From: Streptomyces showdoensis | Lineage (GTDB): Bacteria > Actinomycetota > Actinomycetes > Streptomycetales > Streptomycetaceae | Assembly (NCBI RefSeq): GCF_039535475.1 | Contig: NZ_BAAAXG010000026.1 | Span: 3,343,501 to 3,407,500, forward strand | Direction of reading: 5' to 3' | DNA length: 64,000 nt | Part shown: positions 1 to 64,000 of the stretch, piece by piece | Layout: every line of letters begins with the position of its first letter | Position numbering within the stretch: position 1 is the stretch's first letter | Translations under genes and position numbers: made by a program | Notes under the pieces: model-generated | The model's database searches: none | Seen by the model: only the letters and a program-made list of their open reading frames with translations | Told to the model about the DNA's origin: nothing

Positions 1-74
1 GAGTCCCGGAGTCCGGGAGTTGCGGAGCCCTGGAGTCCCGGAGTCCGGAGTCCGGAGTCCCGGAGTCCGGAGTT
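1..74. repeat. GC-rich short tandem repeat (GGAGTCC-type units)
   Basis: The first 74 bases are built from imperfect 7-9 base units of the form GGAGTCC / CCGGAGTC and run up to the stop codon of the sensor kinase gene. The left end of the array lies outside the window. No open frame or hairpin-plus-T-run terminator is evident in it. Confidence 0.7.
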
Positions 75-1229
75 CTACAGGCCCAGAGCCCCGGCGGCGC
101 CCCCCGCCAGCTCGGTGGTGGTCGCCTCCACCGGCAGTTCCGCCGTCACCCGGTACCCGCCGCGCGGGCCCGGGCCGGACTCCAGGGTGCCGCCCGCCGC
201 CTCCACGCGCTCGCGCAGGCCCTTCAGGCCGCTGCCGGGGGTGCCCTCGCCCGCGCCGCGGCCGTTGTCCGTGACGGTCAGGCGGACGCGCTCCGGGGTG
301 CCCCCGAGCTCGATCTCGCAGCGGGTCGCGCGGCTGTGGCGCACCGCGTTGGTCGCGCACTCCCGGACCACCCAGCCCAGCAGGGCCTCCGTCTGCGGCT
401 CCAGCGGCGGGCCCGAGCGGCGGACCACCGGTTCGATGCCGGCGGAGGAGAGGGCGTCCCGCGCCCGGTCCAGCTCCGCGGCGAGCGGGACCTCGCGGTA
501 GCCGGTGACCGCCTCGCGGATCTCGGTCAGGGCCTGGCGGCCGACCGACTCGATGTCCGTGATCTGGGAGAGCGCCGCGTCCAGGTCGCGCGGCGCCAGG
601 CGGCGGGCCGCCTCCGACTTCACCACGATCACCGACAGGGTGTGGCCGAGCAGGTCGTGCAGGTCCCGGGAGAAGCGCAGCCGCTCCTTCTCCACGGCCG
701 TGCGGGCCAGCTGCTCGCGGGTGGCCCGCAGCTCCTTCACCGTCTCCGAGAGCGTGAGCACCGCCGCCGTCACCATGGCCGAGATGAACGTCCCGTACGC
801 CACGTTGATCGCGGCCCACCCGTCCCGCAGCCCGGACACCGTGCCCGCGACCACGCACAGCGGGAGCACGACCCGGCCCAGCATCCGGCCGCGCACGACC
901 GAGCCCACGGCGAGGCCCAGGAGGGGGAAGAAGAGCAGGTACGGGCCGCCGTAGGCGATGGCCAGGGCCAGGGTGACCGCGGTGATCGCGGCCAGCAGCC
1001 ACCAGGTCGCCGGGGCCTCCCGCCTGGTGCGGTCGAAGGCGCGGAAGACGATCGTGACGTAGAGGGAGTTGAAGGCCAGCAGGCCGAGGGCGCCGATCCA
1101 CGGGTTGGGGGTCTCGCCCCGGATCAGGTTGGACAGCGCTCCCATGCCCATCAGCAGCCAGGGCAGCAGGGCGAAGCCGTTCGGCGGGCCCATCTCCTCC
1201 GGGGAACGGTCCCCGCGTCGCTTGCGCAT
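75..1229 (-). CDS. Two-component sensor histidine kinase (NarL/DesK type)
   Basis: This 384-residue protein has about five or six hydrophobic segments in residues 15-160, then a HisKA_3 dimerisation domain with the phospho-acceptor motif FSRDLHDLLGH (His191), then a HATPase_c domain with the N-box ECATNAVRHS and G-boxes DNGRGAG and GSGLKGL. It should autophosphorylate His191 and pass the phosphate to a LuxR/NarL response regulator. That partner is expected just downstream, to the left of the window. The gene follows the ABC exporter genes at 1264-3011 on the same strand with a 34-base gap, so the sensor probably belongs to an exporter operon of the type that responds to envelope stress or antibiotics. 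The signal sensed cannot be read from the sequence. Confidence 0.93.
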   Translation of the reverse strand: MRKRRGDRSPEEMGPPNGFALLPWLLMGMGALSNLIRGETPNPWIGALGLLAFNSLYVTIVFRAFDRTRREAPATWWLLAAITAVTLALAIAYGGPYLLFFPLLGLAVGSVVRGRMLGRVVLPLCVVAGTVSGLRDGWAAINVAYGTFISAMVTAAVLTLSETVKELRATREQLARTAVEKERLRFSRDLHDLLGHTLSVIVVKSEAARRLAPRDLDAALSQITDIESVGRQALTEIREAVTGYREVPLAAELDRARDALSSAGIEPVVRRSGPPLEPQTEALLGWVVRECATNAVRHSRATRCEIELGGTPERVRLTVTDNGRGAGEGTPGSGLKGLRERVEAAGGTLESGPGPRGGYRVTAELPVEATTTELAGGAAGALGL

Positions 1230-1263
1230 GTCGACTCCTCCTCCAGCCCTTCCTTCGGATCCC

Positions 1264-1986
1264 TCAGACCGTCCGTGCCGAACGACGGTACGAGACCGCC
1301 GCGTACGCTCCGAACAGCACCGCCCACGCCACGAGGATCATCAGCGTCGCCGCCCCCGGCATCGTGCCCTCCGTCAGCGCCCGGCCCAGCTCGGCGAAGC
1401 GGTTGGTCGGCGTGTACGAGGAGATCGTCGCCAGCCAGTGCGGGAACAGGCTCACCGGGAACCACAGGCCGCCGACCACCGCGAGCCCCAGGTTGCAGGC
1501 CACGTTGACCACGCCGGTCGTCTGCGCGGACAGCCGGTAGCCGTTGCCCAGGCCGAGCAGGGTGAAGGGGAGCGAGCCGGCCCACAGGGCGAGGGCGACC
1601 GCCGCCCACTGCCAGGCGTCCAGCCGTACGCCGTTGACGAGCGCCCCCGCGAGCAGCACCGCGGCGATCGCCGGCAGCACCACGACCGTGCCGGTCAGGG
1701 CGCGGCCCGTGACCACCTGGCGCGGGGTCATCGGGGTGATCCGCAGCTGGCGCAGCCAGCCGGAGGACTTGTCCTCGGCGACGCCGGTGCCCAGCGACAG
1801 GGCGGCGCCCAGCGCTCCGTACGCGGCCATGCCGACCATGGCGGAGGCCCTGAAGTCGGAGCCGTCCCGCCCGCCGAGGTTGGTGAAGAGCAGGTACATC
1901 ATCACCGGCACGGCGACCGAGGAGATCGCGAAGCCGACGTCCCGCAGGGTGCGGCGGACTTCGAGGCGGACATAGGCGGTGATCAT
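1264..1986 (-). CDS. ABC-2 type transporter permease
   Basis: A 240-residue membrane protein with about six transmembrane segments and the layout of ABC-2 (DrrB-like) permeases. The start MITAYVRLEVRRTLRD resembles the amphipathic N-terminus of this family. Its ATG overlaps the TGA of the upstream ATPase gene (ATGA), which indicates translational coupling and a two-subunit exporter. The segment GLWFPVSLFPHWL is typical of the family's conserved late loop. The substrate is unknown. Linkage to a sensor kinase suggests a drug- or lipid-type export function under two-component control, which is an inference from context. Confidence 0.9.
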   Translation of the reverse strand: MITAYVRLEVRRTLRDVGFAISSVAVPVMMYLLFTNLGGRDGSDFRASAMVGMAAYGALGAALSLGTGVAEDKSSGWLRQLRITPMTPRQVVTGRALTGTVVVLPAIAAVLLAGALVNGVRLDAWQWAAVALALWAGSLPFTLLGLGNGYRLSAQTTGVVNVACNLGLAVVGGLWFPVSLFPHWLATISSYTPTNRFAELGRALTEGTMPGAATLMILVAWAVLFGAYAAVSYRRSARTV

Positions 1987-3011
1987 CGGGCCGTCTCCAT
2001 CGTCTGGTGGACGTCGAGGGGGGTGACTCCGGGGGGAGCGGTTGCGAAGGGGGCGTTTCCTGAGGTCAGGGCCAGGAACGCGTCGTTCAGGGAGACCGGT
2101 GCGACCTCCAGGCCCCGGACCGCGTGCAGCGCCGCCAGCGCGAGGACGGTCTCGTCGGAGTCGTCGCTGCGCAGGTGCGCGCGGTCGCCGCGGACCTCGA
2201 CCGAGGTCACGCCGGGCAGCAGGCTCAGCCCGTCCGTCGGGCCGCCGGCCAGGTCGAAGGAGACCAGCGTCCCGCCGACCCGCCGCTTCAGCTGCTCGGC
2301 CGTGCCGTCGGCGAGCACCCGGCCCGAGTCGACGACCACGATCCGGTCGGCGCTGGTGTCGGCCTCCTCCAGGTAGTGGGTGGAGAACAGCACCGTGTTG
2401 CCCCGCCCCGCGTAGGCGCGCATCGCGTCCCAGAAGACCTGCCGGGCCTCGACGTCCAGGGCGGCGGTCGGCTCGTCCAGGACGATCAGCTCGGGGTTGC
2501 CGGCCAGGGCCACGGCGAAGCGGACCCGCTGCGCCTGGCCGCCGGAGAGCCGGTCGGCCCGGCGGTCCGCGAACTCGGTCAGGCCCGCCAGCTCCAAGGC
2601 CTCCGCGACCGGCATGGGCGAGGGGTAGGTGCGGGCGACGAAGGAGACCAGCTCGCGGACGGTGACCCGGGCGACCGGGCGGGAGTCCTGCAGCATGGCG
2701 CCGACCCGGCCCGCCTCGACCGCGCTCGCCGGCGTGCCGCCGAAGAGGCGGACCCGGCCGCTGTCGGGGGCGTCGAGGCCGAGGAGGAGGTTGATGGTGG
2801 TGGACTTCCCGGCGCCGTTGCGGCCGAGCAGGGCGACCGTCTCGCCGCGGTGGATGGTGAGGTCGATCCCGTCCACGGCGCGGACCGGGCCGTAGCTCTT
2901 GGCGGCCGCCTCGAAGACGACCGCGGGCTCGTTCACCGCCTCGTCGATCGGCTCGTCGATCGGCTCGTCGATCGGCTCGTCCGTCGGCTCTTTCGTCGGC
3001 TCTTTCGTCAT
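1983..3011 (-). CDS. ABC transporter ATP-binding protein
   Basis: A 342-residue nucleotide-binding subunit with Walker A GRNGAGKST (residues 63-71), signature LSGGQAQRV (about 155-163), Walker B IVLDEPTAALD, and a C-terminal accessory region of the DrrA kind. It pairs with the overlapping permease gene. The N-terminus is unusual: before the ABC fold there is a run of four-residue EPID/EPTK repeats. I chose ATG at 3011; a GTG two codons upstream (3017) is equally possible, and neither has a strong ribosome binding site. Confidence 0.92.
   Translation of the reverse strand: MTKEPTKEPTDEPIDEPIDEPIDEAVNEPAVVFEAAAKSYGPVRAVDGIDLTIHRGETVALLGRNGAGKSTTINLLLGLDAPDSGRVRLFGGTPASAVEAGRVGAMLQDSRPVARVTVRELVSFVARTYPSPMPVAEALELAGLTEFADRRADRLSGGQAQRVRFAVALAGNPELIVLDEPTAALDVEARQVFWDAMRAYAGRGNTVLFSTHYLEEADTSADRIVVVDSGRVLADGTAEQLKRRVGGTLVSFDLAGGPTDGLSLLPGVTSVEVRGDRAHLRSDDSDETVLALAALHAVRGLEVAPVSLNDAFLALTSGNAPFATAPPGVTPLDVHQTMETAR
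2939..3008. repeat. 12-bp coding repeat (EPID/EPTK tetrapeptides)
   Basis: Near-exact 12-base units (TCGTCGATCGGC and variants) repeat about five times inside the start of the ABC ATPase gene and encode EPTK, EPTD and EPID blocks on the minus strand. The repeat is in frame, so unit gain or loss would only change tail length. Confidence 0.8.
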
Positions 3012-3181
3012 GACCACGACGCTACGGAGCGGGGGGCGGGTCCCGGCAGGAGCGCATGTACGGACCTGGCCGTGACAAATGTCCCGGGTGGGGGACGATC
3101 CCTGGAGGCGACTGGATCTGACATGCCGTCAGGAGGGTTCCCAACGGCACACCCACCCGCTATACATGGGGGTCACCGAAC

Positions 3182-3195
3182 TGGAACAGGTTCTA
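3182..3195. promoter_or_regulatory. Candidate KstR-type operator
   Basis: TGGAACAGGTTCTA matches the KstR consensus TNNAACNNGTTNNA at every specified position and sits in a wider dyad, CTGGAACAGGTTCTAG. It lies about 125 bases before the start of the MaoC gene, inside the divergent space between this operon and the ABC exporter. KstR is the TetR-family repressor of steroid catabolism in mycobacteria and rhodococci. Its involvement here is inferred from the motif and from the type of genes that follow. Confidence 0.6.
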
Positions 3196-3318
3196 GCTTC
3201 TGGGGCTTCCGTTCCGGAATCGGTCCCCGCACGGCCTCGGTGCGGTCGACGGTGCGGACGACCGCACCGAGGTCTTCCACTCCACGGTTCACCATGGATC
3301 CCAAGGAGCAGCAAGCCG

Positions 3319-4176
3319 ATGCCCATTGACGCCGCCAAGGCCGTCGCCGCCGAGCCCCGCAGCGCGGAGATCGGCTGGGACCACAAGGACGTCCAGCTCT
3401 ACCACCTCGGCCTGGGCGCGGGCGTCCCCGCGACCGACCCCGACGAGCTGCGCTACACCCTGGAATCCCGGCTGCACGTGCTGCCCAGCTTCGCGACCGT
3501 CGCCGGCGCCGGCATGGGGGTCGTCGGAGGGCTCTCCGCCCCCGGCATCGACATCGACCTGGCCGCCGTCCTGCACGGCGGGCAGTCGATCACCCTGCAC
3601 CGCCCGCTGCCCGTCTCCGGCCGGGCCGTCTCCACCTCCCGCGTCGCCGCCGTCTACGACAAGGGCAAGGCCGCCGTCCTGGTGCTCCGCTCCGAGGCCG
3701 CCGACGCGGACGGCCCGCTGTGGACCAGCGACGCCCAGATCTTCGTCCGCGGAGAGGGCGGCTGGGGCGGCGACCGCGGGCCCTCCGAGCGCCTCGAACT
3801 CCCCGACCGCGCGCCCGACGCCACCGTCGAGCGGCCCATCCGCGAGGAGCAGGCGCTGCTCTACCGCCTCTCCGGCGACTGGAACCCGCTCCACGCCGAC
3901 CCCGAGTTCGCCAAGCTGGCGGGCTTCGACCGGCCGATCCTGCACGGCCTCTGCTCGTACGGAATGACCCTCAAGGCGGCGGTGGACACCCTCCTCGACG
4001 GCGACGTCACCCGCGTCCGCGCCTACCGCACCCGCTTCGCCGGGATCGTCTTCCCGGGCGAGACCCTGCGGATCCGGATGTGGCGCCAGGAGGGCGGCCG
4101 GATCCAGATCACGGTCACCGCCGCCGAGCGGGACGACGCGCCCGTACTCGCCGACACCGTCGTGGACCACTCCTGA
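3319..4176 (+). CDS. MaoC-family enoyl-CoA hydratase (hydratase 2 type)
   Basis: A 285-residue double hot-dog protein. The C-terminal half carries the hydratase-2 signature: Tyr182-Arg-Leu-Ser-Gly-Asp187-Trp-Asn-Pro-Leu-His192, followed by GFDRPILHGL. Asp187 and His192 are the expected catalytic pair. It should hydrate trans-2-enoyl-CoA to (R)-3-hydroxyacyl-CoA in beta-oxidation. I chose the ATG at 3319 because AAGGAG lies 10 bases upstream; a frame opening further upstream has no homologous character. The next two genes on the same strand are a zinc dehydrogenase and an SDR, so the three may process acyl-CoA side chains together. The closest logical comparison is the hydratase half of peroxisomal multifunctional enzyme type 2. 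Confidence 0.9.
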   Translation: MPIDAAKAVAAEPRSAEIGWDHKDVQLYHLGLGAGVPATDPDELRYTLESRLHVLPSFATVAGAGMGVVGGLSAPGIDIDLAAVLHGGQSITLHRPLPVSGRAVSTSRVAAVYDKGKAAVLVLRSEAADADGPLWTSDAQIFVRGEGGWGGDRGPSERLELPDRAPDATVERPIREEQALLYRLSGDWNPLHADPEFAKLAGFDRPILHGLCSYGMTLKAAVDTLLDGDVTRVRAYRTRFAGIVFPGETLRIRMWRQEGGRIQITVTAAERDDAPVLADTVVDHS

Positions 4177-4201
4177 CACCACCCCCGAGGGGAGCCGCAC
4201 C

Positions 4202-5278
4202 ATGCGCGCAGCCGTACTGCACGAGATAGGCCAGGACAAGCTCGAAGTGCTCGACGACGTCGAGGCCGTGGGCTTCGGCCCCGGCCGGGTGAAGATCCGG
4301 GTCCGGGCCACCGGCCTGTGCCACTCCGACGTCTCCGCCATGAGCGGCGTGCTCCCGCAGCCCGCGCCCTTCATCCCCGGGCACGAGGGCGCGGGCGAGA
4401 TCATCGACATCGGCGACGGGGTCACCGGGCTGAGCGAGGGGCAGCGCGTGCTGCTCTGCTGGCTGCCCGCCTGCGGCAGCTGTCCGGCCTGCAAGCGCGG
4501 CCAGACCCAGCTCTGCCTGGCCGGCTTCATGAACGCCGGGATCCCCAACTTCAAGCGCCCCGGCGGCGACGTCTTCGGCTTCGCCGGCACCGGAACCTTC
4601 GCCGAGGAGGTCGTCGTCGACGCGGGCTGCGCCGTCCCGATCCCGGACGACGTGCCCTTCGACATCGCCGCGCTCATCGGCTGCGGCGTCACCACCGGGC
4701 TCGGCGCCGCCATCAACACGGCGAAGGTGGAGGCCGGTTCGTCGGTCGCCGTGATCGGCTGCGGCGGCGTCGGCATCTCCGCGATCCAGGGCGCCAAGCT
4801 CCAGGGCGCGGCCGAGATCGTCGCCGTCGACCCCGTCGAGTCCCGGCGCGAGGCCGCCCTCCGCTTCGGCGCCACCGAGGCCGTCGCCCCCGACGCCCTC
4901 GCCGACGCCAAGCAGCGGATCACCGGCGGCGAGGGCTTCGACTACGTCTTCGAGGTCGTCGGCAAGTCCGCCACGGCCCGCACCGCCTACGAGACCACCC
5001 GCCGCGGCGGCACCCTCTGCGTCGTCGGCGCGGGCGCCCTCGACGACCACCTCCAGCTCAACATGTTCGAGCTGTTCTTCGACGAGAAGCGGATCCTGCC
5101 GTCGATGTACGGGGGCGGGGACGTGCTCCGCTCGTACGAACGGGCCATCGCGCTCTGGCGGGCCGGCCGCATCGACCTGGAGTCCCTGATCACCCACCGG
5201 GTGCCGCTGGCCGGGATCAACGAGGCGCTGGAGCAGATGCGGACGGGCGTCGCGCTGCGCACCTGCATCGAGATCTGA
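4202..5278 (+). CDS. Zinc-dependent alcohol dehydrogenase (MDR superfamily)
   Basis: A 358-residue medium-chain dehydrogenase. Catalytic zinc ligands are Cys40 and the His61-Glu62 pair. The structural zinc loop has Cys91, Cys94, Cys97 and Cys105. The nucleotide-binding Rossmann motif is VIGCGGVGIS. It begins 25 bases after the MaoC gene with AGGGGAG just ahead of the ATG, so it is part of the same operon. It probably oxidises an alcohol intermediate with NAD. The substrate is not defined by sequence, but the neighbours point to acyl-CoA or sterol side-chain metabolism. Confidence 0.92.
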   Translation: MRAAVLHEIGQDKLEVLDDVEAVGFGPGRVKIRVRATGLCHSDVSAMSGVLPQPAPFIPGHEGAGEIIDIGDGVTGLSEGQRVLLCWLPACGSCPACKRGQTQLCLAGFMNAGIPNFKRPGGDVFGFAGTGTFAEEVVVDAGCAVPIPDDVPFDIAALIGCGVTTGLGAAINTAKVEAGSSVAVIGCGGVGISAIQGAKLQGAAEIVAVDPVESRREAALRFGATEAVAPDALADAKQRITGGEGFDYVFEVVGKSATARTAYETTRRGGTLCVVGAGALDDHLQLNMFELFFDEKRILPSMYGGGDVLRSYERAIALWRAGRIDLESLITHRVPLAGINEALEQMRTGVALRTCIEI

Positions 5279-5500
5279 CCGGGAAGCGATCCGCCGACCC
5301 GGGAAACGGTACGCCGATCCGGGAAACGGTACGCCGCCCCGGGAAACGGTACGCCGCCCCGGGAAACGGTACGCCGCCCCGGAAACGATCCGCGGACTCC
5401 GGAAACGATCCGCGGACCCGGGAAACGCCACGCCGACCCCGGAATCGTTCCGCGGACCGGGGAGACGTTCCGCGGACCCCGGAACCCGGCACCCACACCT
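5279..5500. repeat. Minisatellite of about 20-bp units inside an operon
   Basis: About ten degenerate units of roughly 20 bases follow one another between the dehydrogenase and SDR genes. Four near-identical units read GGGAAACGGTACGCCG plus CCCC or ATCC. Later units diverge to GGAAACGATCCGCGGACTCC forms. The array fills nearly the whole 237-base spacer, leaving only the ribosome binding site (GAGAGGACC) of the next gene. No coding function is visible. Confidence 0.85.
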
Positions 5501-5515
5501 GAGAGGACCTGCCCC

Positions 5516-6460
5516 ATGTCACTCCCTCTTGAGGGACTGAGCGCGATCGTCACCGGCGCCGGCCGCGGGCTCGGCCGGGCCGAGGCGCTCGAACTGGCCC
5601 GGCTCGGCGCGGCCGTCGTCGTCAACGACTTCGGCCAGCCCGGACGGGACGGCTCCGGCGAGGCGTCGGCGGCCCCCGCGGAGGAGGTCGCCGCCGAGAT
5701 CCGCGCGGCGGGCGGCCGGGCCGTCGCCCACCTCGGCGACATCGCCGACTTCGAGACCGCCCGCGGCCTGGTCGACCTGGCCGTGAACGAGTTCGGGAAG
5801 CTGGACGTCCTGGTCAACAACGCGGGCATCCTGCGCGACCGGATGGTCTTCTCGATGAGCGAGGCGGAGTGGGACTCGGTGATCCGGGTCCACCTCAAGG
5901 GCCACTTCAACACCACGCACCACGCTGCCGTGCACTGGCGCGGCCGGGCGAAGGCGGGTGAGAGCGGCGTCTACGGGCGGATCGTCAACACCTCGTCCGA
6001 GGCCTTCCTCGCCGGTTCGGCGGGACAGCCCAACTACGCGGCGGCCAAGGGCGGGATCGTCGGCCTGACCACGTCCACCGCGCTCGCCCTCGCCAAGTAC
6101 GGCGTCACGGCGAACGCGATCTGCCCGCGGGCGCGCACCCGCATGACCGAGGACGTCTTCGCCGGCTTCGCCGAGCCGACCGCCGAGGACCAGCTCGACC
6201 CGCTGTCGCCGGAGCACGTGGCGCCGCTCGTCGGCTACCTCGCCTCCCCGGCCGCGGCCGGGGTCAACGGCCAGCTGCTCGTCGTCCACGGCGGGATGGT
6301 GGCCATCGTGGACCGCCCGAAGGTGGCCGCGAAGTTCGACACGGCGAAGGACGCCTTCACCTACGAGGAGCTCGACGGGCTGCTCACCCCGCACTACGCG
6401 GCGCGTCCGGCGGGGGAGACCTTCGCGGCGGCGGAGGTGCTGGGCCTCAAGAAGGGCTGA
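5516..6460 (+). CDS. SDR-family oxidoreductase (3-hydroxyacyl-CoA dehydrogenase type)
   Basis: A 314-residue short-chain dehydrogenase with the cofactor motif TGAGRGLG (13-20), NNAG (101-104), and catalytic Ser160/161, Tyr174 and Lys178 (YAAAK). The extended C-terminus beyond the usual 250 residues, and the sequence around VVVNDFG, resemble the dehydrogenase part of peroxisomal multifunctional enzyme 2 and actinobacterial sterol side-chain SDRs. It likely oxidises (R)-3-hydroxyacyl-CoA made by the MaoC protein two genes upstream. It is the last gene of the operon and is followed by a strong hairpin at 6491-6522. Confidence 0.9.
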   Translation: MSLPLEGLSAIVTGAGRGLGRAEALELARLGAAVVVNDFGQPGRDGSGEASAAPAEEVAAEIRAAGGRAVAHLGDIADFETARGLVDLAVNEFGKLDVLVNNAGILRDRMVFSMSEAEWDSVIRVHLKGHFNTTHHAAVHWRGRAKAGESGVYGRIVNTSSEAFLAGSAGQPNYAAAKGGIVGLTTSTALALAKYGVTANAICPRARTRMTEDVFAGFAEPTAEDQLDPLSPEHVAPLVGYLASPAAAGVNGQLLVVHGGMVAIVDRPKVAAKFDTAKDAFTYEELDGLLTPHYAARPAGETFAAAEVLGLKKG

Positions 6461-6490
6461 CCGCGCGGGGGTGTGTGGTCGGGGAACGCG

Positions 6491-6522
6491 GACGGCCCCC
6501 GGGAGGGATCCCGGGGGCCGTC
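6491..6522 (+). terminator. Rho-independent-like hairpin after the SDR gene
   Basis: A perfect 13-bp stem (GACGGCCCCCGGG with its complement) closes a six-base loop 30 bases after the SDR stop codon. There is no T-run, which is usual for terminators in high-GC actinomycetes. Confidence 0.75.
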
Positions 6523-6604
6523 GCGCGCTCACGCGGCGGTTGCCGCGTGCCGCGTACGTGCCACTGCTTTCCTGCTGCCGTGCTCGGTCGTGCCGGTCCG
6601 GCCG

Positions 6605-6733
6605 CTACTGCCCGTCGTCCCGGCGGTGGCGGCCGTGCGGCTGGGACGCCGACGACGCCTGCTCCTCCGAAGGCGCGGCGTCGCCCCGGTGCTTGCCCGA
6701 GCCGTTCGACTCCTGCGCGTCCGTGTTGCTCAT
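6605..6733 (-). CDS. Small hydrophilic protein (42 residues)
   Basis: A 42-residue frame starting MSNTDAQESNGSGKHRGD and ending HGRHRRDDGQ, preceded by GGGTGAG at a normal ribosome-binding distance. It is highly polar, rich in Ser, His, Asp and Arg, and has no membrane or signal segment. It is too small for standard gene thresholds. Codon use and the clean start support a real gene. It lies alone between the SDR terminator and the frameshifted gene at 6783. Function unknown. Confidence 0.6.
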   Translation of the reverse strand: MSNTDAQESNGSGKHRGDAAPSEEQASSASQPHGRHRRDDGQ

Positions 6734-6782
6734 GGTGGAACTCACCCCGTAGATATCGCTACTTGCTCTGCGACCCGTGATT

Positions 6783-7965
6783 CTAACGAGCGGGCCTGCG
6801 GTCCGTCAGCGGAGCCTGCTGCAACGGCACAGGGCGGCAGACCTTGAAGGCCCCGGTCCCTGTCCCCGCCCCGGTCCCCGCCGCGGTCCCCGCCCCGGCC
6901 GGCCCCGGTTCCGGTACGGGAGGGTCGTCGGGCTCCTCCAGGGCGGCGAGCCCGCAGGGCGTTCCGGGCGTCGCGTACGGGAGCCGCAGCACTCCCTCGG
7001 GCGTCCACAGGCCCGCTCCGGCCAGCCAGCCCGCGGGGACGGCCAGCTGGTGCATCCGGCGCGCGGAGGGCCGCCACATGCCCACCCAGCTGCCCGCGGC
7101 GGCGTCGATCCGCAGCGCCACCCCGCAGCCCTCCGGCAGGAGCGCCTGCCCCGGCTGCACGGCGAACGGCGTCACGGCCGCGTCGTCGAGGCGCAGGCAG
7201 TCCGGGAACCGCACCGGCAGCAGGCTCCCCAGGACCCCCCCAGCCGAGCCGGTCGTGGCCCGGGGAGGGCGCGTCCGAGCGGATCAGCAGCAGCCCGCTG
7301 TCCGGGTCCGCGAGCAGCAGCCGGTCGTGGCTGTCCTCGGTGATCTGCAGCAGCGGGGTCACCTCGCCGCCGCGCTCCAGGTCGACCGCCACCGCCTTCA
7401 CCGGGCCGCCGTCCAGGCTCCGGTCGAGGGCCAGCATCCGGCCCGTACGGTCCAGCCAGACGCCGCCCGAGCAGCGGCCCTTCACCTCGGCGACCTGCTC
7501 GGGCCCGAAGGCGCCGCCCGCCACCAGCCACAGCGTGCTCGTGTCCGGGCCGACGCACAGGGCGTACGCGCAGATGCCGTCCGGCGACGGCGGGAGCAGC
7601 ACCAGGTCCTCGGAGCCGGGTGCCTCCACGGCGCCGAGCACCAGCTCGCCGGTGCCGGGGCCGGTCGGGTACAGCAGCGAGAACGTGCGGCGGCGCCCGT
7701 CCGCCCGCCGGCCCACCAGGACCCGCCCGTCGGCCAGCGGGAGCAGCGGGGTGCCGCGTTCCTCGGGCTGGGCGAGCGGCAGCGGCACGGCGTACGGCTC
7801 CGGGCCGTCGAGCGTCCACCGCTCGACGTACAGCGCGTCCCCGGATCCCGCGAGCCGGGCCGCGTAGGCCCCGTTCGCGGTGATCGTGAACGCCCCGTGG
7901 CCGGGGGGCGTGGACCACGTCGGGCCGCCGTCCCCGGCCGCCGCCTCGATGGCACAGACTGTCAT
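6783..7965 (-). pseudogene. Hypothetical protein, disrupted by a +1 frameshift
   Basis: The frame starts at ATG 7965 (GGAGGTGA upstream) and reads MTVCAIEAAAGDGGPTW for about 243 residues of repeated WxxDG-like, beta-strand-rich sequence (PDSGLLLIRSDAP). It then shifts frame at a run of seven C at 7235-7241. Removing one C joins it smoothly to a second frame (GSLLPVRFPDCLRLDD) that continues to the stop at 6783, giving one protein of about 393 residues. The tail is low-complexity (PEPGPAGAGTAAGTGAGTG). No catalytic motif is recognisable; the repeats could form a beta-propeller-like fold. The break may be a sequencing error. Confidence 0.7.
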
Positions 7966-8191
7966 CGACTCGTCACCTCCGGCCACGAAGCTAGTTTTCG
8001 CACTTCCAGCCGAACAACGCGAGCCACCCCACTTCACCCCAAAGGGTGGCGGTCCTCGGGTTCCGCTGAGCGGAGGGGGCGGGTTGTGCTGGTGGGGCGC
8101 AGGGTAGGTAAGGTAAGGCGACCCTAAGTGGAATCTGGCGCTCCGCTGTGAGGGTCGCGAGCCGTCCCCGCATGCGTACAGGAGATCCCTC
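7966..8191. other. Divergent regulatory region with iron box
   Basis: This 226-base stretch separates the minus-strand hypothetical gene from the plus-strand siderophore-binding gene. The only clear site in it is the iron box at 8109-8127. No additional coding frame is supported. Confidence 0.6.
8109..8127. promoter_or_regulatory. Iron box (DmdR/DtxR-type operator)
   Basis: TAAGGTAAGGCGACCCTAA resembles the 19-bp actinobacterial iron box TTAGGTTAGGCTCACCTAA. It lies about 65 bases upstream of the siderophore-binding lipoprotein gene, so that gene should be repressed when iron is sufficient. Confidence 0.75.
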
Positions 8192-9232
8192 ATGTCCCTC
8201 CGCCGTCGTGGCACCGCTGCCGCCGCCCTCAGCCTCGCCGCCGCGCTCACCCTCGCGGCCTGCGGAGGCGGTGACGGCTCATCGGACGGGGCCAAGAAGG
8301 ACGAGGGCGGCAAGAAGAAGGACGTCGCCGTCGGCGGCAAGGACTTCGGCGACGCGGCCGCCAAGACCGCCGCCATGGGGACGGACGCGAAGCCGGGGCA
8401 GTTCCCGCGCACCCTCACCCACGCCCTCGGGAAGACCGAGATCCCCGCCGCGCCCAAGCGCGTGGTCGTCCTCGACGTCGGCGAGCTCGACAACGTCGTC
8501 TCCCTGGGCGTCAAGCCCGTCGGCTACGCCCCCTCCGAGGGCGACGACGGCATCCCCGGCTACCTCAAGAAGGACGCCGGCAGCCCCAAGTCCGTCGGCA
8601 CCATCAACAACCTCAACCTGGAGGCGATCGCCAACCTCCAGCCCGACCTCATCCTCGGCAGCCGGCTGCGCGCCGCGGACAAGTACGACGAGCTCTCGAA
8701 GATCGCCCCCACCGTGTTCTCCATCCGCCCGGGCTTCACCTGGAAGGAGAACTACCTGCTCAACGCCGCCGCCCTGGACAAGAGCGCCGAGGCGAAGGAG
8801 AAGCTGGCGGCCTACGAGGCCAAGGCGGAGCGGCTCGGCACGGACCTCGGCCCCGACAAGCCGACCGTCTCCATGGTCCGCTACCTGCCGGGCAAGATCC
8901 GCCTCTACGCCAAGGCCTCCTTCATCGGCACCATCCTGGAGGACGTCGGCGTGCCCCGGCCCGCCAACCAGCAGGTGAACGACCTCGCCGTCGAGGTCAG
9001 CCCCGAGAAGATCGACCAGGCCGACGGCGACTGGATCTTCACCGGCGTCTACGGCGACCCCAAGGCCACCAAGCGGGACACCGCCCAGGCCAACCCGCTG
9101 TGGAAGAACCTGAAGGCGGTCAAGGCCGGTCAGGCCAAGGACGTCCCGGACGAGACCTGGTACCTCGGCCTCGGCGTCACCGCCGCGAACAGCGTCCTGG
9201 ACGACCTGCGCGGGGACCTCGTCACGAAGTAG
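8192..9232 (+). CDS. Iron-siderophore ABC transporter substrate-binding lipoprotein
   Basis: A 346-residue FecB/FhuD-class binding protein. The N-terminus has Arg-rich residues, a hydrophobic stretch and the lipobox LAACGGG, so it should be lipid-anchored outside the membrane. The mature part has the class III pattern (PKRVVVLDVGELDNVVSLGVKPVGY; NLEAIANLQPDLILGSRL). An iron box precedes it. No permease or ATPase gene lies beside it, so it must use transport components encoded elsewhere. The siderophore cannot be named from sequence. Confidence 0.92.
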   Translation: MSLRRRGTAAAALSLAAALTLAACGGGDGSSDGAKKDEGGKKKDVAVGGKDFGDAAAKTAAMGTDAKPGQFPRTLTHALGKTEIPAAPKRVVVLDVGELDNVVSLGVKPVGYAPSEGDDGIPGYLKKDAGSPKSVGTINNLNLEAIANLQPDLILGSRLRAADKYDELSKIAPTVFSIRPGFTWKENYLLNAAALDKSAEAKEKLAAYEAKAERLGTDLGPDKPTVSMVRYLPGKIRLYAKASFIGTILEDVGVPRPANQQVNDLAVEVSPEKIDQADGDWIFTGVYGDPKATKRDTAQANPLWKNLKAVKAGQAKDVPDETWYLGLGVTAANSVLDDLRGDLVTK

Positions 9233-9311
9233 GGCCGCCGGGTGCCACGGCCGGGCAGGGTTGTCCACAGGTCAGGACGGCGGGGCACGGAGGACAGGTA
9301 GCCTTTGCTCC

Positions 9312-10181
9312 GTGCCCCGTCTGTCTGAAGTCATCGCCGAGCTCGACGCCCTCTGGCCGCCCGAGCGGGCCGAGCAGTGGGACGCCGTCGGCACCGTCTG
9401 CGGCGACCCCGACGCCGAGGTCTCCCGCGTGCTCTTCGCCGTCGACCCCGTACGGGAGGTCGCCGCCGAGGCCATCGCCCTCGGCGCCGACCTCGTCGTC
9501 ACCCACCACCCGCTCTATCTGCGCGGTACGACGACCGTCGCGGCCTCCCACTTCAAGGGCCGGGTCGTGCACACCCTGATCAAGCACGACATCGCCCTCC
9601 ACGTGGCCCACACCAACGCCGACACCGCCGACCCCGGCGTCTCCGACGCCCTCGCCGGCGCGCTCGACCTCCGGGTCACCGGACCGCTCGTCCCCGAGAA
9701 CAACCTCGGCCGGATCTGCGAGCTGGACCACCCCGAGACCCTCGCCGAGTTCGCCGCCCGCGCCGCCAAGCGGCTGCCCGCCACCGCGCAGGGCATCCGC
9801 GTCGCCGGCGACCCCGACATGGTGCTGCGCCGGGTCGCCGTCAGCGGCGGCTCCGGCGACAGCCTCTTCGACGCCGTGCGAGCCGCGGGCGTGGACGCCT
9901 TCCTCACCGCGGACCTGCGCCACCACCCCGTCTCCGAGGCCACCCAGCACTCCCCGCTGGGGCTCGTCGACGCCGCCCACTGGGCCACCGAATGGCCCTG
10001 GTGCGAGCAGGCCGCCGCCCAGCTCGACACGATCTCCGACCGCCACGGCTGGGACCTGCGCGTGCACGTCTCCAAGACGGTCACGGACCCCTGGTCGGCC
10101 CACGTCGGCCCGGCCGACGCCTTCCCCGGGAGCGCTCCGAGCGCCCCTTCCGAACCCACCTCTCCTGGAGCCCCCAACTGA
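9312..10181 (+). CDS. NIF3 family dinuclear metal-centre protein
   Basis: A 289-residue member of the NIF3/YbgI (DUF34) family. Metal-ligand signatures are visible in THHPL, in AHTNAD and in the late HHPVSEATQHSPLGLVDAAHW stretch. I chose GTG 9312 (VPRLSEVIAELD), which matches the usual family start; an upstream extension would not add conserved sequence. The family forms hexamers that bind two metal ions, and its exact reaction is unsettled. Its stop codon overlaps the probable CTG start of the next gene, forming a translationally coupled pair. Confidence 0.92.
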   Translation: MPRLSEVIAELDALWPPERAEQWDAVGTVCGDPDAEVSRVLFAVDPVREVAAEAIALGADLVVTHHPLYLRGTTTVAASHFKGRVVHTLIKHDIALHVAHTNADTADPGVSDALAGALDLRVTGPLVPENNLGRICELDHPETLAEFAARAAKRLPATAQGIRVAGDPDMVLRRVAVSGGSGDSLFDAVRAAGVDAFLTADLRHHPVSEATQHSPLGLVDAAHWATEWPWCEQAAAQLDTISDRHGWDLRVHVSKTVTDPWSAHVGPADAFPGSAPSAPSEPTSPGAPN

Positions 10182-10921
10182 ACGCCGCGCCCGCCGACCA
10201 GATCCGACTCCTCGACGTCCAGGCCCTGGACGTGCGCCTCCAGCAGCTCGCGCACAAGCGCAGGTCGCTGCCGGAGCACGCCGAGATCGAGTCGCTGAAC
10301 AAGGACCTCACCCAGCTGCGCGACCTGCTCGTCGCCGCGCAGACCGAGGAGAGCGACTGCGCCCGCGAGCAGACCAAGGCGGAGCAGGACGTCGACCAGG
10401 TGCGCCAGCGCGCCGCGCGCGACCAGCAGCGGCTCGACTCCGGTGCCGTCTCCTCCCCGAAGGACCTGGAGAGCCTGCAGCGCGAGATCGTCTCGCTCGC
10501 CAAGCGCCAGGGCGACCTCGAGGAGATCGTCCTGGAGGTCATGGAGCGCCGCGAGTCCGCCCAGGAGCGCGTGGCCGAGCTGAACGAGCGGGTCGCCGCC
10601 GTGCAGGCCAAGGCCGACGACGCCACCACCCGCCGCGACACCGCGCAGACCGAGCTGGACGCCGAGAGCGCCTCCGTCGCCAAGGAGCGCGAGCTCGTGG
10701 CCGGCTCCGTCCCGGCCGACCTGATGAAGCTCTACGAGAAGCTGCGCGAGCAGCAGGGCGGCGTCGGCGCGGCCCGGCTGTACCAGCGCAAGTGCGAGGG
10801 CTGCCACATCGAGCTCAACATCACCGAGCTCAACGAGGTCCGCGCGGCCGCCGCCGACACCGTGGTGCGCTGCGAGAACTGCCGCCGGATCCTGGTCCGT
10901 ACGTCCGAGTCCGGCCTGTAG
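10178..10921 (+). CDS. Zinc-ribbon coiled-coil protein (C4-type, CT398-like)
   Basis: A 247-residue protein. Residues 10-190 are a long alpha-helical coiled coil. The C-terminus has a four-cysteine zinc ribbon (CEGCH ... CENCR). The family is thought to act as a nucleic-acid or machinery adaptor, but its role is unresolved. The conserved N-terminus NAAPADQIRLLDVQALDVRLQQ begins directly after CTG at 10178, and GGAG lies 7 bases before that CTG. No ATG, GTG or TTG precedes the conserved region, so CTG is the likely start. It overlaps the NIF3 stop as CTGA. Confidence 0.85.
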   Translation: MNAAPADQIRLLDVQALDVRLQQLAHKRRSLPEHAEIESLNKDLTQLRDLLVAAQTEESDCAREQTKAEQDVDQVRQRAARDQQRLDSGAVSSPKDLESLQREIVSLAKRQGDLEEIVLEVMERRESAQERVAELNERVAAVQAKADDATTRRDTAQTELDAESASVAKERELVAGSVPADLMKLYEKLREQQGGVGAARLYQRKCEGCHIELNITELNEVRAAAADTVVRCENCRRILVRTSESGL

Positions 10922-10933
10922 GGACCGTCCGTC

Positions 10934-12419
10934 ATGACGCAGTCGAGGGAGCTGATCGTCGAGGCCGACGGGGGTTCCCGGGGCAACCCGGGACCCGCCG
11001 GTTACGGGGCGGTGGTCCTGGACCCGGTGACGGGGGAGACCCTGGCGGAGCGGGCCGAGTTCATCGGCGTCGCGACGAACAACGTCGCCGAGTACAAGGG
11101 CCTGGTGGCCGGTCTGACGGCCGCCCGGGAGCTGTTCCCGGACTGCACGGTCCACGTCCGCATGGACTCCAAGCTGGTGGTCGAGCAGATGTCCGGCCGC
11201 TGGAAGATCAAGCACCCCGACATGAAGCCGCTGGCGGCCGAGGCCGCCCGCGCCTTCCCGCCGGGCCGGGTCCGCTACGAGTGGATCCCCCGCGAGCGCA
11301 ACAAGCACGCGGACCGGCTGGCCAACGAGGCGATGGACGCGGGGCGCCGGGGCGAGCAGTGGAGCCCCGCCGCGTCGACCGCCGCCCTGGACCTGACGGC
11401 CGACCTGGCCGCCGCCCGCAAGGCGGCGGGCGACGCGACGGCCGGCGCGGCCAGGGCGCGGGCGGCCCTGGCGGGCGCGGGTGCCGCGGGCGGTTCGGCG
11501 TCCGGCGGTTCGGCGTCCGGTGGTTCGGCGCCGGGCGGTGCCGCGTCCGGTGGTTCGGCGTCCGGTCGTCCGACCTCCCCCGCCGGCGACTCGGCCGCCC
11601 CCGCCTTCGGGGCCGTCACCCCGGACGAGGGCCTCTTCGCCCCCGACGAGGCCGTGGCCGCCCAGGCCCGCGCCTCCCTGAGCGCCGCCGCGGCGGCGGA
11701 CCGCGAGGCGGCGACGGGCGACTTCGAGGCGGAGGCGGCCCACGCGCAGGCCCCCCGCCGCCCCGGCCGCCCCGGGCTGGGCGGCCCCCGACATGGGCGC
11801 CCCGGCGACCTTCGTGCTGCTGCGGCACGGCGAGACGGCCCTCACCCCCGAGAAGCGCTTCTCCGGCAGCGGCGGCGGCGACCCCGAGCTGTCCCCGGCC
11901 GGCCGCCGCCAGGCCGAGGCCGTGGCCGCCGCGCTCGCCGCGCGCGGCACGATCCAGGAGATCGTCAGCTCGCCCCTCACCCGTTGCCGCCAGACCGCCG
12001 AGGCCGTCGCCGCCCGCCTCGGCCTGGACGTGCGGATCGAGAACGGGCTGCGCGAGACCGACTTCGGCGCCTGGGAGGGCCTCACCTTCGCCGAGGCCCG
12101 CGAGCGGTACAAGGACGACCTCGACGCCTGGCTCGCCTCCCCGAAGGCCGCCCCGACCGGCGGCGGCGAGAGCTTCGCGACCGTCGCCCGCCGGGTCGCC
12201 GCCACCCGCGACCGCCTGACCGCCGCCTACGCGGGCCGCACGGTCCTGCTCGTCACCCACGTGACCCCCATCAAGACCCTGATCCGCCTCGCCCTCGGCG
12301 CCCCGCCGGAGTCCCTGTTCCGCATGGAACTCTCGGCGGCATCGATCTCGGCGGTCGCCTACTACGCGGACGGCAACGCGTCGGTACGGCTCCTGAACGA
12401 CACCTCGCACCTGAGGTGA
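10934..12419 (+). pseudogene. Bifunctional RNase HI / acid (alpha-ribazole-type) phosphatase, frameshifted
   Basis: The first 160 residues are a complete RNase HI domain with EADGGSRGNPGPAGYG, ATNNVAEYKGL and MDSKLVVEQMSGRWK carrying the acidic catalytic residues. A low-complexity Ala/Gly/Ser linker follows. The second half (from about 11790) is a histidine phosphatase with LLRHGET, SPLTRCRQTAEAVA and LLVTHVTPIK, ending at 12419. In actinomycetes these are one protein, but here the frame changes by +1 at a run of six C at 11751-11756. Dropping one C restores a single 494-residue frame. The RNase H part alone could still be made. The phosphatase has its own in-frame ATG at 11793. Confidence 0.88.
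11491..11570. repeat. 15-bp coding repeat in the RNase H linker
   Basis: Units close to GGCGGTTCGGCGTCC repeat about five times and encode GGSAS/GGSAP pentapeptides in the linker between the RNase H and phosphatase domains. Slippage here would be in frame. Confidence 0.75.
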
Positions 12420-12471
12420 GCCGACTGCTGTGAGCCGGCGGCCGTGAGCCGACGGCCGTGAGCCGGTGGGC
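12416..12471. repeat. Four 14-bp tandem units after the phosphatase gene
   Basis: Four consecutive 14-base units of the form GTGAGCCGRCNGCC occupy 12416-12429, 12430-12443, 12444-12457 and 12458-12471. The TGA stop of the phosphatase frame is inside the first unit. Confidence 0.85.
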
Positions 12472-12503
12472 GGGGCCCGGGAAATCGCTGGACCCGGCCC
12501 CCC

Positions 12504-12683
12504 CGATACCGCGCCCGCGGCTCCGGAGGCGCCGTCACCGTCGCCGTCAGCCGTGCCGCCCCCGACGCGGGTGCCGGGGAGGTGCTGCCCCTCACCGACC
12601 TGGCGAACCCCACCGGCAACGCGCTCTACCAGCGGCTCGGTTACCGGCCGCTCGGCGACCGCAGCGCCGTCGCTTGGGCCTGA
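12504..12683 (+). pseudogene. GNAT acetyltransferase C-terminal remnant
   Basis: The plus-strand frame encodes GGAVTVAVSRAAPDAGAGEV, LPLTDLANPTGNALYQRLGY and RPLGDRSAVAWA before a stop. DLANPTGNALYQRLGYRP is the characteristic end of a GNAT N-acetyltransferase. The N-terminal three quarters, including the acetyl-CoA P-loop, are missing, and there is no start codon. The last 43 bases overlap the end of the aldolase gene on the other strand. It is a decayed gene fragment. Confidence 0.7.
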
Positions 12684-13318
12684 CGCGCGTCCGCGCGGGG
12701 CAGGCCCGCCGCCTCGCGGGCCAGGGTCTCGATTCGGCCCCAGTCGCGGGCCGCGAGGGCGTCCGTGGGGAGCATCCAGGTGCCGCCGACGCAGCCGACG
12801 TTGGGCAGGGCGAGGTAGGACGGGGCCGAGGCGAGGGAGATGCCGCCCGTCGGGCAGAAGCGGGCCTGGGGGAGGGGGCCCGCGAGGGACTTCAGGTACG
12901 GCACCCCGCCCGCCGCCTCCGCCGGGAAGAACTTCATGTCCGTCACTCCGCGTTCGAGCAGCGCCACGACCTCCGAGGTCGTCGAGACACCGGGCAGGAA
13001 CGGCACGCCCGAGCCGCGCATCGCCGCCAGGAGGGCGTCCGTCCACCCGGGGCTCACCAGGAAGCGCGCCCCCGCGCCGACCGCGTCCGCCGCGTTCGCG
13101 GGCGACACGACCGTGCCCGCGCCGACGACCGCCTCCGGGACCTCCGCCGCGATCGCCCGGATCGCGTCGAGGGCGGCCGGGGTGCGCAGGGTCACCTCGA
13201 TCGCGGGCAGCCCGCCGGCCACCAGGGCGCGGGCCAGCGGTACGGCGTCGGCGGCGTCCTCGATCACGACGACCGGGACGACGGGGGCGGCGGGGGCAAG
13301 GTCAAGCACGCTCGTCAT
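12641..13318 (-). CDS. eda: KDPG/KHG aldolase
   Basis: A 225-residue TIM-barrel aldolase of the KDPG/KHG family: EVTLRTP with the catalytic Glu, GAGTVVSPANAADAVGAGARFLVSPG, FFPAEAAGGVPYLKSL with the Schiff-base Lys (MKFFPAE), and PTGGISLASAPSYLALPNVGCVGGTW. It splits 2-dehydro-3-deoxy-6-phosphogluconate into pyruvate and glyceraldehyde-3-phosphate, or 4-hydroxy-2-oxoglutarate into pyruvate and glyoxylate. No kinase or dehydratase gene of the pathway is adjacent. Two GTTGC/GCAAC dyads stand 30-57 bases upstream and may be its operator. Confidence 0.9.
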   Translation of the reverse strand: MTSVLDLAPAAPVVPVVVIEDAADAVPLARALVAGGLPAIEVTLRTPAALDAIRAIAAEVPEAVVGAGTVVSPANAADAVGAGARFLVSPGWTDALLAAMRGSGVPFLPGVSTTSEVVALLERGVTDMKFFPAEAAGGVPYLKSLAGPLPQARFCPTGGISLASAPSYLALPNVGCVGGTWMLPTDALAARDWGRIETLAREAAGLPRADARQAQATALRSPSGR

Positions 13319-13349
13319 GGCCCCATCCTGCCGACGGTGAGCGGGCTGT

Positions 13350-13375
13350 GCAACGAGCGTTGCGTATGTTGCAAC
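13350..13375. promoter_or_regulatory. Candidate operator upstream of eda
   Basis: Two adjacent dyads are present: GCAACG-AG-CGTTGC (13350-13363) and GTTGCAAC (13368-13375). The stacked GTTGC half-sites 30-57 bases ahead of the aldolase start are typical of a sugar-acid regulator site (IclR or GntR style). The regulator gene is not in the window. Confidence 0.45.
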
Positions 13376-13380
13376 GGTAG

Positions 13381-13497
13381 GGAGTTCGGAGGCCGGGAGA
13401 CCCGGAGACCGGGAGACCGGGAGAACCCGGCACCCCGAGGTCCGAGAACCCGGCGCCCCGAGGTCCGAGGACCCGGCGCCCCGAGAATCCGCCGCCC
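13381..13497. repeat. Minisatellite (GACCGGGAGA and GAGGTCCGAGAACCCGGCGCCCC units)
   Basis: The gap between the divergently placed eda promoter region and the end of yaaA holds two blended arrays: about four 8-10 base GACCCGGAGACCGGGAGA units, then three roughly 23-base units containing CCCGAGGTCCGAG and ACCCGGCGCC. No gene is visible. Confidence 0.75.
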
Positions 13498-13520
13498 CCG
13501 AGGATCCGGACGGCGCGCGG

Positions 13521-14288
13521 CTAGTGGATCTCGTCCACCAGCACGTCCAGCACGCCCGCCTTGGCGCCCTCCTCCACCACGTACCCCAGGTCGCGCAGCG
13601 CCTCCGTCAGCTCTTCCCGGCCCGCGGGCGCCGCGCCCGACTCCAGGAGGCTCCGCACGATCCGCCCCTTCGTCGCCTTGTTGAAGTGGCTGACCACCTT
13701 CCGGGTCGGCGCGTGCAGCACCCGCACCGTCGCCGTACGCCCCGCCACCTCGCCCTTCGGCTTCCACGCCGACGCGTACGCCGAGGAGCGCAGGTCGAGC
13801 ACCAGGCCGTCCCCGGCCTCCTCCGGCAGGACCGAGGCCATCGCCCCGCGCCAGTGCGCCCCCAGGGCGCCGAGACCCGGCAGCTTCACGCCCATGGAGC
13901 AGCGGTACGACGGGATCCGGTCGCCCACCCGAACGGCGCCCCACAGCCCCGAGAAGACCAGCAGCGAGCGCTCCGCCCGTCGCCGGGCCGCCGCGTCCAG
14001 CGTCGCCAGGCCCAGCGCGTCGTACAGGACCCCCGTATAGACCTCGCCCGCGGGCCGCGCGCCGGCCGTCCGCAGCTCCGTGTTCTTCGCGATCTCGCCG
14101 CGCAGGCCCTCGCTCAGCCCCAGCACCTCGCGCGCCTTCTCCTCGTCGGCGGCGCACAGCTCGACCAGCTCGTCGAGGACCGCGGCCCGCGCCTCCGCGA
14201 GCCCCGGCAGCGAGAGCGACTCCGGCTTGAGCGGCGCCCCGCTCCCCGAGGGGGCCTTGCCTTCGGAGGGCGGCAACAGGACGAGCAC
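13521..14288 (-). CDS. yaaA: YaaA family peroxide-stress protein
   Basis: A 255-residue DUF328/YaaA protein: start VLVLLPPSEGKAP, then YTGVLYDALGL, LLVFSGLWGAVRVGDRIPSYRC and VVSHFNKATKGRIVR, all hallmarks of the family. In E. coli YaaA limits intracellular free iron and protects DNA during hydrogen peroxide stress. GTG 14288 has AAGGAG 10 bases upstream and yields the conserved N-terminus. The next gene is divergent. Actinobacterial copies are often annotated only as peroxide stress proteins. Confidence 0.9.
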   Translation of the reverse strand: MLVLLPPSEGKAPSGSGAPLKPESLSLPGLAEARAAVLDELVELCAADEEKAREVLGLSEGLRGEIAKNTELRTAGARPAGEVYTGVLYDALGLATLDAAARRRAERSLLVFSGLWGAVRVGDRIPSYRCSMGVKLPGLGALGAHWRGAMASVLPEEAGDGLVLDLRSSAYASAWKPKGEVAGRTATVRVLHAPTRKVVSHFNKATKGRIVRSLLESGAAPAGREELTEALRDLGYVVEEGAKAGVLDVLVDEIH

Positions 14289-14421
14289 GGCGGTTCTCCT
14301 TCGTACGTACGGGGGGTGGGGGTGCGGCCCCGGGCCCCAGGGTACGAGGTGGCGAAGGGGCCGCGGCGCCGCCGCCCGCGACGAGGTGCCGCCCCCCACC
14401 CCCCCGTCCTACGCTCGGTCC

Positions 14422-15864
14422 ATGCCCCGCCGACACCTCCACGTGACCGCCGCAGCGGACGCTCCGCTGTCGGCCGCCCTGCGTGCCCTCCGTACCGATC
14501 TGGGTCTGCCCGAGGCCTTCTCGCCGGTGGTCCTCGCCGAGGCGGAAGCCGCCGCCGCGGCGCCGCACCTGCCCGGCTACGACGCCACGGACATCCCCTT
14601 CTTCACCATCGACCCGCCGACCTCCCGGGACCTGGACCAGGCCATGCACCTGGCCCGCCGCCCCGAGGGCGGCTACCGCGTCCACTACGCCATCGCCGAC
14701 GTCGCCGCCTTCGTCGCCCCGGGCGGCGCGATCGACGCCGAGGCGCACAAGCGGGTCACCACCCTCTACCTCCCCGACGGCAAGGTGCCGCTGCACCCCG
14801 CCGTGCTCTCCGAGGGCGCGGCCAGCCTCCTCCCCGGCAACACCGCCCCCGCCCTCCTCTGGCGCATCGACCTCGACGCCGACGGCCGGCAGGTCGCCGT
14901 CGACGTGCGCCGCGCCCTCGTCCGCAGCCGCACCAAGCTGGACTACGCGGGCGCGCAGGCCCTGATCGACGCGGGCACCGCCGAGGAGCCGCTCGCCCTC
15001 CTCGCGCACATCGGACCGCTGCGCGAGCAGCTGGAGATCGAACGCGGCGGCGTCTCCCTCAACGTCCCCGAACAGGAGGTCGTCGAGACCGGCGGCACCT
15101 ACACGCTCCACTACCGCGCCCCGCTGCCCGTCGACGGCTGGAACGCCCAGATCTCCCTGCTCACCGGAATGGCCGCCGCCGACCTGATGATCGCCGCGGG
15201 CACCGGCGTGCTGCGCACCCTGCCGCCCGCCCCCGACGGGGCCGTCGCCAGGCTGCGGCTCTCCGCCAAGGCCCTCGGGATCGACTGGCCGCACCACGTC
15301 TCGTACGCGGAGCTCATCCGCTCCCTCGACCCGGACAACCCCCGGCACGCCGCCTTCCTCCAGGACGCCACCAGCCTGCTGCGCGGCTCCGACTACACCC
15401 CCTTCACCGGCGGACACGTCCCCACCCCGGCGGTCCACGCGGCCGTCGCCGACGAGTACACCCACTGCACGGCCCCGCTGCGCCGGCTCATCGACCGCTA
15501 CACCGGCGAGCTGAGCCTCGCCGCGGCCGCCGGCACGGCGCCGCCCGAGTGGGTGCTGAGCGCGCTCGACACGCTGCCCCAGGACATGGCGAGGGGGACG
15601 AAGCTCGCCAACAAGGCCGAGCGGGAGAGCGTCGACATCGTCGAGGCGGCCCTGATGAGCCACCGGATCGGCGAGACCTTCGACTCCGTCGTCATCGACG
15701 TCCAGGAACACGAGCCCGACGTCGGCACCGTGCACCTGCCGGACCCGGCGGTGATCGGCCGGGTCGAGGCCGACGGGGCGCCGCTGCCGCTCGGCGACCC
15801 GCTGCGGGTCAGGCTGACGAAGGCGGATCCTGGACGGGCGAAGGTGCTGTTCGCGCCCGCGTAG
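14422..15864 (+). CDS. RNB-domain ribonuclease
   Basis: A 480-residue protein dominated by an RNB (RNase II/R) catalytic domain beginning ATDIPFFTIDPPTSRDLDQAMHLARR, where the clustered Asp residues bind the catalytic magnesium. It continues with VHYAIADVAAFVAPGGAID, LYLPDGKVPLHPAVLSEGAASLLPG and CTAPLRRLIDRYTGE. It lacks the N-terminal cold-shock domains of classical RNase II/R, as is common for the short actinobacterial type. It should degrade RNA 3' to 5'. ATG 14422 gives the basic MPRRHLHV N-terminus. Its 3' end overlaps the convergent membrane-protein gene by 56 bases. Confidence 0.9.
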   Translation: MPRRHLHVTAAADAPLSAALRALRTDLGLPEAFSPVVLAEAEAAAAAPHLPGYDATDIPFFTIDPPTSRDLDQAMHLARRPEGGYRVHYAIADVAAFVAPGGAIDAEAHKRVTTLYLPDGKVPLHPAVLSEGAASLLPGNTAPALLWRIDLDADGRQVAVDVRRALVRSRTKLDYAGAQALIDAGTAEEPLALLAHIGPLREQLEIERGGVSLNVPEQEVVETGGTYTLHYRAPLPVDGWNAQISLLTGMAAADLMIAAGTGVLRTLPPAPDGAVARLRLSAKALGIDWPHHVSYAELIRSLDPDNPRHAAFLQDATSLLRGSDYTPFTGGHVPTPAVHAAVADEYTHCTAPLRRLIDRYTGELSLAAAAGTAPPEWVLSALDTLPQDMARGTKLANKAERESVDIVEAALMSHRIGETFDSVVIDVQEHEPDVGTVHLPDPAVIGRVEADGAPLPLGDPLRVRLTKADPGRAKVLFAPA

Positions 15865-16639
15865 CCGGGTCGAGCGCCCCGCGCAGCGCCCGTACGAGCG
15901 CCCGGGCGTCGTCCGCGTGGAGCCGGACGGTGTGCACGGGCCGGGGCGCGCCGAACAGCCGGGGCGCGGGCACGGGTGCGGTGAGCTCCAGCGTGAGGGA
16001 GGTCTGCGAACCCACCGCCAGGTTCAGCTCGCCCTCCGCCTTCTCGTGCGAGAACAGCGACTCGTGGCGGACGGCGGCGATCCGCTCCAGCGGGATGCGC
16101 AGGTCCACGTGGGCCGCCTGCCGCACCCGCAGCGCGTCCCCGGTCAGGAGGTGCGGCCGGGTCGCGGAGGCGGCGTGCAGCCCGAGCACGAAGAGCACGG
16201 TGTACACGTCGAGCACCAGGACGACGGCGTGCACCGCGGGCCAGTCGGCCAGCAGGTACGACATGCCGACCGTCTCCACGACGCACACGAAGGCGAAGCC
16301 GTACATGAGGGCCGCCTGGTCCCGCGCGTGCGGGAACGCCGTGGTGCCCGGCCCGGCCCCGTGCGGGCGCCGGGCCACCCAGCGGGCCAGGCTCGCGAGC
16401 AGCCGCAGCTCGTGCCCGACCAGCCGCAGCACCGGCTCCGGCACGAGCCGTTCGAGCGCGGCCCGGGCGGACAGGCCGCGCCGCCGCAGCCGCAGGAAGG
16501 CGACGGCCTCGACGGTCAGCAGCAGGGCCACGGCCGCCTCGGCGACGGCGAGGACGGGCGTGGGGACCCGTACCCCGGCGACGAGACAGACCACGAGGAC
16601 CAGCTCGGCGGGGAGGAGGGCGTAGGCGGCGTACCTCAT
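15809..16639 (-). CDS. Integral membrane protein of unknown function
   Basis: A 276-residue protein with four or more hydrophobic helices (residues about 5-55 and 110-175) followed by a soluble C-terminal domain rich in beta strands (HVDLRIPLERIAAVRHESLFSHEKAEGELNLAVGSQTSLTLEL), resembling a membrane-anchored PH-like module. The ATG at 16639 overlaps the TGA of the MerR gene (ATGA), so the two are co-translated and the membrane protein is likely its controlled partner. The C-terminal coding region overlaps the convergent RNB gene. No specific function is assignable. Confidence 0.8.
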   Translation of the reverse strand: MRYAAYALLPAELVLVVCLVAGVRVPTPVLAVAEAAVALLLTVEAVAFLRLRRRGLSARAALERLVPEPVLRLVGHELRLLASLARWVARRPHGAGPGTTAFPHARDQAALMYGFAFVCVVETVGMSYLLADWPAVHAVVLVLDVYTVLFVLGLHAASATRPHLLTGDALRVRQAAHVDLRIPLERIAAVRHESLFSHEKAEGELNLAVGSQTSLTLELTAPVPAPRLFGAPRPVHTVRLHADDARALVRALRGALDPATRARTAPSPVQDPPSSA

Positions 16640-17388
16640 CGCGTCCGCTCCCACACCAGACGCAGCCCCTGGCGCACGGCGGCGGCCTGGGCCGGGGAGA
16701 GGTCGCCGAAGAAGACGTCGGCGAGCCCGCTCTCGGGCAGCTCGAGCCCGGCCTCGTCCGGCAGGCAGGCGGCGAGCTCCGCGGCCGCCTCCGCGACCCG
16801 GGGGTCGCCGGGCGCCGCGTCGGCGAGGGCGTCGAGCCGCGCGTACACCGCGGGCGCGTGCCCGGACGCCTTCCGCATCAGCTCCATCAGCCGGGCCCGC
16901 TCCTCGGCCGGGACCACGGTGTCGAGCAGGGTCAGCAGCTCCCGGTCCTTCACGGCCATCGGCGACGCGGCCAGTCCGGGCGCGTCACCCAGTTCGGCGA
17001 GCAGCTCCGCCAGCTCCGCCGACACCGGCCCGTCCGCCGCCAGCCGCCCCGCCCGCGCCTGCCCGAGCAGCTCCGCGAGCCGCGCCCGCCGCTCCCGGAT
17101 CACCCCCTCCTGGCGCGCCAGGTCCCCGTCCAGCTCCTCCAGGATCTCCACCAGCTCCCGCCCGGCCTGGTCCGCGAGCACGTCCCGCACCTCGTCGAGC
17201 CCGAGCCCCAGCTCGGTCAGCCGCCGGATCCGCGCGAGCACCACGGCGTCCCGGACCCCGTACTCCCGGTACCCGTTCGCCCGCCGCTCGGGCTCGGGCA
17301 GCAGCCCGAGGTGGTGATAGTGCCGCACGGCCCGCGGGGTGACCCCGACGAGTGCGGCGATCTCGCCGATACGCATGCCCTTGCCCAT
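16636..17388 (-). CDS. MerR family transcriptional regulator
   Basis: A 250-residue regulator with an N-terminal MerR winged helix (MRIGEIAALVGVTPRAVRHYHHLGLLPEPERRANGYREYG) followed by the dimerisation helix and a longer helical C-terminal domain without a metal-binding Cys set. It probably acts as an effector- or stress-responsive repressor/activator. An ATGA overlap couples it to the membrane protein gene. Internal ATG at 17376 (MRIGEIAAL) is an alternative start that keeps the whole HTH. Confidence 0.9.
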   Translation of the reverse strand: MGKGMRIGEIAALVGVTPRAVRHYHHLGLLPEPERRANGYREYGVRDAVVLARIRRLTELGLGLDEVRDVLADQAGRELVEILEELDGDLARQEGVIRERRARLAELLGQARAGRLAADGPVSAELAELLAELGDAPGLAASPMAVKDRELLTLLDTVVPAEERARLMELMRKASGHAPAVYARLDALADAAPGDPRVAEAAAELAACLPDEAGLELPESGLADVFFGDLSPAQAAAVRQGLRLVWERTR

Positions 17389-17466
17389 GGCCCCAGTAGA
17401 AACCTTGACGCTGCGACAAGGTCAAGCCGCCCTCCCCGGCCCGTCCCGGATCACCGTCCCCCGTCC

Positions 17467-17581
17467 TCTCCTCGGCGGCCACCGCGAGCGGCACCGCGTG
17501 CCGTTCGGCAAGGCCCTCGCTCCCCCCGACCCCTTCGGCTTCGACCTGGAGACGGCCGACTTCGTCCGAATCGGCAGGTAG
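17467..17581 (+). pseudogene. Uma2-type endonuclease C-terminal remnant
   Basis: The frame VPFGKALAPPDPFGFDLETA followed by DFVRIGR and a stop closely matches the ending of Uma2 (DUF820) PD-(D/E)XK proteins, which finish with a PDPFGFDLDT-like segment. Nothing upstream supplies the nuclease core or a start codon, because the MerR gene begins immediately. It appears to be a truncated fragment beside rnpB. Confidence 0.5.
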
Positions 17582-17593
17582 CATGGTCGGCAC

Positions 17594-18000
17594 GGCAGAC
17601 GAGCCGGGCGGGCGGCCGCGTGGAGACCTTCGGGTCTTCCCGAGGAACGTCCGGGCTCCACAGGGCAAGGTGGTGGCTAACGGCCACCCGGGGTGACCCG
17701 CGGGACAGTGCCACAGAAAACAGACCGCCGGGGACCTCGGTCCTCGGTAAGGGTGAAACGGTGGTGTAAGAGACCACCAGCGCCTGAGGTGACTCAGGCG
17801 GCTCGGTAAACCCCACCAGGAGCAAGGTCAAAAGGGAACGCCTCGGTGTTCCTGCGCGGACGTTCGAGGGCTGCCCGCCCGAGTCCGCGGGTAGACCGCA
17901 CGAGGCCGGCGGCAACGCCGGTCCTAGATGGATGGCCGTCACCCCGACGACCGCGAGGTCCCGGGGTACAGAACCCGGCGTACAGCCCGACTCGTCTGCC
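17594..18000 (+). ncRNA. rnpB: RNase P RNA (bacterial type A)
   Basis: The catalytic RNA of RNase P, which trims tRNA 5' leaders. The 5' end GGCAGACGAG pairs with CTCGTCTGCC at the 3' end to form helix P1. Universally conserved elements are present in order: GAGGAACGTCCGGGCTCC, ACAGAAAACAGACCGCC, GGTAAGGGTGAAACGG with GGTGTAAGAGACCACC, and AGATGGATGGCCGTC with ACAGAACCCGG near the 3' end. The length of about 407 nt is right for an actinomycete. A hairpin terminator follows at 18014. Confidence 0.96.
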
Positions 18001-18013
18001 CCTCACACGCGAG

Positions 18014-18041
18014 CGAGGCCCCCGTTCCGACGGGGGCCTCG
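18014..18041 (+). terminator. Terminator hairpin after rnpB
   Basis: A 12-bp perfect stem (CGAGGCCCCCGT with its complement) and a four-base loop, 14 bases beyond the 3' end of the RNase P RNA. Confidence 0.8.
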
Positions 18042-18115
18042 GCCCGTTGGTCCGGGTGGGGGCCGTCGTGGTGTCGGTCCGGGGGGCGGGCCCGTGCCCG
18101 GTGTACCGGTGGGGC

Positions 18116-18439
18116 ATGACCATTCCCGTGGAACAGCTCAGTGATCCCACCGTGCGGGCCTTCGTCACCGCGCTCAACGCCCATGACCGGCAGGCCTTCG
18201 CCGCCGTCCTCGCTCCCGGCGCCACCATGTCCGACGACGGGTCGGACCGGGACGTGAACGACTGGACCGAGCGGGAGATCTTCTCCTCGGGCGGGCGCAT
18301 GGAGGTCGAGGCGGAGGCGGACGGCGGTCGGGCGCTGGTGGCCACGTACACCAATGACACCTGGGGGGCGATGCGGACCGCCTGGCGGTTCACCGTCGAC
18401 GGCGGGCAGATCGCGCGGTTCGAGACCGGGCAGGCCTGA
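18116..18439 (+). CDS. NTF2-like (SnoaL-type) small protein
   Basis: A 107-residue protein with the cone-shaped NTF2-like pattern: an N-terminal helix pair (VRAFVTALNAHDRQAFAAVLAPGATMSDDGS) followed by a beta sheet (ALVATYTNDTWGAMRTAWRFTVDGGQIARFETGQA). Such proteins act as small-molecule binding or isomerase folds, or as ketosteroid-isomerase relatives. No catalytic residues point to a defined reaction. ATG 18116 follows GGTGGGG. It converges with the SDR gene across a shared hairpin. Confidence 0.75.
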   Translation: MTIPVEQLSDPTVRAFVTALNAHDRQAFAAVLAPGATMSDDGSDRDVNDWTEREIFSSGGRMEVEAEADGGRALVATYTNDTWGAMRTAWRFTVDGGQIARFETGQA

Positions 18440-18447
18440 CGAGGTCC

Positions 18448-18470
18448 CGGGCGGGGCTCAGCCCCGCCCG
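18448..18470. terminator. Bidirectional hairpin between convergent genes
   Basis: A perfect 10-bp stem CGGGCGGGGC/GCCCCGCCCG with a three-base loop TCA. The loop is exactly the reverse complement of the SDR gene's TGA stop codon. It should stop transcription of both the NTF2-like gene and the convergent SDR gene. Confidence 0.7.
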
Positions 18471-19201
18471 ATGTACGGCATCGTCGTCGCCATCACCGTC
18501 GCGAACTGCACGTTCGCCTCCAGCGGCAGTCCCGCCATGTGCACCAGCGTCGCCGCCACGTCCGCCGCGTCCATGACCGGCTCCGCCGCCAGCTCGCCGT
18601 TGGCCTGGAGGATGCCGGTCTGCATGCGGGCGGTCATCTCCGTCGCCGCGTTGCCGATGTCGAGCTGACCGCAGGCGATCCGGTACGGACGCCCGTCCAG
18701 CGACAGGGACTTCGTCAGGCCCGTCATCGCGTGCTTCGTCGCCGTGTACGCGATGGAGTGGGGGCGCGGCACGTGCGCCGAGATGGAGCCGTTGTTGATG
18801 ATCCGGCCGCCCTGCGGCGACTGGTCCTTCATCGCGCGGAACGCGGCCTGCGCGCACAGGAACGCGCCCGTCAGGTTGACGTCCACCACCGCGCGCCAGG
18901 TCTCGGGGTCCAGCTCCTCCACGGGGACGCCGCCGCCCGCGAACGTACCCGCGTTGTTGAAGAGCAGGTCGACCCGGCCGAACCGGTCCCGCACGGCCTC
19001 GAAGAGGGACGCCACCTGCTCGGGCGAGGTCACGTCGGTGGGGACGCACAGCACCTCGGCGGAGGGGAGGGCGGCCGCCGTCTCCTCCAGGGGGGCCAGG
19101 CGGCGGCCCGCCAGCGCCACCGACCAGCCGGCCGCCGCCAGGGCCCGCGCCACGCTCCGGCCGATGCCCGATCCCGCTCCCGTCACCACTGCGATGCTCA
19201 T
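18458..19201 (-). CDS. SDR-family NAD(P)-dependent oxidoreductase
   Basis: A 247-residue classical short-chain dehydrogenase: cofactor motif [12 protein letters not shown], catalytic Ser in NNGSISAH and YTATK (Tyr and Lys of the active site). I chose ATG 19201 ([12 protein letters not shown]) because it places the first beta strand directly at the N-terminus as the family requires; an upstream ATG at 19234 is possible. It stands alone and its substrate is unknown. Confidence 0.9.
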
Positions 19202-19338
19202 GGGCGCGCAGCGTACGGCAGACCCGTGCCCCATGAACTCATCCGTCCGACACGTGGATGTTCTGTACCCGACAACGTGAGGTCGTCCCGTACCCCTGCA
19301 ATAAAACGGAAGGACAACATCCGTCAGGGGAGGGGTAC

Positions 19339-20973
19339 ATGACCGCCACGCAGACCCACGCCGACGAACTCCGCGCCGTCGCGCGCCACTTAGGACGCCG
19401 CCGCTTCCTCACGGCCACCGGTGCCGCCGCCGCGCTCGCCTTCGCGGTGAACCTGCCCGCCGCCGGCACGGCCGCCGCCGCCGAGCTCGACGCCCGCCGC
19501 ATCACCGACGACCCGTTCACCCTCGGGGTGGCCTCCGGCGACCCGCTGCCCGGTTCGGTGCTGCTGTGGACGCGGCTCGCCCCGCGCCCGTACGAGACCG
19601 GCGGCGGCCTGCCCGCCGGCGGTCGGGTCACCGTCCAGTGGGAGCTCGCCCACGACGAGCGCTTCCGGCGGGGGGTCCGGCGCGGCACCGCGCTCGCCCA
19701 CCCCGAGTTCGACCACACCGTGCACGTCGAGGTCGACCACCTCGCCCCCGGCCGCGTCTACTTCTACCGCTTCCGCGCCGGGGCCTGGACCAGCCCGGTC
19801 GGCCGCACCCTCACCGCCCCCGCGCCCGGCGCGGACAACACCCGTCTGAAGCTCGCCGCCGTCTCCTGCCAGGCGTACCACGACGGCTACTTCACGGCCT
19901 ACCGGCACCTCGCCGACGAGGACCTCGACGTCGTCTTCCACCTCGGCGACTACCTGTACGAGTACGCCGTGAACGCGGTCGGCGGCGCGCGGGCCTACAC
20001 GGACCGGGTCCTGCCGGGCGTGTTCGACCGGGAGACCACGACCCTGGACGACTACCGGCTGCGCTACGCCCTCTACAAGTCCGACCCGGACCTGATCGCC
20101 GCGCACGCCGCCCACCCCTTCGTCGTCACCTGGGACGACCACGAGACCGAGAACAACTACGCGGGCGACACCCCCGAGAACGACGTGCCGCCGGAGGAGT
20201 TCCTGATCCGCCGCGCCGCCGCCTACCGCGCCTACTGGGAGAACCAGCCGCTGCGCCGCCCCCAGCGCCCCCGGGGCCCGGACATGCGGCTGTACCGGCG
20301 GCTGCGCTTCGGGCGGCTCGCGCAGTTCGACGTCCTCGACACCCGCCAGTACCGCTCGGACCAGGCGTACGGCGACGGCTGGCAGGTCCCGGGCCCGGAG
20401 TCGGAGGACCCGGCGCGCACCCTGACCGGCGCCGCCCAGGAGCGCTGGCTGATCGACGGCTGGCGGGACTCGCGCGCCCTGTGGAACGTCCTGCCGCAGC
20501 AGGTCGTCCTCTCCGAGCGCCGCAACGTCCCCACCTCCGCCTTCAAGCTGTCCATGGACTCCTGGGACGGCTACCCCGCCTCCCGGCAGCGCGTCCTCGC
20601 CGGGGCGCAGGCGGCCGGGGTGGAGAACCTGATGGTGCTCACCGGCGACGTCCACGTCGCGTACGGCCTCGACATCAAGGCCGACTTCCGCGACCCCGGC
20701 TCCCGGACCCTCGGCACCGAGATCGTCACCACCTCGATCAGCAGCGGGAAGAACGGGACGCAGCGGCCGTCCAACCACGCCGACCTCACCCGCGCCAACC
20801 CGCACCTGAAGTTCTACGACGGGCGCCGCGGCTACGTGACGGTCGCGCTCGGGCGGGACAGCGCGCGGGCCGACTTCCGCACGGTCTCCGCCGTGACCAC
20901 CCCCGGCGCGCCGGTCGCCACCGCCGCGTCCTTCGTCACCGAGGCGGGCGACCCCGGACTCACCCCCGCCTAA
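19339..20973 (+). CDS. phoD: Alkaline phosphatase D family protein (Tat-exported)
   Basis: A 544-residue PhoD-type phosphomonoesterase/phosphodiesterase. The N-terminus has a twin-arginine signal ([22 protein letters not shown]) that exports the folded, metal-loaded enzyme. PhoD landmarks include [70 protein letters not shown] and [10 protein letters not shown], which hold Fe/Ca ligands. It scavenges phosphate outside the cell. The ATG follows GGGGAGGGG. A Pho-box was looked for but not convincingly found. Confidence 0.93.
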
Positions 20974-21005
20974 CATAGGGAAGGATTCAACGAAACGGAG
21001 CAGCG

Positions 21006-22280
21006 ATGCCGGAGAGCGGCCGGACCACCACCAAACCCCACATAGCCGGCGCACCGGCCGCCACCGCCCGCAGGGCCGGGCTGCTCGTGACCCTCGTGCT
21101 CGGCGGTCTCACCGCCCTCCCGCCGCTCTCCATGGACATGTACCTGCCGGCCCTGCCGGAGGTCACCGAGGTGCTCCGCGCACCCGCCGCCACCGTCCAG
21201 CTCACCCTGACCGCCTGCCTCGCCGGCATGGCGCTCGGCCAGCTCGTCGTCGGCCCCATGAGCGACAAGTGGGGCCGCCGTCGGCCGCTGCTCGTCGGCA
21301 TGGTCGTGTACGTCCTCGCCACCGCCGTCTGCGCCCTCGCCCCCTCCGCCGGACTCCTCATCGGTTTCCGGCTGCTCCAGGGCCTCGCGGGCGCGGCCGG
21401 CATCGTGATCGCCCGCGCGGTCGTCCGCGACCTGTACGACGGCGTCGAGATGGCCCGGTTCTTCTCCACCCTGATGCTGATCTCCGGCGTCGCCCCGGTC
21501 GTCGCCCCGCTCATCGGCGGACAGATCCTGCGGATCACCGACTGGCGGGGCGTCTTCCACGTCCTCACCGGAGTCGGAATCGTCCTCACCCTGGTCGTCT
21601 GGCGCTTCCTCCACGAGAGCCTGCCGCCCGAGCGCCGCCACGCGGGCGGCGTCGGCGTGGCCCTGCGCACCATGCGCGGGCTGCTCGCCGACCGGGTCTT
21701 CGCCGGCTACATGCTGGCCGGCGGACTCGCCTTCGCCGTGCTCTTCGCCTACATCTCCGCCTCGCCCTTCGTCGTCCAGGAGATCTACGGGGCCTCCCCG
21801 CAGACCTTCAGCCTGCTCTTCGGGCTCAACTCCGTCGGACTCGTCGCCGTCGGCCAGATCAACGGCCGGCTGCTCGTCGGCCGGGTCAGCCTCGACAAGG
21901 TGCTCGGCTGGGGCCTCGGCATCATCCTGCTCGCCTCCGTCGCCCTGCTCCTGATGACCACCGGTGTCTTCGGCGAGCCCGGCCTCGCGGCCGTCGCCGC
22001 CGGACTCTTCGTGCTGATGTCGGCGATGGGCCTCGCCCTGCCCAACACCCAGGCCCAGGCCCTCATGCGCACCCCGCACGCGGCCGGCTCCGCCTCCGCC
22101 CTGCTGGGCACCTCCTCCTTCCTCATCGGCGCCGTCGCCTCCCCGCTCGTCGGCATCGCGGGCGAGACCACCGCCGTCCCCATGGCGGTCGTCCAGGTCA
22201 GCTGCGCGGTCGCCGCCATCGCCTGCTTCCTGCTGCTGTGCCGCCCCTGGCGCGTGGCACCGGAGCAGCCGGCCGCCTGA
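21006..22280 (+). CDS. Bcr/CflA family multidrug efflux MFS transporter
   Basis: A 424-residue 12-helix drug:proton antiporter. The conserved motifs are LPPLSMDMYLPALPEV in helix 1, the motif A loop GPMSDKWGRRRPLL between helices 2 and 3, and FRLLQGLAGAAGIVIARAVVRDLYDG. These are diagnostic of the Bcr/CflA group. It lies 32 bases after phoD on the same strand with ACGGAG before its ATG. It may confer resistance to drugs such as bicyclomycin or chloramphenicol; the substrate is unproven. Confidence 0.92.
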   Translation: MPESGRTTTKPHIAGAPAATARRAGLLVTLVLGGLTALPPLSMDMYLPALPEVTEVLRAPAATVQLTLTACLAGMALGQLVVGPMSDKWGRRRPLLVGMVVYVLATAVCALAPSAGLLIGFRLLQGLAGAAGIVIARAVVRDLYDGVEMARFFSTLMLISGVAPVVAPLIGGQILRITDWRGVFHVLTGVGIVLTLVVWRFLHESLPPERRHAGGVGVALRTMRGLLADRVFAGYMLAGGLAFAVLFAYISASPFVVQEIYGASPQTFSLLFGLNSVGLVAVGQINGRLLVGRVSLDKVLGWGLGIILLASVALLLMTTGVFGEPGLAAVAAGLFVLMSAMGLALPNTQAQALMRTPHAAGSASALLGTSSFLIGAVASPLVGIAGETTAVPMAVVQVSCAVAAIACFLLLCRPWRVAPEQPAA

Positions 22281-22463
22281 TCGCACGAGGAATTTCCGGG
22301 ACGGGTCGCAACCCCCGGGGGTCACGCACGTCTGGTGGGCCGAGGCGCCCTCCGACCGCTCCACCGGATCCGGCGCGGCACGGCCGAAGCCCCACTGACG
22401 CCGGGCCCGCGGCCGCAGGGCCCGCGGCGGGCCCGAGCCCGTACCGGCGCCTAGAATCGTGCG

Positions 22464-23447
22464 GTGAATGGATCCCCCGCCTCCGCCGAGTCCCTGCGCG
22501 CCGCCCTCGCCGGGGTCGTCGACGGGCTGCCGTCCTCGCAGGCCGCCCGGGCCGTCGAGCGCCTGATCGCGCACTACCGGGGGACGACCCCGACCGACGC
22601 GCCCGTGCTGCGCGACCGGTCCGACGTGGTCGCGTACGCCGCCTACCGGATGCCCGCCACCTTCGAGGCAGCCCGGGGCGCCCTCGCCGCGCTGCGCGAC
22701 GCCGCGCCGGACTGGGTGCCCGCCACCCACACCGACGTCGGCGGCGGGACCGGCGCCGCCACCTGGGCCGTCGCCGACCTGTGGGACGGGTCCGCGCCCC
22801 GCACCCGCGTCCTCGACTGGGCCGAGCCCGCGCTCGTCCTCGGGCGCGAGCTGGCCTCCGGGGTCCTCGACGCCGACTGGCGGCGCGAGCGCGTCGGCAC
22901 CGCGCTGCGCCTCGACGAGGCGGACCTCGTGACCGTGTCGTACGTGCTCAAGGAGCTGACCGAGCAGGACCGGGCCGCGCTCGTCGCCGAGGCCGCCCGC
23001 GTCGCGCAGGCCGTCGTGGTCGTGGAGCCGGGCACCCCCGACGGGTACGAGCGGATCATCGCCGCCCGGTCCGCCCTCGTCGACGCCGGCTTCACCGTCG
23101 CCGCGCCCTGCCCGCACAGCGGGGCCTGCCCGATCGTGCCGGGCACCGACTGGTGCCACTTCTCGGCCCGGGTCAGCCGCTCCTCCCTGCACCGCAAGGT
23201 GAAGGGCGGTTCGCTGCCGTACGAGGACGAGAAGTACGCGTACGTCGCCGCCGCGCGGTTCCCGACGGACCCCGCCGCCTCCCGCATCACCCGCCGCCCG
23301 CAGATCCGCAAGGGGCAGGTCCTGCTGGAGCTCTGCGGGCCGGACGGGCTCGCCCGCGAGACGGTCACCAAGCGGCACGGGCCCCTGTACAAGCAGGCCC
23401 GTGACGCCGAGTGGGGCGACTCCTGGCCGCCGGAGGAGGGCTCCTAG
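22464..23447 (+). CDS. Rsm22-type small ribosomal subunit rRNA methyltransferase-like protein
   Basis: A 327-residue protein of the Rsm22 (PF09243) family. It has a SAM-binding core (THTDVGGGTGAATWA, then VTVSYVLKELTEQD) and a Cys-rich stretch around residues 216-231 (PCPHSGACPIVPGTDWCHF), followed by basic segments (SSLHRKVKGG). Mitochondrial relatives (METTL17) bind a 4Fe-4S cluster and assist small-subunit assembly. GTG 22464 starts MNGSPASAESL. It overlaps the convergent DDAH gene by four bases. Confidence 0.85.
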   Translation: MNGSPASAESLRAALAGVVDGLPSSQAARAVERLIAHYRGTTPTDAPVLRDRSDVVAYAAYRMPATFEAARGALAALRDAAPDWVPATHTDVGGGTGAATWAVADLWDGSAPRTRVLDWAEPALVLGRELASGVLDADWRRERVGTALRLDEADLVTVSYVLKELTEQDRAALVAEAARVAQAVVVVEPGTPDGYERIIAARSALVDAGFTVAAPCPHSGACPIVPGTDWCHFSARVSRSSLHRKVKGGSLPYEDEKYAYVAAARFPTDPAASRITRRPQIRKGQVLLELCGPDGLARETVTKRHGPLYKQARDAEWGDSWPPEEGS

Positions 23448-24274
23448 GGCCGCAGCTCCTGGGTGCAGCACTTCACGCTGCCGCCGCCCTTGAGCAGCTC
23501 GCCCAGGTCCATGCCGACCGGTTCGAAGCCGCGCTCCCGCAGCGGGCCGAACAGGCCCACCGCCGCCTGCGGGAGCAGCACGTGCCGGCCGTCGCTCACC
23601 GCGTTCAGTCCGAGCGCGGCGGCGTCCTCGGCGGTGGCGATCAGGGCGTCCGGGAAGAGCCGTTCCAGGACGGAGCGGCTGCCGGGGGAGAAGGCGCCCG
23701 GGTAGTACATGACCTCGTCCCGGGCGTCGTCCAGGACGCACAGCGCGGTGTCCAGGTGGTAGTAGCGCGGGTCCACCAGCTCCAGGCCGATCACCGGGCG
23801 CCCGAAGAACTCCTGGGCCTCGTCGTGCGAGAGCGGGCTGGAGCGGAAGCCCCGGCCGGCCAGGATCCACGCGTCGGTCACGGCGAAGTCGCCCTCGCCC
23901 TCGTTCACGTGCTCCGGCACCCGCACGTCGGCGTCCGGGTAACCGTTCCTGCGGAACCAGTCCAGGTGCGCCGCCGCCTCGTCCGAGCGCTCCGGGTGGG
24001 CGAACCTCGCGCCCAGCACGCGGCCGTCCACCACGGTGGCGCCGTTCGCGGCGAAGACCATGTCCGGCAGGCCGGGAACCGGATCGAGAAGTTCCACGGT
24101 GTGGCCGAGCGCGCGGTAGCGGTCGCGCAGATCCTCCCACTGCGCGAGGGCCAGCGGCAGGTCGACCGGTTTCGTCGGGTCCATCCAGGGGTTGATGGAG
24201 TACGTCACCTTGAAGTGCGTGGGTGGGCACATCAGATAACGGCGGGGCGAGGCCTCGCGCGGAGTGTGGCGCAA
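23444..24274 (-). CDS. Dimethylarginine dimethylaminohydrolase (DDAH-like)
   Basis: A 276-residue guanidino-group-modifying enzyme. Visible signatures are LPDMVFAANGATV, EGEGDFAVTDAWILAG, the active-site His in YYHLDTALCVLDD, and the nucleophile in GGGSVKCCTQEL (Cys269 or Cys270). DDAH hydrolyses N-methylated arginines to citrulline and methylamines. Sister enzymes are arginine deiminase and amidinotransferase. The bacterial homologs usually act on free methylarginine. It is divergent from the TetR gene at 24423; a palindrome between them suggests possible co-regulation. Confidence 0.85.
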   Translation of the reverse strand: MRHTPREASPRRYLMCPPTHFKVTYSINPWMDPTKPVDLPLALAQWEDLRDRYRALGHTVELLDPVPGLPDMVFAANGATVVDGRVLGARFAHPERSDEAAAHLDWFRRNGYPDADVRVPEHVNEGEGDFAVTDAWILAGRGFRSSPLSHDEAQEFFGRPVIGLELVDPRYYHLDTALCVLDDARDEVMYYPGAFSPGSRSVLERLFPDALIATAEDAAALGLNAVSDGRHVLLPQAAVGLFGPLRERGFEPVGMDLGELLKGGGSVKCCTQELRP

Positions 24275-24381
24275 AGAGGGCTCCTCTACGGTCGCTGAGC
24301 GTTGAGCCCATGGTCCGCTTTCCGGGGGCCGCGCGCAGTGGACCGTTCGGGTGGTTCGGATGACGATCCGGTGGCCGGGGG

Positions 24382-24408
24382 AGTGCCGAGACGATGCGTC
24401 TCGGCACT
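24382..24408. promoter_or_regulatory. Palindromic operator upstream of a TetR gene
   Basis: Perfect inverted repeat with 11-bp arms (AGTGCCGAGAC and GTCTCGGCACT) around a five-base centre, ending 14 bases before the TetR start codon. Such placement is usual for TetR autoregulation. It lies between the DDAH and TetR genes. Confidence 0.6.
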
Positions 24409-24422
24409 GCTAGGTTTGACGC

Positions 24423-25089
24423 ATGACCGACTCCGAAGCCCCCGGCAAGGCCCCCGGCTCCGAGGCGCCCCCCCAAGGCCCCCGACTCCTCCCGCCGCAG
24501 CGAGCGCTCCCGCCGTGCCATCTACGCCGCCGCCCTCGACCTCGTCTCCGAGAACGGCTATGCCAGGACCACCGTCGAGGGCATCGCCTCCCGCGCGGGC
24601 GTCGGCAAGCAGACCATCTACCGCTGGTGGCCGGTGAACTCCAAGCCCGCCGTCCTCATGGAGGCCTTCCTCGACCTGGCCGAGCAGGCGAACGAGGCCC
24701 TCGGCGGCGACGCCGGAAGTGAGATCCCCGACACCGGTGACCTCGCCGCCGACCTCAAGCTCGTCCTGCGGGCCACCGTCGACGAGCTCAACGACCCGGC
24801 CTTCGACCGCCCCACCCGCGCGCTCGCCGCCGAGGGCGTCGTCGACCCCGCCCTCGGCGCCGAGTTCACCGCCAGGCTCCTCGAACCCCAGCTCCAGCAG
24901 TACGTGCGCCGCATCGAGGCCGCCCAGGCCGCCGGTGACGTCGACCCCGCCGTGGACCCGCGCATCGCCCTCGAACTCCTCGTCGGACCGCTGCACCACC
25001 GCTGGCTGCACCGCACCCTGCCGCTCACCCACGCCTACGCGGACACCCTCGTCGACTACGCGCTGCGCGGCCTCGGCACCCGTCCGTGA
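24423..25089 (+). pseudogene. TetR/AcrR family regulator, disrupted by a +1 frameshift
   Basis: ATG 24423 opens MTDSEAPGKAPGSEAP, but a run of seven C at 24468-24474 shifts the frame. With six C the frame becomes SRRSERSRRAIYAAALDLVS and continues through the HTH (GYARTTVEGIASRAGVGKQTIYRWWP) and a C-terminal domain ending GLGTRP at 25089, about 221 residues in all. The HTH is intact in the second frame, and the break lies only in the disordered tail. A later start could still produce a DNA-binding protein. Two extra residues (VN) follow RWWP, where relatives usually read SKAAVL. Confidence 0.8.
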
Positions 25090-25198
25090 GAACCGGCCCG
25101 CCCCCCGGTTCCCGACTCCGGTCACCCGGGGCGCAGGATGGTGGGACCATGGAGAGCCCGTGGTACCGAACGGGCGAGCACGAGGTGTGAGGGGATAG

Positions 25199-25978
25199 AT
25201 GGGCGACGGCATCGGCCGCTACCGCGGCACGGAGAGCAAACTCGCACAGTGGCTGCGCAGGCGCCCCAAGCGGAGCGCGGCCGACGTCGAGAACGACCGC
25301 GAGAACGCGCTCCTGGCCGTCGCCGCCGCGGGGATGCCGCTGGCCCCCGCCGCGTACCCCGTCGGCTACCGGTGTTCCTGTGAGCGGATCGGCTGTCCGA
25401 CCCCCGCCCGGCACCCCGTCTCCTTCGCCTGGCAGACCCAGTCGACCACCGACCGCGCCCAGATCGAGCGCTGGGCCCGCAACCAGCCCGAGGCGAACTT
25501 CGTCACCGCCACCGGCATGGTCCACGACGTCCTCGACGTCCCCTACGCCGCCGGCCGGGCTGCCCTGGACCGGCTGCTCGCCGAGGAGGTCGAGGTCGGC
25601 CCCGTGGTCGTGTCCGGCGCCGCCGAGGACCGCGCGGACGACGGCCGGATGCTCTTCTTCACCGCCACCCGCGGCACCCCCGAGGACGAGGACGAGTGGT
25701 GGCCCTGCGAGCTGGACTGCCACCCCGAGACCATGGACGAGCACCCGGGGCTCCGCTGGCACTGCCGCGGCAGCTACGTCCTCGTACCGCCGTCCCGGCT
25801 CCCCGGTGACGAGGGCAGCCAGCCGGTCCTCTCCTGGGTCCGCGGACCCGAGCACCCCCTGCCCGAGCCGCTGAACCTCCTGGAGGCCCTCACCGACGCC
25901 TGCGCCCGCCACGCGGCCGCCCAGGCCGAGCAGGGGGAGCCCGCGGACCACGAGCCGGCCTGGCCGCTCAGCCGCTGA
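25199..25978 (+). CDS. Prim-pol (AEP)-domain-like protein, probably catalytically degenerate
   Basis: A 259-residue protein resembling the bifunctional DNA primase/polymerase N-terminal domain widespread in actinomycetes: a Cys motif (YRCSCERIGCPTPARHP) like a zinc element, and the core segments FVTATGMVHDVLDVPYAAGR and GRMLFFTATRG. Canonical AEP motif I (hhDhD) appears here as VLDVP and motif II (sxH) as GRMLF, so a catalytic Asp and the His seem to be lost. It stands alone without a helicase. ATG 25199 follows GAGGGGAT. Function unknown. Confidence 0.75.
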   Translation: MGDGIGRYRGTESKLAQWLRRRPKRSAADVENDRENALLAVAAAGMPLAPAAYPVGYRCSCERIGCPTPARHPVSFAWQTQSTTDRAQIERWARNQPEANFVTATGMVHDVLDVPYAAGRAALDRLLAEEVEVGPVVVSGAAEDRADDGRMLFFTATRGTPEDEDEWWPCELDCHPETMDEHPGLRWHCRGSYVLVPPSRLPGDEGSQPVLSWVRGPEHPLPEPLNLLEALTDACARHAAAQAEQGEPADHEPAWPLSR

Positions 25979-25979
25979 G

Positions 25980-26032
25980 GCTTCCCGAGGCCCGAGGCCC
26001 GAGGTTCAAGGCCCGAGGCCCCGAGGCCCTCA
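25980..26032. repeat. CCCGAGG tandem repeat
   Basis: About seven imperfect CCCGAGG / GCCCGAGGTTC units follow the stop codon of the prim-pol-like gene. No gene is present. Confidence 0.7.
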
Positions 26033-26090
26033 GCGCGGCGGCGGCGCGGGCCGACCCGCCGTCACCACGACGGACCCGGCCGGCGAGGGG

Positions 26091-27110
26091 CTACGACCCC
26101 TCCGCCGCCGTCACGCCCTGGAGCCGGCCCACGACCGCGACCGCGTCGCGTTCCGTGCCCGCCGGCTTCACCAGCACCGTCTGGCTCGACACCCACCGCT
26201 TGGTGACCGTGTTCTTGACCTCGCCGGTCAGCAGCGCCTTCACGTCCTTGCCGACCTTCGGCCGGTAGCCCCGCGCCGCCGTCTGGCGCTCGAAGTAGCG
26301 GGTGGCGAAGAAGACCAGCGCCCCGCCGTCCTCCGTCGCGAGCCCCAGCGGCGCGAAGGACCCGGCGCTGTCGGCCCGGTCGACGTACTGCGTGACCAGC
26401 CCGGGCCGCTTGGCGTCCTTCTCCCGCTCGGCCCGCCACTCGGTGGTGTGCGGCCCGGCCGCGAACGGCCCCGGCCCGCCGGCGGCGCCCTCCTTGAGGA
26501 AGGACACGTACCGCTCGCCCAGCTCCTGCGGCGCGACCGCGAGGCCCTGGGTGCCGGTGCCGACGGGCACCGCGTACCCCGCCTCGCTCGTGAACGCGGG
26601 GACGTCGCCGGGGCTCAGGATCGACAGGTAGGCGACCTCCCACAGCTGCTGGGCGCCGCCACGCACGAAGACCAGGAGCCAGCGGTTGTCGCCGGGCCCC
26701 TGGTCGGTGTCCCGGTTGGAGTCGGTGTCCGCGACGAAGAAGCGCGGCCAGCCGGCCTTCCGGGGTATGGAGAACTTCGCGTCCGTGAGCTCCAGCGGCC
26801 GGTGGTCCGGGTTGCCGCCGGGGCTGGACTTCTGGCGGGAGGTCAGACCCGCCTGGTTGATCTCGCCCATCGGGCCGGTGACCCGGCCCGCGTCGAGGGC
26901 CGGGTCGTAGGCCTTGTCGGCCTTGTTGTAGGCCTCGGTGAAGTCCTTGAGGGCCTGTTCGGCCTCGGCCTTCGTCGCGGCGGGCATCAGCTCCCGCTCG
27001 CCGTGCACCGTCACACAGCCGCTCGCGGTCAGGGCGAGGACGGAAGCCGTCGCCGCCGCGAGGAGCGTGTCAGCCGGTCGCCTCGACGCCGGTCGCCTCA
27101 GCCTTCTCAT
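26091..27110 (-). CDS. Lipoprotein of unknown function in the efe operon
   Basis: A 339-residue protein with a basic N-terminus and a lipobox (LALTASGCVTV, Cys at 32), so it is anchored to the outer face of the membrane. The mature part has no recognisable enzyme motif. It contains two similar-sized halves, each ending in a strand-rich stretch (WLLVFVRGGAQQLWEVAYLSILSPGD; ALVFFATRYFERQ). Its start overlaps the end of efeU by 41 bases, which places it as the fourth gene of the efeO-efeB-efeU transcript. Family assignment is uncertain. Confidence 0.7.
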   Translation of the reverse strand: MRRLRRPASRRPADTLLAAATASVLALTASGCVTVHGERELMPAATKAEAEQALKDFTEAYNKADKAYDPALDAGRVTGPMGEINQAGLTSRQKSSPGGNPDHRPLELTDAKFSIPRKAGWPRFFVADTDSNRDTDQGPGDNRWLLVFVRGGAQQLWEVAYLSILSPGDVPAFTSEAGYAVPVGTGTQGLAVAPQELGERYVSFLKEGAAGGPGPFAAGPHTTEWRAEREKDAKRPGLVTQYVDRADSAGSFAPLGLATEDGGALVFFATRYFERQTAARGYRPKVGKDVKALLTGEVKNTVTKRWVSSQTVLVKPAGTERDAVAVVGRLQGVTAAEGS

Positions 27111-27954
27111 CGGTCTCGGTCGCCTTCTGCTTCGCCACCCGCTTGGACGGACCCGACCCTACCGGGGCCAGGAACACGGCGAGCGTCGGGATCAGATAAG
27201 CGGCCCACACCGTGACCTGAAGCACCGTCGGGTCGGGCTGGAAGTTGAACACGCCCTTGAGGAGCGTGCCGTACCAGCTGTCCGGGGGGATCGTCGCGGA
27301 GACGTCGAAGGCCTTGTTCGCCAGGCCGCCGAGGAAGTCCGCCTCCTGCAGGTCGTGCACGCCGTACGCGAGGACGCCGGCGGCGACCACGACCAGCATG
27401 CCGCCGGTCCAGGTGAAGAACTTCGCCAGGTTGATCTTCAGCGCGCCCCGGTAGAACAGCCAGCCCAGGAACACGGCCGTCAGCAGCCCCAGGACCACGC
27501 CGACCAGCGGCGCGTGCGTGCCGTCCGAGGAGGCCCGCACCGACGCCCACACGAACAGCGCCGTCTCCAGGCCCTCCCGGCCCACCGCAAGGAACGCGGT
27601 CGCGACCAGCGCGCCCGTGCCCATCTCCAGCGCCGCGTCCAGCTTGCCGTGCAGCTCGGTCTTCAGGTGCCGCGCGGTGCGTCGCATCCAGAAGACCATC
27701 CAGGTCACCAGGACCACGGCGAGGATCGACAGCGAACCGCCGAGCAGCTCCTGCGCCTCGAAGGTCAGCTCCTGCGAGCCGAACGTGAGGCCGGCGCCGA
27801 AGGCCAGCGCGAGCGCGACGGCGACGCCGATGCCGATCCAGATCGGCCGCAGGGCGTCCCTGCGCCCGGTCTTCACCAGGTAGGCGATGAGGATGCAGAC
27901 GACCAGGCTGGCCTCGAGCCCCTCGCGCAGGCCGATCAGATAGTTGCCGAACAC
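27070..27954 (-). CDS. efeU: EfeU ferrous iron permease (FTR1 family)
   Basis: A 294-residue, seven-helix OFeT-type permease. Two REGLE motifs are visible: LREGLEASLVV near the N-terminus and GREGLETALFV mid-protein, each with Glu residues that bind iron in transport. The charged tail (SKRVAKQKATETDEK) is cytoplasmic. It works with EfeB (peroxidase) and EfeO (periplasmic-type binding protein) to import ferrous/ferric iron. Just 37 bases separate it from efeB. Confidence 0.95.
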   Translation of the reverse strand: MFGNYLIGLREGLEASLVVCILIAYLVKTGRRDALRPIWIGIGVAVALALAFGAGLTFGSQELTFEAQELLGGSLSILAVVLVTWMVFWMRRTARHLKTELHGKLDAALEMGTGALVATAFLAVGREGLETALFVWASVRASSDGTHAPLVGVVLGLLTAVFLGWLFYRGALKINLAKFFTWTGGMLVVVAAGVLAYGVHDLQEADFLGGLANKAFDVSATIPPDSWYGTLLKGVFNFQPDPTVLQVTVWAAYLIPTLAVFLAPVGSGPSKRVAKQKATETDEKAEATGVEATG

Positions 27955-27991
27955 GTCGGTCCCTTCTTGGATGACGGGGTTGTACGCGACC

Positions 27992-29302
27992 TCAGGCGAA
28001 CAGCGCCCGGCCCCACCAGTCGTCCTTGTCCCGGACGCCCGGAGGGATCGCGAACAGTGCCGAACCCACGTGCTGGGTGTACTCGTTGAGCGCGTCGGAC
28101 CGCGACAGCGAGGTCTGCACCGGGATGAAGCCGGTACGGACGTCCCGCTGGTACGCGAGGAAGAACAGGCCCGCGTCCAGACGGCCGAGGCCGTCCGTGC
28201 CGTCGGTGAAGGAGTAGCCGCGGCGCAGGATGGTCGCCCCGCCGTTGGTGTCGGGGTGCGCCAGGCGCACGTGCGAGTCCGGCTTCATGGCCTTCAGGAA
28301 CGGCTCGTCGTGCTCCTTGGCCTTGCCGACGGGCGCGCCCTCCTTCTTGTCGCGGCCGAAGATGTCCTCCTGCTCGGCCAGCGGGGTGCGGTCCCAGGTC
28401 TCGACGTTCATCCGGATCCGGCGGGCCACCAGGTAGGAGCCGCCGTCCATCCAGGCCGCCGGGCCCTCGGCGCCCTTGCCCGCGACCCACACGTGCTTCG
28501 CGAGGCGGTCCGTCTCGGTGCCGGCGATGTTGCGGGTGCCGTCCTTGAAACCGAACAGGTTGCGCGGGGTCTGGGCGTCCGGGGTCGTCGAGGACGTCTT
28601 GCCGAAGCCCAGCTGCGACCAGCGCACCGCGACCTTGCCGAAGCCGATGCGGGCCAGGTTGCGGATGGCGTGCACGGCGACCTGCGGGTCGTCCGCGCAG
28701 GCCTGGACGCACAGGTCGCCGCCGCTGCGGGCCGGGTCCAGGTTGTCGCCCGGGAACTTGGGCAGGTCCACCAGGGCCCCGGGCCGCTTGCCGGCCAGCC
28801 CGAAGCGCCCGTCGAAGAGCGAGGGGCCGAAGCCGATGGTGAGGGTGAGCCGGGAGGGCTTGAGGCCGAGCGCCTCGCCGGTGTCGTCCGGCGGGGCCTC
28901 CGGGAGGCCGCCGTAGGCGCCCTCGCCGACCTCGTGGCCGGCCGTCATGCGCTCGGCGGCCCGGGTCCAGTCCTTCAGGAGCTGGACGAGCTCGGCGCGG
29001 TCCTTCGTCTTCACGTCGAAGGCCGCGAAGTGCAGCCGGTCCTGGACGGCGGTGGCGATGCCGGCCTGGTGGGCGCCGTGGAAGGGGACGGCCGCGCCGC
29101 TCTCCGCGACGGGGACGGTGGCGTCGCCGCCCCGGGTCAGGGCGACGGTGCCGCCGGCCGCGACGGCGCCGAGCGCGAGCCCGGCCCCGCCCCAGCCGAT
29201 GACGCTGCGGCGGGAGGGCGCGGCGCCCTGCCCGGCACCGGTCTGCCCGGCACCGGTCCGCTCGGTGCTCTGCGCGGAGTTCTCGCTCGACTGCTCGCTC
29301 AT
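27992..29302 (-). CDS. efeB: EfeB deferrochelatase / DyP-type peroxidase
   Basis: A 436-residue dye-decolourising peroxidase. A twin-arginine signal (SRRSVIGWGGAGLALGAVAAGG) sends it out folded with heme. The DyP motif GFKDGTRNI, a heme-ligand region (WDRTPLAEQEDIFGRDK) and a C-terminal FFLAYQRD are present. EfeB oxidises ferrous iron and has been reported to extract iron from heme. I placed the start at ATG 29302, 15 bases after the efeO stop; the reading frame opens further upstream but is not supported there. Confidence 0.94.
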   Translation of the reverse strand: MSEQSSENSAQSTERTGAGQTGAGQGAAPSRRSVIGWGGAGLALGAVAAGGTVALTRGGDATVPVAESGAAVPFHGAHQAGIATAVQDRLHFAAFDVKTKDRAELVQLLKDWTRAAERMTAGHEVGEGAYGGLPEAPPDDTGEALGLKPSRLTLTIGFGPSLFDGRFGLAGKRPGALVDLPKFPGDNLDPARSGGDLCVQACADDPQVAVHAIRNLARIGFGKVAVRWSQLGFGKTSSTTPDAQTPRNLFGFKDGTRNIAGTETDRLAKHVWVAGKGAEGPAAWMDGGSYLVARRIRMNVETWDRTPLAEQEDIFGRDKKEGAPVGKAKEHDEPFLKAMKPDSHVRLAHPDTNGGATILRRGYSFTDGTDGLGRLDAGLFFLAYQRDVRTGFIPVQTSLSRSDALNEYTQHVGSALFAIPPGVRDKDDWWGRALFA

Positions 29303-29316
29303 CGGACCGTTCCCCC

Positions 29317-30474
29317 TTACTTCACAACCGCGGCGGCCAGCTTGGAGAGCGGCTCGGCGAGCGCGTTGACGCCGTCCGAGAGCTCCTTGCGCTGCTCCTT
29401 GCCGACCTTCTCGTACGAGGTGAAGACGTAGCTGGTCTTGTCCGTGCGGTACTTGTCGAGCAGCGTGTTCAGGGCGGCGAACTGCTTGTCGAGCTCGGCG
29501 ACCAGCTGGGGGTCGTTCTTGGAGGCGACCGGCTTGAGCAGCTCGAAGGACTTCTGGGCGCCCTCGACGTTGGCCTTGAAGTCGACCAGGTCGGTGTGGG
29601 AGTAACGCTCCTCCTCGCCGGTGACCTTGCCGGTGGCGACCTCGTCCAGGAGCTCCTTGGCGCCGTTGGCCATGGAGGTGGGCGTGATGTCGGCCTTGCC
29701 GACCCGCTTGACCCAGTCGGCCAGGTCCTTGTCGAGGAGGTCGGCGAGCTGCTTCTCGCGGTCGCCGATCTTCTTGTCCTGCCACAGCGCCTTCTCCAGG
29801 CGGTGCCAGCCGGTCCAGTCCTTCGCCGGGTCCTGGCCGGCCTCCAGGCCGTCCTCGCGGACGTCGACCTTGGGGTCGATGTCGCCGAAGGACTCGGCGA
29901 CCGGCTCGGTGCGCTCCCAGCCGATGCGGGAGTCGGCGTAGGCCTTCTTGGCGGCCTCGACGTTCCCGGCGCGGACGGCGTCGGTGAACACCTTCACCTT
30001 GGGGAGGGTCGCGTCGGCCTGCGCCTGCACGTACTGGCGGTAGGCGGCGACGGCGGCGTCCATCTCGGGGGAGCGCTTGACGGCGGCGGCACCGGCACCG
30101 GTCGCGGTGACCTTCTGCCGGATGCCGTCGCCCTTCATGCCGGGCTTGCAGGCGATCTCGTAGTCACCGGCCTTGATCTCGGCGGTGATGGAGGCCTTGG
30201 TGCCGGGGCCGATGTTCTCGCGCTCGGCCACGATCCGGTCGTCCGGGTACAGGACGTAGACCTCGGTGACCTTGGAGCCGCGGTTCTCCACGTTCAGCTT
30301 CAGGTGACCCGCGGGGAAGTCCTTCTTCGAGACCTCGCAGGAGTCGTCCTTCGCGATCACCTGGACCGCGCCGTCCTCCGACTTCGCGTCGCTCTTCTGC
30401 GTGCAGCCCGTGACGGCGGCCAGGGTCGCCGCTGTGGCGGCGGCGGTGACGACGGTGAGACGGACGGCTCGCAT
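29317..30474 (-). CDS. efeO: EfeO iron-binding lipoprotein (cupredoxin plus M75 imelysin-like domain)
   Basis: A 385-residue first gene of the efe operon. The lipobox LAAVTGC gives a membrane-anchored protein. A cupredoxin-like N-domain (KDDSCEVSKKDFPAGHLKLNVENRGSKVTEVYV) is followed by an imelysin/M75 domain with the HxxE metal motif in GWHRLEKALW. It binds iron outside the membrane and delivers it to EfeU. ATG 30474 has GGAG upstream; a longer start (30495) lacks a ribosome site. Two overlapping iron boxes are 38-71 bases upstream. Confidence 0.94.
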   Translation of the reverse strand: MRAVRLTVVTAAATAATLAAVTGCTQKSDAKSEDGAVQVIAKDDSCEVSKKDFPAGHLKLNVENRGSKVTEVYVLYPDDRIVAERENIGPGTKASITAEIKAGDYEIACKPGMKGDGIRQKVTATGAGAAAVKRSPEMDAAVAAYRQYVQAQADATLPKVKVFTDAVRAGNVEAAKKAYADSRIGWERTEPVAESFGDIDPKVDVREDGLEAGQDPAKDWTGWHRLEKALWQDKKIGDREKQLADLLDKDLADWVKRVGKADITPTSMANGAKELLDEVATGKVTGEEERYSHTDLVDFKANVEGAQKSFELLKPVASKNDPQLVAELDKQFAALNTLLDKYRTDKTSYVFTSYEKVGKEQRKELSDGVNALAEPLSKLAAAVVK

Positions 30475-30511
30475 GAGGGCTCCACTCGGGGACACGGCGC
30501 TGGGGACGGGG

Positions 30512-30545
30512 TGAGGCGGACCTAACTTAACCGAGGCTTACCTCA
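30512..30545. promoter_or_regulatory. Two overlapping iron boxes upstream of efeO
   Basis: TGAGGCGGACCTAACTTAA (30512-30530, best read on the minus strand as TTAAGTTAGGTCCGCCTCA) overlaps TTAACCGAGGCTTACCTCA (30527-30545). Both resemble the 19-bp iron box, though each has several mismatches. Confidence 0.65.
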
Positions 30546-30637
30546 GCCATACCCACCCGTCCAGTGATTCAGCTCTCAGGACCGACGCCCCGGACACGGC
30601 CCGGTCACGGCTGGCTCATGGGGACTTCAGGGCTTGG

Positions 30638-31513
30638 TCAAGGGCCGGTCAAGTGGGGCGGATTGTCCGGATTCGGGTTACGTGCGGGTAGGACGACGGG
30701 GGTGCCCGTCCGCGGATGCGGGAACACCTCCACCGGCTGCCGGTAGACCCGGCTCAGCAGCTCCCCGCCGAGCACCTCCGCCGGTGGCCCGGCCGCCGCG
30801 ACCCGGCCCCCGTGCAGCACCGCCACCCGGTCCGCGTGCGCGGCGGCCAGGCCCAGGTCGTGCAGGACCACGACCACCGCGGCCCCGGCCGCCGCCCGCT
30901 CCCGGCACACCCCCAGGACCAGTTCCTGGTGGCGCAGGTCGAGCGCGGCGGTCGGCTCGTCGAGCAGCAGCAGCCCGGTGCGCTGGGCCAGCACCCGGGC
31001 CAGCGCCACCCGGGCCCGCTCGCCGCCCGACAGCGCGGGGAACGGGCGCCCGGCGAACTCCGCCGTCTCCGTCAGCGCCAGCGCCTCCGCTACCGCCGCC
31101 CCGTCCTCCGCCTCCCGGACCGTCCCGGCCCAGGGCGCCCGGCCCATCGACACCACCTCGGCGACCGGGAAGGGGAACGAGAGCGCCGCGTCCTGCGGCA
31201 GCACCGCCCGTCGCAGGGCCAGTTCGGCGGCGGCCCACGCGCCCGCGGGCCGCCCCGCGATCCGCACCTCGCCGGCGGCCGGTGCCAGGTCCCCGGCGAG
31301 CGCCGCGAGCAGCGTCGACTTCCCGGCCCCGTTGGGCCCGACCAGGGCCAGCACCTCCCCGGCCCGTACGGTCAGGTCGACGCCGTCCAGGACGGTCCGC
31401 CGCCCGAGCGCGACCCGCAGGCCCACCGCCTCGGCGACGGTCCCGCCGGGCGGGACGGGGGAGGGGAGCGCGCGGGTGCGGCGCCCGGGGAACTTCGGAA
31501 TGCCCAGGATCAT
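30638..31513 (-). CDS. hmuV: Heme ABC transporter ATP-binding protein
   Basis: A 291-residue ATPase with Walker A GPNGAGKSTLLAAL, signature LSGGERARVALARVL and Walker B LLLLDEPTAALD, followed by HDLGLAAAHAD. It energises the HmuU permease. ATG 31513 overlaps the permease TGA (ATGA), so the two are translated together. The N-terminus has a Pro/Arg-rich extension before the ABC fold. The 5' untranslated region and operon order hmuT-hmuU-hmuV fit the hemin uptake systems of actinobacteria. Confidence 0.92.
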   Translation of the reverse strand: MILGIPKFPGRRTRALPSPVPPGGTVAEAVGLRVALGRRTVLDGVDLTVRAGEVLALVGPNGAGKSTLLAALAGDLAPAAGEVRIAGRPAGAWAAAELALRRAVLPQDAALSFPFPVAEVVSMGRAPWAGTVREAEDGAAVAEALALTETAEFAGRPFPALSGGERARVALARVLAQRTGLLLLDEPTAALDLRHQELVLGVCRERAAAGAAVVVVLHDLGLAAAHADRVAVLHGGRVAAAGPPAEVLGGELLSRVYRQPVEVFPHPRTGTPVVLPARNPNPDNPPHLTGP

Positions 31514-32583
31514 GCCCAACCACCGTGCCTGCGACGGGTCCTGCGCAGCAGCCAGAAGAAGAACGGGCTGCCGATGAGGGCGGTGAGGACGCCCAGGGGG
31601 AGTTCGGCCGGGGCCGCGACCGTGCGGGCCGCGAGGTCGCCGGCCATCAGCACCACCGCCCCGCCGAGCGCGCTGCCCGGCACCAGGAAGCGGTGGCCCG
31701 GACCGTGCGCCATGCGCAGCAGGTGCGGGACGAGCAGGCCCACGAAGGTGATGATCCCGGCCACCGCGACCGCCGCCGCGGTGAGCAGCGCCACCACCAG
31801 GACCAGCGCCGCCCGCAGCCGCTCGACGTCCACGCCCAGGTGCCGGGCCGGCCGCTCGCCGAGCGCGAGCAGGTCGAGGCGGCGGGCGTACAGCGGGGCG
31901 ACGGCCAGACCGAGCAGCGCGCAGGGCAGCACGGCGAGCACCTTCGGCCAGGTCGCCTGGGCCAGCGAGCCCAGCTGCCAGAAGGTGATCTGGGTGATCT
32001 GCGCGTTGTCCGCGAAGAAGACGAAGAGGCCGATGAGCGCGCCCGCGAAGGCGTTGACGGCGATGCCGGTCAGGATCAGGGTCACCACCTCCGTACGCCC
32101 GCCGGACCGCGACAGCGCGTACACCAGGCCCACCGTCAGCAGGCCCGCCGCGAACGCGCAGGCCGTCACGGTCCAGCCGCCCAGGAAGGAGAGGCCGAGC
32201 GCGATGGCCCCGACCGCGCCGACGGCCGCGCCCGCCGAGATGCCGATCACGCCGGGCTCGGCGAGCGGATTGCCGAACACGCCCTGCATCAGGGCGCCCG
32301 CGCAGCCGAGCGAGGCGCCGACCAGGAGGGCGAGGACGACCCGCGGGAAGCGGATGTTCCACAGCACGCTCTCCGCGGACCGGTCGAGCGGATGCCCGCC
32401 GAGGCCCACCCGGTGCCGCACGGAGGCGAGGACGTCGCCGAGCGGGATCTCGTACGCCCCGAGCCCGGCGGACAGCAGGGCGAGCAGCAGGAGCGCGCCC
32501 AGCAGGCACGCGGTCAGGGTGAGGGTCCGGCCGGGGCGGGTCCGGGCGACGGCGACCGGGGCCGCCTCCCGTACGGCCGTCAC
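31510..32583 (-). CDS. hmuU: Heme/iron ABC transporter permease (FecCD family)
   Basis: A 357-residue membrane subunit with about ten helices and FecCD motifs RFPRVVLALLVGASLGCAGALMQGVFGNPLAEPGVIGISAGAA, and late GTFVGLLVPHLLR-type segment (FVGLLVPHLLRMAHGPGH). It is the core of the HmuTUV heme importer. Its start overlaps the end of hmuT (ATGA at 32580-32583) and its end overlaps hmuV. Confidence 0.93.
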   Translation of the reverse strand: MTAVREAAPVAVARTRPGRTLTLTACLLGALLLLALLSAGLGAYEIPLGDVLASVRHRVGLGGHPLDRSAESVLWNIRFPRVVLALLVGASLGCAGALMQGVFGNPLAEPGVIGISAGAAVGAVGAIALGLSFLGGWTVTACAFAAGLLTVGLVYALSRSGGRTEVVTLILTGIAVNAFAGALIGLFVFFADNAQITQITFWQLGSLAQATWPKVLAVLPCALLGLAVAPLYARRLDLLALGERPARHLGVDVERLRAALVLVVALLTAAAVAVAGIITFVGLLVPHLLRMAHGPGHRFLVPGSALGGAVVLMAGDLAARTVAAPAELPLGVLTALIGSPFFFWLLRRTRRRHGGWA

Positions 32584-33632
32584 TTCGGCTCCCCGTACAG
32601 CTGGTCGACCAGGGACTTCAGCACCCGGTCGGTGCGCGGCCCGTAGGAGAGGAGCACCCCGTCGTCGACGGAGACGATCCGGCGGTCCTGCCCGGCCGGG
32701 GTCTCGGCGACGCCCGGGAGCCGGACGAGGCCGTCGACGCCGCCGACCGAGTCGAGTCCCTTGCTCATCACGAGGATCGCGTCGGGCGCGGCCTTGGCCA
32801 GGGCCTCGCTGGTCAGCGGGGTGAAGTCCTTGGTGAGCCCGGACTCCTTGCCCGCGTCGACGGCGCCGGCCGCCTCCAGGAGGGAGCTCGCGCCCGAGTC
32901 GGCGCCGCCGAGCAGATAGACGGCGGCCGAGCCGCGCACGTAGAGGAAGGCGACCCGGGGCTTCTTCGCGCGGGCGGGGACCGTCTTCCGTACGGCGTCG
33001 AGCCGGTCCCCGGTGCGCTGTTCGAGGGCGGTGCCGGAGTCGGGGACGCCGAGGGCGGCGGAGACCGCGCCGATCCGCGCGGAGACGTCCGCGAGGCGCT
33101 TGGCGGGCGCGACGACGACCAGCGGGACGCCGGCCTCGCGGATCCGGGCGACGGCCTCGGCCGGTCCGGTGGTGCTCTCGGCGAGCACCAGGGTGGGCCG
33201 CAGGGAGAGCACGCTCTCGGCGGAGACGTCGTGGGCGCGGGTCACCACCGGGAGTTCCGCGGCCTGTTCGAAGGTGGTCGTGACATCGCGGGCGACCACC
33301 CGGGGGCCGAGGCCGAGGGTGAAGACGAGCTCGGAGAGGGAGCCGCTGAGCGGGACGATCCGCTCGGTGGAGGTCACGGTCACCCTGCGCCCGTCCGCCG
33401 AGGCGACGGTGACGGGAAGTCGGGGCTGCACCGGGGCGGCCGGCGGCTCGACGCGGTCGGGCCCCTCGCTCCCGGCGCTCGGGCCGCTCCGGCCGGCGGT
33501 GCCGACGGCGGGCCGGCCCTCGGGCGACGCCGGGCCGCAGCCGCTCGCCGTGAGGGCGAGGGCGAGCAGCGCGACGAGCGTTCCGGCCCTGCGGAGGGGG
33601 CGGGGCGGGCGTGTGCGGCGGGGTCTGCGCAC
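32580..33632 (-). CDS. hmuT: Heme ABC transporter substrate-binding lipoprotein
   Basis: A 350-residue class III binding protein with an Arg-rich N-terminus, hydrophobic segment and lipobox LALTASGC. The ChuT/HmuT-like body contains RIVPLSGSLSELVFTLGLGPRVVARDVTTTFEQAAELPVV and GSAAVYLLGGADSGASSLLEAAG. It should hand heme from surface HtaA proteins to HmuUV. Heme is assigned from the co-located htaA and heme oxygenase genes. An iron box is 52-70 bases upstream, shared with htaA. Confidence 0.92.
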   Translation of the reverse strand: MRRPRRTRPPRPLRRAGTLVALLALALTASGCGPASPEGRPAVGTAGRSGPSAGSEGPDRVEPPAAPVQPRLPVTVASADGRRVTVTSTERIVPLSGSLSELVFTLGLGPRVVARDVTTTFEQAAELPVVTRAHDVSAESVLSLRPTLVLAESTTGPAEAVARIREAGVPLVVVAPAKRLADVSARIGAVSAALGVPDSGTALEQRTGDRLDAVRKTVPARAKKPRVAFLYVRGSAAVYLLGGADSGASSLLEAAGAVDAGKESGLTKDFTPLTSEALAKAAPDAILVMSKGLDSVGGVDGLVRLPGVAETPAGQDRRIVSVDDGVLLSYGPRTDRVLKSLVDQLYGEPK

Positions 33633-33683
33633 CGGGGGCGTTCCTGTCTCTCGGGGGCGTGGACGTCTTGACCGGGTCGTAGC

Positions 33684-33702
33684 TTAGGTTAGCCTTACCT
33701 TA
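33684..33702. promoter_or_regulatory. Iron box between hmuT and htaA
   Basis: TTAGGTTAGCCTTACCTTA is a near-perfect iron box, better than the other sites in the window. It sits in the 94-base divergent gap, so one dimer-pair of DmdR/DtxR could control both the transport operon and the heme-binding surface protein. Confidence 0.9.
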
Positions 33703-33726
33703 GTTTCCTCGACTCGGAGGGGTTCC

Positions 33727-35127
33727 ATGCCGCCGTTCTCCAGACCCGGCCGCGCATCCGCCGTGACGCTCGTCGCGACGCTGCTCGCCGTCCTCCTCCC
33801 GGCCGCCGCCGCCCGCGCGGACAGCCGGACCGTGCAGGGCGGCCGGCTCGACTGGGGCATCAAATCCTCCTTCCAGGGTTACGTCACCGGGCCCGTGGCC
33901 CAAGGGAGTTGGAGCCTCACCGGCGGCGCCGCCACGGTCGGCTCCGGACAGTTCCGCTTCCACTCCGCGCAGGGTTCCTACGACCCCTCGACCGGCGCCT
34001 TCGAGGCCGCCTTCAGCGGCGGGGTGCGCTTCCTCGGCCACCGCGAGGCCGGCGGCGGGAACGCCCTCGACCTCACCGTCAGCCGCCCCCGGGTCCGCGT
34101 CCGCGACGGACGGGGCACCCTCTACGCGGACATGGCGAGCAAGGCCAAGGGCAGTGGCGTCCTGACCACCCGCAGCCGCGTCCCGCTCGCCACGCTCGAC
34201 CTCTCCGGCATCGACATGCGCGGCGGCGGCAGCCCGCTCGCCCTCACCGGCGTGCCCGCCACCCTCACCGCGCAGGGCGCCACCGCCTTCGCCGGCTACT
34301 ACCCGGCGGGCACCCCGCTCGACCCGGTCGCCCTCTCCGTCGACGTCCTCGAGGCGGCCGGCGGACAGGCCTCGAAGCCGGCCCCGTCCGCCCCCACCCG
34401 GGCGCCCGAGGCGGAACGGCCCGCGGGCGGCTTCCGGGAGGCCGCCGTCGACTGGGGCGTGCGCCGCACCTTCCGCGAGTACGTCACCGGGGCCGTCGCC
34501 CGGGGCCGCTGGGCGCTGACCGGCGGTGCCCAGGACGGCGGCGCGCTCTTCCGCTTCCCGGCGGGCAGGGGCACGTACGACCCGGAGAAGCGCACCCTCG
34601 ACGCCGTCTTCGCGGGCAGCGTCCGCTTCACCGGCGCCCACCTCGACCTCACGCTCGGCGCCGTCACCGTCGAGGTCGCCGACGGCCGCGGCACCCTCAG
34701 CGCCGATGTCACCAGTGCCGGGAGACCGCCCGAGAAGGCCGTCCCGCTCGTCACCTTCGCCGCCGGCGGCCTCCGGCCCGAGAACGGCCTCGCCACCGTC
34801 GCCGAGGCCCCGGCCACCCTCACCGAGGGCGGCGCCAGGGCGTTCGGCGGGATGTACAGGGCGGGCACCGCCATGGACCCGGTCTCGCTCGCCGTCGCCG
34901 TCGACGCCACCGCGGAGCTGCCGCCGCTGCCGGACCTCGGGGAGGACGCGAAACCCGCGTCCCCGGCCCCCGCGTCGACCTCCGCGCCGGCGCCGGCCCC
35001 GGCGAGGGCCTCCGACAGCGCCCCGGCCCCCACGGTCTGGATCGCCCTCGGCGCGGGCGTGGTGCTCGCCGCCGCAGTCGCCCTCGGCGCGGCCCTGCGC
35101 AAGCGCCGCCCCCGCACCACCGACTGA
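33727..35127 (+). CDS. HtaA-domain heme-binding membrane-anchored protein
   Basis: A 466-residue surface protein: signal peptide (to about residue 32), HtaA domain 1 (LDWGIKSSFQGYVTG at about 40) and HtaA domain 2 (VDWGVRRTFREYVTG at about 240), a Pro/Ala-rich stalk (PASPAPASTSAPAPAPARA), then one C-terminal helix with a KRR tail. HtaA domains bind heme through a conserved Tyr/His pair in corynebacteria. It likely takes heme from host or environmental hemoproteins and passes it to HmuT. Its ATG follows GGAGG immediately after the iron box. Confidence 0.93.
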   Translation: MPPFSRPGRASAVTLVATLLAVLLPAAAARADSRTVQGGRLDWGIKSSFQGYVTGPVAQGSWSLTGGAATVGSGQFRFHSAQGSYDPSTGAFEAAFSGGVRFLGHREAGGGNALDLTVSRPRVRVRDGRGTLYADMASKAKGSGVLTTRSRVPLATLDLSGIDMRGGGSPLALTGVPATLTAQGATAFAGYYPAGTPLDPVALSVDVLEAAGGQASKPAPSAPTRAPEAERPAGGFREAAVDWGVRRTFREYVTGAVARGRWALTGGAQDGGALFRFPAGRGTYDPEKRTLDAVFAGSVRFTGAHLDLTLGAVTVEVADGRGTLSADVTSAGRPPEKAVPLVTFAAGGLRPENGLATVAEAPATLTEGGARAFGGMYRAGTAMDPVSLAVAVDATAELPPLPDLGEDAKPASPAPASTSAPAPAPARASDSAPAPTVWIALGAGVVLAAAVALGAALRKRRPRTTD

Positions 35128-35474
35128 CCTACCGTCACACCCCCGGCCGGCCCGCCGTCGGCTGACCTGCCGTCACGCCACGGCGGCACGACGCCCCCAC
35201 GGGTGCCACGTCCCCAGGGCTCCATGCCTCCCAGGGCCCCACGCCCCCCAGGGTTCCATGCCTCCCAGGGCCCCATGCCCCCAGGGCCCCACGCCCCCAA
35301 GGTCACCACCCCACCACCCCACCACCCCACCACCCATCGCACCGGCACGCCGACGCACAGGCGCCGTCACCCCGTCACGCCCTCACGCGGGCGTGCCGCC
35401 ACTCCGTCACGCCACCCCACCGGCCCGCCGTCACACCGGCGCGGCCCCGCACCTTCACCAGGAGACACCCAGCC
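35128..35474. repeat. Gene-free spacer with low-complexity repeats
   Basis: This 347-base stretch between the two htaA genes holds three kinds of short repeat: CCGTCACGCC units, alternating CCCAGGGCCCCA/CATGCCTCCCAGGG units, and a run of CCACC. No coding frame of good codon use and no iron box is seen. The second htaA gene may be read through from the first. Confidence 0.75.
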
Positions 35475-36995
35475 ATGGCCACCCCCCTGAGCCTCCGCAC
35501 CGTCACCAGGGCCGCCGCCCTCGCCACCGTCGTGGCCCTCGGCACCGGCGCCCTCGCCCTCCCCGCCGTCGCGGCCGACGCGGCGCCCCCCGTCCCGCTG
35601 AAGAACGGCACCCTCGACTGGGGCATCAAGGAGTCCTTCCGCTCCTACCTGGCCAAGCCCTTCGCCAAGGGCCGCACCACGGTCGACGGCGGCGCCCGGC
35701 AGGCCCCGGACCACGGGATCTTCACCTTCGTCGACGGCTCCGGCACGTACGACACCGGCAGCCACGCCACCGCCAACTCCTTCAAGGGCGGCGTCCGCTT
35801 CGAGGCCCACGACGGCGCCCTCGACATCCGGATCTCGGACGTGCGCCTGTCGACCAAGGGCGCCGCCGCGCCGACCGGCGAGATCACCGCCGACGTCGTC
35901 GCCAAGGAGAAGGACGGCACCTTCACCACCCGCGACGACATCCCCTTCGCCGCGCTCGACATGACCGGCGTCCGGCCGGGCGGCGGCACCGGCGGCGCCA
36001 TGGTCTTCACGGGCATACCGGCCAAGCTCACCAAGGAGGGTGCCGCCGCCTTCGCGGGCTTCTACAAGGAGGGCGAGGTCCTCGACCCCGCCACCCTCAC
36101 CGTGACGCCGGGCGGCACCGGGCCGACCACCCCGACCACCCCGACCACCCCGACCAAGCCCCCGACCCAGCAGCCCACCCCCACGCCCGGCACCGGCACC
36201 ACCCCGCCGGCGAAGCCGGACCCGAAGCCCACGGCCACCTCCACGCCGACGAAGCCGGCCGTCACCCCCACCACCGCCCCGGACCCGGCCGGAGTCCGGA
36301 GCGGGCGGCTCAGCTGGGGCGTGAAGGAGTCCTGGCGGAAGTACGTCACGACCACCTGCGGCGGCACGGTCACCCCGTCCGGGGGCGCCACGTCCAACGG
36401 CTCCGCCTACGCCTTCGCCTTCGGCCGGGCCACCCTCGACTCCACGGCCCGCACCGCCGACGCGGCCTTCGGCGGCAGCCTCCGCTTCGCCTGCGCGGGG
36501 CACGGCATCGACTGGACCGTCGGCGACGTGAAGGTGAAGGCGAACGGCACGAAGGGCACCCTCGTCGCCGACGTCACCACCGCCAAGGGCACCCGGAACG
36601 ACGTGGCCTTCGCCGAACTCGACCTGAGCAGGGCGGACTGGAGGGCGAAGAACGGCGTCGTCACCCTCGCCGCGCTCCCGGCCAAGCTGACCAAGGACGG
36701 CGCGGCCACCTTCGCGGGCCCGAACGGCGAGGCCTTCTACACCGCGGGCACCGCCATCGACCCGGTCACCGTGAGCCTGGCCACGGCCAAGGGCGCCGGC
36801 CTGCCGACGACGACGGGCGGCGGCAGCGCGGGCGGCGGCACGGGGGGTACGGGCGGCACCGTGGGCGGTTCGGCCGCCCTCGCGGCGACCGGCGCGGACG
36901 CCCCCACCGGCCCCCTCCTGGCCGCCGCCGGCCTCGCCGCCGCGGCCGGGGCGGGCGTCGTGATCGCCGTCCGCCGCCGGGCGGCCGGATCCTGA
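35475..36995 (+). CDS. HtaA-domain heme-binding protein with LAATG sortase signal
   Basis: A 506-residue surface protein: signal peptide ending AVAADAA, HtaA domain 1 (LDWGIKESFRSYLAK, from about residue 43), a Pro/Thr stalk with PTTPTTPTKPPTQQPTP, HtaA domain 2 (LSWGVKESWRKYVTTTCGG) and the tail LAATG (469-473), a hydrophobic stretch and RRR. LAXTG is the recognition site of class E sortases of high-GC actinobacteria, so this protein is probably covalently bound to the cell wall, unlike its neighbour. ATG 35475 has GGAGA upstream. Confidence 0.92.
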   Translation: MATPLSLRTVTRAAALATVVALGTGALALPAVAADAAPPVPLKNGTLDWGIKESFRSYLAKPFAKGRTTVDGGARQAPDHGIFTFVDGSGTYDTGSHATANSFKGGVRFEAHDGALDIRISDVRLSTKGAAAPTGEITADVVAKEKDGTFTTRDDIPFAALDMTGVRPGGGTGGAMVFTGIPAKLTKEGAAAFAGFYKEGEVLDPATLTVTPGGTGPTTPTTPTTPTKPPTQQPTPTPGTGTTPPAKPDPKPTATSTPTKPAVTPTTAPDPAGVRSGRLSWGVKESWRKYVTTTCGGTVTPSGGATSNGSAYAFAFGRATLDSTARTADAAFGGSLRFACAGHGIDWTVGDVKVKANGTKGTLVADVTTAKGTRNDVAFAELDLSRADWRAKNGVVTLAALPAKLTKDGAATFAGPNGEAFYTAGTAIDPVTVSLATAKGAGLPTTTGGGSAGGGTGGTGGTVGGSAALAATGADAPTGPLLAAAGLAAAAGAGVVIAVRRRAAGS

Positions 36996-37018
36996 CCCTC
37001 CGCGCGGGCCTCTCCCCG

Positions 37019-37062
37019 CGCGAAGAGGCCGCACGCCCTCCCGGGAGTGCGGCCTCTTCGCG
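37019..37062 (+). terminator. Strong terminator hairpin after the htaA genes
   Basis: A perfect 16-bp stem (CGCGAAGAGGCCGCAC with its complement) and 12-base loop, 24 bases after the stop codon of the second htaA gene. Confidence 0.85.
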
Positions 37063-37104
37063 GTGCCCCGGCACGACCCGGCGTCTGGATGCTTCAATTC
37101 CGCC

Positions 37105-37773
37105 ATGAACACGACGGTCACTGACATCGACGTCCTGCGGGTCTTCTGTGCGGGCGACGGCCGGCACGGCAACGCCCTCGGCGTCGTACGGGACGGGCGC
37201 GGCCACCCCGACGAGGCGTCCCGGCAGGCACTCGCCAAGGAACTCGGCTTCAGCGAGACCGTGTTCGTGGACGACCCCGAGCGCGGCATCGTGGACATCT
37301 ACACCCCGGGGCTGCGGCTGCCCTTCGCCGGGCACCCGCTCGTCGGCGCGGCCTGGCTGCTCGACCTGGAGGTCGTCCACCCGCCGGCCGGGGAGGTGTG
37401 GGTGCGCGGCGACGGCGAGTTCACCTGGATCGAGGCCCGCGCCGAATGGGCGCCGCCGCGCACGCTGAAGCGGTACGCCTCGGCCGCCGAGGTCGACGCC
37501 CTGGAGGTCCCGGAGCCGGGGGAGTGGATCTACGCATGGGCCTGGGAGGACGAGGCCGCCGGGCGGATCCGCGCGCGGGCCTTCCCGGGGCGCGGCGACG
37601 GCATCGACGAGGACGAGGCGACGGGCGCGGCGGCGCTGCTGCTCACCGCGGAGCTCGGCCGGGCGCTGAACATCACGCAGGGGCGGGGCTCGCAGCTGCT
37701 CACCGCCCCCGGCCCGGACGGCATCGTGGAACTGGGCGGACGCGTCCGCCTGGAACGGACGCTCACCCTCTGA
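37105..37773 (+). CDS. PhzF family isomerase-like protein (short)
   Basis: A 222-residue diaminopimelate-epimerase-fold protein with PhzF signatures: VFCAGDGRHGNALGVV, FSETVFV with the catalytic Glu, FAGHPLVGAAWLL and DEATGAAALLL. PhzF proteins are typically around 260-300 residues, so this is a compact member. The presence of PhzF does not imply phenazine production. No other phenazine genes are here, and most such homologs have unknown isomerase roles. Confidence 0.88.
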   Translation: MNTTVTDIDVLRVFCAGDGRHGNALGVVRDGRGHPDEASRQALAKELGFSETVFVDDPERGIVDIYTPGLRLPFAGHPLVGAAWLLDLEVVHPPAGEVWVRGDGEFTWIEARAEWAPPRTLKRYASAAEVDALEVPEPGEWIYAWAWEDEAAGRIRARAFPGRGDGIDEDEATGAAALLLTAELGRALNITQGRGSQLLTAPGPDGIVELGGRVRLERTLTL

Positions 37774-37793
37774 GGAACGCGGGGAACGCGCGC

Positions 37794-37821
37794 ACCCCGG
37801 GGTCGCCGACGGCCCCGGGGT
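37794..37821. terminator. Bidirectional terminator hairpin
   Basis: A 9-bp stem (ACCCCGGGG / CCCCGGGGT) with a 10-base loop, 21 bases after the PhzF stop and 22 bases beyond the heme oxygenase stop on the other strand, so it can serve both convergent genes. Confidence 0.65.
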
Positions 37822-37842
37822 CTTCGCCGTGCGCGGGCGCGG

Positions 37843-38496
37843 TCAGGCGGCGCTGAGCGGGAACTCGCCCGCCAGCTCGCGGAACACCGCCCCGTTGAAG
37901 TCGAAGGCGCGCTTGCACTCGTCGACGATCCGCTGCTTCTCCAGGTCGTCCGCGTTCACGGCGTCGAGCAGCTCCCGGTACCCCCGCTTGAAGGCGGCGG
38001 GGTTGCCGATGGCGTCGAACACGTAGAACCGCACGCCGTCGCCCTTGCGGGCGAAGCCCCAGGTCCGCTCGGCCTTGTCGCGGATGATCTGGCCGCCCGA
38101 CAGGTCGCCCAGGTAGCGGGTGTAGTGGTGCGCCACGTAGCCGGCGGGCCAGTCGCGGGCGCACTCCGCGACCCGCGCCGCGTACGCCTCGGTGGCCGGC
38201 AGCGCGGTGAGCCCGGCGCGCCAGCCGGGACCCCGCAGGTGGGCGAGGTCCTGTTCCAGGGCGGCCGTGCGGAACAGCTCCGGCTGTATGAAGGGCCCGG
38301 CGACCGGATCGGCCTTCAGGGCCTCCGCGCCCTCCTCCAGGGCGCGGTACACGAACCAGAGCTGCTCCGTGTAGCGCGTGTAGGCGTCCACGGCCAGGCG
38401 TCCGCCCAGGAGGTCGCTCATGAACGTCGACGACTCGGCTTCCGTGTGCTGCTCGTGCGAGGCGGTGCGGATGAGCGTCGAGAAGGGCGTGTCCAA
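37843..38496 (-). CDS. hmuO: Biliverdin-producing heme oxygenase
   Basis: A 217-residue all-helical enzyme. SHEQHTEAESSTFMSDLLGGRL aligns with corynebacterial HmuO, which places the proximal heme ligand at His17. HHYTRYLGDLSGGQIIRDKAERTWG holds the distal-helix glycines. It opens imported heme to biliverdin, CO and free iron. It completes the heme uptake genes upstream and has its own iron box at 38543. ATG 38496 gives the usual short N-terminus. Confidence 0.95.
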   Translation of the reverse strand: MDTPFSTLIRTASHEQHTEAESSTFMSDLLGGRLAVDAYTRYTEQLWFVYRALEEGAEALKADPVAGPFIQPELFRTAALEQDLAHLRGPGWRAGLTALPATEAYAARVAECARDWPAGYVAHHYTRYLGDLSGGQIIRDKAERTWGFARKGDGVRFYVFDAIGNPAAFKRGYRELLDAVNADDLEKQRIVDECKRAFDFNGAVFRELAGEFPLSAA

Positions 38497-38542
38497 GGCG
38501 TGCCTCCGGGACCGTCGGGGGTCGGGAACAGTGCAGATCTTG

Positions 38543-38561
38543 CCAAGTTAGGCTTACCTAA
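38543..38561. promoter_or_regulatory. Iron box upstream of heme oxygenase
   Basis: The 3' 14 bases TTAGGCTTACCTAA match the iron box consensus with a single difference. It is 47-65 bases upstream of the hmuO start, within the 116-base gap after the map gene. Confidence 0.85.
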
Positions 38562-38612
38562 GTCAACTGGTTCCCGACGTCCTGTCGGTAAAAAACGTAC
38601 CCCTCCATCGGG

Positions 38613-39470
38613 TCAGGGCAACGTAAGGATCTCGGCCCCGTTCTCGGTCACCACGAGCGTGTGCTCGAACTGGGCGGTCCGCTTCCGGTCCTTGGTCACC
38701 ACGGTCCAGCCGTCGTCCCACATGTCGTAGTCGTGGGTGCCCAGGGTGAGCATCGGCTCGATCGTGAACGTCATGCCGGGCTGGATGACCGTGGTGTGGT
38801 GCGGCGAGTCGTAGTGCGGAATGATCAGCCCGGAATGGAACGACGAGTTGATGCCGTGCCCCGTGAAGTCGCGGACGACGCCGTAGCCGAAGCGCTTGGC
38901 GTACGACTCGATGACCCGGCCGATGATGTTGACCTGGCGGCCCGGCTTGACCGCCTTGATGGCCCGGTTCAGGGACTCGCGGGTCCGCTCGACGAGCAGC
39001 CGCGACTCCTCGTCGACGTCGCCGCACAGGTAGGTGGCGTTGTTGTCGCCGTGGACGCCGTTGATGTACGCGGTCACGTCCAGGTTCACGATGTCGCCGT
39101 CCTTCAGGACGGTCGAGTCGGGGATGCCGTGGCAGATGACCTCGTTGACCGACGAGCACAGCGACTTCGGGAAGCCGCGGTAGCCCAGCGTCGACGGATA
39201 GGCCCCGTGGTCGCACATGAACTCGTGCGCGACCCGGTCCAGCTCGTCCGTGGTCACCCCCGGAGCGATGTGCTTGGCGGCCTCCTCCATAGCCTGGGCG
39301 GCGATGCGGCCGGCGATCCGCATCCGCTCGATGGTGTCGGAGTCCTGCACCTCGGGCCCGGAGTACGGGGTCGGGGCGGGCTTTCCGACGTACTCGGGGC
39401 GGCGGATGGACCCCGGAACGGAACGGTGGGGGGAGAGCTCCCCCGGTACGAGAAGCGACTGGCCAGACAT
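38613..39470 (-). CDS. map: Type I methionine aminopeptidase
   Basis: A 285-residue type Ic enzyme with an N-terminal Pro-rich extension ([14 protein letters not shown]) that binds ribosomes. The five metal ligands are in [35 protein letters not shown] and AQFEHT. It removes initiator methionine. Start ATG 39470 ([20 protein letters not shown]). An adjacent divergent small gene follows 58 bases away. Confidence 0.95.
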
Positions 39471-39528
39471 GTCAGCGAGTCTAACGACCGCGTCTGGGGC
39501 AGCATGGCGACAGAGGAAGGAGCCGACG

Positions 39529-39795
39529 ATGGCCCTGTTCAAGAAGCGCACGGCGGGCAAGCCGGGCGAGTGGTACTACTGCCTGGAGCACAAGAAGGTC
39601 GAGGAGGGCCCCGAGTGCCCGGCCAAGAACCGCTTCGGCCCCTACGCCACCCCTGAGGAGGCCGCCCACGCCATGGAGACGGCACGGGAACGCAACCTGG
39701 AGTGGGAGACCGACCCCCGCTGGCACGACAAGCCGGGGACGGAGGGCGCCGACGGCTCCGAGGGCAGCGGCGACTCCTCCGGCGAGGGCCGCTAG
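39529..39795 (+). CDS. Small conserved hypothetical protein
   Basis: An 88-residue cytoplasmic protein: [53 protein letters not shown], then an acidic Gly/Ser-rich tail. [13 protein letters not shown] may be a small zinc-binding loop (two Cys, one His). The SPOR-like [17 protein letters not shown] stretch resembles modules in other actinobacterial proteins. The start has GGAAGGAG in front. Function unknown. Confidence 0.85.
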
Positions 39796-39894
39796 ACGCG
39801 GACCGGACGACCGGGGCGCGGTGGCGCGGCCGCGGGGGCCGCGGGACCGGCGACTCCGGACGCCACGGGCCCTGCCTTCCGGATCGGGCCGGCC

Positions 39895-40012
39895 CGCGAC
39901 GCGGCCCGGTCCGGTTCGGTCAGGCCCGGTCAGGCCCGATCCGGCGCCTGATCCGGTCCGATCCGGCCTGATCCGGCCTGATCCGGCCTGATCCGGTCCG
40001 ATCCGGAGACAG
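39895..40012. repeat. CCTGATCCGG tandem repeat
   Basis: About ten imperfect 10-base units of CCTGATCCGG / CCGATCCGGT / TCAGGCCCGG form, located in the 224-base gap before the end of the anti-sigma gene. No gene is present in the gap. Confidence 0.85.
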
Positions 40013-40019
40013 GGCCGGG

Positions 40020-40733
40020 CTAGGCCCCGCCCGCCGCGAACCGCGCGGTCGCCAGGACGGTCCCGTCCGCGGCGAGCAGCCGGACCCCGGCCGGTGCCGC
40101 GGGGCCGACCTCGGCCGGGGCGGCCCAGTAGCCGTACCCGTCCCGCAGCGGGAACGAGCCCAGCACCGCCGAGCCGCCGCCGGCCGCGTCGAGCACGCAC
40201 CGCACCGGGCCTCGGCCCCCGCCCTCCAGGTCGACCGACATGTACACCCAGCCCGGTCGTCCCGGCTCCCCCGGGTGCGCGAAGACCCGGCCCACCTCGT
40301 GCCCGCCGGCCGCGACCAGGGCCGCCTCGAAGAGCCCCGGGTGCGCCGGCTGCACCGCCGGCGCGCTCTCCACGACGGTGCCCACCGCCCACCCTCCGAA
40401 CCCGCAGGCCAGGGCCGCCGCCAGCGCCGCCGCGGCCAGCCGCAGCCGGTGCCGCCGCCCGCGCCACCGCGCCGCCGGGGCGGCGGGCGCGGGCGCCGGA
40501 GCGGGTGGCGCCAGCGCCGCCACCACCCGGCTCTCGAAGCCGACCGGCGGCTCCGCCTCCGGCAGCAGTCCGAGCAGCCCGTCCCCGACCGCCGTCAGCT
40601 GCTCGACGTACTCCCGGCACTCCGGGCAGCGGTCCAGGTGGGCGACCGCCTCGGCCCGCTCCCGGGCCGGGAGCACCCCGAGCGCGAGCTCGGCACCGAG
40701 CTCGCGCAGCCGCTCGCACTCCGCGCCGCTCAC
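40020..40733 (-). CDS. Anti-sigma factor (zf-HC2, RskA-like)
   Basis: A 237-residue inner-membrane regulator. N-terminal zinc-binding anti-sigma domain with His32, Cys36 and Cys39 (AHLDRCPECREYV), a single transmembrane helix near residues 93-115, and an extracytoplasmic RskA-type C-domain (WVYMSVDLEGG ... GVRLLAADGTVLAT). It should hold the adjacent ECF sigma factor inactive until cleaved. The GTG start overlaps the sigma factor TGA (GTGA), which couples their synthesis. Confidence 0.92.
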   Translation of the reverse strand: MSGAECERLRELGAELALGVLPARERAEAVAHLDRCPECREYVEQLTAVGDGLLGLLPEAEPPVGFESRVVAALAPPAPAPAPAAPAARWRGRRHRLRLAAAALAAALACGFGGWAVGTVVESAPAVQPAHPGLFEAALVAAGGHEVGRVFAHPGEPGRPGWVYMSVDLEGGGRGPVRCVLDAAGGGSAVLGSFPLRDGYGYWAAPAEVGPAAPAGVRLLAADGTVLATARFAAGGA

Positions 40734-41305
40734 CGCTCCTCCTCCCGCTCCAGGACCGCCCGCAGCTTCGCCGTCCCCGCCCTGATCCGGGTCTTGGCGG
40801 TGCCCAGCGGTACGGACTCGAACGCGGCGACCTCCCGCGCCGTCATCCCGTAGATCCCGGCCATCACCAGCGCCCGCGCCTGCTCGCGCGGCAGCGTCGA
40901 AACCGCCCTGCGGACCCGTTCCGAGCCCTCCTCGGCCTCCGCGTGCCGCTCGGGCGTGTCCGTCACGGCGCCGAGCAGCGCCTCCAGGTCCTCGGGGGCG
41001 ACGGGACTGGCCCGCCGGGCCCGTACGGCGTCGATCGCCAGGTTGTGCGCGATGGTCGTCAGCCAGGTCCGCACCGAGCCGCGCCGCGGGTCGTACACCT
41101 GGGCGTGCCGCCAGGCCCGCTCGAAGGTCTGCTGGGCGATGTCCTCGGCCAGCTGGGGGTCGCCGACGACGGCGAGGGCCACCCCGAAGACGGTCCGCTG
41201 GAAACGGCGCACGAAGGCCACCGCGATCTCCTGGTCGCCCGTGGTCAGACCGGAGAGCAGTGCCTCGTCGGGTACCCGCCCGAGGGACGGGCCCATGCGC
41301 CGCAT
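40730..41305 (-). CDS. ECF sigma factor (SigK-like)
   Basis: A 191-residue sigma-70 region 2/4 protein: region 2 (RRFQRTVFGVALAVVGDPQLAEDIAQQTFERAWRHAQVYDP, then RTWLTTIAHNLAIDAVR) and region 4 (LVMAGIYGMTAREVAAFESVPLGTAKTRIRAGTAKLR). Two ATGs compete: 41311 and 41305. I prefer 41305 because the predicted promoter places transcription start about there (see 41313-41340), which would make a leaderless mRNA. It is coupled to the anti-sigma gene. Confidence 0.88.
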   Translation of the reverse strand: MRRMGPSLGRVPDEALLSGLTTGDQEIAVAFVRRFQRTVFGVALAVVGDPQLAEDIAQQTFERAWRHAQVYDPRRGSVRTWLTTIAHNLAIDAVRARRASPVAPEDLEALLGAVTDTPERHAEAEEGSERVRRAVSTLPREQARALVMAGIYGMTAREVAAFESVPLGTAKTRIRAGTAKLRAVLEREEER

Positions 41306-41312
41306 ACCCATG

Positions 41313-41340
41313 GATACGTCTCGCGGCCCCGAAGGGATTG
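41313..41340 (-). promoter_or_regulatory. ECF-type promoter for the sigma gene
   Basis: On the minus strand: CAATCC (41340-41335), a 16-base spacer, then CGTATC (41318-41313). An identical arrangement occurs on the other strand (41365-41392), and both resemble the CCATCC-N16/17-CGAATA promoters of SigK-class sigma factors. Confidence 0.7.
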
Positions 41341-41364
41341 CCTGCCGCCATTCTCCGCCCCGCG

Positions 41365-41392
41365 CAATCCCTTCGCGGGGCCCGGCCGTATC
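41365..41392 (+). promoter_or_regulatory. ECF-type promoter for the cupredoxin gene
   Basis: CAATCC (41365-41370), 16 bases, CGTATC (41387-41392). Same boxes and spacing as the divergent promoter. The predicted transcription start is near 41400, just ahead of the ribosome site GGAGGA and ATG 41412. Confidence 0.7.
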
Positions 41393-41411
41393 CCCTGCGG
41401 AGGACCGAACC

Positions 41412-41963
41412 ATGAACGGAACCACGAACGGCACCACGCCCGCACCGCGCACCCGCCGAACCCGCGGCCGGATCGCCCTCGGCCTGTCGGGCGCGGCCCT
41501 GGCCGGCTTCCTGGCCGCCTGCGGAGGCGGCGGCGGAGGCGGCGCCGGCACCCCCGCCCCGGCCCCGCCGCCGTCCACGGCGACCACCGGGAGCACCGGT
41601 ACCGCGGGGGCGACCCAGGTGAAGGCCGACCTGACCGACTTCCACATCGCGCTCTCCCCGCAGCCCTCCCAGCCGGGGCGGTACACCTTCGTCGCGAAGA
41701 ACGACGGACAGCACGAGCACGCCCTGGAGATCGAGGGCAACGGCGCGGAGAACCGCAGCAGCACGCTCGCCCCGGGCGAATCGGCCACCCTCACGGTGGA
41801 GCTCACGTCCGGTACCTACCAGGTCTACTGCCCGGTCGACGGACACAAGGACCTGGGGATGAAGACGCAGATCACCATCGGCGGCGCGACGAACGGCACC
41901 GCCCCGAGCGACGGGAACGGCCATGGGAACGGAAACGGCACCGGCGCCGGCGGCGGCTACTAG
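41412..41963 (+). CDS. Cupredoxin-domain lipoprotein
   Basis: A 183-residue protein with a lipobox (LAACGGGG, Cys37) and a Gly/Ala/Pro-rich linker, then a cupredoxin domain with the type 1 copper ligands: HEHALEI (His101/103) and YQVYCPVDGHKDLGM (Cys140, His145, Met150). The C-terminus is Gly/Asn-rich. It could shuttle electrons or bind copper outside the membrane. Divergent from an ECF sigma gene that appears to drive it, so it is a probable target of that sigma factor. Confidence 0.9.
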   Translation: MNGTTNGTTPAPRTRRTRGRIALGLSGAALAGFLAACGGGGGGGAGTPAPAPPPSTATTGSTGTAGATQVKADLTDFHIALSPQPSQPGRYTFVAKNDGQHEHALEIEGNGAENRSSTLAPGESATLTVELTSGTYQVYCPVDGHKDLGMKTQITIGGATNGTAPSDGNGHGNGNGTGAGGGY

Positions 41964-42363
41964 GGCGGGGCACGGCGCCGTGACGGTCCTGCTGCGGCTG
42001 ACCGCGGCCGCCCTGACCGCCACCATGGCCGCGATCCACCTGCACCTGTGGGCCGACGGCTACCGGGACCTCGTCACCATCGGCGTCCTGTTCCTGCTCA
42101 ACGGCATCATCGGCCTCGCCCTCGCGGCGGCGCTCCTCGTGAGCCCCGCCCGCCTCCTGGAGCCCGTCGCCGCCGGCACCGCGCTCTTCACGGCGGGCAC
42201 CCTGGGCGCGCTGCTCCTCAGCCTCACCACGGGACTCTTCGGCTTCAGGGAGTCGACCGCCGCGGACCTGGTCGTCCCCACGCTCGCCGTGGAGACCGCC
42301 GGGGTCCTCGTCCTCGCGGCCCTGGCCCTGCGCGCCCGGCCCGACCGAAAGGCCACGAGCTAG
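41923..42363 (+). CDS. Small four-helix membrane protein
   Basis: A 146-residue protein with four transmembrane helices and conserved HLHLW at the start of helix 1. It overlaps the cupredoxin gene by 41 bases, so it belongs to the same ECF-controlled transcript. It overlaps the convergent MFS gene by four bases. The likely role is an accessory membrane partner of the cupredoxin, an inference from context. Confidence 0.8.
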   Translation: MGTETAPAPAAATRAGHGAVTVLLRLTAAALTATMAAIHLHLWADGYRDLVTIGVLFLLNGIIGLALAAALLVSPARLLEPVAAGTALFTAGTLGALLLSLTTGLFGFRESTAADLVVPTLAVETAGVLVLAALALRARPDRKATS

Positions 42364-43625
42364 ACGGCGGCCGCCGCCTTGCGGGCCAGCGCGTCCTCGT
42401 CGGTCCCGGAGTCGTACGCGAGCAGCTTCGGCAGGGCCAGACAGAGCAGGCCGACCGAGGCCACGCAGGCGACGCCGCCCGACCAGACCGCCGCGCGGGT
42501 GCCCGTCCAGCCGGCCATCGCACCCGCCCGGACCTGGCCCAGCTGCGGGCCCACGCTGTACGAGAGGACCTCGATGCCCGCGAGGCGCCCGCGCAGCTCC
42601 TCCGGGATCGTCTGGTTCCAGATCGTGGACCGGCCGAGCCCGCTCAGCATGTCGCCGGCGCCCGCGAACGCCAGGCACAGCAGCACCAGCCAGACGTTCG
42701 AGAACCAGCCCGCCGCCGCGATCGCCAGGCCCCAGCCCGTCGCGCCGGCCACCACGAGCACGCCGTGCCGCCGCACCTTCGACGTCCACCCGCTGGTGAG
42801 CCCCAGGACCAGCGAGCCGACCGAACCCGCCGCGTACATCAGGCCCAGCGACCACTCCGCGTCCAGCTCGTCCGCGAGGAACGGGAAGATCGTGTTGGGG
42901 AAGGCGAAGAGCATCGCCGCGAGGTCGATCGCGTACGTGCCCAGCAGCACCGGCCGCGACCACGCGTACCGCGCGCCCTCCGCGATCCCGCGCAGCGACG
43001 GCTTGTCCGCGTCCCGCGCCGGGGGCGCGGGCGACAGGCGCCGGCACAGCAGCACCGACAGCACGAACCCGGCCACCCCGACCGCGTAGGCGGGGGCGTG
43101 GCCCGCGTAGGCGACGACCAGACCCGCGAGCGCCGGACCGGCGATGGACCCCAGCTGCCAGCGCAGCGAGTTCAGGGCGGCCGCGGCCGTCTGCTGCTCG
43201 TGCGGCACGATCCGGGCCATCAGCGAGTCGAGGGCGGGCCGCTGCAGCCCGGCCAGGGCGGAGACCCCGGCCGCGACGACGTACAGCGGCCAGAGCAGCG
43301 GCTGCGGCAGCAGGGCGTTCAGGAACAGGACGAGCGCCAGCAGCGCGAGGCCCGCCTCCGTCGCCACGATCACCTTGCGCCGGTCGACGGCGTCGGCGAG
43401 CGCCCCGCCGTACAGCCCGAAGACGATCAGCGGCACCAGCTCCACCGCGCCCATCGCGCCCACCGCGAGGGGCGAGCCCGTGAGGTCCTTGATCTGCAGC
43501 GGCAGCGCGATCAGCGCCATGAAGCTCGCGAAGTAGGCCACGAGCCCCTGCGCCCACAGGAGCCGGAAGTCACGGGAGGAGCGCCAGGGCGCGAGGTCGG
43601 GAAGGAGGCGGAGCAGACGTGTCAC
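42360..43625 (-). CDS. MFS transporter (enterobactin/multidrug exporter-like)
   Basis: A 421-residue 12-helix MFS protein of the EntS-like group. The motif A loop is GLYGGALADAVDRRKVIVATE. Helix-5 motif C-like segment (GSIAGPALAGLVVA) marks an exporter. It stands alone and the substrate is unknown. Start ATG 43625 with the N-terminus MTRLLRLLPDLAPWRSSRDFRLLWA, normal for this group. Confidence 0.9.
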   Translation of the reverse strand: MTRLLRLLPDLAPWRSSRDFRLLWAQGLVAYFASFMALIALPLQIKDLTGSPLAVGAMGAVELVPLIVFGLYGGALADAVDRRKVIVATEAGLALLALVLFLNALLPQPLLWPLYVVAAGVSALAGLQRPALDSLMARIVPHEQQTAAAALNSLRWQLGSIAGPALAGLVVAYAGHAPAYAVGVAGFVLSVLLCRRLSPAPPARDADKPSLRGIAEGARYAWSRPVLLGTYAIDLAAMLFAFPNTIFPFLADELDAEWSLGLMYAAGSVGSLVLGLTSGWTSKVRRHGVLVVAGATGWGLAIAAAGWFSNVWLVLLCLAFAGAGDMLSGLGRSTIWNQTIPEELRGRLAGIEVLSYSVGPQLGQVRAGAMAGWTGTRAAVWSGGVACVASVGLLCLALPKLLAYDSGTDEDALARKAAAAV

Positions 43626-43675
43626 GAGGGGTCATGCTCGGCCGCGGCGCGTGCCCCGGGCAACCGAATTAGCCG

Positions 43676-43770
43676 TCCGTGCCGGTCGCGCCGTCCGTGC
43701 CGGTCGCGCCGTCCGCCGGTCGCGCCGTCCGTGCCGGTCGCGCCGTCGGTGCCGTCCGTGCCGGTCGCGT
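43676..43770. repeat. CCGTGCCGGTCGCG minisatellite
   Basis: Six or seven units of roughly 14-15 bases (CCGTGCCGGTCGCG, some shortened) fill the region between the MFS start and the stop of the next minus-strand gene. No gene is visible here. Confidence 0.85.
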
Positions 43771-43773
43771 GCC

Positions 43774-44379
43774 TCACCAGCGGGCCGGCGGCGGCGCCGT
43801 CAGCTGGTCGGCCAGCCGCGAGAGCCGGTCCCGGAACCGCAGCCGCCCGCGCGGCGCCGCGGGCAGGCAGTTCTCGCCGGTCGCCGCGCTCACCAGGTGC
43901 TGGACCGTGTCCAGGTCCACCTCCGCGTCCGCCGTCACCGGCAGCGTCTCGTGCGCGAGCCCCATCAGCTCCGGGTCGCCGCCGTCCAGGGACAGCACCG
44001 TCGCCCCGGCCCGGCGGGCGTCGTGGACCCGTTCGAGCAGCCCCGCCCCGGGCCGCGAGGGCGCCACCACCAGGAGGGTCGCCCCGCGCCCCGCCGTCTC
44101 GATCCGGCCGAGCCCGACGGCCAGGTGCGCCGGGTCCCCGGGCCGCACCCGGTGCCTCACCAGGGTCGGCGCGAGCTCGGGACAGCCGGACCAGGCCGAC
44201 TCGTCGACCAGGTGGGCGGCCAGGTGCCAGGGCTCGTACTCCTCCGTCCCCACCAGCAGCAGCCCGCCGCCGTGCGAGACGACGGAGGAGCGCAGGGAGC
44301 CCGCGAAGCGGCGGGCCGCCGCCGGCCATTCCGTACCGGCGAGCACTTCGCGCAGCAGCGCGACACGAACGGCGTCCAT
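43774..44379 (-). CDS. Conserved hypothetical protein (SIS-like fold?)
   Basis: A 201-residue soluble protein. The pattern SSVVSHGGGLLLVGTEEY, GATLLVVAPSRPGAGLLERVHDARRAGATVLSLDGG and LAHETLPVTADAEVDLDTVQHLVSAATGE resembles a SIS (sugar isomerase) fold with Rossmann-like alternation, but no sugar-binding motif is definite. I chose ATG 44379 (MDAVRVALLREVLAGTEW); a start further upstream (44451) adds an unsupported Arg/Pro-rich segment. It is divergent from the F420 reductase gene. Function unknown. Confidence 0.8.
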   Translation of the reverse strand: MDAVRVALLREVLAGTEWPAAARRFAGSLRSSVVSHGGGLLLVGTEEYEPWHLAAHLVDESAWSGCPELAPTLVRHRVRPGDPAHLAVGLGRIETAGRGATLLVVAPSRPGAGLLERVHDARRAGATVLSLDGGDPELMGLAHETLPVTADAEVDLDTVQHLVSAATGENCLPAAPRGRLRFRDRLSRLADQLTAPPPARW

Positions 44380-44480
44380 GGCCCCGCATCCTGCGCCCGC
44401 GCGGGGGGCGTACGCGGGCGTTCGCGGAAGTCTCACCCGTACGGGGCGCACCGACCCGACCGGTCGGTAATGTCGGGGCC

Positions 44481-45209
44481 ATGACTTCCTCGACCTCCGC
44501 CGGCGGCCCCGCGTCCGAGTCCGCCCCCGCCCGCGCCCCCAAGGACCCCTGGGACCTCCCCGACGTCTCCGGCCTCGTCGTCGGCGTCCTCGGCGGCACC
44601 GGCGACCAGGGCCGCGGCCTCGCCTACCGGCTCGCCAAGGCCGGCCAGAAGGTGATCATCGGCTCGCGGGCCGCCGACCGCGCCCGGGCCGCGGCCGACG
44701 AGCTCGGCCTCGGCGTCGAGGGCGCCGACAACGCCGAGTGCGCCCGGCGCAGCGACATCGTCATCGTGGCCGTGCCGTGGGACGGCCACGCGAAGACCCT
44801 GGAGGCGCTGCGCGGGGAGCTGGCCGGCAAGCTCGTCGTCGACTGCGTCAACCCGCTCGGCTTCGACAAGCAGGGCGCCTACGCCCTCAAGCCGGAGGAG
44901 GGCTCCGCCGCCGAGCAGGCCGCCGTCCTGCTGCCCGACGCGCGCGTCACCGCCGCCTTCCACCACCTGTCGGCCGTGCTGCTCCAGGACGCCTCGATCG
45001 ACGAGATCGACACCGACGTCATGGTCCTCGGCGAGGTCCGCGCCGACGTCGAGATCGTCCAGGCGCTGGCCGGGCGCATCCCCGGCATGCGCGGCGTCTT
45101 CGCCGGGCGGCTGCGCAACGCCCACCAGGTCGAGTCGCTGGTCGCCAACCTCATCTCGGTGAACCGCCGGTACAAGGCACACGCGGGCCTGCGCGTCACC
45201 GACGTCTGA
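44481..45209 (+). CDS. npdG: F420:NADPH oxidoreductase (NADPH-dependent F420 reductase)
   Basis: A 242-residue enzyme: after an Ala/Pro-rich N-terminus comes the Rossmann motif VGVLGGTGDQGRGLAYRLAKAGQKVIIGSR with the NADP-binding pattern, then VIVAVPWDGHAKTL, VVDCVNPLGFDKQGAY and a C-terminal LRNAHQVESLVANLISVNRRYKAHAGLR. It reduces coenzyme F420 with NADPH and feeds F420-dependent reductases. Confidence 0.93.
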   Translation: MTSSTSAGGPASESAPARAPKDPWDLPDVSGLVVGVLGGTGDQGRGLAYRLAKAGQKVIIGSRAADRARAAADELGLGVEGADNAECARRSDIVIVAVPWDGHAKTLEALRGELAGKLVVDCVNPLGFDKQGAYALKPEEGSAAEQAAVLLPDARVTAAFHHLSAVLLQDASIDEIDTDVMVLGEVRADVEIVQALAGRIPGMRGVFAGRLRNAHQVESLVANLISVNRRYKAHAGLRVTDV

Positions 45210-45331
45210 GCGGGCTCCGGGCCGCGTCCCGCCCGCCCCGGCCGCCGGGGCGGGTCCCGGGCGGGCGCGGCGCCGGGCATGGGGGACACTGGACGGGCAC
45301 CACACGCCGTACCCGGACAGGAGCCGACCCC

Positions 45332-45511
45332 ATGCCCCGCCTCGCCCTCTACGCCCTGGTCGTCTGCGCGCTCGCCGTCGCCGCGGCCGTCGTCTCCTTC
45401 GTCCAGGGCAGCTTCCTCGGCGTCATCTGGGTGCTGCTGGCCGGCCTCTCCTCGAACATGGCCTGGTACTACGTCCGCCGCGCGAAGGCCTCCGCCGCCG
45501 CGAACGGCTAG
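45332..45511 (+). CDS. Small two-helix membrane protein (59 residues)
   Basis: A 59-residue protein with two hydrophobic helices (LALYALVVCALAVAAAVVSF and LGVIWVLLAGLSSNMAWYYV) ended by RRAKA. GGAG lies 9 bases upstream of the ATG. Such proteins are common between metabolic genes in Streptomyces but have no assigned function. Confidence 0.8.
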   Translation: MPRLALYALVVCALAVAAAVVSFVQGSFLGVIWVLLAGLSSNMAWYYVRRAKASAAANG

Positions 45512-45529
45512 GACCCGGTCCGCCCGGGC

Positions 45530-46324
45530 CTACACCGCGCAGAACTCGGGCGCCGACTCCCAGAACCGGAACAGCTGGGAGCCGCAGTAGCGGGACAGCT
45601 CCGGGACACCGAGCGTCCGCATCAGCGCGTCGACCCCGTCGAAGAACGCCCCGTTGATCGCCGGGACGAACAGCAGCGCGATCACGACGAAGAAGCCGTA
45701 CGGCGCGTACGGCTCGATCTGGCGCTTGACGCGGTACGACAGCCAGGGCTCGACCACCCCGTAGCCGTCGAGCCCCGGCACCGGCAGGAAGTTCAGCAGC
45801 GCCGCCGTCACCTGGAGGAACGCCAGGAAGGCGAGCGCGTACTGGAAGGCGCGCGGTACGCCGTCGAGCGCGCCCAGCCAGAACGGCGCCGTGCAGACGA
45901 TCGCGAACAGCACGTTGGCCAGCGGGCCCGCCGCGGAGATCAGGCTGTGCTTCCAGCGGCCCCGGACCCGGTCCCGCTCGATGAAGACCGCGCCGCCCGG
46001 CAGACCGATGCCGCCCATGATGACGAAGAGCACCGGCAGCACGACGCTCAGCACGGCGTGCGTGTACGCGAGCGGGTTCAGGGTCAGATAGCCCTTCGCG
46101 CCGACCGTGATGTCGCCGCCGTGCAGCGCGGTGCGGGCGTGCGCGTACTCGTGGAGACAGAGCGAGACGACCCACGCCGAGGTCACGAAGAGGAAGACCG
46201 CGAGGCCGACCGAGGCGGCGAAGTCCGTCCACACGGCCCAGCCGGTGACGCCCATCACGGCGAGGATCGCCAGGAAGACCGGGCTGATCCTCCGCTCGTG
46301 CCGGCGGTGGGTGGTCGAGCTCAT
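45530..46324 (-). CDS. Site-2 protease family (M50) membrane protein
   Basis: A 264-residue membrane metalloprotease. The zinc motif is HEYAH (residues 58-62) on a hydrophobic helix, and the third ligand comes from NFLPVPGLDGYGVVEPW. Six or so helices. It may cleave membrane-bound regulators or anti-sigma factors, although no such partner is adjacent (the RskA-like gene is 5 kb away). It is convergent with the small two-helix gene. ATG 46324 is used. Confidence 0.9.
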   Translation of the reverse strand: MSSTTHRRHERRISPVFLAILAVMGVTGWAVWTDFAASVGLAVFLFVTSAWVVSLCLHEYAHARTALHGGDITVGAKGYLTLNPLAYTHAVLSVVLPVLFVIMGGIGLPGGAVFIERDRVRGRWKHSLISAAGPLANVLFAIVCTAPFWLGALDGVPRAFQYALAFLAFLQVTAALLNFLPVPGLDGYGVVEPWLSYRVKRQIEPYAPYGFFVVIALLFVPAINGAFFDGVDALMRTLGVPELSRYCGSQLFRFWESAPEFCAV

Positions 46325-46472
46325 ACGGGGCTCCCGGGGCGGAGGACGGGGGTCTGTCGGTGCCCGGGAAACGTACCGGGGCACGGGGACGGTTCCTGCG
46401 GCGGGGGGCGGTCACCCGTGGGGGCGGGGGTCGTTCGGTCTCGCGTGCGGGCTTTGGCGCGGCTCGCGGACA

Positions 46473-49400
46473 ATGGGGCCCGTGCGCTACTTCCTCCTCG
46501 GCCCGGCTCGGGCGCAGACGTCAGAAGGCCCCGACGGGGCCGCCGTCACCGTCGGCGGTCCCCGGGTGCGGGCGCTGCTGACCGTCCTCGCGCTGCGGGC
46601 GGGCCGGGCCGTGCCCGTGGGGGTGCTCGTCGACGAGGTCTGGGGCGCCGAGCCGCCGGCCGACGCGGTCGCCGCGCTCCAGGCGCTGGTGGGCCGGCTG
46701 CGGCGGGCCCTGGGCCACGAGCGGGTGGTCTCCACGGAGGGCGGCTACCGGCTGGAGGCCGTACGGGGCGATGTCGACCTGTTCCGCTTCGAGCGGCTCG
46801 CCGACGAAGGCGTACGGGAGTTGGCGGCCGGCCGTGCCGCAGGCGCCGCCCGGCTGCTCGACGAGGCGCTGGGACTGTGGAAGGGGCCGGCCCTCGCCGA
46901 CCTTCCCGACCGCGGGGCCGAGGCCGCCCGCTGGGAGGCCCGGCACCTCGACGCCCGCCGGGCCAGGCTGGCCGCCGCCCTCGCGCTCGGCGAGGCGGCC
47001 GGCGCGCTGCCCGAGCTGACCGCCCTGTGCGAGAGCCACCCGCTCGACGAGCCCCTCCAGGCCCTGCGCATCCGGGCGCTGCGGGATGCCGGACGCTCGG
47101 CGGAGGCACTGGCCGCCTACGACCTGGTCCGAGGCGAGATCGCCGAGCGGCTCGGTGCGGATCCCTCCGCCGAACTGCGTTCCCTGCACGCCGAGTTGCT
47201 GGAGCTGCCCGAGCCCGTGGCCCCCGGGGCCGGGGCGGTCGTCGGCAATCTCACCGCCCGGCTCACCAGCTTCCTCGGGCGGGACGGCGAACTGGAGTCG
47301 CTGGGCGCCGAGTTGCGGGAGTCGCGGCTCGTCACGCTGCTCGGTCCCGGCGGCGTCGGCAAGACCCGGCTCTCGCAGGAGGCCGCCGAACGCGTCGGCG
47401 GCGGCTGGCCCGACGGCGTCTGGCTCGTCGAGCTCGCCCCCGTCACCGACCCGGAGGCCGTCACCGAGGCCGTCCTCGCCGCGGTCGGCGCCCGCGAGAC
47501 CGTCCTGCGCGGCGCCGGCGCCGAGGAGCTGCGCCTCGGCGACGATCCGATGCATCCCACCGGACGGCTCGTGGAGCACTGTGCGCGGCGTCGGATGCTG
47601 TTGTTGCTGGACAACTGTGAGCATGTGGTGGGTGCGGTGGCGGGGTTGGTGGAGGTGTTGTTGGCGCGGTGTCCGGGGGTGACGGTGCTGGCGACGAGTC
47701 GGGAGCCGTTGGGGGTGCCGGGGGAGGTGGTGCGGCCGTTGGGGCCGTTGCCGTTGGGGGTGGCGGTGCGGTTGTTCGGTGAGCGGGGTGCGGCGGTGCG
47801 GCCGGGGTTCCGGGTGGAGGAGGAGGCGGGGGCGGCTGCGGAGATCGTGCGGCGGCTGGACGGTCTGCCGTTGGCGGTGGAGCTGGCGGCGGCGCGGTTG
47901 CGGATGCTGACGGCGGGGCAGATCGCGGAGCGGTTGGATGATCGTTTCCGGTTGTTGACGTCGGGGGCGCGGACGGTGTTGCCGCGGCAGCAGACCTTGC
48001 GGGCGGTGGTGGACTGGTCGTGGGATCTGCTGGGTGGTGCGGAGCGGGGGGTGTTGCGCCGGTTGTCGGTGTTCGCGGGCGGGTGTGATCTGGAGGCGGC
48101 GGAGGCGGTGTGCGGGGGGCCGGGTGCGGCCGGGGACGTGCTGGAGCTGCTGGGGTCGTTGGTGGACAAGTCGTTGGTGGTGGCGGCCGAGGCGGAGGGC
48201 GGGATGCGGTACCGGTTGCTGGAGACGGTGGCCGAGTACGCGGGGGAGCGGCTGGACGAGGCAGGGGAGCGGGCTGCGGTCGAGCGGCGTCATCTGACCT
48301 ACTACCGGGAACTCGCGCGCCTGACCGACCCCGAACTGCGCACCGGACGCCAGACCGCCGCCCTCACCCGCTTCGGCGCCGAGTACGGCAACCTCCGCAC
48401 CGCGCTGCGCCGGGCGGTCGCCGCCCGGGACGAGCACGAGGCGCTCGTCCTCGTCCACGCCCTGCTCTGGTACTGGACCATGCGCGACCTGCGCGCCGAC
48501 GCCCTGCACTGGGCCGAGTCCGTCGCCGCCCTCGGACCCGACCCCTTCGGACCCGCCGCCGCCCCCGTCGTACCGCTGCACGAACCGGTCACCGCCGGGC
48601 CGCCGCCGCTGAGCGAGGAGCAGCTGTGGGAGGCGCGGCGCGGCGTGCGGCTGATCGAGCTGCTCAACATGGACCACGAGACGGGGCGGTGGACCACCCC
48701 CGAGGGCGTCGAGCGGCTGCGGCGGATCAACGACTGCTACCCGCCCGGGCTTCCGCAGACCTGCCGGCTGCCCGGCTCCTTCACCGTCTTCGCCGTGCTG
48801 CTCATCGCCGAACCCGGGCGCATGGGTGCGGCCCTGGACGCCCACGTCGCCGCCTGCCGCCGCTACGGCTACGAGTGGGAGCTGGGCAACGCCCTCCAGC
48901 TGCGCGCCAACATGCTCGCCAACCGGGCCGACCTGGCCGGGCAGGCCGCCGCCGACGCGGAGGAGAGCCTGCGGATCTTCGTCGGGCTCGACGACGCCTG
49001 GGGCGCGGCCGAGGCGCTGTCCTCGCGGGCCGAGGCCCGGGAACGGCGGCTGGAGTTCCACGGTGCCGCCGAGGACTTCGAGGCCGCCATCGGCTACGCG
49101 CGCCGGGTCGGCGCCCAGTCCCAGATGGCGCTGCTGCGCGCCCGCTACGCCGACATGCTGATCGAGACCGGCCGCCAGGAGGAGGCCGAGCGGATCCTGC
49201 GGGAGGTCGTCGAGGGCGAGCACGGGCGCGGCCACGAGCCGATGCTCGCGGCCCGGATCTTCCTGGCGATGCTGTTCGGCCGGACCGGTCGCACGGCCGA
49301 GGCCCGGGTGCACCTGCAGCGGCTGCTGGACGAGTTCAGCTCGGAGACCTTCTCCGTCTTCGAGGGCTTCACGCTCGGCAGCCTCGGCTGGGTGGACAAC

Positions 49401-49784
49401 CTGGACGGGCGGTACGCCTCGGCGCTCACGCTCGCCCGGCGGGCGTACGAGAGCTCGCTGGGCGCGCTGTCGATCATGGTCGCCCCGCAGATGCCGGCGA
49501 TCCACCTGGTCACCGCCGCCTGGGCGCTGGCCGGGATCGGCGGCCCGGCGGCCCGTACGGCGGCGGTCCTGCTCGGCGCGTACGAGGGGCTGCTGCCGCC
49601 CGGGCACCTGTCCCCGCCCATGGAGCGGGAGAACCTGGCGCGGGCCACCGAGCTGGCGCTCGCCGCGCTGGGCGGCGAGAAGGAGTTCGAGGCCGCCTAC
49701 GCCGAAGGCGGCGGCCTCTCCCTGGAGGAGGCCGCCGCCCTGCTCGTACGCGCCGACGCGATCAACGGGCGCGCCGAGTCCTGA
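46473..49784 (+). CDS. BTAD/NB-ARC/TPR transcriptional regulator (AfsR/SARP-like)
   Basis: A 1103-residue regulator: OmpR-type winged helix (MGPVRYFLLGPARA then VRALLTVLALRAGRAVPVGVLVDEVWG), BTAD domain (residues about 100-245), ATPase with Walker A GPGGVGKTR (about 292), LLLLDNCEHVV, and TPR-type repeats to the C-terminus. The type responds to small molecules or kinases and often switches secondary metabolism or transport. A DrrAB exporter gene pair is convergent with it. The codon use is abnormal between about 47579 and 48294. Confidence 0.9.
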   Translation: MGPVRYFLLGPARAQTSEGPDGAAVTVGGPRVRALLTVLALRAGRAVPVGVLVDEVWGAEPPADAVAALQALVGRLRRALGHERVVSTEGGYRLEAVRGDVDLFRFERLADEGVRELAAGRAAGAARLLDEALGLWKGPALADLPDRGAEAARWEARHLDARRARLAAALALGEAAGALPELTALCESHPLDEPLQALRIRALRDAGRSAEALAAYDLVRGEIAERLGADPSAELRSLHAELLELPEPVAPGAGAVVGNLTARLTSFLGRDGELESLGAELRESRLVTLLGPGGVGKTRLSQEAAERVGGGWPDGVWLVELAPVTDPEAVTEAVLAAVGARETVLRGAGAEELRLGDDPMHPTGRLVEHCARRRMLLLLDNCEHVVGAVAGLVEVLLARCPGVTVLATSREPLGVPGEVVRPLGPLPLGVAVRLFGERGAAVRPGFRVEEEAGAAAEIVRRLDGLPLAVELAAARLRMLTAGQIAERLDDRFRLLTSGARTVLPRQQTLRAVVDWSWDLLGGAERGVLRRLSVFAGGCDLEAAEAVCGGPGAAGDVLELLGSLVDKSLVVAAEAEGGMRYRLLETVAEYAGERLDEAGERAAVERRHLTYYRELARLTDPELRTGRQTAALTRFGAEYGNLRTALRRAVAARDEHEALVLVHALLWYWTMRDLRADALHWAESVAALGPDPFGPAAAPVVPLHEPVTAGPPPLSEEQLWEARRGVRLIELLNMDHETGRWTTPEGVERLRRINDCYPPGLPQTCRLPGSFTVFAVLLIAEPGRMGAALDAHVAACRRYGYEWELGNALQLRANMLANRADLAGQAAADAEESLRIFVGLDDAWGAAEALSSRAEARERRLEFHGAAEDFEAAIGYARRVGAQSQMALLRARYADMLIETGRQEEAERILREVVEGEHGRGHEPMLAARIFLAMLFGRTGRTAEARVHLQRLLDEFSSETFSVFEGFTLGSLGWVDNLDGRYASALTLARRAYESSLGALSIMVAPQMPAIHLVTAAWALAGIGGPAARTAAVLLGAYEGLLPPGHLSPPMERENLARATELALAALGGEKEFEAAYAEGGGLSLEEAAALLVRADAINGRAES
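47579..48294 (+). other. Compositionally distinct patch in the BTAD gene
   Basis: In this 716-base stretch, residues about 369-607, leucine is mostly TTG and valine GTG, with few C-ending codons, so the sense strand is G-rich. The flanking parts of the gene use CTG/CTC and GCC in normal high-GC style. The protein stays in frame and conserved across both edges. Confidence 0.8.
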
Positions 49785-49797
49785 ATCCCCCTGTGGA

Positions 49798-50652
49798 TCA
49801 GGTCTTCTTGCGGAACTTGGAGACCGCGAGCGGCGCCATGACCACGGTGATGCCGGCCGCCCAGGCGAGCGTCATCCACGCCGAGTGGGCGACGGGGCCG
49901 CCGCTGATCAGGCCGCGGGCGGCGTCGGCGAGGTTGGACAGCGGGTTGTAGTCGGTGAAGGTCTGCAGCCAGCCGGGCATCGTGGTCGGCTTGGCGAAGA
50001 TCGAGGAACCGAACTGCAGCGGCATCAGCACGAGCATCGCCATCCCCTGGACGGCCTGGGCCGTCTTCATGGTGAGACCGAGCAGGATGAAGATCCACAT
50101 CAGGGCGGCGCCGAAGACCATCGACAGACCGATGGCGGCGAGCAGGTGGAAGATCGAGGTCTGGATCTCCAGGCCCAGCAGGAAGCCCATGCCGAGCAGG
50201 ATCGTGGTGGCGATCAGCATGCGGCCGATCTCGACGACGATCTTCGCGATGAGGACCGAGGAGCGGGCGATCGGCATGGTCCGGAACCGGTCCATGACGC
50301 CCTTCTTGAAGTCGTCGTTGATGCCGGTGCCGACGCCCATCGCGATGTTCATGCCCATCATGGCCATCAGGCCGGGCACCAGGTAGTTCACGTACTCCTG
50401 CTGGTTGCCCTTGCCGGCCATCGCACCGCCGAAGACGTAGGTGAACAGCAGGATGAAGATGACCGGCATCAGGACGGCGTCGAACATCGACTCCGGGTCC
50501 TGCTTGATCTGGAGGGCGTTGCGCCGGGCCAGGGCGCCGATGTGGCGGAGGTTGGCCCGCAGGCCGATCCGGCCGTCGGCGGCGCCGGCCGCCCGGACCG
50601 GGGCGGGGCCGGGGGTGTCCACGGGGGACTGGGGCAGGGTGGTGGTGCTCAT
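49798..50652 (-). CDS. ABC-2 type permease (DrrB family)
   Basis: A 284-residue permease with about six helices and the DrrB-type segment DPESMFDAVLMPVIFILLFTYVFGGAM. The ATG at 50652 overlaps the TGA of the ATPase gene (ATGA). It exports drugs or lipids together with the DrrA-like ATPase. It is convergent with the BTAD regulator; their stops are 14 bases apart. Confidence 0.92.
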   Translation of the reverse strand: MSTTTLPQSPVDTPGPAPVRAAGAADGRIGLRANLRHIGALARRNALQIKQDPESMFDAVLMPVIFILLFTYVFGGAMAGKGNQQEYVNYLVPGLMAMMGMNIAMGVGTGINDDFKKGVMDRFRTMPIARSSVLIAKIVVEIGRMLIATTILLGMGFLLGLEIQTSIFHLLAAIGLSMVFGAALMWIFILLGLTMKTAQAVQGMAMLVLMPLQFGSSIFAKPTTMPGWLQTFTDYNPLSNLADAARGLISGGPVAHSAWMTLAWAAGITVVMAPLAVSKFRKKT

Positions 50653-51641
50653 GCGGCGACCTCCTGGCTGATCGCGTCGGTGGTGGACGTCTTCTCGCCG
50701 GTGATGGCGAGGAACACCTCGTCGAGGCTCGGGAGGTGGGTGCCGATGTGGGCGATGCCGAAGCCGCGGGCGCCGAACAGGCCCACCACGGCGGTCAGCT
50801 GCTCGTCGCTGAGGATCGGCACGTACAGCAGGCCCTCGTCGGGCACCACGGTGGCGCCGGCGATCCCGTCGAGGCCGGTCTCGCGGAGCGCGGCGGCCAT
50901 GGCGGGCAGGTCGGCCGGGTCGGCCGGGCGGACCTGGAGGGTGCGGCCGCCGACCCGGGCCTTCAGCTCGTCGACCCCGCCCCGGGCGATGACCCGGCCG
51001 CGGTCGATGACGGTCAGCTCGCTGGCGAGCTGCTCCGCCTCCTCCATGTACTGGGTGGTGAGCAGGACGGTGGCGCCCTCGGCGACCATCCGCTGGACCT
51101 CGTCCCACACCTCGTTGCGGGTGCGCGGGTCGAGGCCGGTGGTCGGCTCGTCCAGGTAGAGCACGGCCGGCCGGCCGATCATGGAGGCGGCCAGGTCGAG
51201 GCGGCGCCGCATGCCGCCGGAGTAGTTCATCGCGGGGCGCTTGGCGGCCTCGGTGAGCGAGAAGCGCTCCAGGAGCTCGTCGGCGCGGGCGCGGGCGTCC
51301 TTGCGGGAGAGGTCGAGCAGCCGCCCGATCATGTACAGGTTCTCCCAGCCGGACAGCTTCTCGTCGACCGAGGCGTACTGTCCGGTGAGGCCTATGGTGC
51401 GGCGCAGCTGGCGGGGCTGGCGCACCACGTCGTAGCCGGCGACGACGGCGGTGCCGGCGTCCGGGACGATGAGGGTGGACAGGCAGCGGACGAGGGTGGT
51501 CTTGCCGGCGCCGTTGGGGCCCAGGACCCCGAGGACGGTGCCCTCGCGGACGTCCAGGTCGACCCCGTCGAGGGCCTTCGTCTCGCCGAAGTGCTTCACG
51601 AGGCCCCGGACCTCGACGGCGTTGGTGTGTGATCGCGTCAT
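50649..51641 (-). CDS. Daunorubicin-resistance-type ABC ATPase (DrrA family)
   Basis: A 330-residue ATPase: Walker A GPNGAGKTT, signature YSGGMRRRLDLAAS, Walker B AVLYLDEPTTGLD, GLTGQYASVDEKLSG Q-loop region, and a DrrA C-terminal domain (ISDEQLTAVVGLFGARGFGIAHIGTHLPSLDEVFLAIT). It energises the adjacent permease. ATG 51641 or 51650 may start it. It lies downstream of a repeat-rich region and not near an obvious regulator gene. Confidence 0.92.
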   Translation of the reverse strand: MTRSHTNAVEVRGLVKHFGETKALDGVDLDVREGTVLGVLGPNGAGKTTLVRCLSTLIVPDAGTAVVAGYDVVRQPRQLRRTIGLTGQYASVDEKLSGWENLYMIGRLLDLSRKDARARADELLERFSLTEAAKRPAMNYSGGMRRRLDLAASMIGRPAVLYLDEPTTGLDPRTRNEVWDEVQRMVAEGATVLLTTQYMEEAEQLASELTVIDRGRVIARGGVDELKARVGGRTLQVRPADPADLPAMAAALRETGLDGIAGATVVPDEGLLYVPILSDEQLTAVVGLFGARGFGIAHIGTHLPSLDEVFLAITGEKTSTTDAISQEVAA

Positions 51642-51671
51642 GTCCACCATGGAACAGGGCGCCACCGACAG

Positions 51672-51760
51672 CGCACCGACAGCCGACCGACAGCACCGCC
51701 TACAGACGCCTACAGACGCCTACAGGCACCTGCAGACGCCTACAGCACCCACCTACAGAT
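51672..51760. repeat. GCCTACAGAC tandem repeat
   Basis: The spacer between the DrrA and panB genes holds about eight imperfect 10-base units (CGCCTACAGA and CACCTACAGA variants). No gene is apparent, and the array lies upstream of the DrrA gene. Confidence 0.85.
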
Positions 51761-51802
51761 GCCTGCACACCTGCGGACGTCTGCGTGGACGCCGGAGGAA
51801 GC

Positions 51803-51840
51803 CGACAGCCCGCCGACGGGGGACGGTCGGCGGGCTGTCG
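51803..51840 (-). terminator. Strong terminator hairpin after panB
   Basis: A perfect 15-bp stem (CGACAGCCCGCCGAC with its complement) and eight-base loop, 26 bases beyond the panB stop codon. TTCTT follows on the plus strand. Confidence 0.8.
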
Positions 51841-51866
51841 TTCTTACCGGGAGGGTCCGCGGCGTT

Positions 51867-52730
51867 CTAGTGGAAGCTGTGCTCCTCGGCGGGGAACGCC
51901 CCGCCGGCGACGTCCTCGGCGAAGGCGCGGGCGGCGTCGCCGAGCGTCTCGCGGAGGTTGGCGTACTGCTTGGTGAAGCGCGGCACCTTGCCGCCGGTCA
52001 GACCGGCCATGTCGGTCCAGACGAGGACCTGCGCGTCCGTGTCGGGTCCGGCGCCGATGCCGATGGTGGGGATGTGCAGCGAGCGGGTGACCTCGGCGGC
52101 CAGTTCGGCCGGGACGAGCTCCAGGACGACGGCGAAGGCGCCCGCGTCCTGCGCCGCCTTGGCGTCGCTGAGCAGCCGGTGGGCGGCCTCGTCGGAGCGG
52201 CCCTGCACCCGGTAGCCCATGGTGTTCACGGACTGCGGGGTCAGGCCCAGGTGGGACATGACGGGGATGCCGGCCTGGACGAGCAGCTCGGTCTGCGGCA
52301 GCGAGCGCTCGCCGCCCTCCAGCTTGACCGCGCCGACGCCGGCGTCCTTGACCAGCCGGGTGGCGTTGCGCAGGGCCTGGACCGGGCCCTCCTGGTACGA
52401 GCCGAAGGGGAGGTCGCCGACGACCAGGGCGCGCTTGGTGCCCCGTACGACGGCGGCGGAGAGCAGCGTCATCTCGTCCATCGTGACGGGCACGGTGGTG
52501 TCGTAGCCGAGGTGACAGTTGCCCATGGAGTCGCCGACGAGGACCACCGGGATGCCGGCCTCGTCGAAGACGGAGGCGGTCATGGCGTCGTAGGCGGTGA
52601 GCATGGGCCACTTCTCGCCGCGGGTCTTGGCGGCGGCGATGTCGTGGACGGTGATGCGGCGGGTGCCCTTCCCCCCGTACAGCGCCTTGCTGCTGTCGGC
52701 GGGCGGTTTCTGGGCAGCCTGAAGCGTCAT
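51867..52730 (-). CDS. panB: 3-methyl-2-oxobutanoate hydroxymethyltransferase
   Basis: A 287-residue PanB: KTRGEKWPMLTAYDAMTASVFDEAGIPVVLVGDSMGNCHLGYDTT, EMTLLSAAVVRGTKRALVVGDLPFGSYQEG, VKLEGG and PVMSHLGLTPQS. It makes ketopantoate, the first step of pantothenate and coenzyme A. The catalytic Glu and magnesium-binding Asp are in place. Stands alone. Confidence 0.95.
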   Translation of the reverse strand: MTLQAAQKPPADSSKALYGGKGTRRITVHDIAAAKTRGEKWPMLTAYDAMTASVFDEAGIPVVLVGDSMGNCHLGYDTTVPVTMDEMTLLSAAVVRGTKRALVVGDLPFGSYQEGPVQALRNATRLVKDAGVGAVKLEGGERSLPQTELLVQAGIPVMSHLGLTPQSVNTMGYRVQGRSDEAAHRLLSDAKAAQDAGAFAVVLELVPAELAAEVTRSLHIPTIGIGAGPDTDAQVLVWTDMAGLTGGKVPRFTKQYANLRETLGDAARAFAEDVAGGAFPAEEHSFH

Positions 52731-52969
52731 GGTGAACGGCTCCTTTTGTCATCTCGAGGCGCCCTGTGGCGTCCCCGGACCATGTCCATGGTGGCACTTC
52801 GCCGGGGGGACGGGGAAGTGGGGCGGAGTGGCGCTGTTCACACCGCCGCAACGCGGCGCAATGTGCCGCCGGGGGTCGTCGGCGGTCGTCGGTGGGCGGG
52901 TCGGTAAAGAAAACGTCAGCTTTTTCGATACGAGACGGTCTCGTATCGAAATGAGCTTAGGGTGAGGGC
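52731..52969. other. Intergenic region with TetR operator
   Basis: The 239-base gap between panB (leaving) and the MFS gene (entering) holds the palindrome at 52923-52951 and otherwise no gene. Confidence 0.6.
52923..52951. promoter_or_regulatory. Perfect 29-bp palindrome, probable TetR operator
   Basis: Two 14-base arms (TTTCGATACGAGAC and GTCTCGTATCGAAA) surround a single G. It ends 18 bases before the MFS start codon. A TetR-family gene lies immediately after the MFS gene, so it is the probable site of drug-responsive repression. Confidence 0.8.
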
Positions 52970-54583
52970 ATGTCTCAGCCGTCCCCCGTACTCGCCGCAC
53001 CCCGGATACCCGAGGCCGTGCACCGCCGCCGCTGGGCGATCCTCGGCGTCCTCATGCTCAGCCTGCTGATCGTCGTCCTCGACAACTCGATCCTGAACGT
53101 CGCGGTCAAGACGATCGCCAGCCCCGCCCCCACCGGCATCGGCGCCACCCAGAGCGAGCTGGAGTGGGCCATCAACTCCTACACGCTCGTCTTCGCCGGG
53201 CTCCTGTTCACCTCCGGCCTCCTCGGCGACCGCCTCGGGCGCAAGAAGGTGCTGCTCTTCGGCATCACCGTCTTCGGCCTGGCCTCCGCGCTCGCCGCGC
53301 TCTCCGGCTCGCCGGGCGAGCTCATCGCCTACCGGGCGCTGATGGGCCTCGGCGCCGCGTTCGTCATGCCGGCCACGCTGGCCGTCCTCATGAACGTCTT
53401 CGAGCGCGACGAGCAGCCCAAGGCCATCGGCATCTGGGCCGGCAGCGTCGGCCTGGCCATCGCCGTCGGCCCCATCACCGGCGGCATCCTGCTGGAGCAC
53501 TTCTGGTGGGGCTCGATCTTCCTGGTCAACGTGCCCGTCGTGCTGCTCGCGCTGGTCCTCATGGCCTGGCTCGTGCCCGACTCCAAGGACCCGAAGCCCG
53601 GCCGGATCGACCTGCCCGGCGTGCTCCTCTCCGTCCTCGGCCTGGTCCTGCTCGTGTACGGCATCATCCGCGGCGGCGAGCTGGCGAGCGTCACCGACGT
53701 CACCGTACTGGTGCCCGCCCTGGCCGGTCTCGCGATCCTGGCCGGATTCGTGCTGTACGAGAAGCGCGCCGACCACCCGGCGCTCGACATCTCGTACTTC
53801 CGCAAGCCCGCGTTCTCGGCCGCCGTCGCCGCCATCGCGCTGGTCTTCTTCGCCCTGCTCGGCGTGACCTTCTTCTCCGCGTTCTACCTGCAGAGCGTCC
53901 GCGGCTACAGCGCCCTGGAGTCCGGCCTGCTCATCCTGCCGCTCGCCATCGCCCAGATGCTGTTCTCGCCGCGCGCCCGGCTCGTCGTCGAGCGCTTCGG
54001 CGCCAAGGCCGTGTGCACCGCCGGCATGCTGGCCGTCGCCCTGGGCCTGGGGGCCTTCGCCTTCTTCGACGCCGGCACCCCGATCTGGGTCCTCGAAGTG
54101 GTCTTCTTCGTGCAGGGCGCCGGCATGGCGCACATCATGCCGCCGGTCACCGTCGCCGTGATGCAGGCGCTGCCCCGCGAGAAGGCGGGCTCCGGCTCGG
54201 CGATCAACAACACCTTCCGCCAGGTCGGCGGCGCGCTCGGCGTGGCCGTGCTCGGCTCCGTCCTGTCCTCCACCTACCGCGGCGGCATCGAGGGCCACCT
54301 CGGCGCGGTCCCGCCGGGCCTGCGCGAAGCGGCCGGCGAGTCCATCGAGGCCACCCTGGCGGTCGCCGAGAAGCTGGGCCCGGCCGGGCGCGGCCTGGTC
54401 GCCCCCGCGTACGACGCCTTCCTCGACGCCATGCACGTCACCGCCATCGGCTCCGCCGCCGTCGCCCTCCTGGGCGCGGTCGTCGTCGCCGTCTTCCTCC
54501 CCGGCCGTACCCCGGCGCCCGGCGCGGAGCGGGCCTCCGTTCCCGCCGGCCGGGCCGAGGCGGGAGAATCGGTGACGAGGTAA
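52970..54583 (+). CDS. DHA2-family multidrug MFS exporter (14 helices)
   Basis: A 537-residue drug:H+ antiporter-2 family protein with 14 predicted helices. Motifs are [20 protein letters not shown] in helix 1, [15 protein letters not shown] (motif A) and [19 protein letters not shown] (motif C). It expels toxic compounds. It is preceded by the 29-bp palindrome and followed by the TetR regulator, a standard self-regulated resistance pair. Confidence 0.92.
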
Positions 54584-54633
54584 CGACAGGGACGACGGTG
54601 GCCGAGGGGCCCGGGCGGAGAGGCGGAGCGGAC

Positions 54634-55275
54634 GTGACGCGGGAGAACGGCGGGGCAGGGGCGACGGACCCGGCCGAGGACTGCGCCGGGTCCGCGCGGC
54701 GCGGCCGGCCGCGGAGCGAGGCGGCGGAGCAGGCCATCTTCGACGCGGCGATCGGGCTCCTGGAGGGCGGGACGCCGCTGACCGAGGTGTCCATCGAGAA
54801 GATCGCCCGCACCGCCGGGGTCGGCAAGGCCACCATCTACCGGCGCTGGCCCGGCAAGGAGGAGCTCTTCGTCGACCTCCTGCGCTCCGTCGAGCCCCCG
54901 GACCCGGTGCTGCCCGGCGACTCGGTCCGGGGCGACCTCGTCGTCCTCATGGAGTCGATCCGGCGGCGCGGACTCGCCAAGCGGAACTCGGCGCTGCTGC
55001 ACAACGTGTTCTCGCAGATGCAGGCGTACCCCAAGCTGTGGGACACCTACCACCAGGTCGTCATCGAGCCCCGCCGCCTCCTCGGCCTGGACCTGGTCCG
55101 GCGCGGGATGGCGCTCGGCGAGATCCGCGACGACCTGGACGTCGAACTCGTCAACGACCTCTTCACCGGCCCGCTCCTGCTGCGCACCGTCATCCGCCCC
55201 GGCGCCACGCTGGAACCGGACCTCGCCGAGCGGGTCGTCGACGCCGTCCTGGAGGGCCTGCGCCCGCGCGACTGA
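54634..55275 (+). CDS. TetR/AcrR family regulator of the MFS exporter
   Basis: A 213-residue regulator: RRGRPRSEAAEQAIFDAAIGLLEG, HTH TEVSIEKIARTAGVGKATIYRRWPGKEELFVDLL, then a TetR_C domain. GTG 54634 has GGAG six bases upstream; GTG 54598 is a longer alternative with a weaker site. It should bind the palindrome at 52923-52951 and release it on ligand binding. Confidence 0.9.
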   Translation: MTRENGGAGATDPAEDCAGSARRGRPRSEAAEQAIFDAAIGLLEGGTPLTEVSIEKIARTAGVGKATIYRRWPGKEELFVDLLRSVEPPDPVLPGDSVRGDLVVLMESIRRRGLAKRNSALLHNVFSQMQAYPKLWDTYHQVVIEPRRLLGLDLVRRGMALGEIRDDLDVELVNDLFTGPLLLRTVIRPGATLEPDLAERVVDAVLEGLRPRD

Positions 55276-55444
55276 CCCCACGGGGACGAGTCGTACGAAT
55301 GTGCGCGTTCTGTCACAGGAGTACGTCCCGCGCCACGTGCAGGAACCCGCCACGCGGCTCTGTCGTCCCTCGGGGAGTACGACCGAACCGGAATCGCCTA
55401 GGGTCGAGACCGGGTCGCAGAGCAAGGCAGTGAGGACGGCAGCG

Positions 55445-56470
55445 ATGACGCGGGTGGACATGACGGAGACCGAGAACGGCGGCGCGCCGCACGACAAGGG
55501 CCCCGCCTCCCGGTTCGCCCACCGCCTGCGGTCGCTGCGCGGCGACCGCGGCATCTGGCGCCGGGGCGTCCTCCTCGCCCTGTGCGCGGTGCTGCTGACG
55601 CTCCTGATGGTGTTCCACTCGGACATCCCCAACCGGATCGGCAACCTCGGCAGCCTGACCGAGACCTTCCTGCCCTGGCTCGGCCTCTTCGTGCCGCTGC
55701 TCCTCGTGCTGGCCCTGCTGCGCCGCTCCGCGACCGCGCTGATCGCCCTGCTGCTGCCGGCCGTCGTCTGGGTCAACCTCTTCGGCGGCCTGATCGTCGA
55801 CAAGTCGGCGTCCGGCGGCGACCTCACCGTGGTCAGCCACAACGTGAACGCCGACAACCCCGACCCCGAGGGCACGGCCCGTCAGATCGCCGCCTCCGGG
55901 GCGGACGTGGTGGCCCTGGAGGAGCTCAAGGGCGACATGGTGCCCACCTACGAGAGCGTCCTGGCCGACACGTACCGGTACCACTCCGTGCAGGGCACGG
56001 TCGGTCTGTGGAGCAAGTACCCGCTGCGCGGGGTCCGGCCGGTCGACATCCGGATGGGCTGGACCCGCGCCATGCGGGCCACCGTCGCCGCCCCCGCCGG
56101 AGAGGTGGCGGTCTACGTGGCCCACCTCCCCTCCGTACGGGTCAAGCTGAACGCCGGCTTCACCGCCAACCAGCGCGACAACAGCGTCGTCGCCCTCGGC
56201 GAGGCCATCTCCCACGACCCGCACCAGCGGGTCGTGCTGCTCGGCGACCTGAACGGCACCATGAACGACCGCTCCCTCAACGCGGTCACCTCGCAGCTGC
56301 GTTCCACGCAGGGCGCGGCCGGCGACGGCTTCGGCTTCAGCTGGCCCGCGTCCTTCCCGATGGCCCGCATCGACCAGATCATGGTGAAGGGCGTGGAGCC
56401 GCTCTCCTCCTGGACCCTCCCCCAGACGAAGAGCGACCACCTGCCGGTCGCGGCCCGCCTGAAGCTCTGA
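55445..56470 (+). CDS. Membrane-anchored endonuclease/exonuclease/phosphatase family protein
   Basis: A 341-residue protein. The first 120 residues have three hydrophobic helices; the rest is the EEP fold with VVSHNVNADN, LEELKGD, LLGDLNGTMNDRS and KSDHLPVAARLKL, the metal and catalytic residues of the DNase I-like fold. Likely a membrane-bound phosphodiesterase with its active domain outside. ATG 55445 is preceded by a weak AGGAC. No neighbour identifies its substrate. Confidence 0.88.
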   Translation: MTRVDMTETENGGAPHDKGPASRFAHRLRSLRGDRGIWRRGVLLALCAVLLTLLMVFHSDIPNRIGNLGSLTETFLPWLGLFVPLLLVLALLRRSATALIALLLPAVVWVNLFGGLIVDKSASGGDLTVVSHNVNADNPDPEGTARQIAASGADVVALEELKGDMVPTYESVLADTYRYHSVQGTVGLWSKYPLRGVRPVDIRMGWTRAMRATVAAPAGEVAVYVAHLPSVRVKLNAGFTANQRDNSVVALGEAISHDPHQRVVLLGDLNGTMNDRSLNAVTSQLRSTQGAAGDGFGFSWPASFPMARIDQIMVKGVEPLSSWTLPQTKSDHLPVAARLKL

Positions 56471-56509
56471 GCCCGGCGGCCGGAGCGGCCCGGGCCGCCG
56501 GAGCCTCCG

Positions 56510-58267
56510 TCAGGAGCGGGTCTCCCGCCAGCGGTTGGTGATGGGCAGCCGGCGGTCCTTGCCGAAGCCCTTCGCGGAGATCTTGGTGCCCGGCGGGTAC
56601 TGGCGGCGCTTGTACTCCGCCGTGTCCACCATCCGCAGGGTGCGGGCCACCAGCTCCTCGTCGAAGCCGGCCGCGACGATCTCGTCCTTGCCCCGGTCCC
56701 GGTCGACGTAGAGCTCCAGGATCCGGTCCAGCACCGCGTAGTCCGGCAGCGAGTCCGTGTCGACCTGGTCCGGGCGGAGTTCGGCGCTCGGCGGCTTGCT
56801 GATCGAGTTCTCCGGGATCGGCGGGACCTGACCGCGCTCCTCGGCGGCCCGGTTGCGCCAGCGGGCGAGCCGGAAGACGTCCGACTTGTAGACGTCCTTG
56901 ATGGGCCCGTACGCGCCGACGGAGTCGCCGTACAGGGTGGAGTAGCCCACCGCCAGCTCGGACTTGTTGCCCGGTGCGAGGACCAGGTGGCCCTCCTGGT
57001 TGGAGAGCGCCATGAGCAGCGTGCCGCGCAGCCGGGACTGCAGGTTCTCCTCGGCGAGGCCGGTCAGGCCGAGGGAGCCCATGTAGGCGTCGAACATCGG
57101 CTCGATGGAGACGGTGCGGAAGTCGAGGCCGGTGCGGCGGGCCAGTTCGGCGGCGTCGCCGCGCGAGTGGTCCGAGGAGTACTTCGAGGGCATCGACACG
57201 CCGTGCACGTGCGCGGCGCCCACCGCGTCGCAGGCGATGGCGGCGACCAGGGCGGAGTCGATGCCGCCGGACAGGCCGACCAGGACGGACCGGAAGCCGT
57301 TCTTGGCGACGTACGCCCGCAGGCCGACGACCAGCGCCGAGTAGACCTCCTCGTCGTCGTCGAGCCGCTCCGCGTAGCCGCCGGTCACCTCCCGCTCGTA
57401 CGGCGGCAGCGGCTCCTCGGAGAGCACCACCCGGTCGATCCGCAGTCCGTCGTCGACGGTCCCCCCGGGGGCGTCCGGGAGCGCGGCGGGCAGGTCGAGG
57501 TCCAGGATCACGCTGCCCTCGGCGAACTGCGGGGCGCGCGCGACGACCTCGCCCGCGGCGTCCACGACGATCGAGTCGCCGTCGAAGACCAGGTCGTCCT
57601 GGCCGCCCGTGCTCGCGAGGTAGGCGGTGGTGCAGCCGGCCTCCTGGGCGCGCTTGCGGACCAGTTCGAGGCGGGTGTCGTCCTTGTTCCGCTCGTACGG
57701 CGAGGCGTTGACCGAGAGCAGCAGTCCGGCCCGGGCGCTGCGGGCCGCCGGGACCCGGCCGCCCTCCTGCCACAGGTCCTCGCAGATGGCGAGGGCGACG
57801 TCGACGCCGTGGACGCGGAGTACCGGCAGGGTGTCGCCCGGGACGAAGTAGCGGTACTCGTCGAAGACGCCGTAGTTGGGCAGGTGGTGCTTGGCGAAGC
57901 GCAGCACCACCTCGCCGCGGTACAGCACCGCGGCGGCGTTCTCCGGGGAGCCGGCGGGCCGGCCGAGCCGGGGCCGGTCGCGCTCGGACCGGTCGAGGTA
58001 GCCGACGAGGACCGGCAGCTCGCCGAGGCCCTCGGCCGCGAGGCGCCGCCCGAGCGCCCGCAGGGCGTCCCGGGAGGCCTCGACGAACGAGGGGCGCAGC
58101 GCCAGGTCCTCGACGGGGTAGCCGGTCAGCACCATCTCGGGGAAGGCGACGAGGTGCGCCCCCTGCTCGGCGGCGTGCCGGGTCCACTGGACGACGGCCT
58201 CGGCGTTGCCGGCGAGATCGCCGACCGTCGAGTCGATCTGATTCAGGGCGAGGCGTAGTTGAGGCAC
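56510..58267 (-). CDS. nadE: Glutamine-dependent NAD+ synthetase
   Basis: A 585-residue two-domain enzyme. The N-terminal nitrilase-like glutaminase has Glu44, Lys127 and Cys162 (ICEDLW). The C-terminal synthetase has the PP-loop SGGIDSAL (333-340). It converts nicotinic acid adenine dinucleotide to NAD+ with glutamine. GTG 58267 gives the usual start VPQLRLALNQIDSTVGD, after a G-run that could act as ribosome site. Confidence 0.95.
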   Translation of the reverse strand: MPQLRLALNQIDSTVGDLAGNAEAVVQWTRHAAEQGAHLVAFPEMVLTGYPVEDLALRPSFVEASRDALRALGRRLAAEGLGELPVLVGYLDRSERDRPRLGRPAGSPENAAAVLYRGEVVLRFAKHHLPNYGVFDEYRYFVPGDTLPVLRVHGVDVALAICEDLWQEGGRVPAARSARAGLLLSVNASPYERNKDDTRLELVRKRAQEAGCTTAYLASTGGQDDLVFDGDSIVVDAAGEVVARAPQFAEGSVILDLDLPAALPDAPGGTVDDGLRIDRVVLSEEPLPPYEREVTGGYAERLDDDEEVYSALVVGLRAYVAKNGFRSVLVGLSGGIDSALVAAIACDAVGAAHVHGVSMPSKYSSDHSRGDAAELARRTGLDFRTVSIEPMFDAYMGSLGLTGLAEENLQSRLRGTLLMALSNQEGHLVLAPGNKSELAVGYSTLYGDSVGAYGPIKDVYKSDVFRLARWRNRAAEERGQVPPIPENSISKPPSAELRPDQVDTDSLPDYAVLDRILELYVDRDRGKDEIVAAGFDEELVARTLRMVDTAEYKRRQYPPGTKISAKGFGKDRRLPITNRWRETRS

Positions 58268-58336
58268 CCCCCCCAGTCTAATCGTCAATTCGACGCTATG
58301 TCCTGGGGAATGCCCGGGAACGCCCGGGGAACGGGA

Positions 58337-58363
58337 ACGGCGGGCGCGATCCGCGCCCGCCGT
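58337..58363 (-). terminator. Terminator hairpin after the DUF4190 gene
   Basis: A perfect 12-bp stem (ACGGCGGGCGCG with its complement) with a three-base loop, 49 bases beyond the minus-strand stop codon. Confidence 0.7.
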
Positions 58364-58411
58364 CCCCGGATTCCGTCCGGCTGCCGTGCCGCTCTCGCGC
58401 GGCGTCAGGCC

Positions 58412-59245
58412 CTACTTCGTCGGGCCGGTCCAGACCGCGGAGTCGTGGTCCAGCACGGTCGGGGAGATCTCCACCTGGAGCTCGCCGGCGGCGTCGGGCT
58501 TCACGCCGAAGGTGAAGTCGGCCTTGGCCTGCTTGCCGGGGAGCACCTTGCCCTCGAAGGGCTTGGTGGCGTAGCTGCCGTCGAAGACCATCTCGGCGGC
58601 CGCGCCGTTGGCGTCGCTCGCGTTCGGCAGGGCGGCCGTGATGTCGACGGCCTCCTTGCTGCCGTTGACGATGGTGACGGTCACCTGGAAGGCCTTGTTG
58701 CCCTTGGTGAAACCGGCCGCGAACTCGTCGGGCTTGTGGGCGCGCGGCTTGGAGACGGTGACCTTGATGCCGTCCTCGTACGTGAAGGTCTCACCGAACT
58801 TCAGCGCCTCGGGGGCCTTGTCGGACGGGTCGGCCGAGGGCTCGGCGGCGCCCTTGCTCGGCTCGGCGGAGGAGCTGGCGGCGCCCTTCAGGCCGCCCTC
58901 CTTCTCCAGCTCGTCGGCGACGTCCTTCACGGCGGTGGCGATGACGACCGTCCAGACGATCGCGACCAGGACCGAGACGGCGCCCAGGACCAGGCCGGTG
59001 ACGGCCATGCCCTTGTTGGTGGCCAGGCCCTTGCCGGCCCGCGAGGCGCCGACGATGCCGAAGATCAGGGCCAGCAGGCCCAGGATCGCGCCCAGCCAGA
59101 AGAGGAAGGGGATGATCGCGAAGACCAGGCCCACGATGCCGAGCACCAGTGCCGTGGTGCCGAGCCCGTTGCGGGGCTGGGCCGGGGGCTGCATCCCCGG
59201 GGCGCCCCAGGGCTGCTGGTCGGGGGAGTGGGTGGGCATGGTCAT
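58412..59245 (-). CDS. DUF4190/DUF4352-type membrane protein
   Basis: A 277-residue protein: Pro/Gln-rich N-terminus (MTMPTHSPDQQPWGAPGMQPPAQP), two or three hydrophobic helices (LGTTALVLGIVGLVFAIIPFLFWLGAILGLLALIFGIVG), then a linker and an Ig-like DUF4352 domain (FTYEDGIKVTVSKPRAHKPDEFAAGFTKGNKAFQVTVTIVNGSKE) facing outside. AAGGA is at normal distance from ATG 59245. The family is widespread in actinobacteria; function unknown. Confidence 0.88.
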   Translation of the reverse strand: MTMPTHSPDQQPWGAPGMQPPAQPRNGLGTTALVLGIVGLVFAIIPFLFWLGAILGLLALIFGIVGASRAGKGLATNKGMAVTGLVLGAVSVLVAIVWTVVIATAVKDVADELEKEGGLKGAASSSAEPSKGAAEPSADPSDKAPEALKFGETFTYEDGIKVTVSKPRAHKPDEFAAGFTKGNKAFQVTVTIVNGSKEAVDITAALPNASDANGAAAEMVFDGSYATKPFEGKVLPGKQAKADFTFGVKPDAAGELQVEISPTVLDHDSAVWTGPTK

Positions 59246-59445
59246 GCAGTGTCCTTCGAGAGGGTTCGGGGCATGGCAAGACCGCCCCACCCCTGGAGGT
59301 CATGACCGTAAGCCAGGTGGATGTGAAGAGACCAGTTGATTTGTGAACGAGACGTGTTCGTGATCCACACGAGGGCCGGAACACGCGGGTTCCCGCCTCT
59401 TTCGGCCGACATGCGAAGCCGGTCCGGGCCGCTGATCATGGGCCC

Positions 59446-60936
59446 ATGACGACCACTGACGATCCGGCAGAGTCGGCTGGGAACACCGGCACGGCCGCCG
59501 TGACCGACGCGGAGCTCCGCCAGGACGACGGCACCAGAAGGCAGTTCATCTCCTGGCTGACGCTCGCCTTCATGACCACCGCGTCCGTCGCCTCGCTGCG
59601 GCCCTCGCCGTCCATGGCCATCTACGGACTCGCGGCGATCTTCCTCTACCTGCTGCCCGCGATCGTGTTCCTGCTCCCCACCGCCCTGGTCGGCGCCGAG
59701 CTCGCCTCCGGCTGGGAGGGCGGCATCTACCGCTGGGTCAGCGAGGCGCTCGGCAAACCGCTCGGCTTCCTCGCCGTCTGGTGCCAGTTCGCCATGACGA
59801 TCGCCTACTACCCGAGCCTGCTCGCCTACGTGGCCTCGACCTTCGCGTACGTCATCGACCCCTCCCTCGCGGAGAACGGCCTCTACGTCGCGATCGTCAT
59901 CGTCGTCGTCTACTGGACCGGGGTCTGGATCTCCGCGCGCGGTACGAAGGCGATCGCCGGCCTCTCCTCCTTCGGCCTGATCGTCGGCACCCTCATCCCC
60001 GGCGTCCTGCTCGTCGCCCTCGGCATCGTCTTCCTCGGCCAGGGCAACCCCTCCGCGCAGCCCATGAGCCCCGACCACTGGCTGCCGCCCTGGACCGGCC
60101 TCGCCAGCCTGGTCCTCATCGTCAACAACTTCCTCTCCTACGCGGGCATGGAGATGAACGGCGTCCACGTCTCCTCGCTGCGCGAGCCCAAGCGCGAGTA
60201 CCCGAAGTCGATGTTCCTGGCGACCGGCCTCGTCCTGCTGATCTTCATCCTTCCGGCCCTGGCCATCGCCTGGGTGATGCCCTCCGAACAGCTCAGCCTG
60301 ACCGCCGGACTCATGCAGGCCTTCCAGGCCTTCTTCGACCACTTCTCCATCGGCTGGATGACCAAGGTCGTCGGCGTCATGCTGGTCTGCGCCGCCCTCG
60401 GCGGCATGCTCACCTGGCTCTCCGGACCCGCCAGGGGCCTCGTCCTGCTCTCCCGGCAGGAGGGCTATCTGCCGCCCGCCTTCCAGAGGTTCAACAAGGC
60501 CGGCGCCCCCGTGAACATCATGGTCGCCCAGGGCGTCGTCACCACCCTGATCGGCATCCTCTACGCCTTCAGCGACGACGTCTCCAGCGCGTACTGGATG
60601 TTCTCCGTGATCACCGTGCAGATCTACCTCATCGCCTACCTGCTGATGTTCGTCGCCGTCGTGAGACTGCGCAGGACCCGGCCCTCCGTGGACCGCGGCT
60701 TCCGCGTCCCCGCCGTCACCTGGGTCGCCTCCGTCGGCTTCGTCTCCTCCCTCGCCGCCCTCGCCATCGGCTTCGTACCGCCCGACCAGTTCGGCGACCA
60801 GCCGCTGTGGCGCTACCTCCTGATCGTCGGCGGCGGCCTGCTCCTCCTCGGCCTCGCCATCCCGGCGGCCCTGCTCAAATACCGCAAGCCGGGCTGGATC
60901 CACCCGGAACACCGGGAACCATCCGCCGCACCCTGA
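59446..60936 (+). CDS. APC-family amino acid permease (GadC/YjeM-like)
   Basis: A 496-residue 12-helix transporter of the amino acid-polyamine-organocation superfamily. ELASGWEGGIYRWVSEALGKPLGFLAVWCQF is the characteristic helix 1-3 region of the glutamate:GABA antiporter-like group. The N-terminus is acidic and the C-terminus soluble. It probably exchanges amino acids such as glutamate. The next gene follows after 12 bases. Confidence 0.9.
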   Translation: MTTTDDPAESAGNTGTAAVTDAELRQDDGTRRQFISWLTLAFMTTASVASLRPSPSMAIYGLAAIFLYLLPAIVFLLPTALVGAELASGWEGGIYRWVSEALGKPLGFLAVWCQFAMTIAYYPSLLAYVASTFAYVIDPSLAENGLYVAIVIVVVYWTGVWISARGTKAIAGLSSFGLIVGTLIPGVLLVALGIVFLGQGNPSAQPMSPDHWLPPWTGLASLVLIVNNFLSYAGMEMNGVHVSSLREPKREYPKSMFLATGLVLLIFILPALAIAWVMPSEQLSLTAGLMQAFQAFFDHFSIGWMTKVVGVMLVCAALGGMLTWLSGPARGLVLLSRQEGYLPPAFQRFNKAGAPVNIMVAQGVVTTLIGILYAFSDDVSSAYWMFSVITVQIYLIAYLLMFVAVVRLRRTRPSVDRGFRVPAVTWVASVGFVSSLAALAIGFVPPDQFGDQPLWRYLLIVGGGLLLLGLAIPAALLKYRKPGWIHPEHREPSAAP

Positions 60937-60948
60937 CGTAGGACCAGT

Positions 60949-61680
60949 GTGTCCAGGAAAGCCACCCGCGCCGCCGCCGTCCTCCTCGCGCTCGGCGCGC
61001 TGGCGTACACCGCCTGGGTGCTCGAAGTCGTCGTCCAGACCGGGCTCGACCCGGTCCGGACCTACGTCTCCGAGCTCGCCGCCGCCGACCAGCCCCTCGG
61101 CGGCCTGTTCCGCGCCACCGACCTCACGGCCGGGCTGCTCGTCCTCGCGGGCGCGCTGACCGGCCTCGCGGCCACCGGCTGGCACGGCCGGGCCGGCGGC
61201 GCCGGGACCTCCTGGGCCCGGCGCGAACCCGGCCCGCGCCGCCCCTGGCTGCTCGCCGGCTGGCTCGCCCTCGCGCTCTTCGGCGCCGCCACCGCCGTCG
61301 ACTCCCGCCTCCCGCTCAGCTGCACCCCCACCGCCGACCCCGAGTGCGCCGCGCGCGAGACCGCCGGACTCGTGCCCGCCACGCACACCGCCCACGCCGT
61401 CAGCTCCAGCCTCGCCATGGCCGGCGCGCTGACCGCGATGGTCGCCCTCACCGTGGCCGCCCGCCGCTACGGCCTCTGGCGCCCCCTCGCCCGCACCGGC
61501 CCCGCCCTCGTCGCCCTGGAACTCGCCGCCACCGCCTGGACCCTCGCCGCCGTGGCCGCCTTCGAGGCCGGCCAGGGCATGTGGTCCCTGGGCGCCGGCC
61601 AACGCCTCCAGGTCCTCCTCGTGGCGGTCTGGCTGGCGGTCCTGGCGGGGTCGGTGTGGCGCGAGCGGGGGCGGGCGTGA
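60949..61680 (+). CDS. DUF998 integral membrane protein
   Basis: A 243-residue membrane protein with six or so helices and DUF998 landmarks: TYVSELAAADQPLGGLFRATDLTAGLL and LALFGAATAVDSRLPLSCTPTADPECAARETAGLVPATHTAHAVSS. GTG 60949 starts it, 12 bases after the permease stop, so the two are probably co-transcribed. Function unknown. Confidence 0.88.
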   Translation: MSRKATRAAAVLLALGALAYTAWVLEVVVQTGLDPVRTYVSELAAADQPLGGLFRATDLTAGLLVLAGALTGLAATGWHGRAGGAGTSWARREPGPRRPWLLAGWLALALFGAATAVDSRLPLSCTPTADPECAARETAGLVPATHTAHAVSSSLAMAGALTAMVALTVAARRYGLWRPLARTGPALVALELAATAWTLAAVAAFEAGQGMWSLGAGQRLQVLLVAVWLAVLAGSVWRERGRA

Positions 61681-61724
61681 GGGCGGTACGGGGCCCGGGG
61701 CGGGCCGGCGAGGGAACGGCGCCC

Positions 61725-62534
61725 ATGACGACCCCCGCCCCCCTCTTCGTCCGCCTCGGCGGCGTCCCCCACCACGTCGTCGTCGACGGCTCCGGGCCCG
61801 TCTGCGTCCTGTCCGCGGGGCTCGGCATGAGCTGGTTCGACTGGGACCCGGTCGTCCCGCTGCTCGCCCCGCACCGCACCGTCGTCCGCTTCGACCGCCC
61901 CGGCCACGGCCTCTCCGCCCCCGCCGCCGGACCGTCCACCGCCGCCGGGGAGGCCGACCGGATCGCCCGCCTGCTCGACGCCCTGCGGCTGCCCGGGCCC
62001 GCCACCGTCGTCGGCCACTCCCTCGCCGGCCTCCACGCGGAGGCCTTCGCGCGCCTCCACCCCGCCCGTACCGCCGCCCTCGTCCTCGTCGACTCCTCCG
62101 TCGAGGAGCGTCCGCGCGCCTCCCGCACCGCCCCGGCCCGCGCCCGCCTGCTGGGCGCCGTGCTGTCCGCCGCCGGGATCCCGGCCGCGCTCGGACCGGC
62201 CGCCCGCCGGCTCTCCGTACGGCACGACCCCGCGCCGCCCGCCCTGGTCCGCCGGGTCTACCGCACCTCGCGGGTGCTGCGCGGCACCCTCGACGAGAAC
62301 GCCCGCTACGGCGCCGTCGCCGCCGAACTCCTCGCCCTGCGCGCCTGGGCGCCGCTGCCGCCGGGCCTCCCCGTCACCGTGCTCGCCGCGCCCGACGGCT
62401 CCGCCCGCTGGGAACGCCGCCAGCGCGCGCTGGCCCGACGGCTCGGCGCCCGCTACGAGGCGGCCGAGCCGTCGGGCCATCTGGTCATGCTGGACGACCC
62501 GGAGGCCGTGGCCCGGGCCGTGCTCGGGGAGTAG
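61725..62534 (+). CDS. Alpha/beta-hydrolase
   Basis: A 269-residue alpha/beta-hydrolase with nucleophile elbow VVGHSLAGLHAEAF (Ser), oxyanion region SAGLGMSWFDWDPV, acid in the AAPDGS loop and the catalytic His in PSGHLVML. Substrate unknown. ATG 61725 gives a normal N-terminus; GTG 61677 would overlap the DUF998 stop (GTGA) and is possible. Third gene of a transcript with the permease. Confidence 0.88.
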   Translation: MTTPAPLFVRLGGVPHHVVVDGSGPVCVLSAGLGMSWFDWDPVVPLLAPHRTVVRFDRPGHGLSAPAAGPSTAAGEADRIARLLDALRLPGPATVVGHSLAGLHAEAFARLHPARTAALVLVDSSVEERPRASRTAPARARLLGAVLSAAGIPAALGPAARRLSVRHDPAPPALVRRVYRTSRVLRGTLDENARYGAVAAELLALRAWAPLPPGLPVTVLAAPDGSARWERRQRALARRLGARYEAAEPSGHLVMLDDPEAVARAVLGE

Positions 62535-62549
62535 GAGCCCCGGAGCGGG

Positions 62550-62969
62550 TCAGGAGGCGGCGTACACGCTCGCGCAGAACGCCTTCAGCTGCTCGTCCGA
62601 CAGCTGCTGGGCCAGATCGGCCTCGCTGATCATGCCGACCAGCTTCTTGTTCTCGACGACGGGAAGCCGCCGGATCTGGTGGCTCTGCATCTCCTCCAGC
62701 ACCGCCCCCACGTCCGCGCCCGAGTCGATCCAGCGGGGCGTGCCCTTGGCCATCTCACCGCAGGTGATCTTGGCGGGATCGTGGCCCATCGCCACACAGC
62801 CCACGACGATGTCGCGGTCCGTGAGGATGCCGCAGAGCCGCTCGTTCCGGTCGGCGATGGGCAGGGCGCCCACGTTCAGGTCGCGCATCAGCTGGGCGGC
62901 GCGGTCGAGCGTCTCGTGTGCGGGGATCCACTGGGCCCCCGCGTGCATGATGTCCTTCGCCGTGGTCAT
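62550..62969 (-). CDS. Two-CBS-domain protein
   Basis: A 139-residue protein consisting of a CBS pair: AKDIMHAGAQWIPAHETLDRAAQLMRDLNVGALPIADRNERLCGILTDRDIVVG, then ITCGEMAKGTPRWIDSGADVGAVLEEMQSHQIRRLPVVENKKLVGMISEADLA. CBS pairs bind adenosyl ligands as energy sensors. It stands alone, so its partner is not defined. Confidence 0.92.
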   Translation of the reverse strand: MTTAKDIMHAGAQWIPAHETLDRAAQLMRDLNVGALPIADRNERLCGILTDRDIVVGCVAMGHDPAKITCGEMAKGTPRWIDSGADVGAVLEEMQSHQIRRLPVVENKKLVGMISEADLAQQLSDEQLKAFCASVYAAS

Positions 62970-63051
62970 GGGGTGCGTACCTTTCGTCGGACGCCGATCG
63001 CGGTCGTACGTACGGAAGTCCCCGAGCACTCTCGATTGTCCGTTCACGACG

Positions 63052-63084
63052 CGGCCCCCGCGACCGCTGGGGTCACGGGGGCCG
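63052..63084 (-). terminator. Possible terminator after the DUF305 gene
   Basis: A 9-bp stem (CGGCCCCCG / CGGGGGCCG) with a 15-base loop, 26 bases beyond the DUF305 stop codon on the minus strand. The large loop makes it less certain. Confidence 0.45.
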
Positions 63085-63109
63085 GCGCATCGGCACAAGG
63101 GGGCGGCGG

Positions 63110-63736
63110 TCAGGCGCCGCGCTGCCTGAGCATGTCCGCCATCAGCTTGATCTCGGACTCCTGGGCGTCGACCATGCCCTGCGCGAGGTCGCGCTCGACC
63201 CCGGGCACGCACCGCTCGACACAGCCCTGGGCCATGTGGATGCCGCCCTTGTGGTGCGCGGTCATCAGCTTCAGGTACAGCACCTCGGCGTCCCGGCCGG
63301 AGGCCTCGCGCAGCCGGTCGAGGTCGGCGCGGGTGGCCATGCCCGGCATGAGCTCGCCGTCCTCGCCGCCCGCGGCCATGCCGCCCATGTCCATCCAGGT
63401 CATCGGCTCCACGCCGGACTGCACCTTCGGCAGCCCCCACAGGTCGAGCCAGCCCAGCATCATGCCGCGCTGGTTGGCCTGGGTGTTGGCGATGTCGTAC
63501 GCGAGGCGGCGCACGTCCTCGTCCTTCGTGCGGTCGCGGACGATGAAGGACATCTCGACGGCCTGCTGGTGGTGGACGGCCATGTCACGGGCGAAGCCCG
63601 CGTCCGCCGACTCCGCCGTCGGCGTGGCCGGCGCCTTGTCGCGGTCCGCGGAGGCGACGGTGACCGCGCCCCCGGCGAACAGCAGCGCCAGGACCACGGC
63701 GGTGACGGACGCCCACTGCGTACGGTTCAGCTTCAC
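63110..63736 (-). CDS. DUF305 secreted/membrane-anchored protein
   Basis: A 208-residue protein: N-terminal signal or anchor helix (TQWASVTAVVLALLFAGGAVTVASA) and a four-helix DUF305 domain with conserved FARDMAVHHQQAVEMSFIV, His/Met-rich segments (MTWMDMGGMAAGG) and MTAHHKGGIHMAQ. The His/Met pattern suggests copper binding. Its start overlaps the end of the DUF3105 gene by four bases, so both act together. Confidence 0.9.
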   Translation of the reverse strand: MKLNRTQWASVTAVVLALLFAGGAVTVASADRDKAPATPTAESADAGFARDMAVHHQQAVEMSFIVRDRTKDEDVRRLAYDIANTQANQRGMMLGWLDLWGLPKVQSGVEPMTWMDMGGMAAGGEDGELMPGMATRADLDRLREASGRDAEVLYLKLMTAHHKGGIHMAQGCVERCVPGVERDLAQGMVDAQESEIKLMADMLRQRGA

Positions 63737-64000
63737 TGGCCCATCCCGGCGCCGCCCTGACCGTCCGCACCGACCCCACCGGTGCAGGCGGCGCCCGGCT
63801 CCGGCGTCTGCGGGCCGTTCACGTACTTGGTGAAGAAGGCGTCGACCCGCGGGTCGCCCGCGCCGTCCACGGTCACCTGCTTGCCCCAGGCGCTCAGCAT
63901 GATGGTGCCGGACTGGTCGTCGACCGGGCTCATCAGCGAGTACGGGGTCTTCTTGACCTTCGAGCTCAGCTTCTCGACGTCCGCGGGGGACGCCTTCTTG
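63733..64000 (-). CDS. DUF3105 protein, partial (C-terminal part)
   Basis: The right window edge cuts this gene. The visible 88 residues (KKASPADVEKLSSKVKKTPYSLMSPVDD ... TIMLSAWGKQVTVDGAGDPRVDAFFTKYVNGPQTPEPGAACTGG) are the DUF3105 signature end. It is the first gene of the pair with DUF305; in other actinobacteria the pair is linked to copper or metal handling at the membrane. Start codon lies outside the window. Confidence 0.9.
   Translation of the reverse strand, partial: KKASPADVEKLSSKVKKTPYSLMSPVDDQSGTIMLSAWGKQVTVDGAGDPRVDAFFTKYVNGPQTPEPGAACTGGVGADGQGGAGMGQ

Follow-up and report, generated by a model that had tools for sequence, protein, structure and literature searches.

Gene content of the divergent locus

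The window, by which we mean the whole 64,000-nucleotide stretch of Streptomyces showdoensis DNA under analysis, contains a sigma factor gene and a cupredoxin gene that diverge from a 106-bp intergenic region, each followed by a second gene on its own strand. The features are as follows.

40020..40733, minus strand: putative membrane anti-sigma factor P0002, known from its translation, with an HxxxCxxC zinc motif; overlaps the sigma stop by 4 nt (GTGA)
40730..41305, minus strand: ECF sigma factor P0001, 191 aa, with Sigma70_r2 and Sigma70_r4_2 above the Pfam cut-offs; predicted leaderless start at ATG 41305
41313-41340, minus strand: predicted autoregulatory ECF promoter of the sigma/anti-sigma operon, −35 CAATCC (41335-41340), 16-base spacer, −10 CGTATC (41313-41318); exact match
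41350..41355, minus strand: third conserved element, GAGAAT within GGAGAATGG, candidate −10 of a second sigma-gene promoter
41365-41392, plus strand: predicted ECF promoter of the cupredoxin operon, −35 CAATCC (41365-41370), −10 CGTATC (41387-41392); exact match
41412..41963, plus strand: cupredoxin lipoprotein P0003, lipobox LAAC with Cys37, presumed type 1 Cu ligands His103, Cys140, His145 and Met150
41923..42363, plus strand: four-helix membrane protein P0004, starting at ATG 41923 or, more likely, GTG 41980

P0001 belongs to the ECF (group 4) sigma factors, with scores of 75.5 bits for Sigma70_r2 (cut-off 24) and 34 bits for Sigma70_r4_2 (cut-off 25.7), and we found no close paralogue in the window's genome, where the next sigma factor is 38% identical. 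The zinc motif of P0002 reads HLDRCPEC, and HxxxCxxC, the ZAS N-terminal motif, was present in all 81 anti-sigma matches at the sigma loci described below, 72 of which also had a strongly hydrophobic 19-residue stretch. P0002 itself scored under the cut-off for NCBIfam antisigma (65.9 bits, cut-off 100) and for zf-HC2, its only Pfam match (19.1 bits, cut-off 22.2), and had no Pfam match to RskA_C. Past the anti-sigma gene, on the same strand, lies a frame (37843-38496, minus) that by eye resembles heme oxygenase.

P0003 scored 22.1 bits for Copper-bind (cut-off 21.2) and 21.9 bits for Cupredoxin_1, under the cut-off of 27, and its structure model is all beta over residues 68-156. Its type 1 copper ligand set, an assignment that we take over from plastocyanin-type proteins, and its lipobox cysteine were invariant in 22 of 22 aligned sequences. 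The description of P0004 as a four-helix protein, made in an earlier note on this DNA, agrees with its AlphaFold2 model, which consists of four long helices (mean pLDDT 92.1). Residues R25, H39, E110 and E124 of P0004 were invariant in all 29 aligned sequences; the protein had no match in Pfam or PHROGs, and fold comparison returned generic bundles only. GTG 41980 is the likelier P0004 start because shorter homologues such as P0005 (127 aa) begin in this way.

Two copies of one promoter motif

CAATCC-N16-CGTATC occurs once on each strand of the window with the same boxes and spacing, as the earlier note had claimed, with exact copies at 41313-41340 (minus) and 41365-41392 (plus). The genome search that the note had proposed returned two exact copies in 8,497,953 bases, both at this locus, and allowing one mismatch added six further places. 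With two mismatches allowed, shuffled windows averaged 1.83 matches, such that a loose match within a single window is meaningless. The looser pattern AATCC-N15-19-CGTAT was found in ten places in the genome, compared to one for the pattern read backwards. Both sites look like ECF promoters. On the sigma side the −10 box ends 7 nt before ATG 41305, a distance so short that a normal ECF start point would fall on or next to the start codon, and a leaderless sigma mRNA is probable. For the cupredoxin operon, the predicted start gives a leader of ~13 nt that contains GGAGG.

Without the last base of the −10 box, CAATCC-N16-CGTAT occurred in four places in the window's genome, two at this locus and two in one duplicated sequence elsewhere. 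The latter are identical on two contigs, C8 and C21 (L089 and L090), which suggests a duplicated stretch, and a near-identical copy of this site was seen in a genome that lacks the sigma factor (G161). Another site, AATCC-N16-CGTAT at 121375-121400 of contig C28 (L097), which departs from the full motif at its first and last bases, lies ~90 nt before a frame that by eye resembles catalase-peroxidase (KatG). Judged from downstream open frames alone, the other sites in the window's genome outlined no defined copper regulon, and the regulon there is probably little more than this locus.

Conservation of the sites at sigma loci of relatives

Conservation was assessed at 81 loci, which comprised the window and the best 80 of 164 relatives found in a genome scan with P0001. 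The cupredoxin gene was divergent to the sigma gene in 33 of these loci, hereafter linked, and the other 48 were unlinked. Both sites were present in all 33 linked loci: the sigma-side site within three mismatches (0, 1, 2 and 3 mismatches in 15, 15, 2 and 1 loci, respectively) and the cupredoxin-side site within two (0, 1 and 2 mismatches in 8, 18 and 7 loci), compared to best scores of 4 and 3 mismatches, respectively, in a control with one composition shuffle per locus. A −35 box, spacer and −10 box that match between the sigma gene and the target operon, as in an autoregulated ECF promoter pair, are therefore kept in 33 of 33 linked loci. The cupredoxin-side motif was exact, CGTATC included, in only eight of the 33, many having CGTACC at the −10 position. 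At unlinked loci, the sigma-side site was found within two mismatches in 46 of 48, compared to only 7 of 48 for the divergent side.

The spacer was held at 16 in these mismatch counts, and lengths from 13 to 19 were tried separately. Of these, 16 alone scored best for the sigma-side site at all 81 loci and for the cupredoxin-side site at all 33 linked loci, and the divergent side of the 48 unlinked loci had no preferred spacer overall. At 29 of the 33 linked loci, 34-35 nt separate the beginning of the sigma-side site from the start codon; the value of 41 nt for the remaining four arises from alignments that began at residue 3. Among the relatives, two loci (L036 and L050) had a DoxX gene divergent to the sigma homologue with the same promoter motif in between. 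At one locus in G292 (L145), cupredoxin and anti-sigma genes were adjacent with no sigma match between them, and the cupredoxin promoter had three mismatches.

Coupling of site and sigma factor across Streptomyces genomes

We scored the sigma factor as present at E ≤ 1e-60, which gave 48 sigma-positive genomes among 295 Streptomyces; one genome (G224) in which a cupredoxin-linked sigma matches only in part was counted as negative. Genes similar to P0003 (E ≤ 1e-8) were found in 29 of the 295 genomes, 15 beside the sigma gene and 14 not. A site with at most two mismatches occurred in the 330 nt upstream of the aligned part in all 15 linked genes and in 6 of the 14 unlinked genes. Among the unlinked genes, the site was present in six of eight from sigma-positive genomes and in none of six from sigma-negative genomes (Fisher one-sided p = 0.009, with an effective number that is lowered by common ancestry of these genes); the two sigma-positive genomes without it were G292 and G237. 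Of all the results, this one argues most strongly that sigma factor and site are coupled, since gene adjacency cannot account for it.

CAATCC-N16-CGTAT occurred in 124 places in 86 of the 295 genomes: 38 within 300 nt of the sigma gene, 34 farther from it in sigma-positive genomes and 52 in sigma-negative genomes. The motif was found in 42 of 48 sigma-positive compared to 44 of 247 sigma-negative genomes, and in 25 of 48 compared to 44 of 247 when only places more than 300 nt from the sigma gene were counted (p = 1.7e-6), the window's genome being included in both counts. We read 32 of the 34 sites away from the sigma gene; the other two are the duplicated sequence in the window's genome, which was read separately. 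Thirteen of these 32 precede a member of one of three gene families (cupredoxin, 3; a second four-helix family, 5; His-rich secreted protein, 5), compared to none of the 52 sites in sigma-negative genomes (Fisher p = 5.6e-7). As the four-helix and His-rich families were first noticed in G016, G020, G033 and G040, these four genomes are not independent, and with their exclusion the comparison becomes 8 of 26 versus 0 of 52; the four-helix and His-rich families turned up again in five further genomes (G101, G146, G164, G237 and G275).

In 12 of the 13 cases the match begins within 330 nt of the site, and one four-helix gene lies 883 nt on. Profile alignment related the second four-helix family to the P0004 family with 95.7% probability, one side of the alignment holding only two sequences. 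A query of the window's genome with the second family gave no match, a null of little weight by the search's own terms. One of the 32 sites precedes a second, shortened sigma factor with its anti-sigma, and the remaining 18 precede none of these, although one adjoins a different ECF on its other side. Many of the 19 sites without the three families are probably due to chance. No cupredoxin, four-helix, His-rich or DoxX match was found near the 52 sites in sigma-negative genomes, three of which had a distant ECF at about 34% identity.

The proteins behind the motif in five sigma-positive cases (L112, L113, L116, L226 and L228) are small, secreted and rich in His and Phe; the one that was scanned, at L112, belongs to no Pfam family. 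Two short frames that follow the motif in other sigma-positive cases (L233 and L246) begin alike, with M(G/A)IFTxLxP, and may be a further target family. Taken across genomes, the comparisons establish the identity, spacing and conservation of the sites as sequence features, together with the coupling of site to sigma gene in trans.

Proposed circuit and alternative readings

We consider it highly likely that the ECF sigma factor and its membrane anti-sigma with a zinc motif constitute an autoregulated envelope-response switch that reads both promoters. An outside signal would inactivate the anti-sigma and free the sigma factor, which would recognize CAATCC-N16-CGTA(T/C)C on both strands of the intergenic region. 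Leftward transcription would yield a leaderless sigma/anti-sigma mRNA and hence positive feedback, and rightward transcription would supply the two proteins of the cupredoxin operon, P0003 and P0004, which probably work as a pair in the envelope for copper or electron transfer. Transcription start points, autoregulation, anti-sigma action and the function of the output are what we infer here. The earlier proposal that one sigma factor both autoregulates and drives the cupredoxin/four-helix operon is well supported by sequence comparison, given that every linked locus (33 of 33) has both sites with a spacer of 16 and that site and sigma gene are coupled in trans.

The earlier note had also singled out matching inverted arms, GAAGGGATTG / CAATCCCTTC, around the promoters. 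The arms are present, and they sit within a longer inverted repeat of 30 nt per arm (41312-41341 and 41364-41393, 77% complementary) that spans both promoters entirely; as a feature of their own they did not stand, being merely the two −35 boxes of divergent promoters with outer bases and separation that vary. Across 33 loci (32 relatives and the window), the two −35 boxes differed from each other in 12, and the identical run past the box was zero bases in 18 and five bases in just two, the window included. The palindrome is thus explained by two divergent promoters and not by a conserved operator. That the inverted repeat is instead an operator for a dimeric regulator, with the promoter resemblance secondary, would fit its long, largely complementary arms and its centre between the genes. 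Against this, the gap between the −35 boxes ranges from 24 bp, in the window, to 121 bp over the 33 loci, the bases past the boxes are unlike on the two sides, the site also stands singly at unlinked cupredoxin genes, and spacer and −10 box are kept as in a promoter, such that we regard an operator as extremely improbable. The window has the shortest gap of all, which may lead two polymerases at its promoters to interfere with each other.

Two further alternatives concern which sigma factor reads the sites and what the circuit senses. The window's genome has its own SigK/RskA pair on contig C25 (sigma, 260.9 bits, cut-off 226; anti-sigma RskA_C, 100.2 bits), and ~1.8 kb from this dyad is a divergent CAATCC-N16-CGAAT pair at 2876 (minus) and 3012 (plus) of the segment C25:6000-16000 (L160). 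One side of that pair faces a gene for a His/Trp-rich secreted protein, and on the other the site overlaps what is likely the start of a molybdopterin oxidoreductase gene, which makes its role there uncertain. If these were its sites, the SigK-like factor and the window's sigma would have the −35 box in common, and their −10 boxes would be distinguished by a single base. The common −35 box lends some weight to the idea that another sigma of the same genome, such as this factor, reads the promoters and that the neighbouring sigma does not, but the −10 boxes differ (CGAAT versus CGTAT) and the presence of CAATCC-N16-CGTAT tracks that of the window-type sigma over 295 genomes; we find such a substitution very unlikely, though another ECF with similar boxes could partly cross-read the sites.

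The circuit might also be a specific copper sensor, in which excess copper leads to loss of the anti-sigma and the cupredoxin binds or oxidizes copper. The invariant type 1 copper site of the cupredoxin and the His-rich secreted proteins among predicted co-targets in relatives point this way, but a type 1 copper site is commonly an electron-transfer centre, the DoxX genes divergent to the sigma gene in two relatives are as compatible with redox as with copper, and no sensor residue or copper-gene target was found. A parallel that favours a copper sensor is offered by another Streptomyces ECF, SigG1, which in the excerpted text of PMC7730460 is needed for copper tolerance. On balance a dedicated copper sensor seems unlikely, though it merits more weight than either an operator or a substitute sigma factor. 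Within the autoregulated envelope-response switch, a role for copper as cofactor of the output is plausible, given the complete, invariant type 1 ligand set of the cupredoxin, and would not require copper to be the signal.

A third conserved element and possible nested starts

On the sigma strand, the sequence between the two promoters contained GGANAAT in 28 of 33 linked loci, compared to none of 33 single shuffles, and the same pattern was found in the 90 nt upstream of the sigma −35 box in 19 of 48 unlinked loci and in none of the single shuffles. In 42 of the 81 loci (the best 80 of 164 relatives and the window), a start codon followed 5-8 nt after xA[GCT]AAT. In 39 of these 42, compared to a chance expectation of one third, the codon lay at −57, −60 or −69 relative to the sigma start, in its frame and without an intervening stop, and the gap from element to codon was exactly 6 nt in 38 of the 39. 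The element thus resembles a housekeeping-type −10 box that serves a leaderless start, and the result would be an N-terminal extension of about 19 residues that encloses the ECF promoter. No −35 box was visible for it in column counts of 47 loci. The element may alternatively have a ribosome-binding role.

The other 39 loci had no such start codon. The window is among them, and in the window and its nearest relatives the element is kept and the codon absent, four relatives having a stop in that frame. In a tree with a very long outgroup branch and some unresolved forks, the window's sigma lay among cupredoxin-linked relatives without the extension, which suggests that the extension was lost in the window's clade.

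A wider reading, which we advance tentatively, combines two nested leaderless sigma promoters, the short form made by feedback, with a regulon of envelope parts re-attached by the same promoter. The outer, housekeeping-like −10 (xA[GCT]AAT, six bases before GTG/ATG) would give a sigma factor with ~19 extra residues, and the ECF promoter encoded inside the extension would give the short sigma once the system is on, such that feedback would alter both the protein and its amount, in an arrangement that reverses SigR/SigR'. In the window's clade, the upstream start codon would have been lost and the outer element kept. The regulon would consist of mobile parts for envelope metal handling or electron transfer, namely type 1 cupredoxin, four-helix or DoxX membrane proteins and His-rich secreted proteins. 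If this were true, feedback on the sigma gene would change which sigma protein is made.

Comparison with known systems

This analysis assigns a defined promoter (CAATCC-N16-CGTAYC) and a compact predicted regulon to a sigma factor of unknown function and makes a reporter readily available for it, and since the link between site and sigma holds over 295 Streptomyces genomes, targets in other species become predictable. Among the matches listed from the open-licence literature, by title and start of abstract, none describes the sigma, the promoter, the cupredoxin link or the nested starts; within those matches a system of this kind is familiar, and descriptions of this promoter, of these targets and of a second nested promoter seem to be absent.

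The SigK regulon of Mycobacterium tuberculosis is small and its products are secreted. Like SigK/RskA, the window's system is an ECF sigma with a membrane anti-sigma and predicted autoregulation, and SigK is the best NCBIfam model for P0001. It differs in that P0001 reaches only 117.7 bits against the model's cut-off of 226, P0002 lacks RskA_C, and the −10 box is CGTAT. P0001 has no cysteine, as is the case for 71 of the 81 sigma sequences, so the SigK-type redox cysteine pair is absent. In the mycobacterial system (ECF19), the available text of PMC7509140 describes autoregulation and conserved promoter sites that control mpt70/mpt83, and a redox pair of SigK, Cys133 and Cys183, that is kept in 56% of ECF19 and is not strictly defining. 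SigG1-RsfG of Streptomyces tsukubaensis (ECF56) is likewise a Streptomyces ECF system, and the parts of PMC7730460 at hand assign it metal-homeostasis targets, a C-terminal SnoaL_2 extension on SigG1 and no binding peak near SigG1's own promoter; the window's sigma, by contrast, is a plain two-domain ECF.

The nearest precedent for nested starts is SigR/SigR' of Streptomyces coelicolor, in which, according to the portions of PMC4921905 and PMC5472188 consulted, two nested promoters, one of them autoregulatory, give a long and a short sigma, and it is the upstream promoter that is autoregulatory and produces the long form, which is unstable. The window itself offers no codon from which a long form could start. 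In relatives of its sigma, the ECF promoter is the inner one and is predicted to make the short form, an order of promoters opposite to that which these sources describe.
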